Assembly: GCA_003222035.1 (NCBI GenBank)
Contig: QHUS01000049.1
Span: 1 to 64,000, forward strand
Origin: Gemmatimonadota bacterium
GTDB taxonomy: Bacteria > Gemmatimonadota > Gemmatimonadetes > Gemmatimonadales > GWC2-71-9
Length of the DNA stretch: 64,000 bases
Direction of reading: 5' to 3'
Within the stretch, counting starts at the first letter, position 1. Every line of letters begins with the position of its first letter. The notes under the pieces are model-generated. The model saw nothing but the letters and a program-made list of their open reading frames with translations. It did no database searches and was not told where the DNA came from. Both the position numbers and the translations under genes were made by a program. Of this stretch, positions 1 to 64,000 are shown piece after piece.

Positions 1-2722
1 TGGTGTAGCTCGGGGGCGCGTTTAGATCCCACCCATCTCCCATCGTCTCACGGGTGATCGGGTCGTCGTAATCACGCGACGTCCCGCCCTCGTCCCACAG
101 CGAACGCGTCATATCCGCCACGACGCCGCCCTGCCGCCAATCGGCGGTCAGAGCCAGCGTGAGCCGCTTCCACCGGAGCGTGCTCGAAAAGGCCATCACG
201 AAGTCCGGGTTCGCATCCCCCGCGACCGTGTCGCGCGTATACGCTACCGCGCTCGAATCCGTGACCAAGATGCCGATCGGCAGCGGGTTGCCGTTGGCGT
301 CGAGGGGGACGTTGCCCCAGATCCAGGTCGTTCGCCCACCGGGGCTGATGAAGTTGCGCCCGAACGCCGCGCCGAAGGAACCCGGCGCGGGGAAGCGTGG
401 CACGGACGGCGGCAGGTTCTTGATCTCTTGTCTGTTCTTGCTGAAGCTCGCCCGCAGACTCCAGTCCAGGTCGTGCGTTTGGACGGCTGCCGCGGTCAAC
501 CCGAGCTCGATGCCGATGTTCGACAACTCGCCGCCGTTGATCACGAGGTTAGTGAGACCGCCTGAGGGAATCGTGGCTGGCTGCAGCAGCAGGTCGGTGA
601 TCTTCCGGCTGTACCCGGTGCCCTCGAACTGGAGGCGGCGGTTGATGAAGGTCACATCGGTGCCAGCCTCGATCTCGGTGAGGGTTTCCGGCTTGATGTT
701 GGCATTGCCCGCCACGGCGGCCTGCACCAGGGTCGCTGTGCCACCGATGTTGGTACCGGTGCGCAGCAGCAAGTCCCGATCTCCGTACCGCGGCCGGTTG
801 CCCGTCCGGGCCCACCCGCCTCGGAGCTTGACCTCGTTGACGAGATCGCCCAGGTCCGTGAATCGATAGGAGGCCGAGGCGCGCGGGAAGACGTAGTACT
901 TGTTCCGATCGCCGTTGGCACTGGAGCGGTCGGCCCGCACGCCGCCGGCGAGCGTCAGCCGCTGATCGAGCGCCAGCACCTGCTCGTTGGCGACCCACGC
1001 CATATCCCGGAACTCTCCGTACACGCTGTCCGACCCATCGCGCACGGTGCCGCTGTTGGTGGTCTCGACACCGGGCAGCAGGCCGCGGGCGCGATCCCGC
1101 AGCACCCGGTTGTACTGCGACTCGTAGGAGAAGCCGCCCGTGGTCGTGAAGGAGAGACCGCCGGATGGCTGGTAGTTCCAATTGCCGCCGACATAGACGT
1201 TGTCATTGAAGATGTTGCCTTCCGTTCGCACCGCGGTTCCCAAGAACCCGTCGTTGTTCTCGTATTGGACGAAGGACGGCGAGAACAGGTCGCCCGAGAC
1301 CTGAGCGCGGTCCAGGCCGCCGATGGCCGTCAACGAGATCTGATGCTGACCCTGGCTCAAGGCGGCCCACGTCGCGCTGAGGTTTCCGATCTGGCGGGAC
1401 ACCAGCTCGTTGAGCTGCAGATACTGGAACGTCTCGAACGGGTTGGAGATCGTCGACCCGCCGCCGTTGAACGGGTTGCGCACGTACGTCCCAGTCGCGC
1501 CTACCGAGTCCAGGTTGATGACCCCCGGCGTGTAGGCGAAAGCATAGATCGGCGACGTATTCGTGTTGTCGTTGTTCGAGAGGCCGCGGTTCAGACTGTT
1601 GCGGGTCGCGTTGAGGCCCACGTTGACCTTGATCTTCCCCTGGAGGAAGGACTGGTCGACGTTGGTCCGGAGCGTATACAAGCGGGCGCCCGTGTTTGGG
1701 GCCGTGCCGGGTTCGTTGCGTGCGGTCGCGTTCACGTAGTACTGGGTGACCGGCGTTCCGCCACTGATGCTGCCGGTCACCTCGTAGGATGGGCTAGTGT
1801 TGCTGTAGAACTCCTTTTGGTAATCGTGCGTAAAGGGGATCTGCCCGCTGGGGTAGAGTGAGTCCAGGTAGGCCGAGCTCCGGCCGATGCGGCTCGTGAG
1901 ATTGAACGCCGGGGCGCCGCCCCTCCCGTGCCTGCTCTTGATGATGACGACGCCGTTGGTGGCGCGAGAACCGTACATCGCGGTCGCCGCCGCCGACTTG
2001 AGCACCTCGATGGACTCGATCTCCGCCGGATTCAAGTCCGCAAGCCGGTTCACGAGCGCATCCTGAGTGCCGCCGATGCCGGAAGGGTTCGTGCGGTTGC
2101 CGGCGCCCGTTATGCTGTTGGCGCCGTCGGAAATGGCGTCGTTCGAGATGATGGCCCCATCCATCACGAACAGCGGTTGTCCATTCCCGAGAATGGAGGT
2201 GACCCCCCGGATCTGCACCTGGGCGCCGCCTCCTGGCGCGCCGCTGTTCATCGAGATCACCGCGCCTGGCACTTTGCCCTGCATCGCCTGCTCGATGGAC
2301 TGCGCCGGAGCCCTGGTCAGTTCGTCGTTCCCCACCTGCACGGTCGCCGTGGTCGCGTTGCGGCGCTCCACCGTCGTTGCCTGACCCGTTACAACGACGG
2401 CCTCGAGCTTGAAGGGATCCTCCTGCAGTGCCACCACGACGTTCGACTCGTCGGCCTTCACCGGCACTTCCTTCCGCTGGTAGCCGATCGCGCGGACCAC
2501 AAGCCGAACGTCGCCGGCCGCGACCATGATGTGAAACGAGCCGTCGGCCCCCGACTGGGCCACGCCCTGACCACCGACCTCGGTGATCGTCGCCAGACCC
2601 ACCGGCACCTCGCCCAACGCGCGTGTTACACGGCCCGTGACCTCACGCCCCTGGGCACGGGTCGCCACCGGCGTAAGGCTGAGCGCAAGGACGGCGAGCG
2701 CCCACACTGTGAGCTTGCTCAT
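1..2722 (-). CDS. SusC/RagA-type TonB-dependent outer-membrane receptor (C-terminus outside window)
   Basis: The reading frame is open from ATG at 2722 to the window edge, giving 907 codons without a stop; the C-terminal end of the barrel is missing. It begins with a signal peptide (MSKLTVWALAVLALS..., cut near TRAQG). Residues about 26-105 form a carboxypeptidase-regulatory-like beta domain (GREVTGRV, AIGYQRKEV). A plug domain follows from about 110, with VVVTGQATTVERR, VQIRGV, PLFVMDG and IESIEVLKSAAATAMYGSRA, which are characteristic of the SusC/RagA family. The rest is barrel-like alternating sequence. The family imports oligosaccharides or peptides with energy from TonB. The usual SusD partner would lie beyond position 1 and cannot be seen, so the substrate is unknown. 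Confidence 0.93.
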   Translation of the reverse strand, partial: MSKLTVWALAVLALSLTPVATRAQGREVTGRVTRALGEVPVGLATITEVGGQGVAQSGADGSFHIMVAAGDVRLVVRAIGYQRKEVPVKADESNVVVALQEDPFKLEAVVVTGQATTVERRNATTATVQVGNDELTRAPAQSIEQAMQGKVPGAVISMNSGAPGGGAQVQIRGVTSILGNGQPLFVMDGAIISNDAISDGANSITGAGNRTNPSGIGGTQDALVNRLADLNPAEIESIEVLKSAAATAMYGSRATNGVVIIKSRHGRGGAPAFNLTSRIGRSSAYLDSLYPSGQIPFTHDYQKEFYSNTSPSYEVTGSISGGTPVTQYYVNATARNEPGTAPNTGARLYTLRTNVDQSFLQGKIKVNVGLNATRNSLNRGLSNNDNTNTSPIYAFAYTPGVINLDSVGATGTYVRNPFNGGGSTISNPFETFQYLQLNELVSRQIGNLSATWAALSQGQHQISLTAIGGLDRAQVSGDLFSPSFVQYENNDGFLGTAVRTEGNIFNDNVYVGGNWNYQPSGGLSFTTTGGFSYESQYNRVLRDRARGLLPGVETTNSGTVRDGSDSVYGEFRDMAWVANEQVLALDQRLTLAGGVRADRSSANGDRNKYYVFPRASASYRFTDLGDLVNEVKLRGGWARTGNRPRYGDRDLLLRTGTNIGGTATLVQAAVAGNANIKPETLTEIEAGTDVTFINRRLQFEGTGYSRKITDLLLQPATIPSGGLTNLVINGGELSNIGIELGLTAAAVQTHDLDWSLRASFSKNRQEIKNLPPSVPRFPAPGSFGAAFGRNFISPGGRTTWIWGNVPLDANGNPLPIGILVTDSSAVAYTRDTVAGDANPDFVMAFSSTLRWKRLTLALTADWRQGGVVADMTRSLWDEGGTSRDYDDPITRETMGDGWDLNAPPSYT

Positions 2723-3021
2723 GCGCTGTCTCCGTTTTGTGAGGATGGATGCTACAGGGAGGAGAATCGCCGAGGTGGAACACGGCGAGGGCCCCGCGGG
2801 CGCATCCAGCGCGACGACGCGAGACCCTGCTTCCCGGGGGACAACAAGTGCGACGGCCCGGGCAACACGACATGTGACGGCGATCCATGTCGCTTACCCT
2901 AAAGGTGCAGGAACGCCGGCCTGACGTGCACGTGTCGTGCCGTCGCCACATCGTGCGGCAATTACGTCATGGTGTGGCGCCGCCGCAACGCCCGAGGTTG
3001 CAGTGGGCGACTACAATGCCG
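2723..3021. other. Intergenic region upstream of the SusC-type gene
   Basis: About 300 bases between two minus-strand genes. I see no convincing coding frame on either strand and no strong hairpin. It probably carries the promoter of the receptor gene, but I could not pick -35/-10 boxes with confidence. Confidence 0.5.
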
Positions 3022-4416
3022 CTAGCGGTTGCGGTTTGGGACTCCCCGTTTCGTCCACAGGAGGATCACACCGCAGCCCGAGTCCAGGCGTTGGTATTGA
3101 GGGGGAGCGCTGAAGAGGTTGGAGTAGACCTCGATCGCCAAGACCTCGTCGGGCACCAGCGGCAGTGATGGGGTCTGCATCGGCGGGAGAGGGTAGTACA
3201 CCCCATCGATGAAGTACGAGGGCGGGCAGTAGTTTGCGAGTGCAGGATTGAGGATCTGCCCCTGGCCCCGCTGCAGCTCGACCAAATAGCTCGACCCGTT
3301 CGGCAGCAGCCGTACACCGGGGACCATCCGAAATACTTCCTCGAACTGCACGGCACCGGAGCGCCTGATATCAGTCGTGTCGAGGAAGTGCCCTTGCGCC
3401 GCGGTGCGACGCCGGTCGAAGCCCACCCGGGTCAAGTAAGGCTCGTAGCGTCCTTCCACGGTGACCGGATCCAGGACGGCGATCGAATCACCCATGACGA
3501 TTTCCACACGTTGCGTCACGCCCGGCCGCACCGTCGTCTGGGTTCGGCCAGATGGATAGCCGATGGCGTGGGCTTCGACGATCCGCGGACCGGCCAAGAC
3601 GTCTTGGAGCGTGAAACCCCCACCCCCGTCTGCCCGTGTGCGCCGGTCAGTGCCGATCGCTACCACTTCCGCTTCGGGAATGCCGGCTCCGTTCTGTTTC
3701 CGCACGAACCCAGTGACCGTCCCCACACTGGCAGCCGTAGCCAGATCGAGGGCGGCGCGGCCGAACGCGCGCCCCGCCAGATCGACTAGCACCATGCCAG
3801 GCGGGCCGTCCCCGGCCCTTCCCTGGATGAGTATCGCAACATCAGTCGGGACGTTGCACAGCAGCACGCGGCCGGAGCGGTCCGATCGCCCCGCGGCCGT
3901 GCCCGGCTCGGCGCGGACCGATCCTGCGCCGAGGATGTAGATGTTCCAGTGGGCAGTCACGGCGACGTTGGCCAACGGCTTGGCGTCGACCACGTCGCGC
4001 ACCAGACCCAGAATCGCTCCCGTCTTCTGCCACGGATCGTGAGGGCATAAGGTACGGTGCGCCGTAGCGGGACCGGGCGTCGTCAGTGTAACGGCGGTTA
4101 TACCGCCCGCGGCCACGTCCACGACCATGGGCGGCGCCGCCAGGCCGGTCGAGTCGAGGACGGGGTGATCGAACGTGAGCCGGTAGCGGCCGGGGGCAAG
4201 AGCGGCCAGCTCGAACCGCCCGGCGCCGTCGGTGCGTGCCGTGCGGTTGGTCCCCTCGACCCAGACCTCGGCGCCCGCGAGTGGCGCCGCGGTGACCAGA
4301 CTGTCGTAGACAACGCCGCGCAGCAGCGTAGTGCCTTGCGCGACCGCACGACCGGCCGGGAGCAAGCCTGCCCACGCGATCAGGAGGGTCGGTCGGACGG
4401 CGGCGCGACGGACCAT
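3022..4416 (-). CDS. Secreted carboxypeptidase-regulatory-like/TonB plug-like protein without a barrel
   Basis: 464 aa from ATG at 4416. A TTG at 4458 in the same frame would put 14 extra residues before the signal peptide, so I prefer the ATG. The signal peptide is MVRRAAVRPTLLIAWAGLL...AVAQG. There are three carboxypeptidase-regulatory-like stretches: LRGVVYDS...AGAEVWVEG near the N-terminus, GLVRDVVDAKPLANVAV in the middle, and VTGFVRKQNGAGIPEAEV...FTLQDVLAG. The end resembles a receptor plug: PVTVEGRYEPYLTRVGFDRRR, a VFRMVPGVRL motif, FIDGVYYP and VLAIEVYSN. The protein ends there with ILLWTKRG and has no beta-barrel. Such barrel-less plug proteins recur in Gemmatimonadota and related phyla; their function is not established. 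Confidence 0.8.
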   Translation of the reverse strand: MVRRAAVRPTLLIAWAGLLPAGRAVAQGTTLLRGVVYDSLVTAAPLAGAEVWVEGTNRTARTDGAGRFELAALAPGRYRLTFDHPVLDSTGLAAPPMVVDVAAGGITAVTLTTPGPATAHRTLCPHDPWQKTGAILGLVRDVVDAKPLANVAVTAHWNIYILGAGSVRAEPGTAAGRSDRSGRVLLCNVPTDVAILIQGRAGDGPPGMVLVDLAGRAFGRAALDLATAASVGTVTGFVRKQNGAGIPEAEVVAIGTDRRTRADGGGGFTLQDVLAGPRIVEAHAIGYPSGRTQTTVRPGVTQRVEIVMGDSIAVLDPVTVEGRYEPYLTRVGFDRRRTAAQGHFLDTTDIRRSGAVQFEEVFRMVPGVRLLPNGSSYLVELQRGQGQILNPALANYCPPSYFIDGVYYPLPPMQTPSLPLVPDEVLAIEVYSNLFSAPPQYQRLDSGCGVILLWTKRGVPNRNR

Positions 4417-4479
4417 GGTCTCATAATAGCGCGATGCATTGGTCGTGCCACATGACAACGGCTAGATTGGGAAACCGCG

Positions 4480-5640
4480 ATGGCGGAACTCACGCGCACA
4501 CCCCCACTCACCAAGCTCTCCGAAGAAGAAGAGCTGTTCCGCGACACCGTCCGGGACTTCGCTGAACGAGACATCCGGCCGCGAGTGGCCGCGATGGAAA
4601 GGGCTTCCGCCATCGATCCGGCGCTGCTCGCGCGGTGTTTTGAGCTCGGGCTCATGGGCATCGACATCCCCGAGACCTACGGCGGTGCCAGCGGCAATCT
4701 GCTGATGACCGTCCTCGCCGTCGAGGAGCTGTCGGCGGTCGACGCCTCGGTCGCGATCTTCGTGGACGTCCAGAACACCCTGGTCAATACACTGCTCCGC
4801 AAGTGGGCGAGTGACGACATCAAGCAACGCTACCTGCCCCGCCTCGCCACCGACTTGCTCGGTGCCTACGCCCTCTCCGAGCCCGAATCGGGGTCGGACG
4901 CCTTCGGGCTGCAGACGCGCGCCACGCGACAGGGACACGCGTGGATCCTCGAGGGCCGGAAGCTCTGGATTACGAACGGCGCGGAGGCAGGTCTGTTCGT
5001 GGTGTTCGCCAACACCGACTTCAGCAAAGGCTACAAGGGCATTACGGCGTTCGCCGTGGAGCGCGGGCTCAAGGGGTTCAGTGTCGGCAAGAAGGAGGAC
5101 AAGCTCGGCATCCGGGCGTCGAGCACGTGCGAGCTCATCCTCGACGGCTGCGAGGTCCCCGCGGCGAACGTCGTCGGAGCGGTGGGCGTCGGGTACAAGG
5201 TGGCGATCGAAACGCTGAACACGGGGCGGATCGGGATCGGGGCGCAGATGATCGGTGTGGCGCGGGGCGCCCTCACCGCCGCCCTCAAGTACGCAAAGGA
5301 GCGGAAACAGTTCGGCAAGGCGATCGGCGAGTTTCAGGCCGTGCAGTTCCAGCTGGCTCAGGCCGCGACGGACCTCGAGGCCGCCAGGCTGATGGTGTAT
5401 AATGCCGCCCGCCTCGAGACCGCCGGCGAGCCGTACACCACGCAGGCGGCGATGGCGAAGCTATTCGCATCACAGGTCGCGGAACGGGTCACGTCGCTCG
5501 CTGTCGAGCTGTTCGGCGGGTACGGCTACACGAAAGAGTATCCGGTCGAGAAGTTCTATCGCGATGCGAAGATCGGGACGATATATGAGGGCACGAGCAA
5601 CATGCAGCTCAATACGATCGCGAAGCAAATCCTAAAATGA
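4480..5640 (+). CDS. Acyl-CoA dehydrogenase
   Basis: 386 aa, normal length for the family. It should oxidise acyl-CoA thioesters to 2-enoyl-CoA using FAD and pass electrons to ETF. Visible signatures are AYALSEPESGSDAFGL for FAD/substrate binding in the middle domain, the C-terminal helical bundle with RKQFGKAIGEFQAVQ, and GGYGYTKEYPVEKFYRDAK followed by IYEGTSNMQ, in which Glu370 is the likely catalytic base in the short/medium-chain position. Thus a short- or branched-chain enzyme is more likely than a very-long-chain one. It stands divergent from the preceding minus-strand gene, with 63 bp between the starts. No other beta-oxidation gene is adjacent. Confidence 0.95.
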   Translation: MAELTRTPPLTKLSEEEELFRDTVRDFAERDIRPRVAAMERASAIDPALLARCFELGLMGIDIPETYGGASGNLLMTVLAVEELSAVDASVAIFVDVQNTLVNTLLRKWASDDIKQRYLPRLATDLLGAYALSEPESGSDAFGLQTRATRQGHAWILEGRKLWITNGAEAGLFVVFANTDFSKGYKGITAFAVERGLKGFSVGKKEDKLGIRASSTCELILDGCEVPAANVVGAVGVGYKVAIETLNTGRIGIGAQMIGVARGALTAALKYAKERKQFGKAIGEFQAVQFQLAQAATDLEAARLMVYNAARLETAGEPYTTQAAMAKLFASQVAERVTSLAVELFGGYGYTKEYPVEKFYRDAKIGTIYEGTSNMQLNTIAKQILK

Positions 5641-5686
5641 GAGGTCGGACGGTCGGACAGCGGGATTGAACAGAAGGGAGGAAGAC

Positions 5687-6022
5687 GTGCGAGCAGTGGG
5701 AGTTTTGGCAGCCGCGGGATTGCTGCTGATCGGCACCGCCAGGCCGGTGGCGCAGGGGAAGGGGCCCAAGAAGTACGCGGTCACGACCGATCACGCCCTG
5801 GCCGTGTCAAAGGAAGCGCTCGGCAAGCACGGCTATGAGGTCGATCGCGTCGAGACTAGCGGGCACGATTACGTCGTCTGGTATCGACTGGGGAACAAGG
5901 GGAAGGGTAAGGGCAAGGGCCCGCCGGCGAAGATGGTGATCCACCGGACGGAGGGTCGGGTGGTGTTTCTCAGCACGCCGAGCGTGGTGCTGGTCGACAT
6001 CGATGTGAGGCTGAAGTTGTGA
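5687..6022 (+). CDS. Small secreted protein of unknown function
   Basis: 111 aa from GTG at 5687, chosen because AAGGGAGGA lies just upstream; a TTG at 5666 is also in frame. A signal peptide (VRAVGVLAAAGLLLIGTARPVAQG) is clear. The mature part is basic and contains a run of alternating Gly and Lys (GNKGKGKGKGPP) in the middle, between two short alpha/beta-looking halves (HALAVSKEALGKHGYEVDRV and RVVFLSTPSVVLVDIDVRL). I do not recognise the family. It follows the dehydrogenase by 46 bp, which include an 8-bp tandem repeat. Confidence 0.7.
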   Translation: MRAVGVLAAAGLLLIGTARPVAQGKGPKKYAVTTDHALAVSKEALGKHGYEVDRVETSGHDYVVWYRLGNKGKGKGKGPPAKMVIHRTEGRVVFLSTPSVVLVDIDVRLKL

Positions 6023-6053
6023 CGAGCACGACCCGACGATGTCGACATGATAT

Positions 6054-6318
6054 CGCGACAGTACGCTTTCTGATCGCGTCGACCGCGCAGCCGGCTCGGC
6101 GACAGCGGCGTCCTGCATCGTAAGATATTGAAACATATTACCTTACCATCACCCAGTGATACACGGCACGGTGCCGCCATAGCCGTACGCCAAAGTTGAA
6201 GCTGCCCGGTGATCCGGGGGTGGTCGGGTTTGTGCCCGCCCCCATCCCAACACCGTGGCAGCCGCGCTGAGGCCGCCGCGCCCTCTCCTCAGCCCACCGA
6301 TTGAGGAGAGTGCTACGT
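6054..6318 (+). promoter_or_regulatory. Structured 5' leader, copy 1
   Basis: The 265 bases before the start at 6319 match, in order and spacing, the leader of the next paralogous gene. Shared landmarks are CGCGACAGT at 6054, CGTAAG at 6119, a GC-rich hairpin at 6216-6243 (GGGGG/CCCCC outside, CGGG/CCCG inside) and a perfect 7-bp hairpin GCTGAGG/CCTCAGC at 6266-6293 followed by GAGGAGAG. An AT-rich patch at 6119-6148 is the likeliest promoter area. It could be a cis-acting RNA or simply the upstream part of a gene duplication; I do not recognise a known riboswitch. Confidence 0.5.
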
Positions 6319-6867
6319 ATGCGTGCCTTCATGGTGCTTTGTGCCCTGGTGGCAACGCCGCTGATAGTCGGCGTATCGCAGGGTCTTCCGGGCAAGAGTT
6401 CGTGCGTTAACGGCAAGGGGACCGTCACTCGCTCGCCGCAGGGGACGGCCAATGCCCATCAGGGGCTGTGCGCGCAGCAGGATCCGCCGCCTCCGCCCCA
6501 GCCACCGCCCCAGCCCCCGCCCCCTCCCTCGCCGACGGGCTGCGTCCAGTCGCCGGCCGGAAGTGGCACCGCGTCGGTCGACGGGCAGGTGTTCATCGAC
6601 GCAGATCCCTGGCCTGGTCTTGCCGGCTGGTGCGTAGAGCTGAGCGGGCCTGTGAGCGCAACGGCTGTCACCGACCCGCTCGGCAACTTCAGCTTGTCAG
6701 GCCTGCCGGCCGGTTCCTACACGGTTTGTGAGGTCCGCCAGAGCGGTTGGACCCAGACCTTTCCGACGTCGGGGGCATCCTGCGCTAGCGGCGCCGGGTA
6801 CAGCGTGCCGCTCGACGATGGGGGCACTGCTGGCTTCATTTGGTTTGGCAACATCCAGCAGCCGTAG
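6319..6867 (+). CDS. Secreted SdrD-B-like single-domain protein, paralog 1
   Basis: 182 aa from ATG at 6319, preceded by GAGGAGAG; an in-frame TTG at 6301 lies before the ribosome-binding site. Order of parts: signal peptide (MRAFMVLCALVATPLIVGVS), a short Cys-containing stretch, a proline-rich linker (PPPPPQPPPQPPPPPSP), then one prealbumin-like beta domain of the SdrD-B/carboxypeptidase-regulatory type (GQVFIDADPWPGLAGWCVEL...GNFSLSGLPAGSYTVCEV) ending in GFIWFGN. Cysteines in GWCV, TVCEV and SCAS could form disulphides. It is a tandem paralog of the next gene, and both carry matching leaders. It is probably exported; its partner or role is unknown. Confidence 0.8.
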   Translation: MRAFMVLCALVATPLIVGVSQGLPGKSSCVNGKGTVTRSPQGTANAHQGLCAQQDPPPPPQPPPQPPPPPSPTGCVQSPAGSGTASVDGQVFIDADPWPGLAGWCVELSGPVSATAVTDPLGNFSLSGLPAGSYTVCEVRQSGWTQTFPTSGASCASGAGYSVPLDDGGTAGFIWFGNIQQP

Positions 6868-6915
6868 GGCTGACGGCGACCCCACTGCCGAGGTTCACGA
6901 GTGATGCCATGATGA
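6868..6915. other. Spacer between the two paralogous secreted-protein genes
   Basis: The 48 bases before the recognisable second leader hold no gene. They include CCCCACTGCCG, which recalls one arm of the terminator-like hairpin found after the second paralog, but the matching arm is absent here. Confidence 0.4.
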
Positions 6916-7175
6916 CGCGACAGTGCACTTATGGTGGTCGCGTGGTCACGCAACGCGGGCGTCACAAACTGAACAATGACGCGTAAGTTTATGAGTAGCA
7001 GCATGTTGTTGATTACCGTGACGCGCCACACGGCCACGGCGGGCATTTGTCGCGAACTTCGGAGCGCCCTGGGACAGGGGGGCCGGGTGGGTGCGCCCAC
7101 CGGCTTCCCCAGCCCAAGGCGATCCGCTGAGGCCGCCCCTCCTCAGCCCCAACTGAGCTAGGAGCGTACGAACGT
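6916..7175 (+). promoter_or_regulatory. Structured 5' leader, copy 2
   Basis: 260 bases colinear with the leader of the preceding paralog: CGCGACAGT at 6916, CGTAAG at 6981, a GC-rich hairpin at 7082-7104 (GCCGG/CCGGC outside, TGGG/CCCA inside) and the same perfect stem GCTGAGG/CCTCAGC at 7126-7147, with the loop shortened from 14 to 8 bases, before TAGGAGCG and the ATG. The stem sequences are kept while loops and linkers differ, as expected for a folded RNA but also possible for a recent duplication. No known regulatory RNA class is recognised. Confidence 0.5.
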
Positions 7176-7760
7176 ATGCGAGCCCTCATGGTCGTTTTCG
7201 CCCTGGCCGTCGCGTCCTCTGCGACGGCGGTCTCCCAGGGTCAGTCCTTGACCGGCAAACAGGCCGTCCTTAAGGACAGCAAAGGCAAGGGGCAAGACGC
7301 TGCGCATTGCGCGAAGCGCTTTGCCAAGCACGCCGACAAGGACATGAAAAAGTGTCCGGCCGATCCCCTGCCCCCGCCCCCGCCCCAGCTTCCTCCACCG
7401 ACGTCATCGGGCGGCTGCGTGAGCTCTGGGCCGGGCACGGGGTCAGGCACGATCGGCGGGCAGGTGTTCAAGGATCAGGATCCCTGGCCGTTCCTCGGTG
7501 GCTGGTGCGTCCAGCTCTTAGACGCAAGCGGCGCGGTCGTGGCCATGGCGGTAACGTCAGACACAAGCTTGGACAGCGACAACGACAACTTCACGTTCAA
7601 GGGTGTCGCCGCGGGAACCTACACCGTCTGTGAGATAGTCGCGAACACTTGGTCCCTCGACTACCCGTCGGCGTCGTATGCGTGTGGCTCGGGTGGGTAC
7701 AGCGTCCCCGTGACGGACGGCTCTGGCGCGGGCTTCATTTGGTTCGGGAATCTGCCCTAG
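7176..7760 (+). CDS. Secreted SdrD-B-like single-domain protein, paralog 2
   Basis: 194 aa from ATG at 7176 after TAGGAGCG. It has the same plan as the previous gene: signal peptide (MRALMVVFALAVASSATAVS), a basic stretch rich in Lys with two Cys, a proline linker (PPPPPQLPPPTS), then a beta domain GQVFKDQDPWPFLGGWCVQL...FTFKGVAAGTYTVCEI ending GFIWFGNLP. The beta domain is highly similar to the neighbour, while the N-terminal Lys-rich segment is quite different. A hairpin 3' of the stop may terminate transcription. I see no sortase or PEP-CTERM signal. The function is unknown. Confidence 0.8.
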   Translation: MRALMVVFALAVASSATAVSQGQSLTGKQAVLKDSKGKGQDAAHCAKRFAKHADKDMKKCPADPLPPPPPQLPPPTSSGGCVSSGPGTGSGTIGGQVFKDQDPWPFLGGWCVQLLDASGAVVAMAVTSDTSLDSDNDNFTFKGVAAGTYTVCEIVANTWSLDYPSASYACGSGGYSVPVTDGSGAGFIWFGNLP

Positions 7761-7791
7761 CATAGCCGCAGTACAAGAGTCTTAGCCAAGG

Positions 7792-7821
7792 CCCCACTGT
7801 CGGCAGCGACCGGCAGTGGGG
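7792..7821 (+). terminator. Terminator-like hairpin
   Basis: CCCCACTG at 7792-7799 pairs perfectly with CAGTGGGG at 7814-7821, and CGG/CCG can extend the stem inside the loop. It lies 31 bases after the stop of the second secreted protein. Only a weak T stretch follows (TCTTCGG), so intrinsic termination is plausible but not certain. Confidence 0.55.
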
Positions 7822-7883
7822 TCTTCGGCATCTGTTCGCCCCAGGCTTACCTGCGCGCGGCGCCCCGACGAAGTTCCGCCTCT

Positions 7884-9056
7884 ATGCACACCGCCCGACG
7901 CACCCACTCGTTCACCGAATCGGTGATTCGCGGCATGACCCGGCTCGCAAGCGAGCGCGGCGCCATCAATCTGGCTCAAGGGTTTCCGAACTTCCCTGCC
8001 CCGGACGCACTGAAAGAAGCCGCGGCGCGCGCGGTGCACGGCGACGTGAACCAGTATGCCATTACTTGGGGCGCCAAGCGTCTGCGGGATGCCCTCGCCC
8101 GGAAGTACGCGGAGTGGTACGGCATGACGGTGAACTCCGAGACCGACGTCACCGTCACCTGCGGCGCCACGGAAGCCATGGCCGCAGCCCTGCTCGCGAT
8201 CGTCGATCCCGGCGACGAAGTCATCGTGTTCGAGCCGTTCTACGAGAACTACGGGCCCGATGCCATTCTCTGCGGCGCCAAGCCGGTGTACGTGCCACTG
8301 GACACCACTCGGGAGCTCGACCTGGACCGTTTGGCCGCCGCGTTCTCCTCGCGGACGCGCGCCATCATCGTGTGCACGCCGAACAACCCAACGGGCCGGG
8401 TGCTGTCGCGACGCGAGCTGGAGGCGATCGCCGAGTTATGCCGCCGCCACGACGCCTACGCGGTGACGGACGAGATCTACGAGCACATCTATTACGAGGG
8501 TGAGCACGTGCCGCTCGCCACGCTCGACGGCATGCGCGAACGGACGATAACGATCAGCGGCGCGTCGAAGACGTTCAGTGTGACGGGCTGGCGGATCGGC
8601 ACGATCGTAGCGCCGCCCGACGCAACCGATGCCATCCGCAAGGTGCACGACTTCTTGACCGTGGGGGCCCCGGCACCGCTCCAAGAAGCCGTCGCCATCG
8701 GGCTCGAGACCCTGGGAGACGATTACTACCAGCGGCTGAAGCACGACTACCAGGCCCGTCGCGATCTCCTGTGCAAGGCGCTCGTCGACGCCGGGTTCCG
8801 CTGTACCCCGCCGCAAGGGGCGTACTACGTCCTGGCGGACCACTCCGCCCTCTCGGACCTCCCTGACGACGAATTCGCCTACTGGTTGACCAAGGAGATC
8901 GGCGTGGCGCCCGTGCCGGGGTCGAGTTTCTTCAGCCGACCCGAGCTCGGGCGACGGCTGGTTCGGTTCGCGTTCTGCAAGACGGAGGAGATGTTACGAG
9001 AAGCCGCGCGCCGGCTCGCGCAGGTCAAGCATCCCGCACGTCCGGTACGGGCGTAA
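7884..9056 (+). CDS. PLP-dependent class I/II aminotransferase
   Basis: 390 aa, normal for fold-type I aminotransferases. Motifs are INLAQGFPNFPAPDALKEAA near the N-terminus, VTCGATEAMAAALLA, PNNPTGRVLSR, VTDEIYEHIYYEG, and SGASKTFSVTGWRIG, in which Lys229 is the expected Schiff-base lysine. The GFPNFPAP and DQY/NQYAITWG-type patterns resemble the methionine/kynurenine aminotransferase (YbdL/KAT) group. The exact amino donor cannot be told from sequence alone. It starts 123 bp after the previous stop, and its last 32 bases overlap the convergent kinase gene. Confidence 0.92.
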   Translation: MHTARRTHSFTESVIRGMTRLASERGAINLAQGFPNFPAPDALKEAAARAVHGDVNQYAITWGAKRLRDALARKYAEWYGMTVNSETDVTVTCGATEAMAAALLAIVDPGDEVIVFEPFYENYGPDAILCGAKPVYVPLDTTRELDLDRLAAAFSSRTRAIIVCTPNNPTGRVLSRRELEAIAELCRRHDAYAVTDEIYEHIYYEGEHVPLATLDGMRERTITISGASKTFSVTGWRIGTIVAPPDATDAIRKVHDFLTVGAPAPLQEAVAIGLETLGDDYYQRLKHDYQARRDLLCKALVDAGFRCTPPQGAYYVLADHSALSDLPDDEFAYWLTKEIGVAPVPGSSFFSRPELGRRLVRFAFCKTEEMLREAARRLAQVKHPARPVRA

Positions 9057-10542
9057 TCGCCGGCGACAGCACAAGGGGTGAAACAACCGAGGCCGGTGGC
9101 GTATCCCGCCGCCGCGGCTCCCGCGGGCCCGCCAGGGCGAAGAGCCAGGCGCCGGGCAGCCCGCTCCAGAATCGTAATCGCCGCTCGCCCTTTGGGTCGG
9201 TGCGATGCTCCGTACGGGCCCGGGCGACTACAGCCGCGAGCAAAGCGGTGACCGCCGCGGCGCCGAACAGGCCGGGCATCCCCACCCTGCCGGCAAGCTC
9301 CGGGGTCCGCTCGATTCCCATTACGACGGCGGCGGCAGCGGCCAGACAGACGTAGCACAGCCGGCGCATGGCTCGCTCGAGCCGGGACGGCCCGTCCCCG
9401 TACAGGAACGCCAGCTCTTCGGCCCTGTGCGCGTGTTCGGCGCGCAGGGCGTCCACGAGGTCCTGACGTCCGTACCCCGTTTTGAGCAGCCGTCGCACGC
9501 GGGCGACCATGACCGCAATCGGCGCAGTCGCGATCAGTATTCCCCCCGCAAGCGCGGCGGCACGAGCCCGCAGGTCCTCCGGGCCAAGCAGCTGCAGGGC
9601 CAGCACGGGCAACGCGACGGCCGCGAGCGCGCCATAGATCAGCGCTGTGGTCGAGAGCTGACGCCCCTCCGTGACGAACGCGCGCACGGCGACGGCCGCC
9701 CGACGGTCGACGGCAGCGGCGATCGCGTCGGCGAGCTCCTCGCCGCTCGCATAGCGCGCCGCGGGATCCTTGGCGAGGCAGCGGTCGATGACGGCGGCCA
9801 GACGGGGAGGCACGCCGGGGGCGACTGAGGCGAGGGGGGGCGCAGGATCGCTCACCTGGCGCGCCAGCACGGCCATGTCGTCGCGGCCGGTGAACGGCAG
9901 CCCGCCGGAGAGCGCGAAATAGCCGACGATCCCGAGCGAGTAGAGGTCGCTGCGGGGACCCACGCGCTCACCCAGGACCTGTTCGGGGCTGATGAATTCG
10001 GCCGATCCCACCACCCGGTGCGGGCCCGTGGAGGTAGCGGTGCCTACCCGCGCGATGCCGAAATCCGATACCAAGGCGCGCCCTGTGGCCGGATCGAGCA
10101 GGATGTTGTCGGGCTTCACATCGCGATGCACGACGCCGCGGTCGTGGGCGTACCCCAGCGCCCGCGCGACTTCCTCGAGGAGCCGCGCCGCGGCGTCGCT
10201 CGTGAGCGGGCCCGAGTGGCGCACCCGCCGCCCCAGCGTCCCTCCCTCCACGTACGCCATCGCGAAAAACACGAAGTCCGCCACTTCGTGGACGTTGAAA
10301 ATAGGAACGATGCCCGGATGCGACAGCTGCGCCGCGGTGCGCGCTTCGCGCAGGAATCGCTCCCGGGCGGCAGGCTGGAGCGCGCGGTCGGGGGGCAGCA
10401 GCTTGATGGCCACGCGCCGCTCCAGGCGCAGCTCGCGGGCGAGGTAAACGAGGCCCATCCCGCCGTGTCCGAGGGGCCGCTCGACGACGTACCGCCCGGC
10501 GAGGGCGCGCTGGAACGCGGGAAGCAGCGGGTCCGAAGTCAC
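9025..10542 (-). CDS. Membrane-anchored Ser/Thr protein kinase (kinase 1)
   Basis: 505 aa. Residues about 17-280 are a Hanks-type kinase: glycine loop LGHGGMGLVYLA (24-35), Lys47 in VAIKLL, HRDVKPDN (139-146), DFG (160-162) and SPEQ in the activation segment, so it should be active. The C-terminal third holds two pairs of hydrophobic segments (about 298-345 and 400-440) separated by a conserved charged loop (KTGYGRQDLVDALRAEHAHR...FLYGDGPSRLERAMRRL). The same loop is found in the second kinase at 11580-13487. There are no PASTA or other known sensor domains. It lies downstream of the CPBP protease gene on the same strand. Its 3' end overlaps the convergent aminotransferase. Confidence 0.92.
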   Translation of the reverse strand: MTSDPLLPAFQRALAGRYVVERPLGHGGMGLVYLARELRLERRVAIKLLPPDRALQPAARERFLREARTAAQLSHPGIVPIFNVHEVADFVFFAMAYVEGGTLGRRVRHSGPLTSDAAARLLEEVARALGYAHDRGVVHRDVKPDNILLDPATGRALVSDFGIARVGTATSTGPHRVVGSAEFISPEQVLGERVGPRSDLYSLGIVGYFALSGGLPFTGRDDMAVLARQVSDPAPPLASVAPGVPPRLAAVIDRCLAKDPAARYASGEELADAIAAAVDRRAAVAVRAFVTEGRQLSTTALIYGALAAVALPVLALQLLGPEDLRARAAALAGGILIATAPIAVMVARVRRLLKTGYGRQDLVDALRAEHAHRAEELAFLYGDGPSRLERAMRRLCYVCLAAAAAVVMGIERTPELAGRVGMPGLFGAAAVTALLAAVVARARTEHRTDPKGERRLRFWSGLPGAWLFALAGPREPRRRDTPPASVVSPLVLSPAITPVPDVRDA

Positions 10543-10665
10543 GGGCCCAAGTACCCCGGGCTCACTACCGGAGGTTCCGCGCGGGTTGTGCGGTTCGCTC
10601 AGTTGCTCAGACGAAACCGTCGCCCGAACGGCGGGGTGGTGACGGAGGGCACGAACTTCCCGGTT

Positions 10666-11583
10666 TCATTCCGCGATGGAGTCCGCGGTCGCCGTTCGGT
10701 ACCTCCGATTGAACAGCACGAAGAGCGCCACAATGACGGGAAACACGAAGACACTGGCTTCGATCCCGCACGGGCCTCCCGTCAGCCAGGCCGGGCCATG
10801 ATAGGTCACGGCCAGCAGGTGTGAGTCGATGCTGCGCCCGCCGTTCCCCGTGTTCGGCGACGCGAACAGGACGAGGGCCGCATAATCGAACGCCGCGTGA
10901 AAACCCGCTGCGAACCACAAGCTCCCCAGCCGCCGCAACGTGAGACAGAGGAACAGCCCGATCAGCGTGACGCTCACGCCGTCCGCGAGCGTCTCCATGG
11001 GCTTGAAGAAATAGTGGAGGCCGCCGAACACGAGGGAGAGGGCTCCCGCCGCAGGCCAGAATTCGATTCCTTCCGCCAGGGTCACCAGCGGATACCCTCG
11101 GAACGCGAACTCCTCCGCCAGGCCCAATAGGGTCATGGCGGCGGCCCAGCCGAGCGTAGCCTGCCACAACGCCGCACCCGAGAGCGCCCAGCCGCCGAGT
11201 GAGACGCCGCCCGCGGCTCCGATGAGGGCGATGAGCCCAATCACCGCCCCGAGGCCCCACAGCGCGCCCTCCCAGAAGGGCCCGCGGAACGCCTCGCGCC
11301 AGGGCAGGCCATAGCCGCCAATGGGGCGGCGTTCGATGCGGGACATGATCGCCGCGGCCGAGAGCGTCACCACGATGCCCAACCCGCCCACCGACTCGGC
11401 GAGGAGGAACGCCGTGGGCGTCCACGCCTCGAGCTCCTGCACCCGCAGGACTTTGGTGACGATCAAGCCGAACGCGAGACCGATGATCCCGAACGCAAGC
11501 ACGAAAAAGATGAGCAACCGCCAGCCGGGCCGAATGCCACTCGGTCCCCGGAACACGGCCGCGATCCGGTCGCGCGTCGTCAC
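10666..11583 (-). CDS. CPBP-family intramembrane protease (CAAX protease-like)
   Basis: 305 aa with about eight hydrophobic segments. It carries the family's glutamate motif LGLAEEFAFRGYP (Glu pair near residue 155) and the histidine motif VFGGLHYFFKP; both are required in active Rce1/CPBP proteases. It starts with GTG, overlapping the stop of the upstream kinase by four bases (GTGA at 11580-11583), so translation is probably coupled. The kinase 1 gene follows 123 bp downstream. Bacterial members cleave membrane peptides or prenylated-like substrates; the substrate here is unknown, but the position between two membrane kinases is suggestive. Confidence 0.88.
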   Translation of the reverse strand: MTTRDRIAAVFRGPSGIRPGWRLLIFFVLAFGIIGLAFGLIVTKVLRVQELEAWTPTAFLLAESVGGLGIVVTLSAAAIMSRIERRPIGGYGLPWREAFRGPFWEGALWGLGAVIGLIALIGAAGGVSLGGWALSGAALWQATLGWAAAMTLLGLAEEFAFRGYPLVTLAEGIEFWPAAGALSLVFGGLHYFFKPMETLADGVSVTLIGLFLCLTLRRLGSLWFAAGFHAAFDYAALVLFASPNTGNGGRSIDSHLLAVTYHGPAWLTGGPCGIEASVFVFPVIVALFVLFNRRYRTATADSIAE

Positions 11584-13487
11584 CGCAGCTCCTCTTCGAT
11601 TTCCCGCCGCCCTTCGAGCAGCAGATCTATCTCGCCCGCCACTTCACGCGCGAGGCCCAGGTCGGTGGTGAGGCTCTGCACGCTACCAGACCCGGCGCGC
11701 AGGCGCAGCAGGTTCAGCCGGATCGTCTCCAGCGCTTTCACCGCGTCGCCCAGGCGCTGCTGGACGCGGTCCCGTTCGGTAATCAGGTCGGTCACGATCC
11801 GATCGTGCCTCGCCGTCACGGCGTCGCTGGCGAGCGTCCCGGGCGCCGTCTCCGTTCCCCCGAGCGCATCGTGGAGCTCTTCGAGGCGCAGCCGCATTCG
11901 TTGAGCGTCCTGCTCCAGGCGCCGGACCACGTCCGGCAGGTCCTTGAGCTGATGGCGCGCGTCGCGGGGCAGTTCCTCGAACAGCTGCTCCGCCGCCATC
12001 GCGAGCGCCAGCTCGGTGGGTCGGTGGGTGGCGGGCGGCGGCAGCGATTTCATGGCCACGAATAAGCGCGCGATGCGGAACAACAGTCGCCCGACGGGTC
12101 CCTGCCACAGCCGAGACCAGATGCGGGTGTCGAGGTCGATACGACGTTGCAGGCGCACCAGCGCCATGAAACCGGTCACGAGGGCGCCGGAGAGGGACCA
12201 CCCGAATATCTGCGCCAACGTCCTGTCCCATTGATACAGGAACGGGGTGCCGAACAGAAAGAATCCGCTCAGCGTGGCGATCGCCAAGCCGCCGCCCGTG
12301 AGCAACCGCAGGACACGTTCGTAGAGCGACGGGGCTCGGCCGTACTCGAAAACCCGCTCCTCGCGCCCGTGCTCGAACTCGGCGCGGAACGCGACGCCCA
12401 GCTCCTCCGGCCCGAACCCTGAGGCCAGGAACCGCCTGGCGCGGCCGACCAGAATTCCAAATGGCACCACCGTGACCGCTGCCGCGAACGTCCACATCGC
12501 CGCCGCCCCACTCGGACGGAAGAACGACGCGACAAAGGTCATCATGAACGGGATCGAGAACACATAGATCAGCCCACCCACGCCACCCAGCCTGGCGTTG
12601 CGCTTGACGAACACCCGCAGCCCCACCGGCAGCTCGCGGCGCTGCTCGAGGGCCACGCCGAGCTGCTCGGCGAGCGCCTCCCCGGTCTGCGGCCGCTCCG
12701 CCGGATCCTTCGCGAGGCAGCGGTCGATCGCCACCGCGAGGCGCCGGGGCACGCCGGCGACGCCCGCAAGGGGCGGCGCGGGCTCGGCCACCTGCTTGGC
12801 GAGCACGTCCGTCGCCTTCTCGGCTTCGAAGGGCAGCTTCCCCGACAGGGCGTAGTAGCCGACCACGCCGAGTGCGTAGAGGTCACTGCGGGCGTCTACG
12901 TGCTCGCCCAGCGCCTGCTCGGGGCTCATGAACTCGGGCGTCCCGATCACCTCGCCCCCGTCGAGCCCCGCAGCGCCACGCACCAGACCAGCGATCCCGA
13001 AATCCGCCACCAGCGCCCGCCCGCTCCCGTCTTCCAGCATGATGTTGTCCGGCTTCACGTCGCGGTGCACGAGCCCCTGCGAGTGCGCGTAGGCGAGCGC
13101 CCACGCGACCTCCCGCAGCACGCGGCCCGCGTCGGAAGGTGGCAGCGGCCCGCGCCGCCGGACCCGCTCCGTGAGCGTCTCCCCGGCGATGTAGGCCATG
13201 GCGAAGAAGACGAAGGCGTCCACCTCGTCCACTGCGAAGATCGGGATGATGTGCGGGTGACTGAACTTCGCCGCGGTGCGTGCTTCGCGCAGGAATCGCT
13301 CGCGCAGGCGGCCGTCACGCGCCCGACCGGGCGGCAGTAGCTTGATCGCCACCAGTCGGTCGAGCCGCACTTCCCGCGCAAGGTATACAATGCCCATTCC
13401 GCCGCGGCCCAGTTCCCGCTCGAGCGAGTAGCGGCCCGCGAGCGCGGACTGGAAGTCGAGGAAGAGTTGATCGGGCCGGTCGGGCAT
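11580..13487 (-). CDS. Membrane-anchored Ser/Thr protein kinase with coiled-coil tail (kinase 2)
   Basis: 635 aa. The kinase domain covers about 20-285: LGRGGMGIVYLA, Lys49 in VAIKLL, HRDVKPDN (141-148), DFG (162-164) and SPEQ. After it come hydrophobic segments (about 305-350), the loop ASGFGPEELGVAFRAEFEHGREE...YGRAPSLYERVLRLL shared with kinase 1, and two more hydrophobic segments. The last 150 residues are charged and heptad-like (QHQLKDLPDVVRRLEQDAQ-type sequence, then LITERDRVQQRLGDAVKALE), probably a cytoplasmic coiled coil for oligomerisation. It is first in a three-gene operon: kinase 2, CPBP protease, kinase 1. Confidence 0.92.
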   Translation of the reverse strand: MPDRPDQLFLDFQSALAGRYSLERELGRGGMGIVYLAREVRLDRLVAIKLLPPGRARDGRLRERFLREARTAAKFSHPHIIPIFAVDEVDAFVFFAMAYIAGETLTERVRRRGPLPPSDAGRVLREVAWALAYAHSQGLVHRDVKPDNIMLEDGSGRALVADFGIAGLVRGAAGLDGGEVIGTPEFMSPEQALGEHVDARSDLYALGVVGYYALSGKLPFEAEKATDVLAKQVAEPAPPLAGVAGVPRRLAVAIDRCLAKDPAERPQTGEALAEQLGVALEQRRELPVGLRVFVKRNARLGGVGGLIYVFSIPFMMTFVASFFRPSGAAAMWTFAAAVTVVPFGILVGRARRFLASGFGPEELGVAFRAEFEHGREERVFEYGRAPSLYERVLRLLTGGGLAIATLSGFFLFGTPFLYQWDRTLAQIFGWSLSGALVTGFMALVRLQRRIDLDTRIWSRLWQGPVGRLLFRIARLFVAMKSLPPPATHRPTELALAMAAEQLFEELPRDARHQLKDLPDVVRRLEQDAQRMRLRLEELHDALGGTETAPGTLASDAVTARHDRIVTDLITERDRVQQRLGDAVKALETIRLNLLRLRAGSGSVQSLTTDLGLAREVAGEIDLLLEGRREIEEELR

Positions 13488-13509
13488 GGAAGGATGGTAC
13501 TGAGAGGAT

Positions 13510-13559
13510 GTAGAGGACGGTAGAAGACGGTAGAGGATATAGAGGAGGTGAGCCTCTAT
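13510..13559. repeat. 10-bp tandem repeat with small inverted repeat
   Basis: The unit GTAGAGGACG recurs about three and a half times from 13510 with small changes, then ATAGAGG (13539-13545) pairs with CCTCTAT (13553-13559). It sits in the 107-bp gap between the divergent kinase 2 and OPT transporter genes, so it may overlap promoter or leader sequence. Confidence 0.6.
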
Positions 13560-13594
13560 CGCCCGCTACCGCCCTGCTTCAAATTCTGCCGCCT

Positions 13595-15766
13595 ATGCCC
13601 GACCACCAACCCTACGTTCCGGCGTCGCAGTCGCCGCCCGAGCTCACAGCCCGGGCCCTGATTCTGGGGGTCCTGCTCGGCTTGATCTTCAGCGCGTCGA
13701 GCGTCTACCTCGCGCTCAAGATCGGGCTCACGGTGAGCTCGTCGATCCCGATCGCGGTCTTGTCCATCACGATCTTCCGCGCGCTCGGCCGGACGTCGAT
13801 CCTGGAAAACAACATCGTTCAAACGACCGGGTCGGCCAGCGATTCCGTGGCCGCCGGCGTCGTGTTCACGATCCCGGCGATCCTTCTGATGGGTTATGAC
13901 CTCGAGATCGGTCGCGTGGCCGTGCTGGCGACGGCGGGCGGATTGATGGGCATCCTGATGATGATCCCGCTCCGCCGGGCGCTGATCGTGAAAGAGCACG
14001 ACACGCTGGTGTATCCGGAAGGCACGGCCTGTGCGGAGGTGCTGATCGCGGGGGAGGAGCGCGGCCTGCAGGCCAAGCGCGTGTTCCAGGCGTTCGGCGT
14101 GGGCTTCGTCTACAAGTTCCTCCAGGCGGGGCTTAAGTTCTGGCCGGACGTACCGGGCAAGGCGCTCGGCTTCTACCCCGGCGCCGCGGTGTTCACCGAG
14201 ACATCGCCGGAGCTGATGGGGGTGGGCTACATCATCGGCCCCCGCATCGCCGGCTACCTGTTCGCCGGCGGGTGCTTCGCGTATCTCGTGCTCGCCCCCG
14301 CCATCAAGCTCGTCGGGTCAGGGCTCACGGAGCCGTTCGGGTTTCCGGCCGTAAAGCTGATCCGCGACATGAGCCCCGGCGAAATCCGCGCCAGCTTCGT
14401 CTTCTACATCGGCGCGGGCGCCGTTGCATCGGCCGGCATCATCGCCCTGGCACGGTCCCTCCCGACCATCATGAGCTCGTTCTCCTCGAGCCTCAAGGAC
14501 CTGCGGGACTCACGCATGGGCCAGGCCATGACCCGACTCCGCACCGAGGATGATCTGCCGATCTCTCTCACGGTGGGCGGCTCACTGGCTCTGGCGATCG
14601 TGCTGACCCTGCTCCCCCAGCTGGGTGTCAACCTGCTCGGCGCTGTGCTCATCCTGATCTTCGGATTCTTCTTCGCAACCGTGTCCTCCCGCGTCACCGG
14701 GCAGATCGGCTCATCCGCGAACCCGATCTCCGGCATGACCATCGCCGCCTTGCTCGGGACGTGCCTGATCTTCGTCGCCATCGGCTGGACCGGCGTGGAT
14801 CACCGCGTCCAGGCCATCTCGATCGCTGCCGTCGTCGCGGTCGCGACGGCGAACGCCGGGAACACGTCCCAGGACCTGAAGACCGGCTTCCTCGTGGGCG
14901 CCACGCCCCGCCGCCAGCAGATTGCGATTCTGGTCGGCGGCCTCGGCTCCGCGCTGGTGGTGGGATGGACCCTCACGCTGCTCAACCGCGCCTACACGTA
15001 CCCCGTGCCCGAGACTCACCCCCACTTCAGCGAACAGGCGCTGACGTCCTCCACCAGCGGGCGGGCAGCGGTCGAGGTCCGCCCCGAGACGATGTCGGGC
15101 TTCCGGATCGCCGGGACCGATTCGGTGGACCGCGCGACCTATCAGGTCGCCCGCGTCTACGTGATCACCGAAGGTGTCGCCGCCGGTAAGTACCTGATGG
15201 ACCCCGCGACGAGAGAGCTGCGCTACGTGCTCGACCCTGGCATCGGCGGCCGGGTCCACGAGTATCACGGCAAGACTATTCCGCGTCTCGACTCCCCGAA
15301 GGCCACCATCATGGCCCTCATCACGGATGGCATCCTCACCCACAGGCTGCCGTGGGTGCTGGTGCTGCTCGGGGTGTTCCTGACCATCGCGATCGAGCTG
15401 ATGGGGGTTCAGGCGCTGCCAGTGGCGGTCGGCGTGTACCTGCCGATTTCCACCTCCTCCGCGATGTTCGCCGGTGGCGTGATCCGGTGGCTGATCGAGC
15501 GCCGGGCCCAGGCCCAGCAGCAATCGATCGCCGAGGTCGAGTCCGGGCCCGGCGTGCTGTTCTCGAGCGGCCTGATCGCGGGCGGCGCGATTTGCGGGAT
15601 CGTGCTAGCGGGGATCGCCGGTGTGCTCGGTTCGGCGGACGCGCTGGCCGAGAAGGTCGCGGTGTTCCACGCGCTCGGCGGCCTGGCCCAGTCGAACGTG
15701 CTCGCCTACGGACTGTTCGTGCTGCTTGGCGTGCTGCTGTATCAAGTCGGCATGCGCCCGCAGTGA
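13595..15766 (+). CDS. OPT-family oligopeptide/metal-chelate transporter
   Basis: 723 aa polytopic membrane protein, typical length for bacterial OPT transporters. It has many hydrophobic segments, beginning with PPELTARALILGVLLGLIFSASSVYLALKIGLTVSSSIPIAVL, which matches the OPT N-terminus, followed by ENNIVQTTGSASDSVAAGVVFTIPA and the conserved GSSANPISGMT. A soluble insertion lies at about 460-560 (between the TYPVPETHPHF and KTIPRLDSPKATIMA segments). The family moves small peptides or metal chelates by proton symport; the substrate cannot be assigned. It is divergent from kinase 2 and 75 bp before the next gene. Confidence 0.92.
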   Translation: MPDHQPYVPASQSPPELTARALILGVLLGLIFSASSVYLALKIGLTVSSSIPIAVLSITIFRALGRTSILENNIVQTTGSASDSVAAGVVFTIPAILLMGYDLEIGRVAVLATAGGLMGILMMIPLRRALIVKEHDTLVYPEGTACAEVLIAGEERGLQAKRVFQAFGVGFVYKFLQAGLKFWPDVPGKALGFYPGAAVFTETSPELMGVGYIIGPRIAGYLFAGGCFAYLVLAPAIKLVGSGLTEPFGFPAVKLIRDMSPGEIRASFVFYIGAGAVASAGIIALARSLPTIMSSFSSSLKDLRDSRMGQAMTRLRTEDDLPISLTVGGSLALAIVLTLLPQLGVNLLGAVLILIFGFFFATVSSRVTGQIGSSANPISGMTIAALLGTCLIFVAIGWTGVDHRVQAISIAAVVAVATANAGNTSQDLKTGFLVGATPRRQQIAILVGGLGSALVVGWTLTLLNRAYTYPVPETHPHFSEQALTSSTSGRAAVEVRPETMSGFRIAGTDSVDRATYQVARVYVITEGVAAGKYLMDPATRELRYVLDPGIGGRVHEYHGKTIPRLDSPKATIMALITDGILTHRLPWVLVLLGVFLTIAIELMGVQALPVAVGVYLPISTSSAMFAGGVIRWLIERRAQAQQQSIAEVESGPGVLFSSGLIAGGAICGIVLAGIAGVLGSADALAEKVAVFHALGGLAQSNVLAYGLFVLLGVLLYQVGMRPQ

Positions 15767-15841
15767 CGACCGCATCGACGGTGTAGGGGCGCGCGGTGGT
15801 GCGGCTCTACATTTCATCATGCTCACTTCGCGAGTCGCGTG

Positions 15842-16711
15842 ATGCGCATTGTGTCCCTGCTACCCGCCGCCACCGAGATCGTAGCGGCGCTCGGCGCCAT
15901 GGGCCGGCTGGTCGGCGTCTCCCACGAATGCGACTTCCCGCCCGAGGTGCGCTTGCTCCCGCGCGTCACGCGCACCAACCTCGATCCGGCGCTTTCGTCC
16001 GGTGCCATAGACGCGGCCATGGCGGACGCGAAGCGGACCGGCGTCTCACCCGTCGAGGTGGACGTCAACCTCGTGGCGCACCTGCGTCCCGACCTGCTGC
16101 TCGGGCAGTCGGTTTGCGATGTCTGCGCCGTCGGCCAGGACGACCTGGCGCGCATCGTCTCGACCCTCATGCCCACGCCGTGGGTGGTGACCCTCCACGC
16201 CCATACGCTGGAGCAGGTGTTCGAGGACATCCGCAAAGTGGGCGAAGCCCTGGAGCTGCGCGACGAGGCGGAGGAGCTCGAAGCGGGCATGCGCTACCGG
16301 CTCAGGCGTGTCGAGGCGCGGGTCGCGGAGCGCGCCGTAGGAGCGCAGCAGGTTGCGCCGCCTCGGGTTCTCGTGCTGGAGTGGCTCGATCCACCCTACG
16401 TGGCAGGCCACTGGGTTCCGGAACTGGTGACATTAGCGGGCGGGCAGGACGTGGCCGCCACCCCAGGCGAGCCGTCCCGTCCCCGACCCTGGGAAGAGCT
16501 CGCGACACTCGCCCCCGACCTGGTGGTGGTGGCGCCCTGCGGGTTCGAGGTAGAGCGTGCCCGAACCGAACTCGCCGCCGTTGCCCGGCGGGACGCGCCC
16601 GCAGTGCTCGCCCGGCGCATCGAGTTTCTCGACGGCAATGCCTACACTTCCCGTCCGGGGCCCCGGCTTGTGGATGCGGCGGAGACACTGGCGCGGTTGA
16701 TAATCGGATGA
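15842..16711 (+). CDS. BtuF-like cobalamin/metal-chelate binding protein
   Basis: 289 aa from ATG at 15842; GTG at 15839 would add one residue. It matches the periplasmic-binding fold of the BtuF/FepB group: RIVSLLPAATEIVAALGAMGRLVGVSHECDFP at the N-terminus (broken here by the usual pattern ATEI..ALG...VGVS.ECD), LRPDLLLGQSVCDVCAV, LHAHTLEQVFEDI, VLVLEWLDPPYVAGHWVPEL, and RIEFLDGNAYTSRPGPR at the end. No signal peptide is evident, as in several cytosolic-looking homologs annotated cobalamin-binding. No permease or ATPase is adjacent. It is first in a run of four plus-strand genes and overlaps the next by four bases (ATGA). Confidence 0.85.
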   Translation: MRIVSLLPAATEIVAALGAMGRLVGVSHECDFPPEVRLLPRVTRTNLDPALSSGAIDAAMADAKRTGVSPVEVDVNLVAHLRPDLLLGQSVCDVCAVGQDDLARIVSTLMPTPWVVTLHAHTLEQVFEDIRKVGEALELRDEAEELEAGMRYRLRRVEARVAERAVGAQQVAPPRVLVLEWLDPPYVAGHWVPELVTLAGGQDVAATPGEPSRPRPWEELATLAPDLVVVAPCGFEVERARTELAAVARRDAPAVLARRIEFLDGNAYTSRPGPRLVDAAETLARLIIG

Positions 16712-17697
16712 TCCCGCTCCTTATCGTCGCGTGGAGCCTGGCCACGCAGGCGAGTAGTCAGCAGCCGACCGACACGCTCCGCATCTACGCCGTCGGGGAC
16801 ATCAATCTGGGCCGCCGGCTCGCCAAGGAGCGACTGTTGCAGGGCGACACCCTGTACCCGTTCATCGCGTTGCACGACTCGCTCGCCGCGGCCGACATCA
16901 CGTTCGGGAACCTCGAGAGTCCCATCACGACGGATTCCGCCGCTCCGGACTCCGCCGGCGTGTTCACCGCGCCCGCGGCCGCTGCCGCGGCGCTGGCGCG
17001 GGCCGGGTTCGACATCGTGAGCACGGCCAACAACCACGCGTGGGATGGCGGCGGCTCGGCCGTCGAAGCAACCATGAGACAGCTCACCCGCGCCGGTGTC
17101 CGGTTCGTAGGCTCGGGCTTTGGACGAGACATGGCAGAGCAGCCCGTGATCCTCGAACGGCGGGGCTGGCGCGTCGCCTTCTTCGCCGTCACGCGCGCCT
17201 GGAACCCTGCGCCCTACACATTTCGAGAGCACGCGGGATCGCAGTGGATCGCGTGGGGAGACACTACGTGGATCCACCCGGCGATCCGCGCGGTCAAGGC
17301 GAGCCACCGGGCGGACCTCATCGTGGTGAGCGTGCACGGCGGCACGGAGTTCGCGGACGCACCGCCCAAGCACATCGAAGACCTGGAGCGAGGTTTGATC
17401 GACGCCGGCGCGGACCTGGTGCTCGCGCACCACCCGCACGTGCTGCAGCCCGTCGTGTGGTACAAGCGCAAGCCGATCGTGCAATCCCTCGGTAACTTTG
17501 TGTTCTTACAGGACGCTCCGTGGACGCGCTTGTCGGCGATCCTGCGCGTCGTCGCGACGCCAGACGGGCGGCTGCGTCTCTCCGCCATCCCCGTTCACGC
17601 TGGTCATCAACCGACGCTCGCAACCGGTGCCGCGGCCGACAGCGTCCGCCGCCGCCTCCGTGTCCGCCTCTCGACCGCAACGGTTCGCACACCATGA
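16708..17697 (+). CDS. CapA-family (poly-gamma-glutamate synthesis-like) metallophosphatase-fold protein
   Basis: 329 aa from ATG at 16708, overlapping the previous stop as ATGA; the next gene overlaps in the same way. A hydrophobic N-terminus (MIPLLIVAWSLATQASS) suggests export. CapA motifs: YAVGDINLGRR, FGNLESPIT, STANNHAWDGG, SVHGGTEF, LVLAHHPHVLQP and QSLGNFVF. In Bacillus CapA/PgsA takes part in poly-gamma-glutamate capsule export, but no capB/capC genes are here, so only the family assignment is safe. The fold is metallophosphoesterase-like with many His/Asp positions kept. Confidence 0.87.
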   Translation: MIPLLIVAWSLATQASSQQPTDTLRIYAVGDINLGRRLAKERLLQGDTLYPFIALHDSLAAADITFGNLESPITTDSAAPDSAGVFTAPAAAAAALARAGFDIVSTANNHAWDGGGSAVEATMRQLTRAGVRFVGSGFGRDMAEQPVILERRGWRVAFFAVTRAWNPAPYTFREHAGSQWIAWGDTTWIHPAIRAVKASHRADLIVVSVHGGTEFADAPPKHIEDLERGLIDAGADLVLAHHPHVLQPVVWYKRKPIVQSLGNFVFLQDAPWTRLSAILRVVATPDGRLRLSAIPVHAGHQPTLATGAAADSVRRRLRVRLSTATVRTP

Positions 17698-18764
17698 CCC
17701 GAGACACCCTGAATTTCTTGAAGCGACTTCTCGATACCCCCGGTCCGTCGGGCTTCGAGACGGCACCGGCCCGCGTGTGGCGCGAGGAGGTGAAGACCTT
17801 TGCCGATCAGCTCACGGCCGACGTCCACGGCAACTCCGTGGCGGCGCTCAATCCCAACGGCGCGCCCCGGCTCATGCTCGCAGGGCACATCGACGAGATC
17901 GGGCTGCAGGTCACCCACGTGGACGACGAGGGATACGTGTACTTCGCCGGGATCGGCGGCTGGGACTCGCAGGTGCTCGTCGGCCAGCGGGTGTTGATCA
18001 GCAGCCGCAACGGACCGACCCGCGGCGTGATCGGGAAACAGGCCGTGCACCTGATGAAGCGCGAGGACATGGACAAGGTCTCGAAGATCACGGACCTGTG
18101 GATCGACATCGGGGCGACGAGCAAGGCAGAGGCGCTCGAGCGCGTCCGCCTGGGAGACGCGGGGGTGCTCGACGCGACCGTCCTGGAGTTTCCCAATGGG
18201 CGCATCGTGTCACGCAGCATCGATAACCGTATCGGGGCATACGTGGTGGCCGAGGCGCTCCGCCTGCTCGCGCACGAGCGGCCCAAGCACGCGGGAGTGT
18301 TCGCCGTCGCGACCACGCGGGAAGAGATCGCCTGGACGGGGGGCGGTGCCCGCACCAGCGCCGTCGGGATCGAACCGACGGTCGCAGTGGTGGTGGACGT
18401 CACGCACGCGACCGATTGGCCCGGAGCCGAGAAGAAGCGCGCCGGCGAGCACAAGCTGGGGGGGGGGCCGGTGCTGGCACGCGGCTCCGCGGTGAGCCCC
18501 GTCGTGTTCGACCTGCTGGTGGAATGCGCGGAGCGGGAGCAGATCCCCTACAGCGTCCAGGCGGCGCCGCACGACACGGGCACCGATGCGGACGCGATCT
18601 ACAACGCGCTGCGCGGCATCCCGACAGGACTGGTAAGCGTGCCCAACCGGTACATGCACAGCCCGAACGAAATGGTGGCGCGCGAGGATCTCGAGCGCGC
18701 TGCGCGCCTTCTAGCGGCGTTCGCCCGCCGCCTCGACCCGAAGGTGAGTTTCATTCCCGTCTAA
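17694..18764 (+). CDS. M42-family metallo-aminopeptidase
   Basis: 356 aa from ATG at 17694 (ATGA overlap with the preceding stop). Likely metal ligands of the M42 di-zinc site are visible: AGHIDEIGL (His), SIDNRIGAYV (Asp), ATTREEIAWTGG with the catalytic/ligand Glu pair, VVDVTHATDWPG (Asp) and NRYMHSPNEM (His). The opening RLLDTPGPSGFE is diagnostic. M42 enzymes form cytosolic dodecamers that trim peptides; some are annotated as endoglucanases by mistake. It is probably in the same transcript as the CapA-like and DoxX genes. Confidence 0.94.
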   Translation: MTRDTLNFLKRLLDTPGPSGFETAPARVWREEVKTFADQLTADVHGNSVAALNPNGAPRLMLAGHIDEIGLQVTHVDDEGYVYFAGIGGWDSQVLVGQRVLISSRNGPTRGVIGKQAVHLMKREDMDKVSKITDLWIDIGATSKAEALERVRLGDAGVLDATVLEFPNGRIVSRSIDNRIGAYVVAEALRLLAHERPKHAGVFAVATTREEIAWTGGGARTSAVGIEPTVAVVVDVTHATDWPGAEKKRAGEHKLGGGPVLARGSAVSPVVFDLLVECAEREQIPYSVQAAPHDTGTDADAIYNALRGIPTGLVSVPNRYMHSPNEMVAREDLERAARLLAAFARRLDPKVSFIPV

Positions 18765-18777
18765 CCGGGAGGACCCG

Positions 18778-19218
18778 ATGAGATGGAACAATCCGGCACT
18801 TGGCCTGCTGCTGCTGCGCGTGGTCGTGGGGTTCATTCTCCTGATGCACGGACTCGGTAAGCTCATCGGACCACCGTTCCCGGGCCCGGGCATGCAGGGG
18901 TTCATCGGCTTCCTGGGCTCGCTGCACTTCCCACTCCCGACGTTGCTTGGCTACCTGGGGATGCTGACCGAGACTCTGGGCGGGCTCGCCTTCCTGCTGG
19001 GCATCGCGCTCACGCCGGTGGGAGTGTGGACCGGCGTCTACTTCTGCATCGCACTGCTAACCGTCCACCTGTCGAACGGCTTCGACGTTTTCCACTACGG
19101 CGATCCGATGAAGCGCGGCTACGAGTATACGCTGCTGCTCATGATCGCATGCCTGAGCCTCGCCTTCACGGGCCCCGGCATGGGCGCGGTCCAGCTGAAG
19201 CCGAAGACGACCGTCTAG
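18778..19218 (+). CDS. DoxX-family membrane protein
   Basis: 146 aa with four hydrophobic segments. It has the DoxX pattern GLLLLRVVVGFILLMHGLGKL, LGMLTETLGGLAFLLG and the C-terminal GYEYTLLLMIACLSLAFTGPG. DoxX proteins are linked to thiol and oxidative stress or electron transfer in several bacteria; the role here is unknown. A GGGAGGA ribosome-binding site precedes the ATG, 13 bp after the M42 stop. Its TAG stop lies inside a CTAG that is also the stop of the convergent HEAT-repeat gene. Confidence 0.88.
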   Translation: MRWNNPALGLLLLRVVVGFILLMHGLGKLIGPPFPGPGMQGFIGFLGSLHFPLPTLLGYLGMLTETLGGLAFLLGIALTPVGVWTGVYFCIALLTVHLSNGFDVFHYGDPMKRGYEYTLLLMIACLSLAFTGPGMGAVQLKPKTTV

Positions 19219-21026
19219 CGCTTTGCCGACGGGGGAGGCCTGCGCTTCAGGTCGTCGACGGCGCGCCGGGCCTCCTCACGAACCTGGCGGTCGCCGTCGT
19301 CGGACAACCCTTCGAGAGTGCCGAGCGCGGCGGGCGTGGCGGCGAGGCGCAGCCCATCGACCGCGGCCACGCGCAGCTCGCTCGGCCGGCGCCCGAAGAT
19401 CCGGCCCGCCGGCTGCGCCCATTTGATCAGCGCCTGCACCGCGTCGGGACTCCCGATCCTGCCGAGCGCCAGCATCAACTCGCGGACCACGGCCTCCTCC
19501 TTTTCCTCCTCCATCGCGACCACGAGCGGCATCGCGAGTGCGTTCGATTTGCGCCCCCCAATCCCGAGCGCGACGTGCATCCGCACCTCGACCGACCGGT
19601 CGCGCAGCGCGCGGCGCAGCGGCTCGGCGGCGCTGCGCGTGCCGATCTTGGCGAGCGCCATTCCCACTGCCTTGCGCACCCGCTCGTCCTCGTGCTCGAG
19701 GCGCTGCGCCAGCGCCGGAACCGCGTCCTCCATCCCCAGCTCTCCGATCAACTCGGCCACGTTGCGTACGACGTACCACTCCGAGTGGTCCAGCATGTGG
19801 ACGAGCTGCTCGGTCCCCTCGGTCATGTGCTTCAACGCATCGAACACCGCGCGGCGTTCGGTCACCGTCGGCGCGGCCGCCAGGAGATCCAGCAACACCT
19901 CCACCGCCGCCGCGCCGCCCCGCTGGAGACCGGCCAGTGCCGCGGCCCGGTGCCGGGGCGTCGCGAGCAGCCGGGCCAGCCCTTCGAGCACCGGCTTCGT
20001 GTAGATGCGGCGCAGTGCGATCGCGTACTGCCGCCGGACGCCGCCCGTGTCCCCGACGGACTGCTCCACACGCATGATGCCGGTGATCACGCCGAGGACC
20101 TGCTCGTAGCGGCCTGCCTTCGCCGCCGCTTCCGCGAGACCCACGAGAGTCGCGAGGACATCTCCCACGTTCGGCGCAGCCCCGTCGCGCTGGAGCTCGG
20201 CGAGCGCTTCGGGCGCCCCCGCCGGCAGTTCCGCACCCCGCGCGGCGGGGGCGCGAGCGGTCGGAGGGCGCCTCGGGGCGGGCGCCTCCGGCGGGGGCGG
20301 AGGGACTGACGCCGATGGTCCAGCGTCGGGAGGAAGGGGCGGCTCGACCGGCGGAGTTCGCGGTGAAGGAGGCGGTGGCTCGCTCGCGGGGGTGTGTTCG
20401 CGCCGCGGGGCCCGGGATGTCGCGGGCAGCGCGTCGGCGGCCGCGGGGAGCGGCGGATCATGGGTCACCAACGGAACGCCGTCGAGCGGCACCGATTCGA
20501 TGTCGCGGAAGGCATCCCCACGGAGAATGCCCTTCGTCCCGAGGTCGCGGGATCGCCGATCGACCGGCGCATCGACTTTGGGTTTGAGGGGCGGACGCTC
20601 GATGTCGGCGGGCGAGGCCACCAGTCCCGGCGTGGCCGGGGGTGACGACCCGGCAGGCGTCACGCGTATCCGGTCGGCGCCCACGGACGCGACCCGGCTC
20701 GCGACATCCTGCGCGCCCGGCTGGTCGGCGAGCGCCTGCAGGAGGACGAACAGATGCGCGGGCTTCGGCGCGGCCGGCAGGGCGATCTCTCCGATGCCGT
20801 GGAGGTCGAGGCGTTGCACTAACGCCGCCAGCTGGTCACCCTCGCACGGCTCGCCGTTTACCTCGAGGCCCGCTCCGCCCGGAGCCACCCGCAGGGTGAC
20901 GGCCGCGTCCGGGAGCAGGGCGAGCAGCGCGCGAAAAGCCTTCTTCTGCTCGTCCTTCACACTCGGGTCGCGGAACAGGCTCACGCAGCGCGCGAACTGC
21001 GCGACGAGGGTATCTAGCGTCGGCAT
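19215..21026 (-). CDS. HEAT-repeat protein with proline-rich linker
   Basis: 603 aa, no signal peptide. Residues 1-150 form an N-terminal domain of unknown type (MPTLDTLVAQFARCVSLF...). Residues about 150-270 are a low-complexity Pro/Ala linker (PPPPSPRTPPVEPPLPP). The rest is a series of HEAT repeats, for instance LARLLATPRHRAAALAGLQR, MEDAVPALAQRLEHEDERVRKAVGMALAKIG, AAEPLRRALRDRSVEVRMHVALGIG and SPDAVQALIKWA. HEAT solenoids serve as protein-protein scaffolds. It shares its stop tetranucleotide CTAG with the convergent DoxX gene. No functional link to neighbours is evident. Confidence 0.85.
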   Translation of the reverse strand: MPTLDTLVAQFARCVSLFRDPSVKDEQKKAFRALLALLPDAAVTLRVAPGGAGLEVNGEPCEGDQLAALVQRLDLHGIGEIALPAAPKPAHLFVLLQALADQPGAQDVASRVASVGADRIRVTPAGSSPPATPGLVASPADIERPPLKPKVDAPVDRRSRDLGTKGILRGDAFRDIESVPLDGVPLVTHDPPLPAAADALPATSRAPRREHTPASEPPPPSPRTPPVEPPLPPDAGPSASVPPPPPEAPAPRRPPTARAPAARGAELPAGAPEALAELQRDGAAPNVGDVLATLVGLAEAAAKAGRYEQVLGVITGIMRVEQSVGDTGGVRRQYAIALRRIYTKPVLEGLARLLATPRHRAAALAGLQRGGAAAVEVLLDLLAAAPTVTERRAVFDALKHMTEGTEQLVHMLDHSEWYVVRNVAELIGELGMEDAVPALAQRLEHEDERVRKAVGMALAKIGTRSAAEPLRRALRDRSVEVRMHVALGIGGRKSNALAMPLVVAMEEEKEEAVVRELMLALGRIGSPDAVQALIKWAQPAGRIFGRRPSELRVAAVDGLRLAATPAALGTLEGLSDDGDRQVREEARRAVDDLKRRPPPSAKR

Positions 21027-21040
21027 GCGGGTCGGTCAAT

Positions 21041-21883
21041 TTATGGAACGGGCCTACCTGCGGCAACGCGCGCGAGGGCGCGCGCCGCATCGACCTGGCG
21101 GGTCGGGCGGCCTGGAAGGCCGAGGGCTGCCGACAAGGCAGCAACCGGCGGAAGCGCCAGTCCCAGGGACTCCAGCCGCGCCGCATCCCCGAGCAGCGCA
21201 GGGAGCGGCCCGTCGAGCATAAGGCGCCCGCTGTCGAGTACGAGCGCTCGTTCGACTGTCTCGGCGGCGAACGTCAGGTCATGCGTGATCACGAGGACGG
21301 TCACGCCCGCGACGGATCGTTCCAGCAGCGCTCGCGTGACCCGCATGCGCAGGGCGCGATCGAGCCCGGACGTCGGCTCGTCGAGGACGAGCAAGGCCGG
21401 CTCGAGCGCGAACGCGCCCGCGAGGGCGGCCAGCTTCCGGAACGCGGGCGGCAGGTCATAGGGGTGCTCCTCCGCGTGACGCTCCAACTCGAGGGCCCGG
21501 AGGGCGCGCTCCACGCGCCGAGTGGCCTCGGGGGCGGGCACGCCGGCCACACGCGGCCCGAAGCTCACGTCGTCGCGCACCGTGCGCCCGAACAGCTGCT
21601 GCTCGGCATGCTGGAACACGCAGCCGACGCGCCCGCTACGGGCGAGCGCTTCGGGGGTCCGGTGGCGCGTGTCCCAATCACCCACCCACACCGTGCCTCC
21701 GGCAGGCTGAATGAGACCCGTGATGAGCCTCATGAGCGTCGACTTGCCGGCGCCGTTCCGGCCGAGCAGGGCGACCCGCTCGCCCGGTGCGAGCGCGAGC
21801 GACACGTCTACCAATGCGCGCACCACGCCGTACGAGAATGACACCGTCTCGAGCCGCAGCGCCGGAGTCAGCGAGCCGGCCAC
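21041..21883 (-). CDS. ECF transporter ATPase A with intact Walker A but lost ABC signature
   Basis: 280 aa from GTG at 21883, chosen because it overlaps the upstream ATPase stop by 16 bp and starts just before the strand VSFSYG; the frame is open further upstream. Walker A GRNGAGKST (41-49, Lys47), Q-loop VFQHAEQQLF (Gln91), Walker B LLVLDEPTSGLD and His201 in ITHDL are all present. The position of the LSGGQ signature instead reads LPPAFRK (144-150). With the partner at 21868-22668 it forms the energising pair of an energy-coupling-factor importer. It should bind and hydrolyse ATP at its own Walker A site, using the partner's signature. Confidence 0.88.
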   Translation of the reverse strand: MAGSLTPALRLETVSFSYGVVRALVDVSLALAPGERVALLGRNGAGKSTLMRLITGLIQPAGGTVWVGDWDTRHRTPEALARSGRVGCVFQHAEQQLFGRTVRDDVSFGPRVAGVPAPEATRRVERALRALELERHAEEHPYDLPPAFRKLAALAGAFALEPALLVLDEPTSGLDRALRMRVTRALLERSVAGVTVLVITHDLTFAAETVERALVLDSGRLMLDGPLPALLGDAARLESLGLALPPVAALSAALGLPGRPTRQVDAARALARVAAGRPVP

Positions 21884-22668
21884 CGGCGCACCGCGTCCGC
21901 GACCGTGGCCGGGTACGGCGCCGCCAACCCGGCCATTCGCCACGTGTCCGCGACCGTCGTCCCCAACTCCGCGGCGCACAGGGCCTCGTCGGCGACCAGG
22001 GCTGGCGCGCCCGCGGCCGCGACGCGCCCCAGCTCCAGCCATATCACCCGGTCGGCGAATTCCGGAATGGCGTCGCTGTCACTCGTGGCGACGAGCACCC
22101 CCGCACCGCCGCGCGCCAGCTCCCGCACCAGCTGCCACAGGATCCGCGCGCCCGCGGGATCGAGCTCGGCCGTGGGCTCGTCGAGCAGCAGCAGGCCGGG
22201 ATCCATCGCCAGGATCCCGGCGATCATCACCCGCTGGAGCTCGCCACCCGAGAGCGCCGCGGGCTCGCGGGATGCGAGGTGGGCGATCCCGAGCTTCGCC
22301 AGAGCGCGGTCTACGTGGCGCGCGATCTCTTCACGCGACCACCCGAGGTTCGCGGGACCGAACGCGACCTCGTCCCACACCGTGAATGCCATGCCGGAGA
22401 CCTGGGTCCATGGAGTGGGGAGCACGATCCTCCTTCCCCCGCTTGCTTCCTCCGGTGCTTCGAAGTGAACACGACCCTCGAGCCTCCCCCCGATGACCCG
22501 CGGCGCCAGATCCGCCGCGACGAGGAGCAACGTGGAAGTGCCGGCGCCCACCGTGCCCACCAACGCCACGACCTCCCCGGCGGCGACGTCGAGCGACACG
22601 TCGCGCAGCGCCGGAGCCTTGGTCGCGGGATACCAGAACGTCACGCGGTCGAGCGTCAGCCGGACCAC
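21868..22668 (-). CDS. ECF transporter ATPase B with intact signature but degenerate Walker A and H-loop
   Basis: 266 aa from GTG at 22668, overlapping the T-subunit stop by 13 bp. The signature LSGGELQRV (139-147) and Walker B LLLLDEPTAELD are normal. The Walker A reads GTVGAGTST (38-46): Thr44 replaces the invariant lysine. The H-loop reads VATSDSD with Ser196 in place of histidine. The DNA confirms both codons (ACT and TCC/AGC-type serine context). Family membership in EcfA/CbiO is clear from VWDEVAFGPANLG. This subunit probably binds nucleotide poorly and supplies the signature face to the canonical site of the partner. Confidence 0.87.
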   Translation of the reverse strand: MVRLTLDRVTFWYPATKAPALRDVSLDVAAGEVVALVGTVGAGTSTLLLVAADLAPRVIGGRLEGRVHFEAPEEASGGRRIVLPTPWTQVSGMAFTVWDEVAFGPANLGWSREEIARHVDRALAKLGIAHLASREPAALSGGELQRVMIAGILAMDPGLLLLDEPTAELDPAGARILWQLVRELARGGAGVLVATSDSDAIPEFADRVIWLELGRVAAAGAPALVADEALCAAELGTTVADTWRMAGLAAPYPATVADAVRRWPAR

Positions 22669-23333
22669 GTGACTCTCCAGACGAGTGCCGCCGCGCACAC
22701 GGTCACGAGCCCCCAGCGACCGATGCGCTGGAGCGCGGAGTCGGGGGGCGGAGCGAGCGGCGTGCGGCGGACGCCCGGCACGAGGCCGCGCGTCTCGAGC
22801 GCGAGGGCACGCTCGTCCACCTCGTGCAAGGCCGACAGCACGAGCGGCAAGGCGAGCGCGCGCAGCGCCCGAAGACGGCTGGCCACACCGCCACGCGGAG
22901 AGAGCCCGCGGCAGCGCTGCGCATCGACGATCCGTCTGGCCCGCGCCCTCAGGAGAGGCACCGCCGACAGCGTGGCGGCGAATAGATAGGCGACACTCGC
23001 GCCCCATCCGGCGGCGACCATGGCTTCGACGAGCCGGGACGGAGCGAGCGCGGCCATGAGCCACACGAAGCTTGCGACCATGGTCGTGATCCGGAGCCCG
23101 ATTGCGACCGTGCTCGCGACGTCGTGGAGGAGGAGGAGGAACACCCAGAACGGCGCAGCGGTGACGAGCGCGGTGCGGAAGACAGGTAACCGCGGGCTTG
23201 CGCCCGGGGTCAGCGTCAGCGCGAAGGCCAATACTGCGGTGGCGAGCCCGCCCCACGGTGCCGGCAGGGTCCATGCGAGCGCCGGGAGCGCGCCGGCGAT
23301 AGCCAGGAGCGTAAACGGGTGCAGCCGCCTCAC
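22656..23333 (-). CDS. ECF transporter transmembrane T component
   Basis: 225 aa with about five hydrophobic segments. The two ARG-type coupling motifs that touch the ATPases are visible as AQRCRGLS and ALETRGLVPG near the C-terminus. The start ATG overlaps the S-component stop (ATGA at 23330-23333), and the stop overlaps ATPase B. An interior stretch, TLTPGASPRLP, is encoded by a copy of a dispersed palindromic repeat (23189-23210). The T subunit links the two ATPases to the substrate-binding S protein. All four subunits are encoded together, so this is a dedicated (group I type) importer. Confidence 0.87.
   Translation of the reverse strand: MRRLHPFTLLAIAGALPALAWTLPAPWGGLATAVLAFALTLTPGASPRLPVFRTALVTAAPFWVFLLLLHDVASTVAIGLRITTMVASFVWLMAALAPSRLVEAMVAAGWGASVAYLFAATLSAVPLLRARARRIVDAQRCRGLSPRGGVASRLRALRALALPLVLSALHEVDERALALETRGLVPGVRRTPLAPPPDSALQRIGRWGLVTVCAAALVWRVTWSG
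23189..23210. repeat. Dispersed palindromic repeat copy inside the T-component gene
   Basis: A 22-bp near-palindrome that, read on the minus strand, begins ACCCCGGGCGCAAG and ends CCCGCGGT. It is the same element as the perfect hairpin at 33284-33305, with one arm base changed, and similarity continues for about 12 bases on one side. Here it is translated as part of the T component. Confidence 0.55.
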
Positions 23334-23899
23334 GACGCGCCGATCGCGCGAAGCGCCCAGGGAAAACGGGCCGCGGTTCGCCGGGGCAGCGCGTGCAGGA
23401 CCGACGTGACCAGCGCGAACGTCACCGCCTTATCGCCGAAGTCGGACACGAAGCTGCCGAAGAAACACGCCCCCAGGGGCGACAGGCCCAGGGCCTTGCC
23501 GACCGCCGTGGCCAGGGCAATTCCGCTGGTGGTGCTGCAGCCGAACACCACATACGAGATGGGCGTCGACGTTATCGACGCGATCACTCCCAGGCCCAGG
23601 CCGGCCGGTACGGCGGTCCGCAGGCCGCGGAACAGTCCGGCCCGCGCGGCGATCCAGGCGTACAGCGCCACGATGATCTGCACCACGACGAACGGCCAGA
23701 AGGTGGGATTGCGCAGTGAGTTCACGGCCGATGTCACGACGCCGGTGGCGATTCCAACCCCCGGGCCGGCGAGCGCGGTCGCGAGGATCGTTCCGGTGGT
23801 GTCGAGAAACAGGGGCAACGCGACGGCCTCGACGGCGGCCGAGAGGGCCAGGCTGATCGCGGCCGCGACGGGAATGAGCGCGAGGAGGCGGATCGACAT
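23330..23899 (-). CDS. ECF transporter substrate-binding S component (substrate unknown)
   Basis: 189 aa from ATG at 23899; the frame is open upstream but the upstream residues are not hydrophobic or conserved-looking. It has five to six hydrophobic segments, e.g. LLALIPVAAAISLALSAAV, LDTTGTILATALAGPGVGIATGVVTSAV, PFVVVQIIVALYAWIAA and IASITSTPISYVVFG. The pattern of TTGTILATALAGPGVGI followed by a Asn-x-x-Phe-Trp segment is typical for S-component-like proteins. It does not match thiamine, biotin, riboflavin, folate or cobalt S proteins that I know. No vitamin-synthesis gene or riboswitch is nearby to suggest a substrate. It is first in the operon S, T, ATPase B, ATPase A. Confidence 0.75.
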   Translation of the reverse strand: MSIRLLALIPVAAAISLALSAAVEAVALPLFLDTTGTILATALAGPGVGIATGVVTSAVNSLRNPTFWPFVVVQIIVALYAWIAARAGLFRGLRTAVPAGLGLGVIASITSTPISYVVFGCSTTSGIALATAVGKALGLSPLGACFFGSFVSDFGDKAVTFALVTSVLHALPRRTAARFPWALRAIGAS

Positions 23900-23965
23900 C
23901 CACCGGCTTCCATGAGGGTCGCGCCAAAGATAGATATAGCCGCATGCTCGCAACCACCCTGCTGA

Positions 23966-25120
23966 TTGGCCCGCGAGGGACGCGGGGTCGGCACAGCGGG
24001 GCTGACGGAGGCGGGGCAATACGTCGCCCAAGAATTCCGCGCCGCCGGGCTCCAGCCGGCGGCGGCGGGGTCGTTCTTTCAACCGTTCACGATCGCCGGG
24101 GACGCGCCGGCAGCCACGCTGGCCGGCGTCGCCGGCGTCGAGGTGCGCAACGTTGTCGCGCTGCTCCCAGGTCGGGACCCCGCGCGTCGCGGAGAGGTAG
24201 TGATCGTGGGCGCGCACTACGATCACCTCGGACGGGGGCGCTTCGGCACGCTCGACCCGGACTCGACCGGGAGGATTCACAACGGCGCGGATGACAATGC
24301 CTCCGGGACGGCCACGTTGCTCGAGATCGCGCGCCGCCTCGCGTCCCGCCGCCCGGCCCGCACGCTCGTGTTCATCGCGTTCTCGGGGGAGGAGCTCGGT
24401 GTCCTCGGCTCGACCTATTTCGTGAAGCACCCGCTCGTCGAGCCCGTGGAATCCGTGTACGCGATGGTGAACCTCGACATGGTGGGTCGGTTGCGGAACG
24501 ACCGGCTCCTGGCGTTGGGCGCCGCTACGGCGCGGGAGTTCCCCGCGCTGCTCGACTCGCTGAACGGCGCTGTCGCCGGCGCGCACTTCGATCTCCGGGC
24601 GTCGGGCGACGGCTGGGGCCCGAGCGACCACGCCTCCTTCTTCGCCGCCAAGCGCCCGGTCGTCCACCTGTTCACCGACCTGCACGAGGACTATCACCGC
24701 GCCACGGACGATTGGGACAAGATCAACGCGTCGGGCCTGGCGCGCGTCGCGGAGTTTGCCGCCGAGCTGGCATGGACGCTCGCGAACCGGGTGGGGGACC
24801 TGGCGTTCGTAGACGCGCCGCCACATGCTGCAGCCGTCGGGGGCCAGGGATACGGGGCGTACCTGGGGACCATTCCCGACATGAGTGAGTCGCCAGGCGG
24901 GGTCAGAATCACGGGCGTCCGCGCCGGCAGCCCGGCGGAGCGGGCGGGGTTGCAGGCCGGCGACGTGATCACGACGATCGGCGACAAGACCGTGGCGAAC
25001 CTGTACGACATGACGGACGCGCTGCGGAGCCACCAGCCCGGCGACACGGTCGTCGTCGTCGCGAGCCGCGGCACGACCGTGGTGCGGCTGACTGCGGTGC
25101 TGGGCAAGCGCTCCTCATGA
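23966..25120 (+). CDS. M28-family metallopeptidase with C-terminal PDZ domain (N-terminus probably disrupted)
   Basis: 384 aa as drawn from TTG at 23966. The M28 ligands are present: GAHYDHLG (His/Asp), HNGADDNASG (bridging Asp), SGEELG (Glu pair), VNLDMVGR (Asp) and HLFTDLHEDYH (His). The PDZ domain is at about 290-380 (GVRITGVRAGSPAERAGLQAGDVITTIGD). The protein begins abruptly at REGRGVGTAG, normally preceded by a signal peptide and a short conserved helix. An in-frame TGA lies directly before the TTG, while ATG 23944 (MLATTLLIGP) is in another frame and would join REGRG after a one-base shift. A frameshift or a truncated start is likely. Confidence 0.8.
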   Translation: MAREGRGVGTAGLTEAGQYVAQEFRAAGLQPAAAGSFFQPFTIAGDAPAATLAGVAGVEVRNVVALLPGRDPARRGEVVIVGAHYDHLGRGRFGTLDPDSTGRIHNGADDNASGTATLLEIARRLASRRPARTLVFIAFSGEELGVLGSTYFVKHPLVEPVESVYAMVNLDMVGRLRNDRLLALGAATAREFPALLDSLNGAVAGAHFDLRASGDGWGPSDHASFFAAKRPVVHLFTDLHEDYHRATDDWDKINASGLARVAEFAAELAWTLANRVGDLAFVDAPPHAAAVGGQGYGAYLGTIPDMSESPGGVRITGVRAGSPAERAGLQAGDVITTIGDKTVANLYDMTDALRSHQPGDTVVVVASRGTTVVRLTAVLGKRSS

Positions 25121-25599
25121 GCGGACCCCTCGAGCCGGACAAGATCGTCCGCGCGCTGCGTGCCGCGCACCTGCACGATGCCTCACGGGTCGAGCTGTTA
25201 CAGCTCGCTTGCGATCGCCTGCGCCGTCTCGGCGCGCCGTTCACGTCGGTGTACGCCTACATGCTGCGCGACCCGGGGGCGGGGGGAGCAGAGGCGCGAG
25301 AGCTGGTCCTGGAAGCGTTTTCGGGCCGGGAGACGGAGCACACCCGCATTGCGGTCGGCCAGGGCGTCTGTGGCACCGCGGTGGCCACGGGCGAGGATCA
25401 GAACGTGCCCGACGTGGCGGTGATCGGGAACTACCTCGCGTGCAATCTGGAGACGAAGTCCGAACTCGTCGTGCTGATCCGGCGCGGCGAGACCACGCTC
25501 GGCCAACTCGACATCGACTCCGACGTGCCCGCCGGATTCAGCGAGGCGCACCACACAGCAGTTAAGCAGGTTGCGGACGCGCTCGCGGTTCTGCTCTAG
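25117..25599 (+). CDS. GAF-domain protein resembling free-methionine-(R)-sulfoxide reductase
   Basis: 160 aa, one GAF domain. The start ATG overlaps the preceding stop (ATGA). It keeps the hallmark residues of fRMsr (YebR/MsrC): GQGVCGTAVATGEDQNVPDV with Cys85, NYLACNLETKSELVV with Cys109, and the acidic pair in GQLDIDSD. The family reduces free methionine R-sulfoxide in the cytoplasm, with thioredoxin as reductant. The third cysteine of E. coli YebR (about ten residues before GVCG) is not present, but the two core cysteines are. The neighbour peptidase suggests amino acid recycling, though this is only context. Confidence 0.82.
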   Translation: MSGPLEPDKIVRALRAAHLHDASRVELLQLACDRLRRLGAPFTSVYAYMLRDPGAGGAEARELVLEAFSGRETEHTRIAVGQGVCGTAVATGEDQNVPDVAVIGNYLACNLETKSELVVLIRRGETTLGQLDIDSDVPAGFSEAHHTAVKQVADALAVLL

Positions 25600-25643
25600 G
25601 CGCCCCGAGCCTAGGAGCGAGCGATCAAGCGATGCGCAAGTGG

Positions 25644-26960
25644 CTATTCCGCGCGTGCTTCGGCAGTCGTACCACCCTCCCAGCCGAGCAGTCCCAACCG
25701 GCCCGCATCGGGGTCGTGGTCCAGGAGCTCCGCGTAGCGCCCCCATTCCACCACGGTGCGGAACAGCGACTCGACGGGAATGAATGGAAAGTAGATCGTC
25801 AGATCGGCCAGTACCTCCTCGTCCTCCACCACCCCTTCGCTCTCCTTCAACATGGCCACCAGGCGCCCGAACAGCGGCTGTTTGAGGAGTCGTGCCCGCG
25901 TGGCGTCCTTGCGCTCGGCGTCGTCCATCGCCATCACGTCGCGCCCCGCGCCCGTGAGCTGCACGACCTCGCCCGGCGTCGTGACCCAACCGAGCTGCTC
26001 CGCCGCCCGCACCACGGCGGACATGCGGTCGTAGTCCACTCCCAGGTCTTCGGCGAGCTCGAACACGTGCCCCTTGCCGTCAGGGAGCGTGAGCAAGTGG
26101 TCGAGGAGCCCGGTGACCTCGGACACGTGCACGCGCGGGAACGGCAGGAGTCGTTGTGGCGCCGCGGGCACGGGCTCCGGCAGCAGGGTCGCGGTGAGAA
26201 TGGCGTGCAGCCGCTCCACCATGACATTGAAATCCGGGCTCCGCTCCTGTCGCGGGTACGGCAAAGTATTGACGAGCTCCTCCCGCACGTGACCGGGGTT
26301 CGACCCGAACACGATGATCCGGCCCGCCAGGAACACCGCCTCCTCCACGCTGTGGGTCACGATCACGAGCGTGTTGACGCCCGTCGCCGGGTCGCGCCAC
26401 AGATCGATGACCTGGCTGCGCATGTTCTCGGTGGTGAGGGGGTCGAGCGCGCCGAACGGCTCGTCCATGAGGAGAATCTCGGGCGCGACGGCCAGGGCGC
26501 GGGCGAAGCCGACCCGCTGCTTCATACCGCCCGACAGCTCCTTCGGGTACGCCTGCTCGAAGCCGTCGAGCCCCACCAGGTTGATGGCCCGGGCCACCGC
26601 GTCGCGCCGGGCCACGCCGTCCACGCCGCGCGCTTCGAGACCCATCGCCACGTTCTCCACCACGGTCAGCCACGGGAGCAGGGCGAACGACTGGAACACC
26701 ATGGCCGAGGCGGCGAGCACACCGTCGAGCGGCTGACCACGGTAGAGCACCTTCCCTTCGCCTGGGCGGGCCAGACCGGCGAACATCCGGAGCAGGGTGC
26801 TCTTGCCACACCCCGACGGCCCGACCAGCGCCACGACCTCGTGCTCGCGAACCGTGAGCGACACGTCCCGGAGCGCCTCGAGCTCCTGGCCGTTGGGCAG
26901 CCGGAACCGTTGCGTAACGTGCTGGGCTTCCAGCAGCACGGTGCCCTGGGGCGGCGTCAC
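25644..26960 (-). CDS. ABC transporter ATPase with C-terminal AAA-associated domain (nitrate/sulfonate-like)
   Basis: 438 aa from GTG at 26960, overlapping the permease stop as GTGA. The N-terminal 260 residues are a complete ABC ATPase of the NrtD/SsuB/TauB type: GPSGCGKST, VFQSFALLPWLTVVENV, LSGGMKQRV, LLMDEPFGALDP and IVTHSVEEAVFL. The last 140 residues (from about VHVSEVTGLLDHLLTLPDGKG) match the AAA-associated C-terminal domain found fused to such ATPases, thought to be regulatory. It works with the two-domain permease encoded next to it. No substrate-binding protein is adjacent. Confidence 0.9.
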   Translation of the reverse strand: MTPPQGTVLLEAQHVTQRFRLPNGQELEALRDVSLTVREHEVVALVGPSGCGKSTLLRMFAGLARPGEGKVLYRGQPLDGVLAASAMVFQSFALLPWLTVVENVAMGLEARGVDGVARRDAVARAINLVGLDGFEQAYPKELSGGMKQRVGFARALAVAPEILLMDEPFGALDPLTTENMRSQVIDLWRDPATGVNTLVIVTHSVEEAVFLAGRIIVFGSNPGHVREELVNTLPYPRQERSPDFNVMVERLHAILTATLLPEPVPAAPQRLLPFPRVHVSEVTGLLDHLLTLPDGKGHVFELAEDLGVDYDRMSAVVRAAEQLGWVTTPGEVVQLTGAGRDVMAMDDAERKDATRARLLKQPLFGRLVAMLKESEGVVEDEEVLADLTIYFPFIPVESLFRTVVEWGRYAELLDHDPDAGRLGLLGWEGGTTAEARAE

Positions 26961-28699
26961 TGCTCCAACCCGAAGCGAGCCTGGGCCCAGCCCATCATCG
27001 AGCGCCACACCAGGCGATTCCAGCTCACCACGACGAGGCTCATGAGCGCGATCCCCCCCGCCAGCAACGGGAAGTTGGCGTGCGCCGTCGCCTCGCTGAT
27101 CAAGCTCCCCAGTCCCCTGGTGATTCGCAATCTGCCACCGGCCTCGATGTATTCGGCCACGATCGAGCCGTTCCACGCGCCGCCCGCGGCCGTGACCCAG
27201 CCGGTGATGAGAGCGGGGAGCGCCGCCGGGAGGTACAGCGCGCGCCAGCGCGACCAGCGCGGCAGCCGGAAGGCGGCCGACGCGTCCTTGAGCTGCTGCG
27301 GAATCGCGGCTATGGCGGAGATCACGTTGAACAGGATATACCATTGCCCGGCCAGCACCATGAGGGCGACCGCGCCCAGCCCCAGGCCTACCCCGATCCG
27401 CTCGAACAAGAGGATCACGAGGGGAAACAGCATCGGTGCCGGGAACGACGCCACGACCTGAATCACGGGCTGCAGGGTGCGCGCCACACGCGGCGAACGG
27501 CCCACGAAGACGCCTGCCGGCAAGGCCCACGCCGTCGAGAGGATCACGGAGCCCATGACACGCACGAAAGTGAGCGCGGCCGCCGCCAGCAGGGCGCCCC
27601 AGTCCGTCCACTTGAGTTGCCCGAGCAGCAGCCACAGGTGCCAGGCGCCCCATGCGGCACCCGCCGCGAGGGCCATGACCAGCAGCGCCGTACCGATCTT
27701 CCGGGCCAGGGGATGCTCGAGCGCGAGGCGCGGGGCCCGCACCAGGACTGGCCCCACGGCTCGGAATGGGAGCTCCAGGGTACGCGTGGCGCGCCGGGCC
27801 GAGCGGTAAGCGCGCTGCTGGTACCTCGCGGCATGGCGCGGGAGGTGCGCGTGCCGCAGGAACTCGAGGACCCAGGAGGACGGGCGCGGTCCCCCACCGG
27901 GGGTCTCGTCCAGCCGAAACTTCTCGACCCAGACGACCAGTGGTCGCCACAGCAACTGATCGACGCACACGATCATGGCCACCATGGCCCCGATCGCGAG
28001 CGCCATCGCCCGGACGTTCCCCTGGTCCAGGGCGACGCTCATGTAGGAGCCGATGCCGGGAAGACGGTAATCGTGATCCCCGAGGCGGAACGCCTCGTTC
28101 ACCATAAGGAAGAACCAGCCCCCGGCCATCGAGAGCATGCCGTTCCACACGAGCCCCTGCGCCCCGGCTGGAACTTCGAGCTCCCGGAAGGTCCGGCCCG
28201 GAGGCCACCCTGCGACCTTGCACGCGTCGCGCAGCGGCTGGGGCAGGCTCTTGAGCGAGCTGTAGAACGACAGCGCCAGATTCCACGCCTGCGCCGTGAA
28301 GATCATCACGATGGCCGCGAGCTCGAGTCCCACGTTGCGGGTCGGGAACAGCGACATCAGCCCCAGCACGAGCCCGGGGAGAAAGCCGAGCACTGGGATG
28401 CTCTGCAGGATGTCGAGCATCGGCAGGAGCAGGCGTTCTGCCATGCGGGACCTGGCCGCAGCCCACCCGAATCCGAGCGCGAACAGATACGAGATCACGA
28501 GGGCCACCACGCCGCGCGAGAGCGAATACAGCGTGTACCAGGGGAGCGCGGTCGGGCGCAGGTCGATCTGTATGGCCTGCACGAACGGCGCCTCGAATTC
28601 GCGGGCGAACGCAACCACGGTCGCAATCACCCCGCCCACGAGGCAAAGGATGGCGACGTCAGCGAGCCCGAAGCGCGGTGGCAAGCGAAGCGGCTTCAT
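26957..28699 (-). CDS. ABC transporter permease, two fused BPD-type domains
   Basis: 580 aa. It has two copies of the binding-protein-dependent permease domain in one chain, about 55-275 and 370-575, joined by a basic linker (ARYQQRAYRSARRATRTLE). Each half carries the cytoplasmic EAA-like loop: LPQPLRDACKVAGWPPGRTFRELEVPAG and IPQQLKDASAAFRLPRWSRWRALYLPAA patterns. The second half ends in WNGSIVAEYIEAGGRLRITRGLGSLI, typical for nitrate/sulfonate/taurine permeases. The gene precedes its ATPase in a two-gene operon, divergent from the hydrolase at 28729. Confidence 0.9.
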   Translation of the reverse strand: MKPLRLPPRFGLADVAILCLVGGVIATVVAFAREFEAPFVQAIQIDLRPTALPWYTLYSLSRGVVALVISYLFALGFGWAAARSRMAERLLLPMLDILQSIPVLGFLPGLVLGLMSLFPTRNVGLELAAIVMIFTAQAWNLALSFYSSLKSLPQPLRDACKVAGWPPGRTFRELEVPAGAQGLVWNGMLSMAGGWFFLMVNEAFRLGDHDYRLPGIGSYMSVALDQGNVRAMALAIGAMVAMIVCVDQLLWRPLVVWVEKFRLDETPGGGPRPSSWVLEFLRHAHLPRHAARYQQRAYRSARRATRTLELPFRAVGPVLVRAPRLALEHPLARKIGTALLVMALAAGAAWGAWHLWLLLGQLKWTDWGALLAAAALTFVRVMGSVILSTAWALPAGVFVGRSPRVARTLQPVIQVVASFPAPMLFPLVILLFERIGVGLGLGAVALMVLAGQWYILFNVISAIAAIPQQLKDASAAFRLPRWSRWRALYLPAALPALITGWVTAAGGAWNGSIVAEYIEAGGRLRITRGLGSLISEATAHANFPLLAGGIALMSLVVVSWNRLVWRSMMGWAQARFGLEQ

Positions 28700-28728
28700 G
28701 CCGGCACGAACGGTTAAGTTGAGACGCG

Positions 28729-29619
28729 ATGCCCGAACCGACGACGGAAACGACGGTCGACCTGAACGGCGTCCGCCTCTACACGCGTCGGGCGGGAGAG
28801 GGTCCGCCGGTGGTGGTGCTGCACGGCGGCCCCGGCGCGCACCACGACTACCTCCTGCCCCAGTACGATCACCTCACGGAAGGCGGCCGCGCCCTTCTCT
28901 ACTACGACCAGCGTGGCGGCGGGAGGTCACCGGTTGCCCGCGAGGTCCCGGTCGGCTGGCGCGAGCACGTCGCCGATCTCGAGGCCCTCCGCCTCCACTG
29001 GGCGCTCGACCGTCTCACCCTGCTCGGCTACTCGTGGGGCGGGCTGCTGGCGCTGTTGTATGCGCTCGAGCATCCCGACCGGATTGAACGCCTCGCGCTC
29101 GTCTCCGCCGCGCCCGTGACCGCGGCGTGGCGCGACGAGTTCGAGCGCCGCTTCGCCGCCCGCATGGCCGAGCCCTGGATCGCGAGAAGCCGCGCGGAGC
29201 TCACCGCATCCGGCCTGGCCCGCACCGACCCCGAAAAGTATCGCCGCATTGCGTTCGCGCTATCGGTCGCGGGCTACTTTCGTGACCCGAGCCAGGCCAA
29301 GACGATGACTCCGTTTCGCGTGACCGAGCGCACGCGGAAGGCCGTGTGGGAGAGTCTGGGGCAGTACGACCTCCGCGACCGGATCCGCCAGACCTTCCCG
29401 AACGGAACCGCTCCCCGCTCGCTGCTGCTGCACGGTACCTACGACCCCATGCCGATCGCGGCGGCGCGGGAAACCGCCGGGCTGCTCTCCACGGGCGTCA
29501 TTGAGCTGGCGACGGGGCATGCACCGCACGTCGAGGCAACGGAGGAGTTCGAGCGAGTGCTTGGGGCGTTCCTGCCGCGCGAGTCGGACAGTCGGACGGT
29601 CGGACCGTCGGACCGGTAG
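28729..29619 (+). CDS. Alpha/beta hydrolase, proline iminopeptidase-like
   Basis: 296 aa, single alpha/beta-hydrolase domain. VVLHGGPGAHHDYLL gives the oxyanion motif HGGPG, LLYYDQRGGGRS is the DQRG motif typical of proline iminopeptidases, and GYSWGG holds the serine nucleophile. The acid and histidine are likely in GTYDPMPI and ATGHAPHVEATEEF. It probably removes an N-terminal residue from small peptides or hydrolyses an amide; the substrate is uncertain. There is no signal peptide. The last 13 residues (RESDSRTVGPSDR) are encoded by an 8-bp tandem repeat and are probably not functional. Confidence 0.9.
   Translation: MPEPTTETTVDLNGVRLYTRRAGEGPPVVVLHGGPGAHHDYLLPQYDHLTEGGRALLYYDQRGGGRSPVAREVPVGWREHVADLEALRLHWALDRLTLLGYSWGGLLALLYALEHPDRIERLALVSAAPVTAAWRDEFERRFAARMAEPWIARSRAELTASGLARTDPEKYRRIAFALSVAGYFRDPSQAKTMTPFRVTERTRKAVWESLGQYDLRDRIRQTFPNGTAPRSLLLHGTYDPMPIAAARETAGLLSTGVIELATGHAPHVEATEEFERVLGAFLPRESDSRTVGPSDR
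29583..29614. repeat. 8-bp tandem repeat at the 3' end of the hydrolase gene
   Basis: Four successive units of GTCGGACN, the last two giving a small palindrome (GACGGTC/GACCGTC). Two units of the same octamer occur at 5644-5659 after the acyl-CoA dehydrogenase gene. Confidence 0.6.
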
Positions 29620-29659
29620 CCTTTCGCCCTTCCATCACCGTCCTTACGTTCCGATCAGC

Positions 29660-31258
29660 ATGGACAAACAAGCAGTCCGCCACACCCTCGACCACCTTGC
29701 CGCCGTCCTGACGCTAAAAGGGGAGCAGGCCCGCCGGGTGCGCGCAGTTCAGCACGCCGCCCGGCGCGAGCTGCTCACCACCGGCCGCTCGAGCGCGCTC
29801 GAGGAGCTGCGCGAGCAGGTGCCGCCGGGGCTGGTGGAGATGCTCCGCATTCCGGGCCTCGGCGTCGCCAAGGTGCGCCAGATTCACGAATCGCTCGCGA
29901 TCGAATCGCTCGCCGGGCTCGAGGCGGCCGCAGCGGACGGACGCCTCGCGGCGCTGCCGCGCTTCGGCACGAAGACCGTCGAGACCGTGCGCCGCGGAAT
30001 CGCCGCCCTCCGGCAGGCCGGCGGCCCCCGCTTGTTTCACCACGCGCAGGACGAGATCGAGGCGGTGCGGAGCGCGCTCGCCGCCCTCGAGGGGGTGTTG
30101 CGGGTCGAAATCGCCGGTGCGGTGCGCCGCCGCTCGGAGATCATCGGCTCGCTCGACCTCGTGGCGGTGCACGCCGGTGACGCCGCGCGCGAAGCGCTCG
30201 TTCGGCGCCTGGGCCGGGCCTCTGGCGTGACCGAGATTGCCGGGCGCGAAGGCGCCGTGACCCTGCGCTTCGCTTCGGGGACCGTCGTGGACGTGCTCCT
30301 CACGACACCCGATCGCTTCGGCCTCGATTGGATCCGCGCAACCGGCTCGGCCGCGCACGTGGCGACGCTCGTGGCCCGTGCCCGCGAGACGGGCGTGTCG
30401 CTCGACGGGACCTTCGGCGACGAGGCGAGCGTGTACCGCGCCCTGCGCCTCGCGTGGGTGCCACCGGAGTTGCGCGAGGGGAATGGCGAATTGGAAGCGG
30501 CAGCCGGCGGCACGCTGCCCCGCCTGGTCGCGCAGGGCGACCTGCGCGGCTTCCTGCATTGCCACTCGAACTACTCGGACGGCACGGTGACGATCGCCGA
30601 GTGGGCCGCCGCCTGCCGCGCCGCGGGCTACGAGTGGGTCGGGATCACCGACCACTCGAAGTCCGCGGCGTATTCGGGCGGCCTCGCGACCGAGGACGTG
30701 ACACACCAGCACGCCGAGATCGACGAGGTGAACGACGGCGCGCACGGCTTCCGCGTGCTCAAGGGCGTCGAGGCCGACATCCTCGCCGACGGAACGCTCG
30801 ACTATGGTGCCGCCGTGCTCGCGCGCTTCGACTTCGTCATCGGCTCGATTCATTCACGCTTCGGAATGTCGGAAGCGGAGATGACTCGACGCGTGCTCAC
30901 CGCCATGGACGATCCCCATTTCACGATTCTCGGCCACCCGACCGGCCGCCTGCTGCTCCAGCGGGAGCCCTACGCGATCGACCTGGACCAGGTGCTCGCC
31001 AAGGCCGCGGCGCGCGGCATCGCGGTCGAGGTGAACGCCGATCCCCACCGACTCGACCTGGACTGGCGCCTGGTGCGGCGCGCGCGCGAGCTGGGAGTCA
31101 CCCTCTCGATCGGCGCGGACGCCCACTCGACGGCCGGCTTGAGCAACGTCGCGGTCGGACTGGGGATCGCCCGCAAGGGCTGGCTCGAGGCCGCGCAAGT
31201 CCTGAACACCCGCGACGTGGACGGATTCCTCTCCTTCGCGCGGCGACGCGCGGCGTGA
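29660..31258 (+). CDS. polX: DNA polymerase X family/PHP protein with altered polymerase active site
   Basis: 532 aa from ATG at 29660. It has the PolX-PHP layout: helix-hairpin-helix region (IPGLGVAKVRQIHE, 64-77), palm with GAVRRRSEIIGSLDL (153-167), then a C-terminal PHP domain. The PHP metal motifs are intact: HCHSNYSDG (300-308), ITDHSKS, GVEADIL, GSIHSRF, LGHPTGR, VEVNADP and GADAHST, so 3'-5' exonuclease/AP-endonuclease activity is expected. In the palm the usual catalytic DxD reads Ser164-Leu-Asp166; the third Asp is likely Asp211. The polymerase function is thus doubtful. The neighbouring endonuclease III gene suggests a base-excision-repair context. Confidence 0.9.
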   Translation: MDKQAVRHTLDHLAAVLTLKGEQARRVRAVQHAARRELLTTGRSSALEELREQVPPGLVEMLRIPGLGVAKVRQIHESLAIESLAGLEAAAADGRLAALPRFGTKTVETVRRGIAALRQAGGPRLFHHAQDEIEAVRSALAALEGVLRVEIAGAVRRRSEIIGSLDLVAVHAGDAAREALVRRLGRASGVTEIAGREGAVTLRFASGTVVDVLLTTPDRFGLDWIRATGSAAHVATLVARARETGVSLDGTFGDEASVYRALRLAWVPPELREGNGELEAAAGGTLPRLVAQGDLRGFLHCHSNYSDGTVTIAEWAAACRAAGYEWVGITDHSKSAAYSGGLATEDVTHQHAEIDEVNDGAHGFRVLKGVEADILADGTLDYGAAVLARFDFVIGSIHSRFGMSEAEMTRRVLTAMDDPHFTILGHPTGRLLLQREPYAIDLDQVLAKAAARGIAVEVNADPHRLDLDWRLVRRARELGVTLSIGADAHSTAGLSNVAVGLGIARKGWLEAAQVLNTRDVDGFLSFARRRAA

Positions 31259-31410
31259 GCGCTCCGGGGCGGGCCCTCCGGGTCGTTGTCGTCTACTGGG
31301 CTGTCCTACGCCGCCTCGTGCTCGAAGACCGATACCTCCAGCAGCACATGGCTGGTTACCCTGAGTACACGCGCCGTGTACCCTGCCGGCTCATCCCCGG
31401 AATATGGTGA
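31255..31410 (+). pseudogene. C-terminal remnant of an isoprenylcysteine methyltransferase-like protein
   Basis: A 51-codon frame from GTG at 31255 (overlapping the PolX stop) to TGA at 31410 (overlapping the endonuclease III start at 31404). The peptide LRRLVLEDRYLQQHMAGYPEYTRRVPCRLIPGIW looks like the end of ICMT/PEMT-type integral membrane methyltransferases, in which E-E/D-x-x-L...Y..Y...V.R.IPG.W is conserved. The rest of such a protein (about 100-150 residues with several membrane helices) is missing. It is probably a decayed gene still linking its neighbours; a functional short peptide cannot be excluded. Confidence 0.5.
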
Positions 31411-32102
31411 CCACGGCGCGACCGAAGACTAAGCGCCGTCCAGGCCGTCGGCGCGGAGCTGAGACACCGGCGCAGCTGCGGGCGCGCGTCCGTAAGGTCA
31501 TCGCACGTCTCCAGCAAGCGTACCCGGATGCCACATGCGCGCTGCATCATGCAAGCGCGCTCGAGCTGCTGGTCGCGACCATCCTCTCCGCGCAGTCCAC
31601 CGACGCGCGGGTGAACCTGGTCACCCCAGCCCTGTTCGCGAAGTACCGGACGGCGTATGACTTTGCGCGCGCCGACCCCAAGGTGCTCGAACAAGAGATC
31701 CACAGCACCGGGTTCTTCCGGAACAAGACCAAGTCGCTCATCGGCATGGCGCAGGCCCTGGTGGAACGTCACGGGGGCCGCGTGCCGGACACGATGGACG
31801 AGCTGGTGCAGCTGCCGGGCGTGGGACGGAAAACCGCCAACGTGGTGCTCGGGACGTGGTTCAAGAAGAACGAGGGCGTCGTCGTCGACACTCATGTCCA
31901 GCGGCTCGCTACGCTGCTCGGCTGGACCAAGGAGAAAGATCCCGTGAAGATCGAGCGGGACCTGATGGATCTCGTGCCGCGCGACCAGTGGACCTGGCTG
32001 TCGCACACCCTGATCCTGCACGGACGTCGCGTGTGCATCGCGCGGCGCCCGAAGTGCGAGGTGTGTGTGGTGAACAGACTGTGTCCGAGCTCCCGGGTGT
32101 GA
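31404..32102 (+). CDS. nth: Endonuclease III (DNA glycosylase/AP lyase)
   Basis: 232 aa with a basic N-terminal extension of about 20 residues. It excises oxidised pyrimidines and cuts the abasic site. The helix-hairpin-helix LPGVGRKTANVVLG carries the catalytic Lys143, VVDTHVQRLA has the catalytic Asp162, and the four-cysteine iron-sulfur loop is complete as C-x6-C-x2-C-x5-C (Cys211, 218, 221, 227). It lies in a compact run after the PolX gene and overlaps the M20 hydrolase gene start by one base. Confidence 0.96.
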   Translation: MVTTARPKTKRRPGRRRGAETPAQLRARVRKVIARLQQAYPDATCALHHASALELLVATILSAQSTDARVNLVTPALFAKYRTAYDFARADPKVLEQEIHSTGFFRNKTKSLIGMAQALVERHGGRVPDTMDELVQLPGVGRKTANVVLGTWFKKNEGVVVDTHVQRLATLLGWTKEKDPVKIERDLMDLVPRDQWTWLSHTLILHGRRVCIARRPKCEVCVVNRLCPSSRV

Positions 32103-33271
32103 TGACCACCCTCCCTCCAGTCGACCGGGATCAGTTGATCGCCACCCGCCGCGATCTCCATCAACACCCCGAGCTGGGCTTTGAGGAGCGGCGCACCGGC
32201 GCGCTCGTGGCGGAGCGGCTCGAGCGCCTCGGCTACACGGTCCAGAAGGGGGTGGGAAAAACGGGCGTGGTCGGCGTGCGCGACGGCGCGCCGCAGGGGA
32301 ACGCCCGTTGTGTCCTCATCCGCGCCGACATGGACGCGCTCCCGATCGAGGAAGCGAACGACGTCCCCTACCGCTCCCAGCACCCGGGCAAGATGCACGC
32401 CTGCGGTCACGACGGGCACGTCGCCATCGGACTCGAGGTCGCGCGCCGGTTCCACGCGGCGTACCTGCCAGGCGCGGTGAAACTCGCATTCCAGCCCGCC
32501 GAGGAGATCTCGAACGGCGCAGAGGCGATGATCGCCGCCGGGGTGTTGGACGGGCCGACCGTCGATGCGGCGTTCGGGATCCACCTCTGGAACGATCTGC
32601 CCGTTGGCAGCATCGCGGTCATGGCCGGCCCGATGATGGCGTCGGTGGACGAGTTCGAGATCGCGATCGTCGGGAAGGGCGGGCACGCGGCCGCGCCCCA
32701 TCAGGCGATCGACCCCGTCCTGATCGCGGCGCACATGGTGACCGGCCTGCAAAGCCTGATCTCGCGCCGCCGCAACCCGTTCGAGGAGGGCGTCATCTCG
32801 GTGACCCAGATGAACGCCGGGCACGCGTTCAACGTGATCCCGGGCCGCGCCACCTTGCGGGGCACCGTGCGCACGTTCGGCGGCAGGTTCTACGATGAGG
32901 TGCCGCGGCTCGTGGAAGAGACCGCCCAGGGGATCGCGCACGCGTTCGGGGCGCGCGCCGAGGTGCGCTATCGCCGGATGTCCAAGCCGCTCGTCAACGA
33001 CCCGGCGATGACCACCCTCATGAACGAGGCGGCGCGGGAGATCGTCGGCCCTGACCGGCTGGTGGACGGCGTTCGTACCATGGGCGGAGAAGACATGTCC
33101 TTCTTCCTCGCCAAAGTCCCGGGCGCGTTTGCCTTCGTCGGCTCGGCGCCGTCCGACGGCAAGGCGTCGCCGCATCACAGCCCGACGTTCGATATCGACG
33201 AAGGGAGCCTGGTGATCGGGGCGGAGCTCTTGTCCAGGACCGCGGTGCGGTATCTGGAGCAGGGCAACTGA
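32102..33271 (+). CDS. M20-family amidohydrolase (carboxypeptidase/aminoacylase-like)
   Basis: 389 aa from ATG at 32102, which shares one base with the preceding stop (TGATG). It belongs to the M20D/HipO-type amidohydrolases: RRDLHQHPELGFEE at the start, RADMDALPI, HACGHDGH (His/Asp metal ligands), QPAEE (catalytic Glu pair), GIHLWNDLPVG and the final HHSPTFDIDE. The dimerisation lid lies at about 180-290 (GKGGHAAAPHQAIDP). Substrates in this group include N-acyl amino acids, hippurate and IAA conjugates; the one used here cannot be told. The gene has no signal peptide. Confidence 0.94.
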   Translation: MTTLPPVDRDQLIATRRDLHQHPELGFEERRTGALVAERLERLGYTVQKGVGKTGVVGVRDGAPQGNARCVLIRADMDALPIEEANDVPYRSQHPGKMHACGHDGHVAIGLEVARRFHAAYLPGAVKLAFQPAEEISNGAEAMIAAGVLDGPTVDAAFGIHLWNDLPVGSIAVMAGPMMASVDEFEIAIVGKGGHAAAPHQAIDPVLIAAHMVTGLQSLISRRRNPFEEGVISVTQMNAGHAFNVIPGRATLRGTVRTFGGRFYDEVPRLVEETAQGIAHAFGARAEVRYRRMSKPLVNDPAMTTLMNEAAREIVGPDRLVDGVRTMGGEDMSFFLAKVPGAFAFVGSAPSDGKASPHHSPTFDIDEGSLVIGAELLSRTAVRYLEQGN

Positions 33272-33283
33272 GCCCCGGCGCGG

Positions 33284-33305
33284 ACCCCGGGCGCAAGCCC
33301 GGGGT
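33284..33305. repeat. Perfect palindromic repeat/hairpin between genes
   Basis: A 9-bp perfect stem, ACCCCGGGC (33284-33292) with GCCCGGGGT (33297-33305), closed by a GCAA tetraloop of the stable GNRA type. It lies 13 bases after the M20 hydrolase stop and 14 before the next start, so it may act as a terminator or processing site, though no T-run follows. A near-identical copy is at 23189-23210, which points to a REP-like dispersed element. Confidence 0.65.
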
Positions 33306-33318
33306 TAGCTTTCCTCCG

Positions 33319-35304
33319 ATGCCGAATCTGCTCGCGTCCGAACCCTCCGCCTACCTGAAGTCCGCCGCCCACCAGCCGGTGCATTGGCACCCCTGGAGCG
33401 ACAGGGCGTTCGCGCGCGCCCGCGACGAGGACAAGCCGATCCTGCTCGATATCGGTGCCGTGTGGTGCCATTGGTGCCACGTGATGGACGGGGAGTCCTA
33501 TGACGACTCCGCGGTCGCCGAGCTGCTGAACCGGGACTTCGTCTGCATCAAGGTCGACCGGGACGAGCGTCCGGATGTGGACACGCGCTACCAGCGCGCC
33601 GTGCAGGCGCTGACGGGCCAGGGAGGCTGGCCGCTCACGGCGTTCCTCACGCCCGAGGGCGAAGTGTTCTTCGGCGGGACGTACTTCCCACCCGAAGACA
33701 ATCCCTACGGGCGGCCCGGGTTCATCTCGGTGCTGAGGCAAGTGGCGGGCCTTTATCGGCAGCAGCGCGACAAGGTCGCCGAAAGCGCCAAGGCGATCCG
33801 ACGCCACGTCACCGAGTCGCTCGACGAGGCGAAGGGCGGCGCCATCACGCCCGCCATCCTCGACGGGGCGGCCGCCGACATGGCACGGCTGTTCGATATC
33901 CGGTATGGCGGCTTCGGGACCGCTCCGAAGTTTCCGCACCCCGCGGGGGTCGCTTTCCTGCTCGCCCGCTGGCACGACACCCGCGAGGACTGGATGCGCG
34001 AAGTGGTAGAGAAGACCCTCACCGCGATGGCGAGGGGCGGGATTCGCGATCATGTGGGCGGCGGGTTCCACCGCTACGCGGTGGACGAGCGCTGGATCGT
34101 GCCGCACTTCGAGAAGATGGCGTACGACAACTCGGAGCTGCTGCACGCCTACCTCGACGGCTACGCGGCGCTCGGGATTCCACTCTTCAAGGAAGTCGCG
34201 CAGGGTATTGTGAACTGGGTCGTGGAAGTGCTGTCGGATACCGACCGGGGCGTCTTCTACACGTCCCAGGATGCCGATGTGCAGTTCGGCGACGACGGCG
34301 ATTACTGGACGTGGACTCTCGAGGAACTGCGAGACGCGTTGCCGGAGAGGACATTCCATGTTGCTCGTCGCGTCTTCGACGTGGACGAGCACGGTGAGAT
34401 GCACCACAACCCGAAGAAGAACGTGCTCTGGTGGAAGCAGGACCCGGCGGGCGACGACGAGTGGCCGCTGCTCAAGCAGGCGCTCGCCGGGCTCAAGGCC
34501 GCGCGCGACAGGCGCAAGACGCCGTACGTCGACACGACGCCGTACCTCAACTGGAACGCGATGATGGCGTCGGCCTTCCTCCATGCGGGCGCGGTGCTCG
34601 ATCGGCCGGAATGCAATCAGCTCGCTCTCCGAGTGCTGGAACGAATCTGGAGTGAAGCATGGGACGAGGGACGGGGGATGGGGCACGTCATCGGCCGGGC
34701 GGAGCCGCGTGGGCTGTTGGAGGACCACGTCCACGCCCCCGCCGCGTTCCTGGACGCCTATGAGGCGACGGGTGACGACGCCTGGCTCACTCGCGCGATC
34801 ACCATGATGCACTACTGCGGGCGCACCTACTGGGACGAGGCCAACGGCGGTTTCTACGATCTGCCGCGCGGCCAGAACGGTGGCACGGCTTACCTCGCGA
34901 CGCCCGCCAAGCCGGTACAGGACGCCCCCACGCCCTCGGCGAATGGGGTCGCCGCCGTAACGCTGGCCCGCCTCTGGGCGCTGACCGACGACCCGGAATG
35001 GCGTCGCCTGCTCGACCGGCAACTGGCGACGTTCGGCGGAGCGGCGCCGCGGCTTTCGCTGTACGGGGCGACCCTATTACGGGCCGTGGATTGGGCGGTG
35101 AATCCGGTCACGCGAGTCGAGGTGTCGGGTGCCAGGGGCCCGGGACCTGCCTGTGACATGCATCTCCTGGCGTTGCAGGCCTATCGGCCGCGCAAGGTCG
35201 TCCTTCGCAAGACCGCGGACCAGGCGGCGTCTACCGTGTGCGTCGGCACGACCTGCTCCCTGCCCGTCGCCACGCCGGCGGCGCTGGGCGAACTCTTGAA
35301 GTGA
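33319..35304 (+). CDS. Thioredoxin-domain protein of the DUF255/YyaL (SPATA20-like) family
   Basis: 661 aa, the family's usual length. The N-terminal thioredoxin-like domain (about 1-165) starts with [17 protein letters not shown] and has the conserved [13 protein letters not shown] with a CxxC pair near residues 50-53. The rest is an (alpha/alpha)6-barrel-like region with [44 protein letters not shown] (a hallmark), ASAFLHAG and GFYDLP. The molecular function is not established in bacteria. The following aldo/keto reductase overlaps its stop (GTGA). Confidence 0.93.
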
Positions 35305-36269
35305 AGCCGCGCGTGCTCGGACGCACGGGCCTCGCCGTGAGTCCGGTCGGCTTCGGCGCGTGGGCAATCGGCGGTAATCGGTTCGGGAATTCCTACGGCA
35401 CGACTGACGACGCCGAGTCGGCGCGCGCGCTGCGGCACGCGTACGAGCTGGGGTGCAACTTCTTCGATACGGCGGACGCGTACGGGCACGGCCATTCGGA
35501 GGAGGTCCTCGGCGCAGCGCTCGCGGGGCTGCGGCAGCGCGTGATCGTTGCCACCAAGGTCGGCGCCAACTTTTACAACCGGGACGTGAATCCCCTGCTC
35601 CTGCCGCGCATCGTCGCCGCGCTGGGGCGGCCCGCCACGGAGCTCGCGCCCGACGTTCCGCTTCCCGTCACGCACGACGCCAATTTTTCTCCCGGCTACG
35701 TGCGGTTCGCGGTGGAGCAATCGCTGCGCCGGCTCCGCACCGACTACATCGACCTGCTGCAGCTCCACAACCCGGCACTCGGGTTGATCGCCGATGCGGA
35801 CACGTATCAGGTCCTGGACGACCTGAAACAAGCGGGAAAGATCCGTTTCTACGGCGTGTCGGTGCACCCGCCCGAGGAGGGGCTCGCGGCCGTCGCGGTG
35901 AACCGTCCCGACACCGTGCAGATCGTGTATAACCTCGTGCGGCGCGAGGCCGAGGACCGGTTCTTCGACGCGGCCCGCAGCGCGAACGTCGCCGTGATCG
36001 CGCGCGAACCACTCGCCAACGGGCTGCTCGGCGGGAAGTACGGGCGGGACAGCACCTGGGAGAAGGGCGACATCCGCGCCCGCTTGCCGCGCGCGTACGT
36101 CGCGCAGCTGACCGCCGTCGCGGACCGCGTCAAGCAGCTGGCCGAGGAGGCCGGCGTGACGCCCGCGCAGCTCGCGCTCCGATTCGTGCTGGACAACGAG
36201 GCCGTTTCGGTCGTGATTGTGGGCATGAAGACGGTCACGCAAGTGGACGACAACCTCTCGCTGGAGTGA
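35301..36269 (+). CDS. Aldo/keto reductase
   Basis: 322 aa from GTG at 35301 (GTGA overlap). It is a TIM-barrel NADPH-dependent oxidoreductase: [39 protein letters not shown] with the catalytic Asp and Tyr, IVATKVG with the catalytic Lys, and [10 protein letters not shown] with the His-like position. The C-terminal coenzyme site is [15 protein letters not shown]. It is closest in pattern to the YajO/YghZ-type AKRs; the substrate is unknown. A GTG codon starts the next gene region, but the next gene probably begins at ATG 36272. Confidence 0.93.
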
Positions 36270-36271
36270 CG

Positions 36272-36721
36272 ATGCCCAACAAGCACGCGGTGTTCGAAAC
36301 GGCCAAGGGGACCATCGACGTCGAGCTGTTCGCCGACGAGGTGCCCGCCACCGTCGCCAACTTCGAGAAGCTCGCCAACTCGGGTTTCTACGACGGCACG
36401 AAGTTCCATCGCGTGATCCCCAACTTCATGATTCAGGGCGGCGATCCCTACTCCAAGACGGGCCAGGGGCGGGCAGGCACCGGCGGGCCGGGCTACACCA
36501 TCAAGTGTGAGACGGCGAAGAACGTCCACAAGCACGTCGCGGGAACCCTCTCGATGGCGCACGCCGGGAAGGACACCGGCGGCAGCCAGTTCTTCATTTG
36601 TCACTCGCCGCAACCGCACCTGGACGGCGTCCATACCGTCTTCGGACAGGTCACGAAGGGACAGGACGTCGTCAACAAGATCCTGCAGAACGACGAAGTG
36701 AAATCGATTCGAGTCAAGTAA
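36272..36721 (+). CDS. ppi: Cyclophilin-type peptidyl-prolyl cis-trans isomerase
   Basis: 149 aa from ATG at 36272; GTG at 36266 would add two residues. Single cyclophilin domain: [39 protein letters not shown] with the catalytic Arg, [14 protein letters not shown] and [14 protein letters not shown]. There is no signal peptide, so it acts in the cytoplasm in folding proline-containing proteins. It is the last gene of the run that starts with the DUF255 gene. Confidence 0.95.
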
Positions 36722-36771
36722 GTCAACTCGGAGACCACCCGCATCTCCATTCCTTTTACGAGGAAAGTCTC

Positions 36772-37920
36772 ATGAGCACCGGACCATCCTCTCTGTTGGC
36801 GACCCTCAGCCTCGCGCTCCCGGTCGGGCTCGCGGCCCAAACGGGGCAATTCGTGGTGCGCCTGGGGCGCGACACGCTGGCGATCGAGCAGTATACGCGC
36901 AGCGCCGACCGGCTCGAGGGAGAGCAAGTCGTGCGCAACCCGCGCACCGTGCATCGCATCTACAGCGTGACGTTCGGCCCCAGCGGTGCCGCAGAACGGT
37001 ATGAGCTGGTCACCCACAACGTGTCGGGCGGCCCCGGGCCCGCGGAAACCAGGGCGACGGCCACCTTCCAGGGCGACTCCGCGGTGGCGACCGTGCCGAG
37101 ACGCGACTCGAGCGCCACCGTTCGGTCACGCGTGGGCGCCGGCGCGCTCCCGTTTCTCGGCCAGTCGTTCGGGCTCGTCGAGGAAGTGACGCGCCGCGCG
37201 CGCGCTGCGGGCGGCGATTCCTTTACAATGTCGATGCTCGTGCTGGGGGACACCGCGCCGATGCCCGTGACCGTCACGCGCGCCGGCGCCGACTCCCTGA
37301 TCCTGATGCTCGATGGAATCGGGCCGCTGCGCGCCCGCGTGGACGACCGGGGCACCCTGCGCGGTGTGTCCGGGATGGGCGGTACGGCGCAGATCACGGT
37401 CGAGCGAGTGCAGGGACTCGACTTTGCTTCCCTGGGGAAGTCGTTCGCGCCCCGCTCGCTCGGTACTCTCTCGCCACCCGATTCGGTGCGCGCGCACGTC
37501 GGCGGCGCGGCCGTGGGCGTGCGCTACAGCCGGCCGTCGATGCGCGGTCGCACGATCTTCGGCACCGTCGTCCCCTGGGACAAGGTGTGGCGCACCGGCG
37601 CCAACGAGGCGACGATCTTCGAGACCAGCGCCGATCTGCTCGTCGCGGGCACGACGGTCCCGGCCGGCCAGTACAGCCTTTGGACGATTCCCGCTCCCGG
37701 CGGCTGGAAGCTCATCGTCAACAAGAACACGGGCCAATGGGGCACCGATTACGACGCCCAGTACGACGTCGCCCGCCTGGACATGAAGGTCGAAACCCTG
37801 AAGCAGCCGGTCGAGCAGTTTACGATCGCAGTCGAGCCGAAAGGCAAAGGAGGCGTGCTGAAGCTGGAGTGGGAGAAAACGCGAGCGTCAGTGCCGTTGT
37901 CCGTCATCAGTCGTCCGTAG
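36772..37920 (+). CDS. Secreted DUF2911-domain protein
   Basis: 382 aa from ATG at 36772, preceded by ACGAGGAAAG. The signal peptide is MSTGPSSLLATLSLALPVGLAAQ. The N-terminal half (about 25-225) is a beta-rich region that I cannot name. The C-terminal half from about 235 is DUF2911: VRYSRPSMRGRTIFG, VPWDKVWRTGANEATIFETS, VPAGQYSLWTIP, and WKLIVNKNTGQWGTDY. DUF2911 proteins are exported proteins of unknown function, common in Bacteroidota and Gemmatimonadota. It is 50 bp after the cyclophilin gene. Confidence 0.87.
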   Translation: MSTGPSSLLATLSLALPVGLAAQTGQFVVRLGRDTLAIEQYTRSADRLEGEQVVRNPRTVHRIYSVTFGPSGAAERYELVTHNVSGGPGPAETRATATFQGDSAVATVPRRDSSATVRSRVGAGALPFLGQSFGLVEEVTRRARAAGGDSFTMSMLVLGDTAPMPVTVTRAGADSLILMLDGIGPLRARVDDRGTLRGVSGMGGTAQITVERVQGLDFASLGKSFAPRSLGTLSPPDSVRAHVGGAAVGVRYSRPSMRGRTIFGTVVPWDKVWRTGANEATIFETSADLLVAGTTVPAGQYSLWTIPAPGGWKLIVNKNTGQWGTDYDAQYDVARLDMKVETLKQPVEQFTIAVEPKGKGGVLKLEWEKTRASVPLSVISRP

Positions 37921-37937
37921 TCAACGGGTGACGTCTC

Positions 37938-38363
37938 ATGCATCTCGATTTCGCCGTCGTCGCCGATTACGCGATCGTCGATCAGGCGGGCAAGCTCTCG
38001 GTTCTGGGGATTTTCCAGCACATCTGGGTGCAGCAGTTCCCCGCGATGCACCCGCGGTTGCACCTGGTCCTCCGTCTCAAGGGGAGGCGCACGGAGATCG
38101 GTGAGCATCAGGTGCAGATCCGATTGTTGGACGAGCAGGACGTGGAAATCCTGGGCGGCAACGGCAACGTTACGTTCGCCGAGCCGCCCGCAGGTGTGAC
38201 CGATATCGAGGCGGGTGCCATCCTCGTATTCGACGTGCCGTTCCCGCATGCCGGGCCCTATCGCTTCGAGATCACGATCGATGGAGAGAAAAAGACAGCC
38301 GTGCCACTGACGGTGAGTCAGATGCCTGTCCCCCCTTCCCCCCCGCCCCGCGGCGTGCACTGA
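37938..38363 (+). CDS. DUF6941-like cytoplasmic protein
   Basis: 141 aa. The start MHLDFAVVADYAIVDQAGKLSVLGIF matches the DUF6941 opening, followed by a beta-sandwich-like middle (LVLRLKGRRTEIGEH, HAGPYRFEITIDGE) and a proline-rich tail. The function is unknown. In other genomes similar proteins are short, single-domain and often next to unrelated genes. It lies 17 bp after the DUF2911 gene and one base before the GTG of the next gene, so it is probably cotranscribed. Confidence 0.75.
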   Translation: MHLDFAVVADYAIVDQAGKLSVLGIFQHIWVQQFPAMHPRLHLVLRLKGRRTEIGEHQVQIRLLDEQDVEILGGNGNVTFAEPPAGVTDIEAGAILVFDVPFPHAGPYRFEITIDGEKKTAVPLTVSQMPVPPSPPPRGVH

Positions 38364-38364
38364 C

Positions 38365-39456
38365 GTGCGTGCGGGTTGGGCAGTCGGCCTGGCCGGCTTC
38401 GGGCTCGCCGCCGCCTGCGGGGACGCACCCACGGTCCCGACCATGGCCGCGCGGGTCGATCTCTCCCAAGACTGGCAACACGCCAGCCCGGGCGACGAGG
38501 GGATCACTGCTTCCGGTCTGGTCGCCGCGGAAACCGACGCGGCCGCGATCCCCCCCTTCCGCGGCCTCCTCGTGGCGCGTCACGGCCGGCTCGTGGGGGA
38601 GTACTACTTCGGGGGCGCGGACTCGACCACGCTGTTTGATGTCCGCTCGGTGACCAAGAGCGTAGTATCCGCCCTCATTGGCATCGCGTTGCGCGACGCC
38701 GTGCTCCCCGCCACGACGACGTCGATCGCATCGTACCTCTCGCCGTCGGACACGCTGGATGCAGTGGACAGTGCGGTGACCGTGCGCGATCTCCTTACCA
38801 TGACGTCGGGATACCTGTGGGACGAGACCACGGGTCCCGACTACAACAGCTGGATCGTGACGGACAACCACGTGCAGTATCTGCTCGATCGCCCCCATGC
38901 GTACCCGCCTGGTGCGACGTTCACGTACAACTCGGCGGCAGTACACACACTCGGCGTGGTGCTCCAGGACGCCGCGGGCGCACCGTTGCCCCAGTATGCC
39001 GCGCAGCATCTTTTCGGCGCGATCGGCGTGGACACCGTTGCGTGGGAGCCACTCGACCGCGGGACCGTCAATGGAGGCTCGGGGATCGCGCTGCGGGGTC
39101 GGGACCTTCTGAAGGTCGGCCAGCTGTTCCTGCAGCGCGGGTGGTCGGGCGATGTGAGCGTCGTGCCCGAGAGCTGGGTCGACTCCGTCACCCGGCCGCA
39201 TTTCGCGTGGCGCACGTCGCTCGGCCCTGTGCAGCGCCTCACCTACGGCATGCTGTGGTGGGTTTCCGACGGCAATCCCGCCGCGTACTTCGCCTGGGGC
39301 TACGGGGGTCAGTTCGTGTTCGTAGTTCCGAGCCGCGACCTCGTAGTGGTAGCGACGACTGACTGGCAAGCGCTCAGCACGGAGACAACGTCCGGAGAGC
39401 TCGCCGCGCGCGTGATGGGCGTGATCTCGGGGGACGTCGTGCCGGCCGCGCGCTGA
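38365..39456 (+). CDS. Class C beta-lactamase-like serine hydrolase lipoprotein
   Basis: 363 aa from GTG at 38365. The N-terminus MRAGWAVGLAGFGLAAACGDAP has a lipobox (LAAAC), so it is likely a lipoprotein. Active-site motifs of the penicillin-binding/class C family are SVTKS (SxxK) and YNSA (Y-x-N/S); a GGVNGGSGIALRGRDLLKVGQL-like region follows. The KTG-like motif is replaced by WGYGGQFVFVVP, as in EstB-type esterases. Thus a peptidase or esterase is more likely than an antibiotic-hydrolysing enzyme. Its last 80 bases are overlapped by a doubtful small antisense gene. Confidence 0.88.
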   Translation: MRAGWAVGLAGFGLAAACGDAPTVPTMAARVDLSQDWQHASPGDEGITASGLVAAETDAAAIPPFRGLLVARHGRLVGEYYFGGADSTTLFDVRSVTKSVVSALIGIALRDAVLPATTTSIASYLSPSDTLDAVDSAVTVRDLLTMTSGYLWDETTGPDYNSWIVTDNHVQYLLDRPHAYPPGATFTYNSAAVHTLGVVLQDAAGAPLPQYAAQHLFGAIGVDTVAWEPLDRGTVNGGSGIALRGRDLLKVGQLFLQRGWSGDVSVVPESWVDSVTRPHFAWRTSLGPVQRLTYGMLWWVSDGNPAAYFAWGYGGQFVFVVPSRDLVVVATTDWQALSTETTSGELAARVMGVISGDVVPAAR

Positions 39457-39571
39457 CGCCGCCCACCAGGATGTAGCCTCCGAGGCCGAGCAGTGTGATG
39501 GCGAGGGCCAGGACGTATCCGCCGGCCCTCGCGGCGGCGGGATCGCGAAACGCGACGTCTAGTGCGGCCAC
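39374..39571 (-). CDS. Possible small single-pass membrane protein
   Basis: 65 aa from GTG at 39571, which overlaps the stop of the upstream minus-strand gene. One convincing membrane helix, [20 protein letters not shown], is followed by a basic tail ([16 protein letters not shown]), as in small inner-membrane proteins. The last 28 codons lie antisense to the serine hydrolase gene, and the tail composition could be a high-GC artefact. I list it because the helix lies where there is no competing gene. Confidence 0.3.
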
Positions 39572-40119
39572 AGCCAGCCGAACACGCCGGCCGTGAGGAG
39601 AGCATAGATCAACCCGTCGACCGTGGCCTTGATCGTCGTGACCCAGGCCCGCCGGTACCAGATGGACATCTGCCACAGGGCGAGGGCGTACCCGATAAAC
39701 GCGGTCGCGCTCACGAAGCGAAAGACCGCCAGGTAGGCCACGCCCGGGGCGAGGGCGCGCCCCGCGATGTACGCCGCGAAGACTCCGACGACCACGGCGT
39801 ACAGGAACCAGTTGATGAGGTTGTTTCGCATGGACATGGGGCCGGGGGGCATCACCGTGAACACCATCACGGGGCCGCGCTTGAATTTTTCCTGAAAGGC
39901 CGGCGACCCCATCTCCTCACGTGTCGTTGGCCGCGGCATCATGTAGTCGCCGGGCGGAATGCCGAGCCCGCGGATCGTGTCCATCACGCGGTCCTCGTTC
40001 GGCACCTTGGGATAGTCGCTCTTGTGCCAGGGCGTCATCATGTGAATCAGCGAGCTCACGACGAACACGAGCACAGCGGAGAGGAGTATCGGCAGCCACA
40101 GTGCAGCCAGGGGTGTCAT
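39559..40119 (-). CDS. Integral membrane protein of unknown function
   Basis: 186 aa from ATG at 40119, chosen because TTGGAGGG lies just upstream; an ATG four codons earlier overlaps that site. Four hydrophobic segments: [22 protein letters not shown], then after a 70-residue soluble loop [21 protein letters not shown], a central [19 protein letters not shown], and [20 protein letters not shown]. The loop contains [20 protein letters not shown] and GDYMMPRP. I recognise it as a recurrent hypothetical in related genomes, but I know no function. Confidence 0.75.
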
Positions 40120-40328
40120 CGCGCCCTCCAAGGGTGGCAGATCGCGGTTAAGCTGCCCCTGGGAACGGTAGCTTGCAAGCGGACGGCGGTGTCACTTCGC
40201 CGGCAACGATGCCGCGTATTCCGCGGCGAAGCCAACCCACTTCCCGAGTGCGGCGGCGGTCGCGAGCGCTCTATCGTGAGGCTCGCTCGCTGCTGCATAA
40301 TACACTCCCCCGTCATCCGTGAGAGACC
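40120..40328. other. Divergent intergenic region
   Basis: About 200 bases between the divergent membrane protein and oxidoreductase genes. A CATAAT hexamer near 40296 could be a -10 box for the oxidoreductase. I see no hairpin or repeat. Confidence 0.3.
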
Positions 40329-41666
40329 GTGAACAAGGACAAATGGTCGCGTCGCGAATTCCTGGGCACGAGCGCCGTCGCCGCGGGCGCCTCGCTCGCT
40401 CCGAAGAGTTTCTTCACCCTGCCGCGAGCCGTTCCCCCCAGTGACCGCGTTCGCTTTGGCATGATCGGCGTGGGCATGCAAGGACACGGGCTGCTTGGCG
40501 AATCGATCACGCTGCCGGGGGTGGAATGCGCCGCCGCCTGCGACCTGTACGATGGGCGGCACACGCTGGCGCGCGAAATCGTGCGGCCGGACCTGCCGGT
40601 GACGCGCCGCTATCAGGAGCTGCTCGACAACAAGGACATCGACTGCATCGTCGCAGCCGTCCCCGATCACTGGCACAAGCAGGTGGTGGTGGACGCGGTG
40701 AGCGCCGGCAAGGACATCTATTGCGAGAAGCCGATGTCGCACAGCCCCGCCGACGGCGTCGCCATGGTCGAAGCGGGCAAACGCACCGGGCGCATCATCC
40801 AGATCGGGTCGCAACGGGTCAGCTCGCAGATCTGCGCCAAGGCAAAGGAGCTGATATCCCAGGGCACGCTCGGGGACCTGATGCTCGTGGAAGGCTGGCT
40901 CGGCCGCAACGATCCCAACGGCGCGTGGGAGTATCCGCCGCCGCCCGATCTCTCGCCCAAGAATCTCGACTGGGACACCTGGCAGGGGACCGTCCCCAAG
41001 CGCGCGTTCGATCCCAATATCTTCGCCCGGTGGCGCTGCTGGAAAGAGTACGGCACCGGCGTGGCCGGTGACCTGCTGGTCCACCTCGTCAGCGGCATGA
41101 TGTTCATGGTCGGTGTCAACGCTCCGCCCAAACAGGCGAGCGCGGTCGGTGGCATCCGCCGGTGGAAGGACGGCCGCAACATGCCGGACGTCCACGCAGT
41201 CGTGTACGACTACGACGGGTTGCCGGTATACATGCGCCTGAACCTGGGAACCGAGATGCCCGAGACATACCGCATCCAGGGCTCGAAGGGCATTCTCGAG
41301 GTTACCGGATCGAGCCTGAGCTTCACACCCCAATCAGGCAAGGATCAGTACCCCAGCTACTACACGGGCAGCTACCCGCGCGCGCTCCGTGATGCCTACC
41401 TCGCGAAGTGGCACCAGGAAAACGATCCCAAGACGGGCCAACCGGTAGCGATGCCCGAGACGATGTCGTTCACCGGGCCCGACTTCGACGACGTGCGACC
41501 GCATTTGTGGACGTACTTCGAGGCGGTACGGACCCGGAAGCCGGTCACCGAGGACGTGGTGTTCGGTCACAATGCGGCGCTCGCCTGTCACATGGCGAAC
41601 GAGTCGTATTTCCGGAAGACGTCCGTGAGCTGGGACGAGGCGTCGAAGACTATCCGGGGCTCGTGA
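40329..41666 (+). CDS. Tat-exported Gfo/Idh/MocA-family oxidoreductase
   Basis: 445 aa. The N-terminus MNKDKWSRREFLGTSAVAAG is a twin-arginine (Tat) signal, so the protein is exported folded with its NAD(P) cofactor. The Rossmann domain begins RFGMIGVGMQGHG. The family's EKP motif is in YCEKPMSHSPADG, and the C-terminal beta-sheet domain carries WHQENDPKTGQP near the end. Members act on sugars or inositols, often in glycan breakdown; the substrate is not predictable here. The 3' end overlaps the convergent DUF2182 gene by 17 bp. Confidence 0.92.
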   Translation: MNKDKWSRREFLGTSAVAAGASLAPKSFFTLPRAVPPSDRVRFGMIGVGMQGHGLLGESITLPGVECAAACDLYDGRHTLAREIVRPDLPVTRRYQELLDNKDIDCIVAAVPDHWHKQVVVDAVSAGKDIYCEKPMSHSPADGVAMVEAGKRTGRIIQIGSQRVSSQICAKAKELISQGTLGDLMLVEGWLGRNDPNGAWEYPPPPDLSPKNLDWDTWQGTVPKRAFDPNIFARWRCWKEYGTGVAGDLLVHLVSGMMFMVGVNAPPKQASAVGGIRRWKDGRNMPDVHAVVYDYDGLPVYMRLNLGTEMPETYRIQGSKGILEVTGSSLSFTPQSGKDQYPSYYTGSYPRALRDAYLAKWHQENDPKTGQPVAMPETMSFTGPDFDDVRPHLWTYFEAVRTRKPVTEDVVFGHNAALACHMANESYFRKTSVSWDEASKTIRGS

Positions 41667-42381
41667 GCAGGACGGCCCCCGTCAGGATGATGACCACACC
41701 CGCGGCGCGGGCGACGCGCCGCGGGGCCGGGGAAACGCGCTCGATGGTGATCGCCGCTGCTACGAGTGCCATGACGCCGAGATTCATCATCCCGGACAGG
41801 AGCAGCAGGATCATGTACGCGGAGCAGCACAAGCTGCAGTGGGCCCCGAGCCGGAGGCCCTGATGCCACGCACCGCGGGCGTTCACCCGCGCCGAGTCCG
41901 CGCAGGCGAGCGCCTCCCAGCACCGCGCCACCTGGCGGACCTTCCAGCCCGTGAGCTGCAAGGAGCCCGCGAGTAGCAGAACCACGCCCGCCGCCATGGG
42001 CACAATTGACGCGACCCCCGGCAACCGCAACTCGAGGGTCTTCACGCCGGTGCCCAGTGCGTAGGCTCCGGCGCCATAGACGGCCCACGCGAAGAGGTAG
42101 CCCGCGCCCACGAGTGCGGTCAGTGCGCCGAGGCGCTTCTCGCCTGTCACCCCAACGGCCTGACGGTAGCGCGACAACATTGGGACTAAGGACGGCAGCA
42201 TCATCGCCGCCATCATCACGACCCACATGCCAAGGAACGCCGCCCCGGCACCGGACCACGTCTGTCCGGGCATCGGCATCCCGCCCATCGCCGGCGTGGA
42301 CGCGCACCACACGATCGTGGCCGCCGCGCTGGCGGCGAAGAGGAGCGCGGAGACGCCGAAGAAGGCTCGCTGGGAAGCCAC
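41650..42381 (-). CDS. DUF2182 integral membrane protein
   Basis: 243 aa from GTG at 42381, six bases after the stop of the upstream DUF899 gene. It has about six hydrophobic segments. The family signature is visible in FLGMWVVMMAAMMLPSLVPML, and the C-terminal CSLCCSAYMILLLLSGMMNLGVMA holds the Cys motif described as predicted metal binding. The function is unknown. It is the last gene of the operon DUF899-DUF899-DUF2182, which is divergent from an ArsR regulator; this context suggests a redox or metal-linked role. Confidence 0.87.
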   Translation of the reverse strand: MASQRAFFGVSALLFAASAAATIVWCASTPAMGGMPMPGQTWSGAGAAFLGMWVVMMAAMMLPSLVPMLSRYRQAVGVTGEKRLGALTALVGAGYLFAWAVYGAGAYALGTGVKTLELRLPGVASIVPMAAGVVLLLAGSLQLTGWKVRQVARCWEALACADSARVNARGAWHQGLRLGAHCSLCCSAYMILLLLSGMMNLGVMALVAAAITIERVSPAPRRVARAAGVVIILTGAVLLTSPG

Positions 42382-42386
42382 TTCGC

Positions 42387-43166
42387 TCAGCGCTTGTCGT
42401 ACTCGTCGTGGCGGTGCATCCAGAACCCGCTTTCGTTCCGCCCGAGTGGGGCTCGGTCGAGCCACTGGTACATGCCCCAGAGGCCATCCAGCCCCCGCGC
42501 ATACGCGGAATAGGTGTGGTATACGACGCCGTCCTGGAACGCGAACCCGCTCATGCCCGGCCTCTCGCGGGTGTACGTGGCCACGTCCGTTCCGGTCATG
42601 GCCGCGACCTCGGCGACGGGGCTCTCCTGCCACTCCGCGGTGCTGCGCCCGATGAGCGGCGCGCCGGCCTCGCGCCGGTAGTTGTATTCGATGCCTCCCT
42701 CGCGCTGTTGCTCCTCGGTGAAGCAAACGTTGAAGTCGACGTTGAAGTCGTTGCCGAACGAGGACGCCCACGGAAATGTCCACCCCATCCGCCGCTTGTA
42801 CGCCTGGAGCTTCACGAGCGGCGCCCGTGACACCGCCCAGAGCATCACGTCATGGTTGGCCAGGTGCACGCCGAACCCGTTGAAGCCGTCCGCGATCGCC
42901 GAGCAGGCCGGACAGCCCGCCGTGTAGTCGGGCCCGAACATGAAGTGGTAGACGAGGAGCTGCGAGCGCCCTCGAAACAGGTCCGTCAGCGCGGCGCTCC
43001 CCTCATCGGTCTCGAAGCGATACTGTTTGTCGATCCGGACCCAGGGCAGCTCCTGCCGCTGCCGCGCCAGCGCGTCGCTCTGCCGCGTGAGGTCCTTCTC
43101 GGCCTTGAGCAGCTCGAGCCGCGCGGCGAGCCACTCTGCACGTGTCCCGGTCTTGTGCTTCGTCAT
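42387..43166 (-). CDS. DUF899 thioredoxin-like protein, copy 2
   Basis: 259 aa. DUF899 proteins have a thioredoxin-like fold; here GPDYTAGCPACSAIADG gives a CPAC pair. Other family marks are LLVYHFMFGPD, MGWTFPWASSFGNDFNVDF and the C-terminal VYHTYSAYARGLDGL. A strong AAGGAGAG site precedes the ATG. It is a paralog of the gene at 43186-43899, from which it is separated by 19 bp. The family function is unknown, but the CxxC pair suggests a redox role. Confidence 0.9.
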   Translation of the reverse strand: MTKHKTGTRAEWLAARLELLKAEKDLTRQSDALARQRQELPWVRIDKQYRFETDEGSAALTDLFRGRSQLLVYHFMFGPDYTAGCPACSAIADGFNGFGVHLANHDVMLWAVSRAPLVKLQAYKRRMGWTFPWASSFGNDFNVDFNVCFTEEQQREGGIEYNYRREAGAPLIGRSTAEWQESPVAEVAAMTGTDVATYTRERPGMSGFAFQDGVVYHTYSAYARGLDGLWGMYQWLDRAPLGRNESGFWMHRHDEYDKR

Positions 43167-43185
43167 CGCTCTTCTCTCCTTAGGC

Positions 43186-43899
43186 CTAATAGCGGTCGTG
43201 GTGGCGCACCCAGCTCACCGGCTCGTCGGGATCCTCGTCGCGCCCCTTCGGCACCAGGTCGAGCACGTTGTACGTGCCGTTCAGGAGGTCGATGCCGCGG
43301 GCGTAGCTTGAGTACGTGTGGAACACGGTACCACCTGGATCCCGGTAGAACACGCTCGCGCCCTCGCGGTCGGGCATCGCGAAATCGGTGGTCGCGTAGT
43401 TGTAGAAGACGCTGCCACGCTTCACCTGCTCGGGCGTGAAGGAGACACCCAGGTCGTAGTTGAAGTCGCTGTTGCCCGACGACACCCACTTGAAACGCCA
43501 CCCCATGCGCTGCTTGAACCGCTCGATCGCCGCGAACGGCGCGCGCGACACGACCACGAAGCTCACGTCGCGCTGCGGCAGGTGCAGCCCGGCTCCGTCG
43601 TAATGATCGGCCCAGAACGAGCATATCGGGCACCCTTCCGTGTCCCCGGGCGCGAACATGAAGTGATACACGAACAGCTGGCTCCTTCCGCCGAAGAGCT
43701 GGGCGAGCGTTTCCTTGCCGTCCGGTCCCTCGAACGCGTAACTCTTCTCCACCCGCTCCCACGGCAGCGCGCGCCGCATTCGGGCGAGGTCGTCCCGGGC
43801 ACGCGTGAACTCTTTCTCTTTCTTGAGCAGTTTGGTGCGGGCGGCGATCCACCGGTCGTGGGAAACGATCGTAGGCTTGTTCCGCTTCGTCGCGGTCAT
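43186..43899 (-). CDS. DUF899 thioredoxin-like protein, copy 1
   Basis: 237 aa from ATG at 43899, after CGAGG; the frame is open further upstream but overlaps the ArsR gene antisense. The thioredoxin-like motif is APGDTEGCPICSFWAD (CPIC). It shares LFVYHFMFAPGD, MGWRFKWVSSGNSDFNYDL and VFHTYSSYARGID with the downstream copy. It is the first gene of the operon and starts 52 bases from the palindromic operator candidate, so it is likely the direct target of the divergent ArsR regulator. Confidence 0.9.
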   Translation of the reverse strand: MTATKRNKPTIVSHDRWIAARTKLLKKEKEFTRARDDLARMRRALPWERVEKSYAFEGPDGKETLAQLFGGRSQLFVYHFMFAPGDTEGCPICSFWADHYDGAGLHLPQRDVSFVVVSRAPFAAIERFKQRMGWRFKWVSSGNSDFNYDLGVSFTPEQVKRGSVFYNYATTDFAMPDREGASVFYRDPGGTVFHTYSSYARGIDLLNGTYNVLDLVPKGRDEDPDEPVSWVRHHDRY

Positions 43900-43950
43900 G
43901 CGGGTACCTCGGCGGATGTGAGATCTGGCGCTCGCGCGCGGGATGCACGA

Positions 43951-43972
43951 TATTCTACCGATCGGTTGAATA
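43951..43972. promoter_or_regulatory. 22-bp palindromic operator candidate for the ArsR regulator
   Basis: TATTC(T)ACCGATCGGT(T)GAATA is a near-perfect inverted repeat (all pairs match except one symmetric pair next to the central ACCGATCGGT). It lies in the 84-bp region between the divergent DUF899 and ArsR genes, ending 11 bases before the ArsR GTG, where binding would block both promoters. Its length and AT-rich arms fit a dimeric winged-helix repressor. Autoregulation by the adjacent ArsR protein is inferred. Confidence 0.7.
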
Positions 43973-43983
43973 ATAAACAACCC

Positions 43984-44310
43984 GTGTCTCGAAACCGTTC
44001 CCGTCGCCTCGACCGCGTCTATGGGGCCATCGCGAGCCCCACCCGCCGCGCTATCCTCACCATGCTGGCGGGGGGCGAGGTGAACGTCGGCGACCTGGCG
44101 GCGCGCTTCCCCGTCTCCTTCAACGCGGTGTCCAAGCACGTGAAGGTGCTCGAGCGCGCAGGGCTGGTGGCACGCCGGGTGCGCGGTCGGGAGCACCGGC
44201 TCCGCTTGCGGCCGCAGCCGCTGCGCGAGGCTGCACGCTGGCTGGAGACCTACCGCGCGTTCTGGGAGGCCAGGCTCGACGCGCTCGAAGCGCTGTTGTC
44301 GCGCTCATGA
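43984..44310 (+). CDS. ArsR-family winged-helix repressor
   Basis: 108 aa from GTG at 43984. The winged-helix domain is clear: LDRVYGAIASPTRRAILTML, then the recognition helix FNAVSKHVKVLERAGLVARR and wing VRGREHRLRL. It has no cysteine pair for metal sensing, and belongs to the SdpR-like subgroup that is usually encoded with SRPBCC proteins. It overlaps the following SRPBCC gene start (ATGA). Probable target: the adjacent palindrome. Confidence 0.9.
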   Translation: MSRNRSRRLDRVYGAIASPTRRAILTMLAGGEVNVGDLAARFPVSFNAVSKHVKVLERAGLVARRVRGREHRLRLRPQPLREAARWLETYRAFWEARLDALEALLSRS

Positions 44311-44756
44311 CCACGGCCGATCAGACCGGCGACACGCTCGTCGTGCGTCGAGTGCTGGCGATCGCGCGCGAGAAGGTGTTCGCCGCGTGGCTCGATCCCG
44401 CGAGCCTGGCGCAGTGGATGCGCCCGGGAGCGGTCAGCCACGCGACCGTCGAGGTCGACCCACGGGTCGGCGGGAAGTTTCGGATAGTGATGCATCGGGG
44501 TCGCAGCGACGGCGGCGATGTCGAGCACTGGGGCGAGTACCTGGCGATCGAGCCGCCTGCCCGCCTGTCGTTCACCTGGATTTCGGTGCATACCGATCTG
44601 CGGCCCAGCGTGGTCACAGTCGAGCTCGCGGAGCGTGGCACGGGGACCGAGCTGACGCTCACCCACCAACGGCTGCCGCGGGCGAAGGTCGAGGCACACC
44701 GCGAAGGCTGGACCGACATTGTTCGCAAGCTCGAGGCAGCGCTGGGCAAGCCTTGA
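44307..44756 (+). CDS. SRPBCC/AHSA1-family protein
   Basis: 149 aa with a START-like fold of the AHSA1 (Aha1-like) group: VLAIAREKVFAAWLDPASLAQWMRPG, VDPRVGGKFRI, GEYLAIEPPARLSFTW, and the C-terminal helix HREGWTDIVRKLEAAL. Such proteins bind small hydrophobic ligands in a deep cavity. It is translationally coupled to the ArsR repressor (ATGA), a frequent arrangement; the SRPBCC protein may sense or process the same compound. The ligand is unknown. Confidence 0.9.
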   Translation: MTTADQTGDTLVVRRVLAIAREKVFAAWLDPASLAQWMRPGAVSHATVEVDPRVGGKFRIVMHRGRSDGGDVEHWGEYLAIEPPARLSFTWISVHTDLRPSVVTVELAERGTGTELTLTHQRLPRAKVEAHREGWTDIVRKLEAALGKP

Positions 44757-44792
44757 TGGGCCGCTCTCAGCGGCCGTGCCGAGCCGCGGCTC

Positions 44793-45341
44793 TCAGCCGC
44801 GACCGGCCCAGACCTGCTCCGCCTGCCATAGATGCCGATGTTGATGCCGCGGCAGAATGGTGAAGCAGGCATACAGGTTGTAGTGCACCCGCGCGTTGAA
44901 CGGCGACGTCACGCGTACCTGAGAGAGCGGCAGGTGGTCGGCCTGCGCCAGCAAGTCCAGCTGAATCCGCTGCAGCCGCTCGAACTCCGTCACCAGGAGC
45001 GAAGGTGCGACGGCGCTCGAGGGCACGAACCGCGCAATCGTCTTCAAGCGCACCCGCACCGGAGGCCCCATGGTCCACCACAGCAGCCAGCCGACCGGAT
45101 CCCGCCGGTAGCGCGCCGGGGCCGGCAGGTCGAGCGTGCGGGCACGCGCGATCGCCTCCCGCAAGAGTGGCAGGTATTCCACCGACGTGAGGTTCAGATG
45201 GGCCACGCACTCGGCGACGGACCAGCGATCGGGATGGGCGCGCTTGCTCCAGCGCTCGACCGGAACTGTGCGCAGCAGATCGTGCAGACGCCGCTGGGCG
45301 CTGCGATACTCGTCGGCGATCAGCTCGAGCTGAGGGTGCAT
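44793..45341 (-). CDS. DinB-family four-helix protein
   Basis: 182 aa from ATG at 45341. DinB/YfiT-type fold: RTVPVERWSKRAHPDRWSVAECVAHLNLT with the first metal His, and HQHRHLWQAEQVW with the remaining His ligands at the C-terminus. These are putative metal-dependent transferases, some acting with bacillithiol or mycothiol. It follows the kinase gene with 28 bp and may be in the same operon. Confidence 0.87.
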   Translation of the reverse strand: MHPQLELIADEYRSAQRRLHDLLRTVPVERWSKRAHPDRWSVAECVAHLNLTSVEYLPLLREAIARARTLDLPAPARYRRDPVGWLLWWTMGPPVRVRLKTIARFVPSSAVAPSLLVTEFERLQRIQLDLLAQADHLPLSQVRVTSPFNARVHYNLYACFTILPRHQHRHLWQAEQVWAGRG

Positions 45342-45369
45342 GCCGGAGCCTCGCGTCTCGTGGCCTTCG

Positions 45370-47010
45370 TTATGAATTCCCCGGCACCACGGCCGTTGCG
45401 ACCGCGTGTCCGCGAACCCCTCTGTTCTCGTGTCGAGCAGCGGGCCGGTTCGTACTCCACCACCGGGCCGCCTTCGCTTCCGTCCAGGCCTCACGAACCG
45501 GCACGGCCCTGAGCGCGCTCGCCAGCTCGTCCGCACTCGCCGGCCGCTGCTCCGGTTTCTTCGCAAGGCACGACAGGATCAATCGATCCAGGGCCGGGGG
45601 AATGTCCTGCTGCGTTCGCGCGGACGGCGGGACCGGTACCTCGTTCAGGTGTCGCGCGATCACTTGGAGCGGACTCGCCGCCTCGAACACGAGTCGACCG
45701 GTGACGAGCCAATACGCGACGCAACCCAGCGCGTAGAGGTCCGCGCGGCCATCCACGGAGTCACCCAGCGCCATCTCCGGCGCCATGTACGCCGGCGTGC
45801 CCGGCGCAATCCCCGCCGCGGTCTCGCGTGACTCCGCCACGTTCCCGGTCACCGACTTGACCAGCCCGAAATCCAGAACCTTCACGAAATCGTGCTCCAG
45901 ACCCATGCGGCCCAGGTGGATATTCGCCGGTTTGATGTCCCGGTGAACCAGGCCGCGGGCGTGCGCCTCGGCAAGCGAGGCGCACGCCTGCACCAGGATG
46001 TACACCGCCCGGTCCGCCGGAACCGGCCCGAACTGTTGCACCAGGGTCTCCAAGTCCAATCCATCCAGCAGCTCCATCACGAAATAGAGCGTGCGGTCTT
46101 CCGCGATCCCGAAATCGTACAGCTCCACCGTGTGCGGCGACCGCAGATTCGCCGCTGCCTCGGCCTCGCGGCGAAAGCGCTTGATCGCGAGCTCCGCCCT
46201 CGCGCTGTCCACCGCCCCGATCATTTCCGGCCGGATGAGCTTGATCGCCGCGGTGCGGGCAAGCATGCGGTGGGTGGCCGTGTAGACCTCGCCCATGCCG
46301 CCGCGCCCGAGCAGCTCTCCCAGCCGGTAGCTCCCCAGCTCCCGCGCGCTGGCGACCTGCTGCCCCAGCCTGGTCACCACGTGCGAGATGACGACCGTCA
46401 CGCCGAGGAGCAGATAGTTGGGGTAATGCATGACGAGCCCATCCCCCAGCGACCCGAACGGGTGGTGCCCGGCAAGCCCGGAAACCCACATTCCCACCGG
46501 CTCCATCGACGCGGTGATGAAGCCGGCAACGAGCATCTTCCTTGGCGCGACTGGCACGATCGCCGCGAACATGAGCATCACCGGGCCGATCCAGCTGATC
46601 ATCGGATTCAGCTTCCAATCTTCGGGAATCGGGCTCCAATGCATCATGATGGACAGCTCGAGCGCCGTCAGGACCAGGTACGCGAGCCCGAGATCCAGAA
46701 TGAAGACCGGCGAGCGGGTGCTGCTCCGCACATAGAGAACCAGCGCGATCGACACGGCGCAGCTGAACGCCGACACATGATCCGCGAAATCGAGCTGCGC
46801 CCAACGGGGGTCACCCAGGGCGAGGGCAGCGGCATGTCCAGCCAGCGGTGCGATGAGCCACAGGCTGGCGGCCACCAGCGCCAGGATCCCCAGCCGTCGC
46901 GACGCCTGCCGCAGGAGATCCTCCGGCAGCGCCCGGCGAGCCGCGCCACGGCGATCCGTCCCAGCCGGCGTGCTGCGGACGGGACGAAGCGCGAGACCCG
47001 CTTCGAGCAT
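45370..47010 (-). CDS. Ser/Thr protein kinase with N-terminal multi-span membrane domain (kinase 3)
   Basis: 546 aa. Unlike the two kinases at 9025-13487 the membrane part comes first: about six hydrophobic segments in residues 40-215 (LGILALVAASLWLIAPLAG, AFSCAVSIALVLYV, FILDLGLAYLVLTALELSIM, MISWIGPVMLMFAAIVPVA, MLVAGFITASMEPVG, YPNYLLLGVTVVISHVV). The kinase domain follows (228-505): LGRGGMGEVYTAT, Lys257, HRDIKPANI, DFGLVKS, and APEM instead of SPEQ. It should be active. The N-terminal domain may sense a membrane signal. It is cotranscribed with the TPR protein upstream (56 bp). Confidence 0.92.
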   Translation of the reverse strand: MLEAGLALRPVRSTPAGTDRRGAARRALPEDLLRQASRRLGILALVAASLWLIAPLAGHAAALALGDPRWAQLDFADHVSAFSCAVSIALVLYVRSSTRSPVFILDLGLAYLVLTALELSIMMHWSPIPEDWKLNPMISWIGPVMLMFAAIVPVAPRKMLVAGFITASMEPVGMWVSGLAGHHPFGSLGDGLVMHYPNYLLLGVTVVISHVVTRLGQQVASARELGSYRLGELLGRGGMGEVYTATHRMLARTAAIKLIRPEMIGAVDSARAELAIKRFRREAEAAANLRSPHTVELYDFGIAEDRTLYFVMELLDGLDLETLVQQFGPVPADRAVYILVQACASLAEAHARGLVHRDIKPANIHLGRMGLEHDFVKVLDFGLVKSVTGNVAESRETAAGIAPGTPAYMAPEMALGDSVDGRADLYALGCVAYWLVTGRLVFEAASPLQVIARHLNEVPVPPSARTQQDIPPALDRLILSCLAKKPEQRPASADELASALRAVPVREAWTEAKAARWWSTNRPAARHENRGVRGHAVATAVVPGNS

Positions 47011-47066
47011 CTAGACCCTCCTCGTTGGCATAGTACGCCGAGGTGCAGTCGCCCTGAGCCCGACGA

Positions 47067-47543
47067 TCAGTTGACCACGGCCTGCAGCCGCCGCAGCCCT
47101 GCCAGCGCGGGCGCATAGCCGGGCATTTTCTCGAGCGCCCGCCCGTACTCCCCCACCGCGTCCAACACCTGCCCCTTCCGTTCGTAGATCCGCGCCAGAT
47201 TCACGTGCGGAAACTGCGGCGACTCGTAACGCGGCGCGTCCATCGCTTGCCGGAGCCACGGGATCGCCTCGTCCTCGCGTCCCAATTCGATCAGATAGCA
47301 CCCGATGTCGTTGTACGGATTCCCGAACGACGGATCAACCGCGATCGCGCGCTTGCACTCGGCGATCGCCTCCGCGTAGCGCCGCTCGAACGAGTACACC
47401 CACCCCAAGAACGTGTGTGCCTCGGCCGTCGGCAGCTCCGCGAGGGAAGCCTGGTACAACTGGATCGCCCCCGCCAGATCGCCCGTCACCTGGCACTGGT
47501 ACGCGCGCTCGAATAGCTTTAGCGCCCGAGCTCGATCACCCAC
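47067..47543 (-). CDS. Tetratricopeptide-repeat protein
   Basis: 158 aa consisting of about four TPR units: RALKLFERAYQCQVTGDLAGAIQLYQ, AHTFLGWVYSFERRYAEAIAECKRAIAVDP, PYNDIGCYLIELGREDEAIPWLRQAMD and PHVNLARIYERKGQVLDAVGEYGRALEKMP. There is no signal peptide, so it is probably a cytoplasmic adaptor. It is the first gene of an operon with kinase 3 and may bring substrates to it. Its 5' end faces the GT39 gene. Confidence 0.85.
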   Translation of the reverse strand: MGDRARALKLFERAYQCQVTGDLAGAIQLYQASLAELPTAEAHTFLGWVYSFERRYAEAIAECKRAIAVDPSFGNPYNDIGCYLIELGREDEAIPWLRQAMDAPRYESPQFPHVNLARIYERKGQVLDAVGEYGRALEKMPGYAPALAGLRRLQAVVN

Positions 47544-47602
47544 ACGCCAAGCCTATTCGCCCCGCACCGCTCTCGCCACCACGCCCGTCGACTGGGCTGC
47601 CG

Positions 47603-49288
47603 TTGCTCCTGCTTTTCGCATGTGTGCTGCTGGGCTGGAACCTCAACGGGTACCGCCTGTTCGACCCGGACGAGGGCCGCAACGCCGAAGTGGCGCGGGA
47701 AATGGCTCATTCGAACGACTACGTCGTGCCGCACCTGAACGGTCTCCCCTACCTCGACAAGCCGATCGTCTATTTCGCCGCGGCGGCGGCGGCCATGGAG
47801 CTGCTGGGCCCCACCGAAGCCGCCGCCCGCCTGCCCGCGTACCTGGCGACGCTCGCCACCGTCGCGCTGCTCGTGTGGTTCGCCCGGCGCCGCTGGGGCG
47901 AGCGGGGCGGGTGGATCGCGGGCCTCGCCTACGCCACCATGGTGCTGCCCCTCGCGTACGCCCGCACGGCGATCTTCGACAGCACGCTCACACTCTGCAC
48001 GACGGCCGCGATCCTGTCGTTCTGGGACGACCGCCCGGTGCTCGCCTGGGGGGCGATGGCCGCGGGCGTCCTCACCAAAGGGCCGATCGCCCTCGCGATC
48101 CCGCTGCTGGCGCTCGTCGCGCACGCGTTTCTGACCGGCACGTCGGTGCGATCGTTGTTCCCGTGGCGCGGCCTCGCCCTGTTCGGCGCGATCGTCCTTC
48201 CCTGGTTCCTCGCGGTCTCGATCGCGCACCCCGACTTCCCCCGCTATGTGTTCCTTCGCGAGACGCTCGAGCGGGTGACGACCACGCGGTTTCACCGCAC
48301 CGCGCCGTTCTGGTACTACCTGCCGATCGTGCCTGTCGCGGCCTTCCCCTGGATCGTCCCCGCGCTCGCGCGCGTGAAGCACTGGCGCGAGACCTGGAAT
48401 GCCCGGTTGGACGATGCCGCCCGCGAGCCCCTGCTCCTCGCGTGCTGGGTGCTCGTGCCGCTCCTGTTCCTCTCGCTGAACCAGTCGAAGCTGCCGCAAT
48501 ACGCGCTGCCGCTCATGCCGGCCGTGACGCTCGCCGCGACCCGAAACCTCGTCGCGGGCGGCCCGGCAACCGGGGCGCGCGCGTACATTGCGGTCGCCGC
48601 AATCGTGGGCCTGGCGTTGGTGGCGCTCACCCACTGGCTCCCCGCGCCGATCAGTCTCACACCCGAGGAGAAGTCGGCCATCCCGCCCACCGCGGTCGCG
48701 CTGGGCGTCGTCGTGCTTTGCTCGGCGATCCTGGTCGGGCTCGGTGCCTACGCTCGTGATGCCGCGGGCCGCAAGGCCATCGCCGGGTATGCTCTGGTCG
48801 TCATGACGATTCCGCTACTCTCGCAGCGATTGCTCGCCGCGGTCGGCGAGGACCGCTCGTCCGCCCCGGTCGCCAGCGCCACGGCGGCCGCGCTGGCGCA
48901 CGCTGGGGACTCCGCCACGGTGCTGGGCGTGCTGGCCTACCCGCCCTCTCTACCCTTCTACCTGGGTCGCCCGATCGCCGTCGCCACCGAGACGGGGCAG
49001 GAGCTCACGAGCAACTACATTGCGGACAACCAGATCCGCTTCCGCGATTATCCCGCGTCACCGCTCCTCCCTGCGGGCTACTGGCGCGAGGTCCTGGTCC
49101 GCTGTCCCGTGCCCACCGTATTCGTCACGACCGCGAATTACCGCGAAGCGCGCGCCGCGCTCGACGCCTCCCTCCCGCTGCTCGCGGCCGACAATCACTA
49201 CGCCGCCTACGGCCCTTGCCGGCCACGTGGCGTTTCACAACCTGCAAAACCTCCCCAACCTCCACGGGGTGGCGGGGCAGTGCGGTAG
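47603..49288 (+). CDS. GT39/ArnT-like membrane glycosyltransferase (start uncertain)
   Basis: 561 aa if it starts at TTG 47603; the frame is open to a GTG at 47417, which lies well inside the TPR gene on the other strand and lacks conservation-like sequence. It is a polyprenyl-phosphate-sugar-dependent transferase with about ten membrane helices. The catalytic acidic motif is FDPDEGRNAEVAREM in the first periplasmic loop. WYYLPIVPVAAFPWIVPAL and LNQSKLPQYALPLMPA are typical of ArnT-type enzymes. It likely adds a sugar to lipid A or another envelope acceptor. Its stop TAG shares a base with the next start. Confidence 0.87.
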   Translation: MLLLFACVLLGWNLNGYRLFDPDEGRNAEVAREMAHSNDYVVPHLNGLPYLDKPIVYFAAAAAAMELLGPTEAAARLPAYLATLATVALLVWFARRRWGERGGWIAGLAYATMVLPLAYARTAIFDSTLTLCTTAAILSFWDDRPVLAWGAMAAGVLTKGPIALAIPLLALVAHAFLTGTSVRSLFPWRGLALFGAIVLPWFLAVSIAHPDFPRYVFLRETLERVTTTRFHRTAPFWYYLPIVPVAAFPWIVPALARVKHWRETWNARLDDAAREPLLLACWVLVPLLFLSLNQSKLPQYALPLMPAVTLAATRNLVAGGPATGARAYIAVAAIVGLALVALTHWLPAPISLTPEEKSAIPPTAVALGVVVLCSAILVGLGAYARDAAGRKAIAGYALVVMTIPLLSQRLLAAVGEDRSSAPVASATAAALAHAGDSATVLGVLAYPPSLPFYLGRPIAVATETGQELTSNYIADNQIRFRDYPASPLLPAGYWREVLVRCPVPTVFVTTANYREARAALDASLPLLAADNHYAAYGPCRPRGVSQPAKPPQPPRGGGAVR

Positions 49289-51126
49289 TGTGCGGCATCT
49301 TCGGCGCCGTCTCGCTCTCCGGCGCCCCGCTCAAGCATCCCGACTGCATCCCTGCAATGGCCGCGGCACTCGCGCACCGCGGCCCTGACGGGGAGCGCAT
49401 CGTCGGGCACGAGCGGGCGCGCCTGGGCGCCCGCCGGCTCGCCATCATGGATCTCACGACCGGCGATCAGCCGTTCCAGAGTCCGGACGGCTCTATCTGG
49501 ATGGTCTGCAACGGCGAGATCTACAACGCTCGCGAGCTGCGCCACGAAGGCGCCCGCGCCGGCTATCCGTTCCGTTCGACGGGCGACATCGAAACGATCG
49601 TGCCGCTGTACACGCGCTTCGGCGCCGACAGCGTGAGCCGGTTGGAGGGCATGTTCGGGCTGGCCGTGTGGGACGACGCCCAGCGACGCCTGGTGCTCGC
49701 CCGCGACCGCGCCGGCGAAAAGCCGCTGTTTTGGACCGATGTGGCCGGCGAGTTGCGGTTCGCCTCCGAGATCCAGGCCCTGCTCGTCTTCCCGGATCAG
49801 CCGCGCCGCGTGAACCACGTCGCGGCGAGCCTGTACGCGGCGCTGGGATACGTGCCCGCGCCGCATACGATGTTCTCGGGAATCTCGAAGCTGCCGCAGG
49901 CCCACCTGATGATCGCGGATCGCGCGGGCGTGACCGTCCGGCGCTACTGGGACCCGGCCGCCGCCGCCACGCACCCGTCGCGGCTCGAGGGCCCCGACGG
50001 TCCCGCAGTCCTGCGCACCGCGTTGCTCCACGCCGTCGAGCGGGAGCTCATGTCGGACGTGCCGGTAGGCGTGTTCACGAGCGGCGGCCTGGACTCGTCG
50101 CTCCTTGCCGCCGCAGCGGCCCGGGTCATGGCGGGCGAGAAGATCCACACCTACTCGGTAAAATTCACGGAGCCGGGCTACGACGAAAGCCCGCATGCCG
50201 AGGCCGTGACGCACTCGATTCGGACCATCCACCATGTCGTGACCGCGGACGACTCCGCCCTCGAGCATGCCTTCGATCACGTGACCAACTCACTCGCCGA
50301 GCCCGTGGGCGACCCGGCGCTCTTGCCGACGTACCTGCTCGCCGACGCGGCGCGTCGCGACGTGAAGGTCGTCCTCTCCGGCGAGGGCGCCGACGAGTTG
50401 TTCGGCGGCTACCCGACCTACTTGGGACACAAAGCGGCCGGGCTGTTCCAGCGGCTGCCGGGCCGGCGGCTCATCCGGCGAGTGGTGGACCGCCTGCCCT
50501 CGTCCACCGGGAAAGTCACGTTCGAATTCCTGCTCAAGCAGTTCGTTGCCGCCGCCGAGCTCCCGTCGCTCGAGCGCCACCTCACGTGGTTCGGGGCCCT
50601 GGGACCGGGCGCGCGCGCCGCGGATACGGTGCCCGACGTCGCGTCCCTGCTGACGGGCTTTCCGCACGGCGATCCCTTGAACCGCATCATGTGGCTCGAT
50701 TTCCTGACCTATCTGCCCGACAACCTGCTGGTGAAGGTCGATCGCGGCACCATGCTGGCCTCCATTGAAGCGCGTGCGCCGTACCTGGACCGCGAGGTCA
50801 TGGAACTGGCCCTGCCGGCGTCGTCTGCGGTCAAGGTGCGGCGGCTCACCACGAAGGCGATATTAAAGGAAGCGGCGCGCGACTTGGTGCCCGCCGCCGT
50901 CATCCGGCGCAGGAAACGCGGCCTATCGGTGCCCGTGGCCCGATGGCTCAACACCGGCCTCCGGGCGCTCGCGGACCGCCATCTCGGCGCCCCCCGGCTG
51001 TACCGCGACGCCCCAACCGCGCGCCTCCTCGCGGAGCATCGCTCGGGGCAGCGGAACAACGCCCGCAAGCTCTGGCCCATTCTCATGGCGGAGCTGTGGG
51101 CCGACCGCTGGAGCGTCGACGTTTGA
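49288..51126 (+). CDS. asnB: Asparagine synthase (glutamine-hydrolysing)
   Basis: 612 aa from GTG at 49288, so that the catalytic Cys is residue 2 (VCGIFGAV) as required after removal of the initiator. The N-terminal glutaminase domain shows HRGPDG and CNGEIYN, and the C-terminal synthase domain the ATP-binding SGGLDSSLLAAAAAR (near 265) and SGEGADELFGGYPTY. Length and motifs match AsnB; similar enzymes sit in exopolysaccharide and lasso-peptide loci, but no precursor or partner protease is here. It directly follows the GT39 gene. Confidence 0.93.
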   Translation: MCGIFGAVSLSGAPLKHPDCIPAMAAALAHRGPDGERIVGHERARLGARRLAIMDLTTGDQPFQSPDGSIWMVCNGEIYNARELRHEGARAGYPFRSTGDIETIVPLYTRFGADSVSRLEGMFGLAVWDDAQRRLVLARDRAGEKPLFWTDVAGELRFASEIQALLVFPDQPRRVNHVAASLYAALGYVPAPHTMFSGISKLPQAHLMIADRAGVTVRRYWDPAAAATHPSRLEGPDGPAVLRTALLHAVERELMSDVPVGVFTSGGLDSSLLAAAAARVMAGEKIHTYSVKFTEPGYDESPHAEAVTHSIRTIHHVVTADDSALEHAFDHVTNSLAEPVGDPALLPTYLLADAARRDVKVVLSGEGADELFGGYPTYLGHKAAGLFQRLPGRRLIRRVVDRLPSSTGKVTFEFLLKQFVAAAELPSLERHLTWFGALGPGARAADTVPDVASLLTGFPHGDPLNRIMWLDFLTYLPDNLLVKVDRGTMLASIEARAPYLDREVMELALPASSAVKVRRLTTKAILKEAARDLVPAAVIRRRKRGLSVPVARWLNTGLRALADRHLGAPRLYRDAPTARLLAEHRSGQRNNARKLWPILMAELWADRWSVDV

Positions 51127-51173
51127 GCCAGTCTGGGTGGAATGACCCCGGAGCGATGCCCATAGAGGGAGCC

Positions 51174-51752
51174 ATGAACCGCGTCGAAGCCCTGCAGTTG
51201 ATGCAAGAGCACACCCAATCCCCCTCCCTCCGCCAGCACATGCTCGCGGTCGAGGCGGCGATGCGGGCGTATGCCGCAAAGCACGGCGAGGACCAGGACG
51301 CGTGGGGGATGGTGGGGCTGCTGCACGATTTCGATTACGAGAAATTCCCCAACCCCGAGCATTCGCCCACCGAGGGTCACCCATCGTGGGGGGTGCGACT
51401 GCTGCGCGAGAAGGGCACGCCGGAACCGCTGTGCCGCGCGATTCTCGGGCACGGCAACTACACCGGCGTGCCGCGCGATACGCTGCTGGCGCGGACCCTC
51501 TTCGCCGTAGACGAGCTGTGCGGCTTTCTCGTGGCATGCGCGCTAGTGCGCCCGTCCCGCAGCTTCGCCGATCTCGAGGTCTCGTCGGTGAAAAAGAAGC
51601 TCAAGGACAAGGGGTTCGCTCGCGGCGTAAACCGCGACGAGGTGACCCAAGGAGCCGCCGAGCTCGGCGTCCCGCTCGACGAGCACATCGCGTTTGTGAT
51701 ACAGGCGCTTCGGCCGGTGGAAAGCGATTTGCGCCTGGGTGGGTCCGGGTGA
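51174..51752 (+). CDS. HD-domain hydrolase
   Basis: 192 aa from ATG at 51174 after AGAGGGA; an in-frame ATG at 51156 is less well placed. The HD motif is LLHDFDYEKF (His51, Asp52), with His22 in RQHMLAVE as a further metal ligand and HPSWG (about 70) and the later GHGNYTG (about 93) as the remaining ones. Small HD proteins of this kind hydrolyse phosphate esters, often nucleotides; the substrate is unknown. Its stop overlaps the GTG start of the next gene. Confidence 0.87.
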   Translation: MNRVEALQLMQEHTQSPSLRQHMLAVEAAMRAYAAKHGEDQDAWGMVGLLHDFDYEKFPNPEHSPTEGHPSWGVRLLREKGTPEPLCRAILGHGNYTGVPRDTLLARTLFAVDELCGFLVACALVRPSRSFADLEVSSVKKKLKDKGFARGVNRDEVTQGAAELGVPLDEHIAFVIQALRPVESDLRLGGSG

Positions 51753-53164
51753 GCGTCACAGCCGCCGCGCCCGGCGCCGCGCTGCAGACCGTGCGCGATC
51801 CGCTGGCCCTGGCGCTCGACCGGGCTGCCGGCGCGCGCCCCATCGAGGGCAACCGGCTGCAGCATTTTGCCGACAGCCCGCGTGCCCTCGACGCCATGCT
51901 CGCTGCGATAGCTGATGCACGTCGCTGGGTGCACTTCGAGAACTACATCATCCGCGACGACGCCACGGGCCGGCGCTTCGCAGCCGCGCTCGCCGACCGG
52001 GCACGCGCCGGCGTTCGGGTACGCGTGCTGTACGACGCGCTTGGCTCGTTCGGCACGTCACGCAAGTTCTGGCGCCGCCTCGTGCAGGCCGGCGTCGCGG
52101 TGCGTGCATTCAACCCCCTCCTTACGCTTCGGCCCTACGAGCTCGTGTCGCGTGATCACCGCAAGCTGGTCGTCGCCGACGGCGGCTGGGCAATGGTGGG
52201 CGGGCTGTGCATCGGTGACGAGTGGGCGGGCGACCCGGCGCGCGGGCGACGTCCCTGGCGCGACACCATGGTCGCGGTGACCGGGCCCGCGGCGGCCGCA
52301 TTCGACGGCGCGTTCGCCCGGCTCTGGGACCGCGCCGGCGGGCCGCTCCCGCCCGACGAGCTCGATGCCGATCCCGCCCCGGCCGGCGGCTCGAGCGTGC
52401 GGGTCGTGGAGGGCGTGCCCGGACGCGCCCGGGTGTACCGCGCCGTGGAGCTGCTGGTCGCCAGCGCGGCCGAGCGTCTCTGGATCACCGATGCGTACCT
52501 GATTCCTCCGGCTCCGTTGTACGCCAGTCTGCTGGACGCGGCGAAGAGCGGCGTGGACGTCCGGCTGCTGGTCCCGGGCGCGACCGACCTGCCGGTGGTG
52601 CGCAACTTCACGCGCGTGGGCTACCGCCAGCTGCTGCGCGCCGGCGTGCGCGTCTACGAGTACCAGGGCCCGATGATCCACGCGAAGACGATGCTGGTCG
52701 ACCGCCGCTGGGCCCGCGTCGGATCGAGCAATCTGAACGTGTCGAGCCTGCTCTCGAATTACGAGCTCGATCTCGCGGCGGAGTGCGAACAGCTCACCGA
52801 AGAGCTCGCCCGCCAGTTCCGGCACGACCTCACACAGAGCAGCGAGATCGTGTTGCAGCCACGCCGCATGCGGCTCCCGCCGCGCTTGGTGGGCGAGGAG
52901 CCCGCGCAAGGCGACCCGACGCACAATCGATCGGGCTATGAGCTCGGCGCCGTCGCCGTGGTGGCATTCCGTCGCGTGGCAGGCGGGTTGCGGCGCGCGA
53001 TGGCGGTGACGGGCACCGTCGGATTCACGGTGGTCGGCGCGCTGCTGCTCGCGTTCCCGCGGGTCGCGGGAATCGTACTCGCCGCCGGATCGTTTTCACT
53101 CGCGCTGGCATTCGCGTTGTATGCGTTCGAGCGGCGCCGCACGCGGGAGAGCGATGATGGCTGA
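51749..53164 (+). CDS. Phospholipase D-family cardiolipin synthase-like protein
   Basis: 471 aa from GTG at 51749 (GTGA overlap). Two HKD motifs are present: VSRDHRKLVVADGGWAMVGG and MIHAKTMLVDRRWARVGSSNLN, so the two-half active site is complete. Two membrane-spanning segments lie at the C-terminus (about 420-465: AVTGTVGFTVVGALLLAFP, GIVLAAGSFSLALAFALYAF) rather than at the N-terminus as in E. coli ClsA. It likely joins two phosphatidylglycerols to cardiolipin. The next gene, an ECF sigma factor, starts within its last codons. Confidence 0.88.
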   Translation: MSVTAAAPGAALQTVRDPLALALDRAAGARPIEGNRLQHFADSPRALDAMLAAIADARRWVHFENYIIRDDATGRRFAAALADRARAGVRVRVLYDALGSFGTSRKFWRRLVQAGVAVRAFNPLLTLRPYELVSRDHRKLVVADGGWAMVGGLCIGDEWAGDPARGRRPWRDTMVAVTGPAAAAFDGAFARLWDRAGGPLPPDELDADPAPAGGSSVRVVEGVPGRARVYRAVELLVASAAERLWITDAYLIPPAPLYASLLDAAKSGVDVRLLVPGATDLPVVRNFTRVGYRQLLRAGVRVYEYQGPMIHAKTMLVDRRWARVGSSNLNVSSLLSNYELDLAAECEQLTEELARQFRHDLTQSSEIVLQPRRMRLPPRLVGEEPAQGDPTHNRSGYELGAVAVVAFRRVAGGLRRAMAVTGTVGFTVVGALLLAFPRVAGIVLAAGSFSLALAFALYAFERRRTRESDDG

Positions 53165-53783
53165 TGCCGGGGCCCCCCTCCCCCCTTCCCCTACCCCCCC
53201 TCCCCCTTCCCAACCCGGACAGCCCGCTGCGCGTATACCCGGGCAGGACGAGGGGGAGCTGGTCGCGCGCGCGGTCGCGGGCGACCGGGCGGCGTTCGGG
53301 ACCCTGGTGGATCGCTACGCCGGCGTGGCCCGCCGCGTGGCGCGCGCAGTCCTCGGAAATCCGGAGGACGCGGACGACGCGGCACAGGACGCGATGCTGT
53401 CGGCGCTCGTGAAGCTCGACCAGTACGATGCGCGGCGCCCGTTCGGCCCCTGGCTGCTGCGCATCGTCTCCAACGCCGCCACCGACCGTCGCCGCCGCCG
53501 CTCGGTGCGGCGGGCCGAGCCACTCGACGTAGGGCTCACGGCCGGCGGCCCGCGGCCCGACGTCACCGCCGAACGGCGCGCGCTCGGGGAGCGTCTGCGG
53601 CAGGCGCTGGCGACTCTCCCCGAGCGGCGGCGCATCGCGGTCGTGCTGTTCGACGTGGAAGGATATTCGCACGCCGAGATCGCGACGGTGCTCGGGATTC
53701 CGGAAGGGACTGTGCGATCGGAAGTGTTCCACGCGCGGCGCCGACTGCGCGCGCTGTTGGCGGACTGGAAGGAGGAGGGATGA
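53154..53783 (+). CDS. ECF-type RNA polymerase sigma factor
   Basis: 209 aa from ATG at 53154 (a second ATG follows at once); it overlaps the preceding gene by 11 bp. An N-terminal Pro-rich stretch (PPSPTPPPPSQPGQP) is encoded by a striking C-tract. Sigma-2 region: DRAAFGTLVDRYAGVARRVARAVLGNPEDADDAAQDAM, with LLRIVSNAATDRRRRR. Sigma-4 region: LPERRRIAVVLFDVEGYSHAEIATVLGIPEGTVRSEVFHARRRLR with a helix-turn-helix. It probably controls the envelope-stress/efflux genes downstream. The following small gene overlaps its stop (ATGA). Confidence 0.93.
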   Translation: MMADAGAPLPPSPTPPPPSQPGQPAARIPGQDEGELVARAVAGDRAAFGTLVDRYAGVARRVARAVLGNPEDADDAAQDAMLSALVKLDQYDARRPFGPWLLRIVSNAATDRRRRRSVRRAEPLDVGLTAGGPRPDVTAERRALGERLRQALATLPERRRIAVVLFDVEGYSHAEIATVLGIPEGTVRSEVFHARRRLRALLADWKEEG

Positions 53784-54115
53784 AGGACCTGCTGCCGTTC
53801 GATCACCGGCCCGACCCCGTGCTCGGGAACGCGCTGCGTCGCGCCCTCGACCCGGGAGACGCCACGGCGTTCGTCGCGCGCGTACTGGCCCGTGCCGAGC
53901 AGCTGCGCGCGGCGTCCTGGGACACGGTGCTCGCGCGCTGGGCGCGTGCGGGCGTGGCGGCCGCGCTCCTCATCGCGCTCGCCGCGGGCTACCTCGTCGG
54001 CCACGCGTCCGCCACGCCTGCCCCGCAGCCGAGCGTTGCGGACGCCCTGATCGCCCCGCCGGCGCACCCCGGTGAGGTCGAGATCGTCCTCGCCTCGGTG
54101 ATCGAGAACCCGTAG
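53780..54115 (+). CDS. Single-pass membrane protein, candidate anti-sigma factor
   Basis: 111 aa, overlapping the sigma-factor stop (ATGA). The N-terminal 50 residues are soluble, with helical sequence ATAFVARVLARAEQLRAASWDTVLARW. A membrane helix lies at about 57-75 (AGVAAALLIALAAGYLVG). The periplasmic tail of about 30 residues ends VEIVLASVIENP. It lacks the zinc-binding CHCC motif of ZAS anti-sigma factors. The assignment rests on its position and topology only. Confidence 0.65.
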   Translation: MKDLLPFDHRPDPVLGNALRRALDPGDATAFVARVLARAEQLRAASWDTVLARWARAGVAAALLIALAAGYLVGHASATPAPQPSVADALIAPPAHPGEVEIVLASVIENP

Positions 54116-54174
54116 GCCATCACGTCATTCCGCAAGCTCGTTACTGTGCAACCTGGTTTGGAGGGAAGGCTGTC

Positions 54175-54603
54175 ATGCTGAACCGTTCGACAACCTGGGC
54201 CGTGGTTTTCCTGGTCGCGACGTTCGCGGCGGGCATCGCCGTGGGCGCCGGCGGCCGGGCGCTGTGGGTCCGGTACGCGTCCGCCGCCGCTCCTGAGCGG
54301 TCGCGTGGCGTCGACCGCATGATGAAAGAGCTGAACGAGGAGTTGCGTCTCGATCCCGTCCAACGCGACACGATCCGCGCCATTCTGCAGCGGCACCGGG
54401 CCCGCATGACCGCGGTGTGGGAGACCGTCCGTCCGCGCTTCGACTCGATGCGGGCACAGATGGACTCGGAGGTCACGCGGCACTTGACCCCCGAGCAGCA
54501 GGTCAAATACCGCGACCATGTGAGCCATTACCGGCATCAAAGAGACCAGGCGCGGAGCGACAGCGGTGCACCGCATGGCGCCAGCGGGACGGACAAGAAA
54601 TGA
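54175..54603 (+). CDS. Spy/CpxP-like periplasmic heavy-metal or misfolded-protein sensor
   Basis: 142 aa with a GGAGGGAAGG ribosome-binding site. A membrane anchor or uncleaved signal (TWAVVFLVATFAAGIAVGAGG) is followed by a highly helical periplasmic part (about 45-125) with ELNEELRLDPVQRDTIRAILQRHRARM split over two helices and RHLTPEQQVKYRDHVSHY, the LTxEQ-type motif of the Spy/CpxP/ZraP group. Such proteins act as chaperones or sensors of envelope stress. Its stop overlaps the TolC gene start (ATGA). Confidence 0.75.
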   Translation: MLNRSTTWAVVFLVATFAAGIAVGAGGRALWVRYASAAAPERSRGVDRMMKELNEELRLDPVQRDTIRAILQRHRARMTAVWETVRPRFDSMRAQMDSEVTRHLTPEQQVKYRDHVSHYRHQRDQARSDSGAPHGASGTDKK

Positions 54604-55912
54604 TGGGCGCGCGACCTGCAGTCCTGGCGTGTGTCACCTCGGCCTGGTTCACGGCCGGGCTCGGTGCCCAGCAGGCGGTGGCGCCGCCGACACTGGTCCA
54701 GGTGTCGCTCGTCGAAGCGGTGCGGCGGGCGCTCGAGGTGCAGCCCGCGGTTATTCAGGCCCGGGGAGACCAGCGCACCGCGGGTGCCAATGAGCGGGCG
54801 GCGGCCGGGGCCTTTTTGCCGACCCTGTCGCTCGGCGGTTCTTCCAACAACGCGTCGTCGAACCGATACAACACGGCGACAGGCCAGATCGTCACCGTGC
54901 CGACCAACACGAGCTACTTTGGAGCCCTCAACGCGAGCCTCGAGCTGTTTGACGGCTTTCAGCGCACCGCGACCAAGCACGCCGCGTCCGCGACCGCCGA
55001 CGCCGCGGATGCCGGCTACATCAACCAGCGCGCCCAGGTCACGGCCACGACCCACCAGGTCTTCTTCACCGCGCTCGCGGCACAAGAGCTCGTCCGCGTT
55101 GCCGCGGCGCAGCTGGAGCGTGCCAAGGTGGAGCGGCAAATCGCGGTGAACAAGTTTCAGGCCGGTGCGGCCACGCGCTCGGACACACTCACCGCGACCG
55201 TCGATGTGGGCACGGCGCGGCTGGCGCTGCTGCAAGCGAACGCGAACCTGGCCACCTCGCAGGCCAACCTCGGTCGCCAGATCGGCGTGGACCAGCAGGT
55301 ACGCGCGCAGCGCGACTCGGTGTTCCCCCCCTTCCCCGACACGACAGGCCTGCGGCAGGAGGTGCTCGACTCGTCGCCACAGGTGCGGCAGGCATTCGCC
55401 CAGCTGAGTGCCGCCCGCTCGCTCGTGACCGTGGCGCGGTCGCAGTACTGGCCGACGCTGTCGGCGTCGTACTCGAGCGGGTATACCGGTCTCGGCGCGC
55501 CTTGGACGTCGACGCAGAGCTACGTCAACAACTGGTCGCTCCGGTTCACCGTCAGCTGGACGCTGTTCAACGGGTTCACCCGTGAGGCCGACCAGGTGTC
55601 GGCCGCCGTGACGCGCGACGTCGCGGAAGCGCAGGCGGCAGACGCCCGGCGTGGCGTCAACGCCGAGCTCACGCAGCAACTCGCGGCGGTCGCCACCGCG
55701 TACGAGCAGATCGAGATCAGCGACGCCAACGTCGCGGCCGCCACGGAGGCGCTGCGCGTCACACAGGAGCGCTACCGCCTGGGCGCCGGCACCCTGCTCG
55801 ATCTCCTCACGTCCCAGGCCAATATCACCCAGGCCGAGGTCAATCAGGTGCAGGCGCGTTTCACCTATCTGATTGCTCGCGCCCAGGCCGAGGCCCTCGT
55901 GGGGCACACGTT

Positions 55913-55916
<4 letters not shown>
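54600..55916 (+). CDS. TolC-family outer-membrane efflux protein
   Basis: 438 aa from ATG at 54600 (ATGA overlap; a second ATG follows). The signal peptide ends near GLGAQQAV. The two TolC halves, each with long helices, are visible: [47 protein letters not shown], then [22 protein letters not shown] and [23 protein letters not shown]-type ends. It is the outer-membrane exit duct for the tripartite pump encoded by the following genes. The next gene start overlaps its stop. Confidence 0.93.
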
Positions 55917-56650
<734 letters not shown>

Positions 56651-56652
56651 TC

Positions 56653-58140
56653 GTGCGGCGGCATCTCCTGGTCGGTTGGACGGCTGCGGCAGCGCTGAGC
56701 TGCCAAAAGGCCCAGACGGCGCCGCTCTACGAGGCGGTCCCGGTGGAGCGTCGTGACATCGTCGTCACGGCGAGCGCGTCGGGCGTGATGCAGCCGATCC
56801 TCACGTTCAGCGTGAAGTCCAAGGCGTGGGGCGAGATCATCGAGATGCCCGTGCAGACGGGCGACCAAGTCAAGCAGGGCCAGCTGCTCGTCCGGATCGA
56901 CCCGCGCATTCCGCAGCAGAACCTCGCGCAGGCACAGGCCTCGCTGGACAAGGCCCGCGCGCAGCTGGAGACCGCCACGGCGCAGTTCAAGCGAAGCGAC
57001 GCTCTGTTCCGTACCCAGTCGATCGCGGAGACCGAGTACGAATCGTCCAAGCTCGCCTACGCCACCGCCCAGGCCGCCGTGGTCAACGCGCAGGCGGGCC
57101 TCCAGACCGCCAAAGATGCGATGCAGGATACGCACGTGCGCGCGCCGATCACCGGCTCGATACTCGAGCTCGATGCCGTCCTGCGCACCGTGATCTCGAG
57201 CCCGACGTTGGGCGGCGGCACCGTGATTCTCAAGATGGCGAATCTCGATACCATACAGGATTCCGCGATGGTGGCGGAGACCGACATCGGCAGAGTGCAG
57301 CCGGGCCTCCCGGTGACGATCACCGTCGATGCCTTCCCCAACCGCACGTTCGACGGGACGGTGCTGAAGATCGGCCCGCAGGCCCAGGTCGTCCAAAACG
57401 TCACGAGCTTCCCGGTGTTCGTGAACATCCCGAACCCGGGTCACCTCCTCAGGCCGGGGATGAACACGGACGTCCGGATTCACACCGGACGTCGCGACGG
57501 CGTGCTCGCCGTGCCGTACGCCGCGCTACGGACCCCGCGCGACGTCGCGTCCGGCGCCGCGGTGCTCGGACTCGATGCGCAAGTCGTCGACCAGCAGATC
57601 GCTGCCGCGACCGCGGCTGCCGCGCCTAACCCTTCCTTGCAGCGCCCCGCGGGCGACTCGACCAGCGGCGCTCGGCCGCTGGCACCGGGAACGATCACGA
57701 CCCCGAACGGCCGGGTGATCACGCTCCCCCCGGGAGTCACGGCGGATCAGGTGCAAAAGGCGATCGCGAAGATGCGCAGCGGCGCAGAGCCGACCGCAGC
57801 CGAACGGGCGTTGCTCGCCCAGGTGTTCGGTCGAGGGCAACGTTCGGGCGCTCGCGACGGCGGCGGCGCCGGAAACCGGAATGCGCGTGGCGGCAACTCC
57901 TACATCGTCTTCGTGCGCCGGACAGGAAACGTCGTCGCGCTGCCCATCAAGACCGGTCTATCCGACCAGGACTACGTGGAGGTCACGAGCGGCTTGACGG
58001 AACGCGACACCGTGCTCGTCCTCCCGAGTGCATCGCTGGTCCAGTCGCAGCAGCAGTTCCGCCAACGCTTCCAGAACGTCACCGGCGGCGGGCTGCCCGG
58101 TTTGCGGCAGCAGCAATCTCAACCCGCGGGGGCCCGATGA
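56653..58140 (+). CDS. MacA-type efflux adaptor lipoprotein, copy 1
   Basis: 495 aa from GTG at 56653. A lipobox ends the signal (AALSCQK). Membrane-fusion-protein parts in order: beta-barrel/lipoyl strand VEAVPVERRDIVVTASASG-type start, EIIEMPVQTGDQVKQGQLLVRIDPR, a hairpin of coiled-coil helices (about 95-165) and ITVDAFPNRTFDGTVLKIGP. Between VPYAALRTPRD (about 300) and YIVFVRRTGNVVALP (about 418) sits an insertion of some 115 residues with a conserved core (NGRVITLPPGVTADQVQKAI...AERALLAQ). The same insert is in the next gene, of which this is a tandem paralog. Confidence 0.9.
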   Translation: MRRHLLVGWTAAAALSCQKAQTAPLYEAVPVERRDIVVTASASGVMQPILTFSVKSKAWGEIIEMPVQTGDQVKQGQLLVRIDPRIPQQNLAQAQASLDKARAQLETATAQFKRSDALFRTQSIAETEYESSKLAYATAQAAVVNAQAGLQTAKDAMQDTHVRAPITGSILELDAVLRTVISSPTLGGGTVILKMANLDTIQDSAMVAETDIGRVQPGLPVTITVDAFPNRTFDGTVLKIGPQAQVVQNVTSFPVFVNIPNPGHLLRPGMNTDVRIHTGRRDGVLAVPYAALRTPRDVASGAAVLGLDAQVVDQQIAAATAAAAPNPSLQRPAGDSTSGARPLAPGTITTPNGRVITLPPGVTADQVQKAIAKMRSGAEPTAAERALLAQVFGRGQRSGARDGGGAGNRNARGGNSYIVFVRRTGNVVALPIKTGLSDQDYVEVTSGLTERDTVLVLPSASLVQSQQQFRQRFQNVTGGGLPGLRQQQSQPAGAR

Positions 58141-59555
58141 GCAGGTATACAATGCGCCTGTGCGCAGCGGCCGTCACACTGGTCGCGGTGCTATCGTGCC
58201 GCAAGGACGCCCCCGTCCCGGCATACGAGACGGTGCCCGTGGTCCGGCGCGACATCGTCGTGTCCGCCACGGCGTCCGGCGTGATCCAGCCGATCCTCAC
58301 GCTGAGCGTCAAGTCGAAGGCGTCGGGAGAGATCATCGCCATGCCCGTCCAGACGGGCGATGAAGTGAAGCAGGGCCAGCTGCTGGCGAAGGTCGATCCC
58401 CGCATCCCGCAGAACAACCTGACCCAGGCCCAGGCCAACCTCACGGTGGCGAAGGCGCAGCTCGACAACGCCACCGCGCAGCTCAAGCGCAGTCAGGCCC
58501 TGTATCAGACCCAGTCGATCACACAGGCTGGATACGATTCGGCGCAGCTCTCGGCCGCGACCGCCCAAGCGGCCGTCGTGAACGCACAGGCGAATCTGCA
58601 GACCGCAAAGGACGCGATGGAGGACACGCAGGTCCGCGCGCCGATCACCGGCACGGTGCTCGAGCTGGACGCGGTGCTCGGCACGGTCATTTCGAGTCCG
58701 ACCAACGACGTGAGCGGCGGCACGGTCATCCTCAAGATGGCGAACCTGGACACCGTGCAGGTGTCCGCACTCGTGGACGAAACCGATGTCGGCACGGTGC
58801 AGTCCGGCTTGCCCGTCACCATTACCGTCGATGCGTTCCCCAGCCGCACCTTCGACGGCAGCGTTCTCAAGATCGAGCCGCAGGCGCAGGTGACCCAGAA
58901 CGTCACGATGTTCCCCGTCGAGGTGAACATCCCCAACGTGGGCCATGTGCTCAAGCCGGGGATGAACACGGAGGTCGAGATCCACATCGGGCAGCGCCAG
59001 GGCGTCCTGGCCGTGCCGAACGCGGCGCTGCGGACGCCGCGCGACGTGGCCTCCGCGGCGGGGGTACTCGGCCTCGATGTGCCAACCGTCGAGCGGCAGC
59101 TCGCGTCCGGGGTGGCGGATGCGACGCCGCGCGCCGGCGCCGACCCGTCGGCGGGCGACGGCGGCAAGCTGCACGCCGCCGAGCCAAAGCCGGGCCGTGC
59201 GACGTTTACCACGCCCAGCGGCCGGGTGATCACGCTGCCCCCCGGAGTCACGCCGGACCAGGTGCGGGCCGCGTTCGCGAAACGAATGACCGGGCAGGAG
59301 CTGACCCCGGCGGAGCAAGCGCTGCTGGCCCAGATCCGCACCCAGTTCCAGGCGTCGCGCGGGGGCGACTCGGCGGCGGCCGGAGATGGCGCGAGCACGG
59401 CGCGCTACATCGTGTTCGTACGGCGCGGGGGCAAGGTCACGGCGACGCTGATCCGGACCGGGCTCACCGATCAGGACTACATGGAGGTGACGGGCGGGCT
59501 CACCGAGAAGGACACCGTGATCGTGCTCTCGAGCACGACGGGCGGGGGTAAGTAG
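58137..59555 (+). CDS. MacA-type efflux adaptor lipoprotein, copy 2
   Basis: 472 aa from ATG at 58137, overlapping the first adaptor stop (ATGA); ATG at 58152 is a possible later start. The lipobox is VLSCRK. The domain order equals copy 1: YETVPVVRRDIVVSATASG, IIAMPVQTGDEVKQGQLLAKVDPR, a coiled-coil hairpin, and ITVDAFPSRTFDGSVLKIEP. The insert between VPNAALRTPRD and YIVFVRRGGKV contains SGRVITLPPGVTPDQVRAAF...ELTPAEQALLAQIRTQFQ. Two different adaptors for one pump may form a mixed hexamer or serve alternative substrates. Confidence 0.9.
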   Translation: MSRYTMRLCAAAVTLVAVLSCRKDAPVPAYETVPVVRRDIVVSATASGVIQPILTLSVKSKASGEIIAMPVQTGDEVKQGQLLAKVDPRIPQNNLTQAQANLTVAKAQLDNATAQLKRSQALYQTQSITQAGYDSAQLSAATAQAAVVNAQANLQTAKDAMEDTQVRAPITGTVLELDAVLGTVISSPTNDVSGGTVILKMANLDTVQVSALVDETDVGTVQSGLPVTITVDAFPSRTFDGSVLKIEPQAQVTQNVTMFPVEVNIPNVGHVLKPGMNTEVEIHIGQRQGVLAVPNAALRTPRDVASAAGVLGLDVPTVERQLASGVADATPRAGADPSAGDGGKLHAAEPKPGRATFTTPSGRVITLPPGVTPDQVRAAFAKRMTGQELTPAEQALLAQIRTQFQASRGGDSAAAGDGASTARYIVFVRRGGKVTATLIRTGLTDQDYMEVTGGLTEKDTVIVLSSTTGGGK

Positions 59556-59557
59556 CG

Positions 59558-60772
<1,215 letters not shown>

Positions 60773-60786
60773 TCGGCTTCGCCGAA

Positions 60787-60925
60787 GCGTGAGTGGTGCG
60801 TGGTGAGTGGTTGCTGACGATTCGTCGGCGTCCCTCAGCGTCGCAGCTCCCCAATTTCCGGATAGAACCACGCACCACCCACCACGCCTGTTTTTCCGGA
60901 TAGTACCACGCACCACACACCACGC
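60787..60925. repeat. Direct and inverted repeats in the spacer after the efflux operon
   Basis: A 33-bp unit starting TTTCCGGATAG and ending CACCACGC occurs at 60855-60887 and again at 60893-60925 with only two differences (spacing 38 bp). A related stretch on the opposite strand lies at 60787-60812 (GTGGTGCGTGGTGAGTGG core), which could pair with either copy. T-rich tracts follow each direct copy. It may work as a terminator region, or be a mobile repeat; no gene is present. Confidence 0.6.
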
Positions 60926-60939
60926 ATATTTTTTCTCGC

Positions 60940-63249
60940 ATGCTCGCCCTCCTCCTCCTGTTACAGGGCGCAGACGGAGCCGGCACGTACAGCGGGACGG
61001 CCAAGCAGCTCGACGTGCACCTCCCGCGCATCGAGACCCAGGCCAAGATCGACGGCGTGCTCGATGACGCGGTGTGGCGCCAGGCCGCCATGCTCACCCA
61101 TTTCTCCCAGTACCGTCCCGTGGATGGCCGCCCCGCCGAGGATTCGACCGAGGTGCTCGTGTGGTACGCGTCCGACGCGATCTACTTCGGCATCCGCGCG
61201 TTCGAACAGCACGGAACCGTGGTGCGCGCCACGCTGGCCGACCGCGACAACATCGACGCGGACGACCACGTGGCGATCCTGCTCGATACCTACCTCGATC
61301 ACCGGCGCGCGACGCTCATCGCCGTGAACCCGCTGGGTGTGCAGGAGGACGGAGTCTGGAGCGACGGCGTCGGTGCGGGCGCGGCGGGCGGCCCGAGCGC
61401 GGGAGGCAGGTTCGACGCCACCATCGACTTGAACCCCGACTATGTCTACGAATCGCACGGCCGCGTGACCGAGTGGGGGTACGAGGTGGAGGTGCGGATC
61501 CCGTTCAAGAGCCTCCGCTATCAAAGCGCGGATCCGCAGGACTGGGGCATCCAGATCGTGCGGTCGGCCCAGCATTCGGGCTACGAGGACACGTGGACCC
61601 CCGCCGTTCGCGCCAACGCGAGCTTCCTCATCCAGTCCGGGCGCCTGGTCGGCCTCACCGACTTGCGGCGTGGTCTGGTGCTCGATATCACGCCCGAGTT
61701 CACCGCTACCGTCAACGGCGCACCCGTGACGCCCGGAGGGAGCTACGACTACACCGGCAAGCCCGAGCTGGCCGGGACCGTGCGCTGGGGGATGACGCAG
61801 AACCTGAGTCTCACGTCGACGGCGAACCCGGACTTCTCACAGGTGGAGGCCGACGTCGGCCAGGTGACCGTGAACGAGCGCTTTGCGCTGTTCTATCCGG
61901 AGAAGCGACCGTTCTTTCTCGAGGGGCTCGAGCAGTTCGATACGCCCAACCAGCTCATCTACACCCGGCGCGTCGTACAACCGGTGTTCGGGGCCAAGCT
62001 CGCCGGAAAGGTCGGGCCTATGGGCGTGGCGTACCTCGGGGCCGTGGACAACAGCGATCAATCCGCCAGCGGCTCGAACCCCGTGTTCAACATGTTGCGG
62101 CTGCGGCGCGATCTCGGGCCGACCTCCACGCTGGGCCTCGTCTACACGGACCGCATCGACGGCGACGCCTACAACCGGGTGCTGGGCGCCGACGCCAGGG
62201 TGGTGTGGCGCAAGATCTGGTTCTCGGAGGCACAGATCGCGCAATCGTGGACCCACGACGCGTTCGGCTTCCACCCGGGGAAGCTGTGGACCATAACGTT
62301 CGCGGACCGCACCGGGCGCGCCTACGGGAACCACTTCGAGCTGCTGGGCATCGAGCCGACCTTCCAGGACTCGAGCGGATTCGTGCCTCGCACCGACTTC
62401 GTGGTCTTGCGCACCTACAACCGCTTCAGCTGGTACGGCCGCCCCGGTGCGCCGGTGGAGCAGTTCACGGCGATCCTCGGGTACGCGCCGATCTGGCGCT
62501 ATGCGGATTTCGGTACGCAGAGCCACACGCTCGAGGACACGTTGCAGACGTTCTTGGTCGCAAACCTGCGGGGCGGCTGGCAGACGCAGCTCACGCTCAG
62601 CCTGAACCACTTCGGGTTCAACGCCGCCGACTATGCGGGATACGAGGTCGACCGCGCCCTGGACACCATCCCGTTCACCGTCCCGCACGGCCTGTATCAG
62701 CTGCCCGGTGTTACGCTCTACGTCAACACGCCCAGCCGCGCGGTGACCGTGAACGCCGTGCTCGGTTACGCCGCGACGGCGATCTTCCCTGAGGCGTCGG
62801 AAGGCCGGCAATCGAGGTTTTCGTTGACCGCCGCCCTGCGGCCCACGCCGTCGCTACGCATCGAGGGACGCTGGGTGCACGAGCGCCTCACCCGGGCGCG
62901 CGACGGCAGCCGCTTCTCCACCGCCGACATCCCCCGACTGAAACTCGAGTACCAGCTCTCGCGGTCCATCTTTCTACGGTACGTGGGGCAGTACGTGGCG
63001 CAGAATCAGGTCGCGCTGGCCGATCCGCGCACCGGGCAGCCGCTGCTCGTGAACGGTAGCGCCGCGGGACCCGTGGTCACGAACGACTTCCGTAACGACG
63101 TGCTGTTCTCCTACAAGCCCGTGCCCGGTACCGTAGTGTTCGTGGGCTACGGCGCGTCGCTCACGGAAGACGACGCGTTCCAGTTTCAGCACCTCACCCG
63201 CGCGTCGGACGGATTCTTCCTCAAGCTGAGCTACCTCTTCCGGATGTAG
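60940..63249 (+). CDS. Secreted DUF5916-domain protein with carbohydrate-binding CBM9-like N-terminus
   Basis: 769 aa. A short hydrophobic start (MLALLLLLQGADGAG) suggests export. Residues about 25-215 resemble the CBM9-like sandwich (KIDGVLDDAVWRQAAMLTHFSQ, VLVWYASDAIYFGIRAFE, DDHVAILLDTYLDHRRA, TEWGYEVEVRIPFKSLRY). The remaining 550 residues form the DUF5916 region (NPDFSQVEADVGQVTVNERFALFYPEKRPFFLEG is its signature), which has the alternating beta pattern of an outer-membrane barrel and ends in a Phe-Arg-Met. Such proteins are frequent in Gemmatimonadota and Bacteroidota, with unknown function. Confidence 0.9.
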   Translation: MLALLLLLQGADGAGTYSGTAKQLDVHLPRIETQAKIDGVLDDAVWRQAAMLTHFSQYRPVDGRPAEDSTEVLVWYASDAIYFGIRAFEQHGTVVRATLADRDNIDADDHVAILLDTYLDHRRATLIAVNPLGVQEDGVWSDGVGAGAAGGPSAGGRFDATIDLNPDYVYESHGRVTEWGYEVEVRIPFKSLRYQSADPQDWGIQIVRSAQHSGYEDTWTPAVRANASFLIQSGRLVGLTDLRRGLVLDITPEFTATVNGAPVTPGGSYDYTGKPELAGTVRWGMTQNLSLTSTANPDFSQVEADVGQVTVNERFALFYPEKRPFFLEGLEQFDTPNQLIYTRRVVQPVFGAKLAGKVGPMGVAYLGAVDNSDQSASGSNPVFNMLRLRRDLGPTSTLGLVYTDRIDGDAYNRVLGADARVVWRKIWFSEAQIAQSWTHDAFGFHPGKLWTITFADRTGRAYGNHFELLGIEPTFQDSSGFVPRTDFVVLRTYNRFSWYGRPGAPVEQFTAILGYAPIWRYADFGTQSHTLEDTLQTFLVANLRGGWQTQLTLSLNHFGFNAADYAGYEVDRALDTIPFTVPHGLYQLPGVTLYVNTPSRAVTVNAVLGYAATAIFPEASEGRQSRFSLTAALRPTPSLRIEGRWVHERLTRARDGSRFSTADIPRLKLEYQLSRSIFLRYVGQYVAQNQVALADPRTGQPLLVNGSAAGPVVTNDFRNDVLFSYKPVPGTVVFVGYGASLTEDDAFQFQHLTRASDGFFLKLSYLFRM

Positions 63250-63291
63250 GCCTCTACCCCTCCCCGGGGCGCACCACCATTTTTCTGGTCC

Positions 63292-64000
63292 ATGGCCGAT
63301 GCGGCCGACTTCACCCGCCTTCTCGTCGACGAAGCCCGCGCCAAGCAGCGCCAGTATCTGCTCGCCAATAACCGCGCGCGCTGGGGTTTGGGAGCGTTCG
63401 GGGTCGTCCTCCTCATGCTGGCGCGCCTCACCGGACTCGCGCCCGTCCCGTTGGGGCTCATCGCGGGCTTCGCGGTCGTGTTCGGCGGCATTAACCTCGC
63501 GCTGCGGCGTCTCGGGCAGCGCGGCGAATTCCGCGCATGGCTCCCGTACGGCAACGTCGCCGTGGGAGCGGCACTGATCTCAACGATCCTGTACGCCGTG
63601 GGCCCGACCGGGCATCTGTTGTACGTGGCCTACCTGATTGCCCCACTGCAGGCTGGGCTCTACCTCGGCGCGATGGAAGCGTGGCAAGCGTTCCTGCTCA
63701 ACCTCACGGGCTTCGGCCTGGCCACCGCCATCCGCGTGAGCCAAGGGACGGCCGGATGGACGTGGAGCGCGTTCGCGCAGGAGACGGTGGTGCTCACCCT
63801 TGTGGCCGCCGTGCTGGTCCCGACCCTGACGCGGTTCACCGGGCGGCTGCGCGCCACCCGAGCCGCGCTGGCCCGAGTGGAGCAGGGAGACCTGACCGTC
63901 ACGGTGGAGGATGAGGAGCTCGACGACCTTGGCTTTCTCGGCGTCAGCGTGAATCGCACCACTGCGGCGATCGGGAGCGTGGTGCAAGAGGTCCAGCAGC
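63292..64000 (+). CDS. Membrane sensor with HAMP domain (truncated by window edge)
   Basis: 236 codons are visible from ATG at 63292, still open at the window edge. There are six hydrophobic segments in residues 35-185 (GLGAFGVVLLMLARLTGL, LGLIAGFAVVFGGINLAL, NVAVGAALISTILYAV, LLYVAYLIAPLQAGLYLG, AWQAFLLNLTGFGLATAI, ETVVLTLVAAVLVPTLT). A HAMP linker follows (FTGRLRATRAALARVEQGDLTVTVEDEELDDLGFLGVSVNRTTAAI). After it the sequence looks like the start of a coiled signalling domain (VVQEVQQ), as in methyl-accepting chemotaxis-type receptors, but the output domain is not in the window, so a cyclase is also possible. Confidence 0.8.
   Translation, partial: MADAADFTRLLVDEARAKQRQYLLANNRARWGLGAFGVVLLMLARLTGLAPVPLGLIAGFAVVFGGINLALRRLGQRGEFRAWLPYGNVAVGAALISTILYAVGPTGHLLYVAYLIAPLQAGLYLGAMEAWQAFLLNLTGFGLATAIRVSQGTAGWTWSAFAQETVVLTLVAAVLVPTLTRFTGRLRATRAALARVEQGDLTVTVEDEELDDLGFLGVSVNRTTAAIGSVVQEVQQ

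Follow-up and report, generated by a model that had tools for sequence, protein, structure and literature searches.

ATP sites of ABC proteins are built across two ABC chains (PMC7756269), and the operon described here raises the question of whether an ECF importer can run on only one of the two sites that such a pair can form. The operon lies in the window, the whole 64,000-nucleotide stretch of Gemmatimonadota DNA that was analysed, and it encodes two ATPases, A and B, whose departures from the consensus motifs are complementary. Our preferred explanation, with a probability of about 0.8, is that the operon specifies an ECF importer of the dedicated kind, driven by an obligate B-A heterodimer in which only one composite ATP site is competent.

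Translation of both strands places the two ATPase genes on the minus strand; a plus-strand reading was rejected as the wrong strand. B and A are the last two genes of a four-gene ECF operon with the order S-T-B-A, in which S and T overlap by 4 bases, T and B by 13, and B and A by 16 (Table 1), and in the orthologous loci examined the S gene is likewise first and the order is kept. The adjoining S component is of the membrane type and related to NF045596, although its score lies below the curated cut-off, and 'CD3073-type' is used here as a loose label for the wider relatives matched by our S alignment (A3). The EcfT component matches PF02361 above its cut-off and is the sole EcfT found in the genome, which encodes about 44 ABC domain matches. 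Both ATPases are of the EcfA type according to tree orthology and to the fold match of B with ECF ATPases, and their best NCBIfam matches, TIGR04521 for A and TIGR04520 for B, fall under the equivalog cut-offs. The sharing of one operon by the S, T and A genes is the arrangement of Group I (dedicated) ECF transporters. Directly downstream, a HEAT-repeat homologue is found in 31 of 36 loci of family f1 and 7 of 7 of family f2, and in none of family f3; it is probably an operon neighbor that stands outside the transporter proper.

Table 1. Position of the ECF operon, its ATPase motifs and its downstream neighbor in the window, and of a related operon in E. coli
Feature	Position	Strand	Remarks
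S component gene	23330..23899	-	NF045596 (CD3073 family) 81.6 bits, below curated cut-off of 180
EcfT transmembrane gene	22656..23333	-	PF02361 (CbiQ) 45.2 bits, cut-off 25
ATPase B gene, EcfA1 (EcfA) orthologue	21868..22668	-	266 aa; PF00005 73.5 bits
B Walker A GTVGAGTST, Thr44 for Lys	22531..22557	-	Lys absent in 43/43 of f1 and f3
B Q-loop position, Pro84 for Gln (VLP vs VFQ)	22417..22419	-	From alignment; Gln absent in 50/50 orthologues
B signature LSGGE, residues 139-143, intact, completes site 1	22240..22254	-	SGG in 49/50 orthologues
B Walker B Asp163-Glu164, LDEP, Glu retained	22177..22182	-	Motif reading
B H-loop position, Ser196 for His (TSD)	22081..22083	-	His absent in 50/50 orthologues
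ATPase A gene, EcfA2 (EcfA') orthologue	21041..21883	-	280 aa; PF00005 91.7 bits
A Walker A GRNGAGKST, Lys47 (site 1)	21737..21763	-	Lys in 50/50 orthologues
A signature position LPPAFRK, residues 144-150 (site 2)	21434..21454	-	Replaces LSGGQ
A catalytic Glu169, LDEP (site 1)	21377..21379	-	49/49 complete orthologues
A H-loop His201, THD (site 1)	21281..21283	-	49/49 complete orthologues
HEAT-repeat protein gene	19215..21026	-	PF13646 90 bits; starts 14 bases past A
E. coli SCU-109 operon	L200:7559-10635		Between epd and yggC; with PPC-domain gene

The original prediction described ATPase A as intact in its Walker A lysine and H-loop histidine with LPPAFRK at the position of LSGGQ, and the translation agrees in each respect; the Q-loop of A is also normal (VFQH). 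Its description of ATPase B, with a complete LSGGELQ and Walker B but with Thr for the Walker A lysine and Ser for the H-loop histidine, is likewise accurate as far as it goes, although it missed the loss of the Q-loop glutamine. The window pair has the makeup of a degenerate-site ABC protein, with one consensus composite site and another that is altered in signature, Walker A and H-loop. Loss of the catalytic glutamate, which is common but not universal in degenerate sites, is not seen in the window, as Glu164 of B is present. By sequence, the pair does not have the two competent ATP sites usual for ECF members studied to date, a feature that describes those members and is not a formal criterion for an ECF transporter.

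A search of the order to which the window belongs covered 288 genomes and recovered a B orthologue in 50; a 51st genome, G154, is excluded from this count; its match was weaker, its motifs differ and no partner ATPase was paired with it. In the orthologous operons the Lys, Gln, Glu and His of A are present in all 49 complete copies, and SGG is present in none of them. The signature of B reads SGG in 49 of 50 operons and SSG in the other, and its His and Q-loop Gln are missing throughout. The Walker A lysine of B is absent from all 43 members of families f1 and f3, where it is replaced by Thr (18), Ala (15), Cys (9) or Ser (1), and is present in all seven members of f2, for which reason f2, judged by its motif states, is a natural intermediate. 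The catalytic glutamate of B is kept in 35 of the 43 f1 and f3 members. It is Asp in 7/7 of f3, as would follow from an idle site 2, and a single f1 genome has Asn. B and A are fused in a single open frame in 15 of the 50 operons, and dN/dS between close pairs ranges from 0.16 to 0.31 for B and from 0.16 to 0.31 for A, indicating similar purifying selection on both genes. Read from these alignments, the protected residues are those of a single composite site, formed by the Walker A, Q-loop, Glu and His of A and the signature of B.

These counts bear on most of what had been predicted. The site formed by the Walker A of A and the signature of B was proposed to be canonical, and its residues are indeed invariant but for the one SSG; the opposite site was proposed to be dead on both faces, and it is degenerate on both, which suggests that it is catalytically dead as well. 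The natural fusions and the constant gene order support the claim of an obligate asymmetric pair. The original prediction proposed a search of homologous operons for the same two substitutions; all 50 operons are asymmetric, with the lysine of B lost in 43, and operons with intact motifs were not encountered among them.

Beyond the order, the S-component alignment was used to fetch operons from Actinomycetota, Bacillota and Chloroflexota by their S match alone, a test that is not conditioned on ATPase motifs. Together with enterobacterial and other named operons these gave 42 family pairs, in every one of which the A signature is lost and SGG is present in B, with the Lys, Gln, Glu and His of A intact wherever readable. 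Named genomes supplied 26 ECF pairs outside the family for comparison; none shows this asymmetry, and all have the second signature glycine in A and the Walker A lysine in B. On these motif counts, the lopsided ATP-site design characterizes an entire ECF family, defined by its S component, that spans several phyla and includes enterobacteria. Set apart from the 42 pairs is L283, in which an S relative stands beside a canonical EcfA1-A2 module, and L291, whose motifs match the asymmetric pattern with a different gene order, is also outside the tally; in several Bacillota loci the S gene stands without ATPases beside it.

The extent of decay differs among family members. In many from Chloroflexota and Bacillota site 2 deviates only by the missing A signature, and such sites could retain slow hydrolysis. 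A half-state, with the A signature and B histidine lost and the B lysine kept, is found in Klebsiella, Citrobacter and one actinobacterium, and the A signature and B histidine are also lost in the actinobacterial locus L244, whose S component passes the NF045596 cut-off of 180 with 197.6 bits. A DNA search for homologues of the Klebsiella operon found one, at 60-80% identity, in about 61% of complete E. coli genomes (3302 of 5426). In the one E. coli copy read fully, B has GDNGSGKST and LSGGE and no His, and A has DLHSAQRR with its Lys, Gln, Glu and His intact; the E. coli S homologue matches PF12822 above the cut-off. The operon is absent from E. coli MG1655 and BL21(DE3), which may be a reason why the family has been overlooked.

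Some other loci deserve mention in their own right. A high-GC contig, L243 (L073; contig00038 of a record named 'Vibrio cholerae 35D'), carries a family operon and looks like contamination from an actinobacterium-like genome; its pair is counted among the 42, and nothing is claimed about Vibrio. Three CRISPR-DR28-like repeats lie between ecfT and the first ATPase gene of a Chloroflexota family operon (L266:3572-3731). Outside the family, ECF pairs from Collinsella and Chloroflexi (L209 and L214) show single deviations, either Gln in the H-loop of the first ATPase with LSRGQ in the second, or Asn in the H-loop of the second.

The order in which site 2 was lost was read from a tree of concatenated pairs with the motif columns removed, a quick tree in which long-branch joins are uncertain. 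The motif states require two changes on this tree for the B lysine, seven for the B histidine, and two for the A signature, and the decay of site 2 is both nested and repeated, with the B histidine lost at least seven times and the B lysine at least twice. One loss of the lysine is shared by f1 and f3, which fall in one starred clade, and the other is a change to Arg in L278. This second, independent loss is in a Chloroflexota locus (L278:3084-4709) that also has Ala in the H-loop of B. The decay looks stepwise, and its usual order, as traced on this tree, appears to be A signature, then B histidine, then B lysine; on the same evidence, loss of the lysine is the derived extreme of a graded series. 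Alignment of both proteins with EcfA1 and EcfA2 was part of the original prediction's plan. Distance to the nearest canonical ATPase gave no resolution on the orthology of A and B, and a mixture-model tree was used in its place, in which one change is enough to set every first ATPase (EcfA1 and B) apart from every second one (EcfA2 and A). B is thus an orthologue of EcfA1 and A of EcfA2, so that the surviving site combines the Walker A of EcfA2 with the signature of EcfA1.

The AlphaFold2 model of B (mean pLDDT 86, pTM 0.82) has a normal ATPase fold that matches ECF ATPases. For a natural B-A fusion the predicted structure has two domains (pLDDT 88, pTM 0.84) and, among PDB entries matched over the whole length, is closest to the ATP-bound ATPase of DppABCD (TM 0.71/0.79); it is plausible from this model that the fusion forms a dimer. 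In the proposed motor, site 1 would consist of the Walker A, Q-loop, catalytic Glu and H-loop of A (EcfA') facing the LSGGE of B (EcfA), and it would be the only site able to hydrolyse ATP. Site 2, which lacks the signature of A and the Lys, Gln and His of B, would not hydrolyse ATP and may be empty or passively hold ATP or ADP. Neither an A-A nor a B-B dimer would be able to build a competent site, and under the composite-site rule only the heterodimer therefore has one, and only one. By analogy with ECF-FolT2, ATP bound at the single site would close the dimer, bend the coupling helices of EcfT and expel the S component, and hydrolysis of that one ATP would open the module again, ready to take up another loaded S component. 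We infer one-site catalysis, the transport cycle and the ATP stoichiometry alike.

Three rival explanations were weighed against such a motor. Substitutions at catalytic positions are unusual, and they might reflect pseudogene decay or a sequencing error in the window genome, but this is refuted by 50 genomes in matching states, by open frames, and by a dN/dS of about 0.2 in both genes; the conserved motif states, the selection and the fusions together therefore rule out error and dead-gene decay, and the chance that we leave to them is practically nil. A or B could instead partner another ATPase, so that B-A is not the motor, and the many ABC domains of the genome offer candidates. The original prediction had also raised a partner encoded elsewhere, a suggestion that finds no support in a genome with a single EcfT, and as B and A are always adjacent and in some genomes naturally fused, we regard it as very improbable. 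Slightly less improbable, though still a slim prospect, is that LPxxxRK serves as an alternative signature and lets site 2 work by a new chemistry. The Arg/Lys that follows is mostly retained, as in LSGGQ(R/K), but the triplet in place of SGG is not conserved across the family (SPT, GLA, PYS, PPA, HSA, APQ and PLP all occur), which points to decay and not to replacement, and the Walker A of B that faces it decays too.

Two further possibilities are sub-variants of the one-site explanation, and they differ in what site 2 does. Both sites might bind ATP while only site 1 hydrolyses it, with site 2 in an allosteric or structural role, as in Pdr5, CFTR or TAP, and closure requiring two ATP. Pdr5 keeps ATP in its degenerate site although the Walker A Lys is missing there (PMC8421411), a 2EQ ECF transporter closes with ATP at both sites (PMC10368641), and in B most glycines of the P-loop persist, as does the Glu in the majority of genomes; however, f1 and f3 lack the Lys, Gln, His and signature of site 2, and f3 lacks the Glu as well, leaving few contacts for a nucleotide, and our credence in this variant is a little under one half. 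An equal share goes to B serving solely as a scaffold or regulator, a signature donor and docking partner for EcfT, with site 2 never nucleotide-bound. Every B nucleotide contact tested in f1 and f3 except the Glu is degenerate while signature and fold are kept, as a scaffold would predict, but the persistence of that Glu in most of these proteins and of much of the Walker A Gly/Ser pattern speaks against it, and sequence cannot separate the two variants.

The single competent site, whichever variant holds, can be set against what is known of a two-site ECF module. In the L. delbrueckii module, the one ECF importer in which both sites have been tested, Glu to Gln replacement in either ATPase abolishes both ATPase activity and transport (PMC10368641), and since both glutamates are needed there, the asymmetric family would have to work differently. 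Under ATP, ECF-FolT2 was found with ADP in EcfA' and with ATP remaining in EcfA, and the order of binding and hydrolysis at the two ECF sites was called open by the authors (PMC10368641). Gene order and chain lengths suggest that EcfA' of ECF-FolT2 is EcfA2; as A is orthologous to EcfA2, the surviving site would be the EcfA' site, in which ECF-FolT2 held ADP.

The substrate of the family is probably a nucleoside, because genes of nucleoside metabolism adjoin its operons, and we have less confidence in this for the window's own lineage. Of the 37 family operons from three phyla that include an ATPase pair, 24 have a nucleoside-related gene nearby, and the neighbors in these 37 include a nucleoside hydrolase (16), a nucleoside phosphorylase (9) and a PfkB kinase (10), with identities confirmed by Pfam in six examples. 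Loci with neighbors of one or more of these kinds include L265, L248, L262, L245, L251 and L281. Among the ECF loci of named genomes the sole one with a nucleoside-gene neighbor is L243, itself a family member, and the window's order has no such neighbor in any of its 50 loci. The window and 14 relatives yielded no riboswitch. In 54 further loci there were two, for FMN at L255, where the S gene has no ATPases beside it, and for fluoride at L258, and no pattern across them indicates a substrate.

The nearest known systems are the Group II ECF transporters (EcfA1-EcfA2-EcfT with an S component), such as ECF-FolT2 and ECF-CbrT of L. delbrueckii, which resemble the window module in subunit plan, A1-A2 order and orthology. 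Unlike these, which need both catalytic glutamates (PMC10368641), the window module has one degenerate site and is dedicated to a single S component. NF045596, the 'CD3073 family putative ECF transporter S component', describes a related S component, and the model is silent on ATPases. Pdr5, ABCG5/G8, TAP, CFTR and TM287/288 likewise have one consensus and one degenerate site, with the losses split over chains or halves, but they are exporters or a channel with other membrane parts, whereas the window encodes an importer. Degenerate-site exporters often lose the catalytic Glu, whereas the window's family mostly keeps the Glu and loses the Lys; in the degenerate site of Pdr5 the Walker A Lys is replaced by Cys, the Glu by Asn and the His by Tyr, and there is no signature (PMC7756269). 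The fused ATPases RbsA and NupO are closer in that they belong to importers and have one degenerate site without the Walker A Lys (PMC11466899), although these are solute-binding-protein-dependent Type II importers and not ECF transporters, which were left out of that study. We found no description of an ECF transporter with a degenerate ATP site in the open-access papers searched, which makes this a weak negative. Degenerate sites are thus familiar in exporters and in importers of the RbsA/NupO type, and for ECF transporters they are apparently new.

In its broadest form our reading would be of a widespread ECF family, probably of nucleoside importers, that runs on the single EcfA2/EcfA' site with one ATP per cycle, and in which site 2 was silenced stepwise until, in the window's lineage, it had no ATP-site function; we advance this form tentatively, at rather less than even odds. 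An ECF family in which one defined site is naturally off, and in which intermediate stages survive, makes the question of the order of the ATP sites directly testable.
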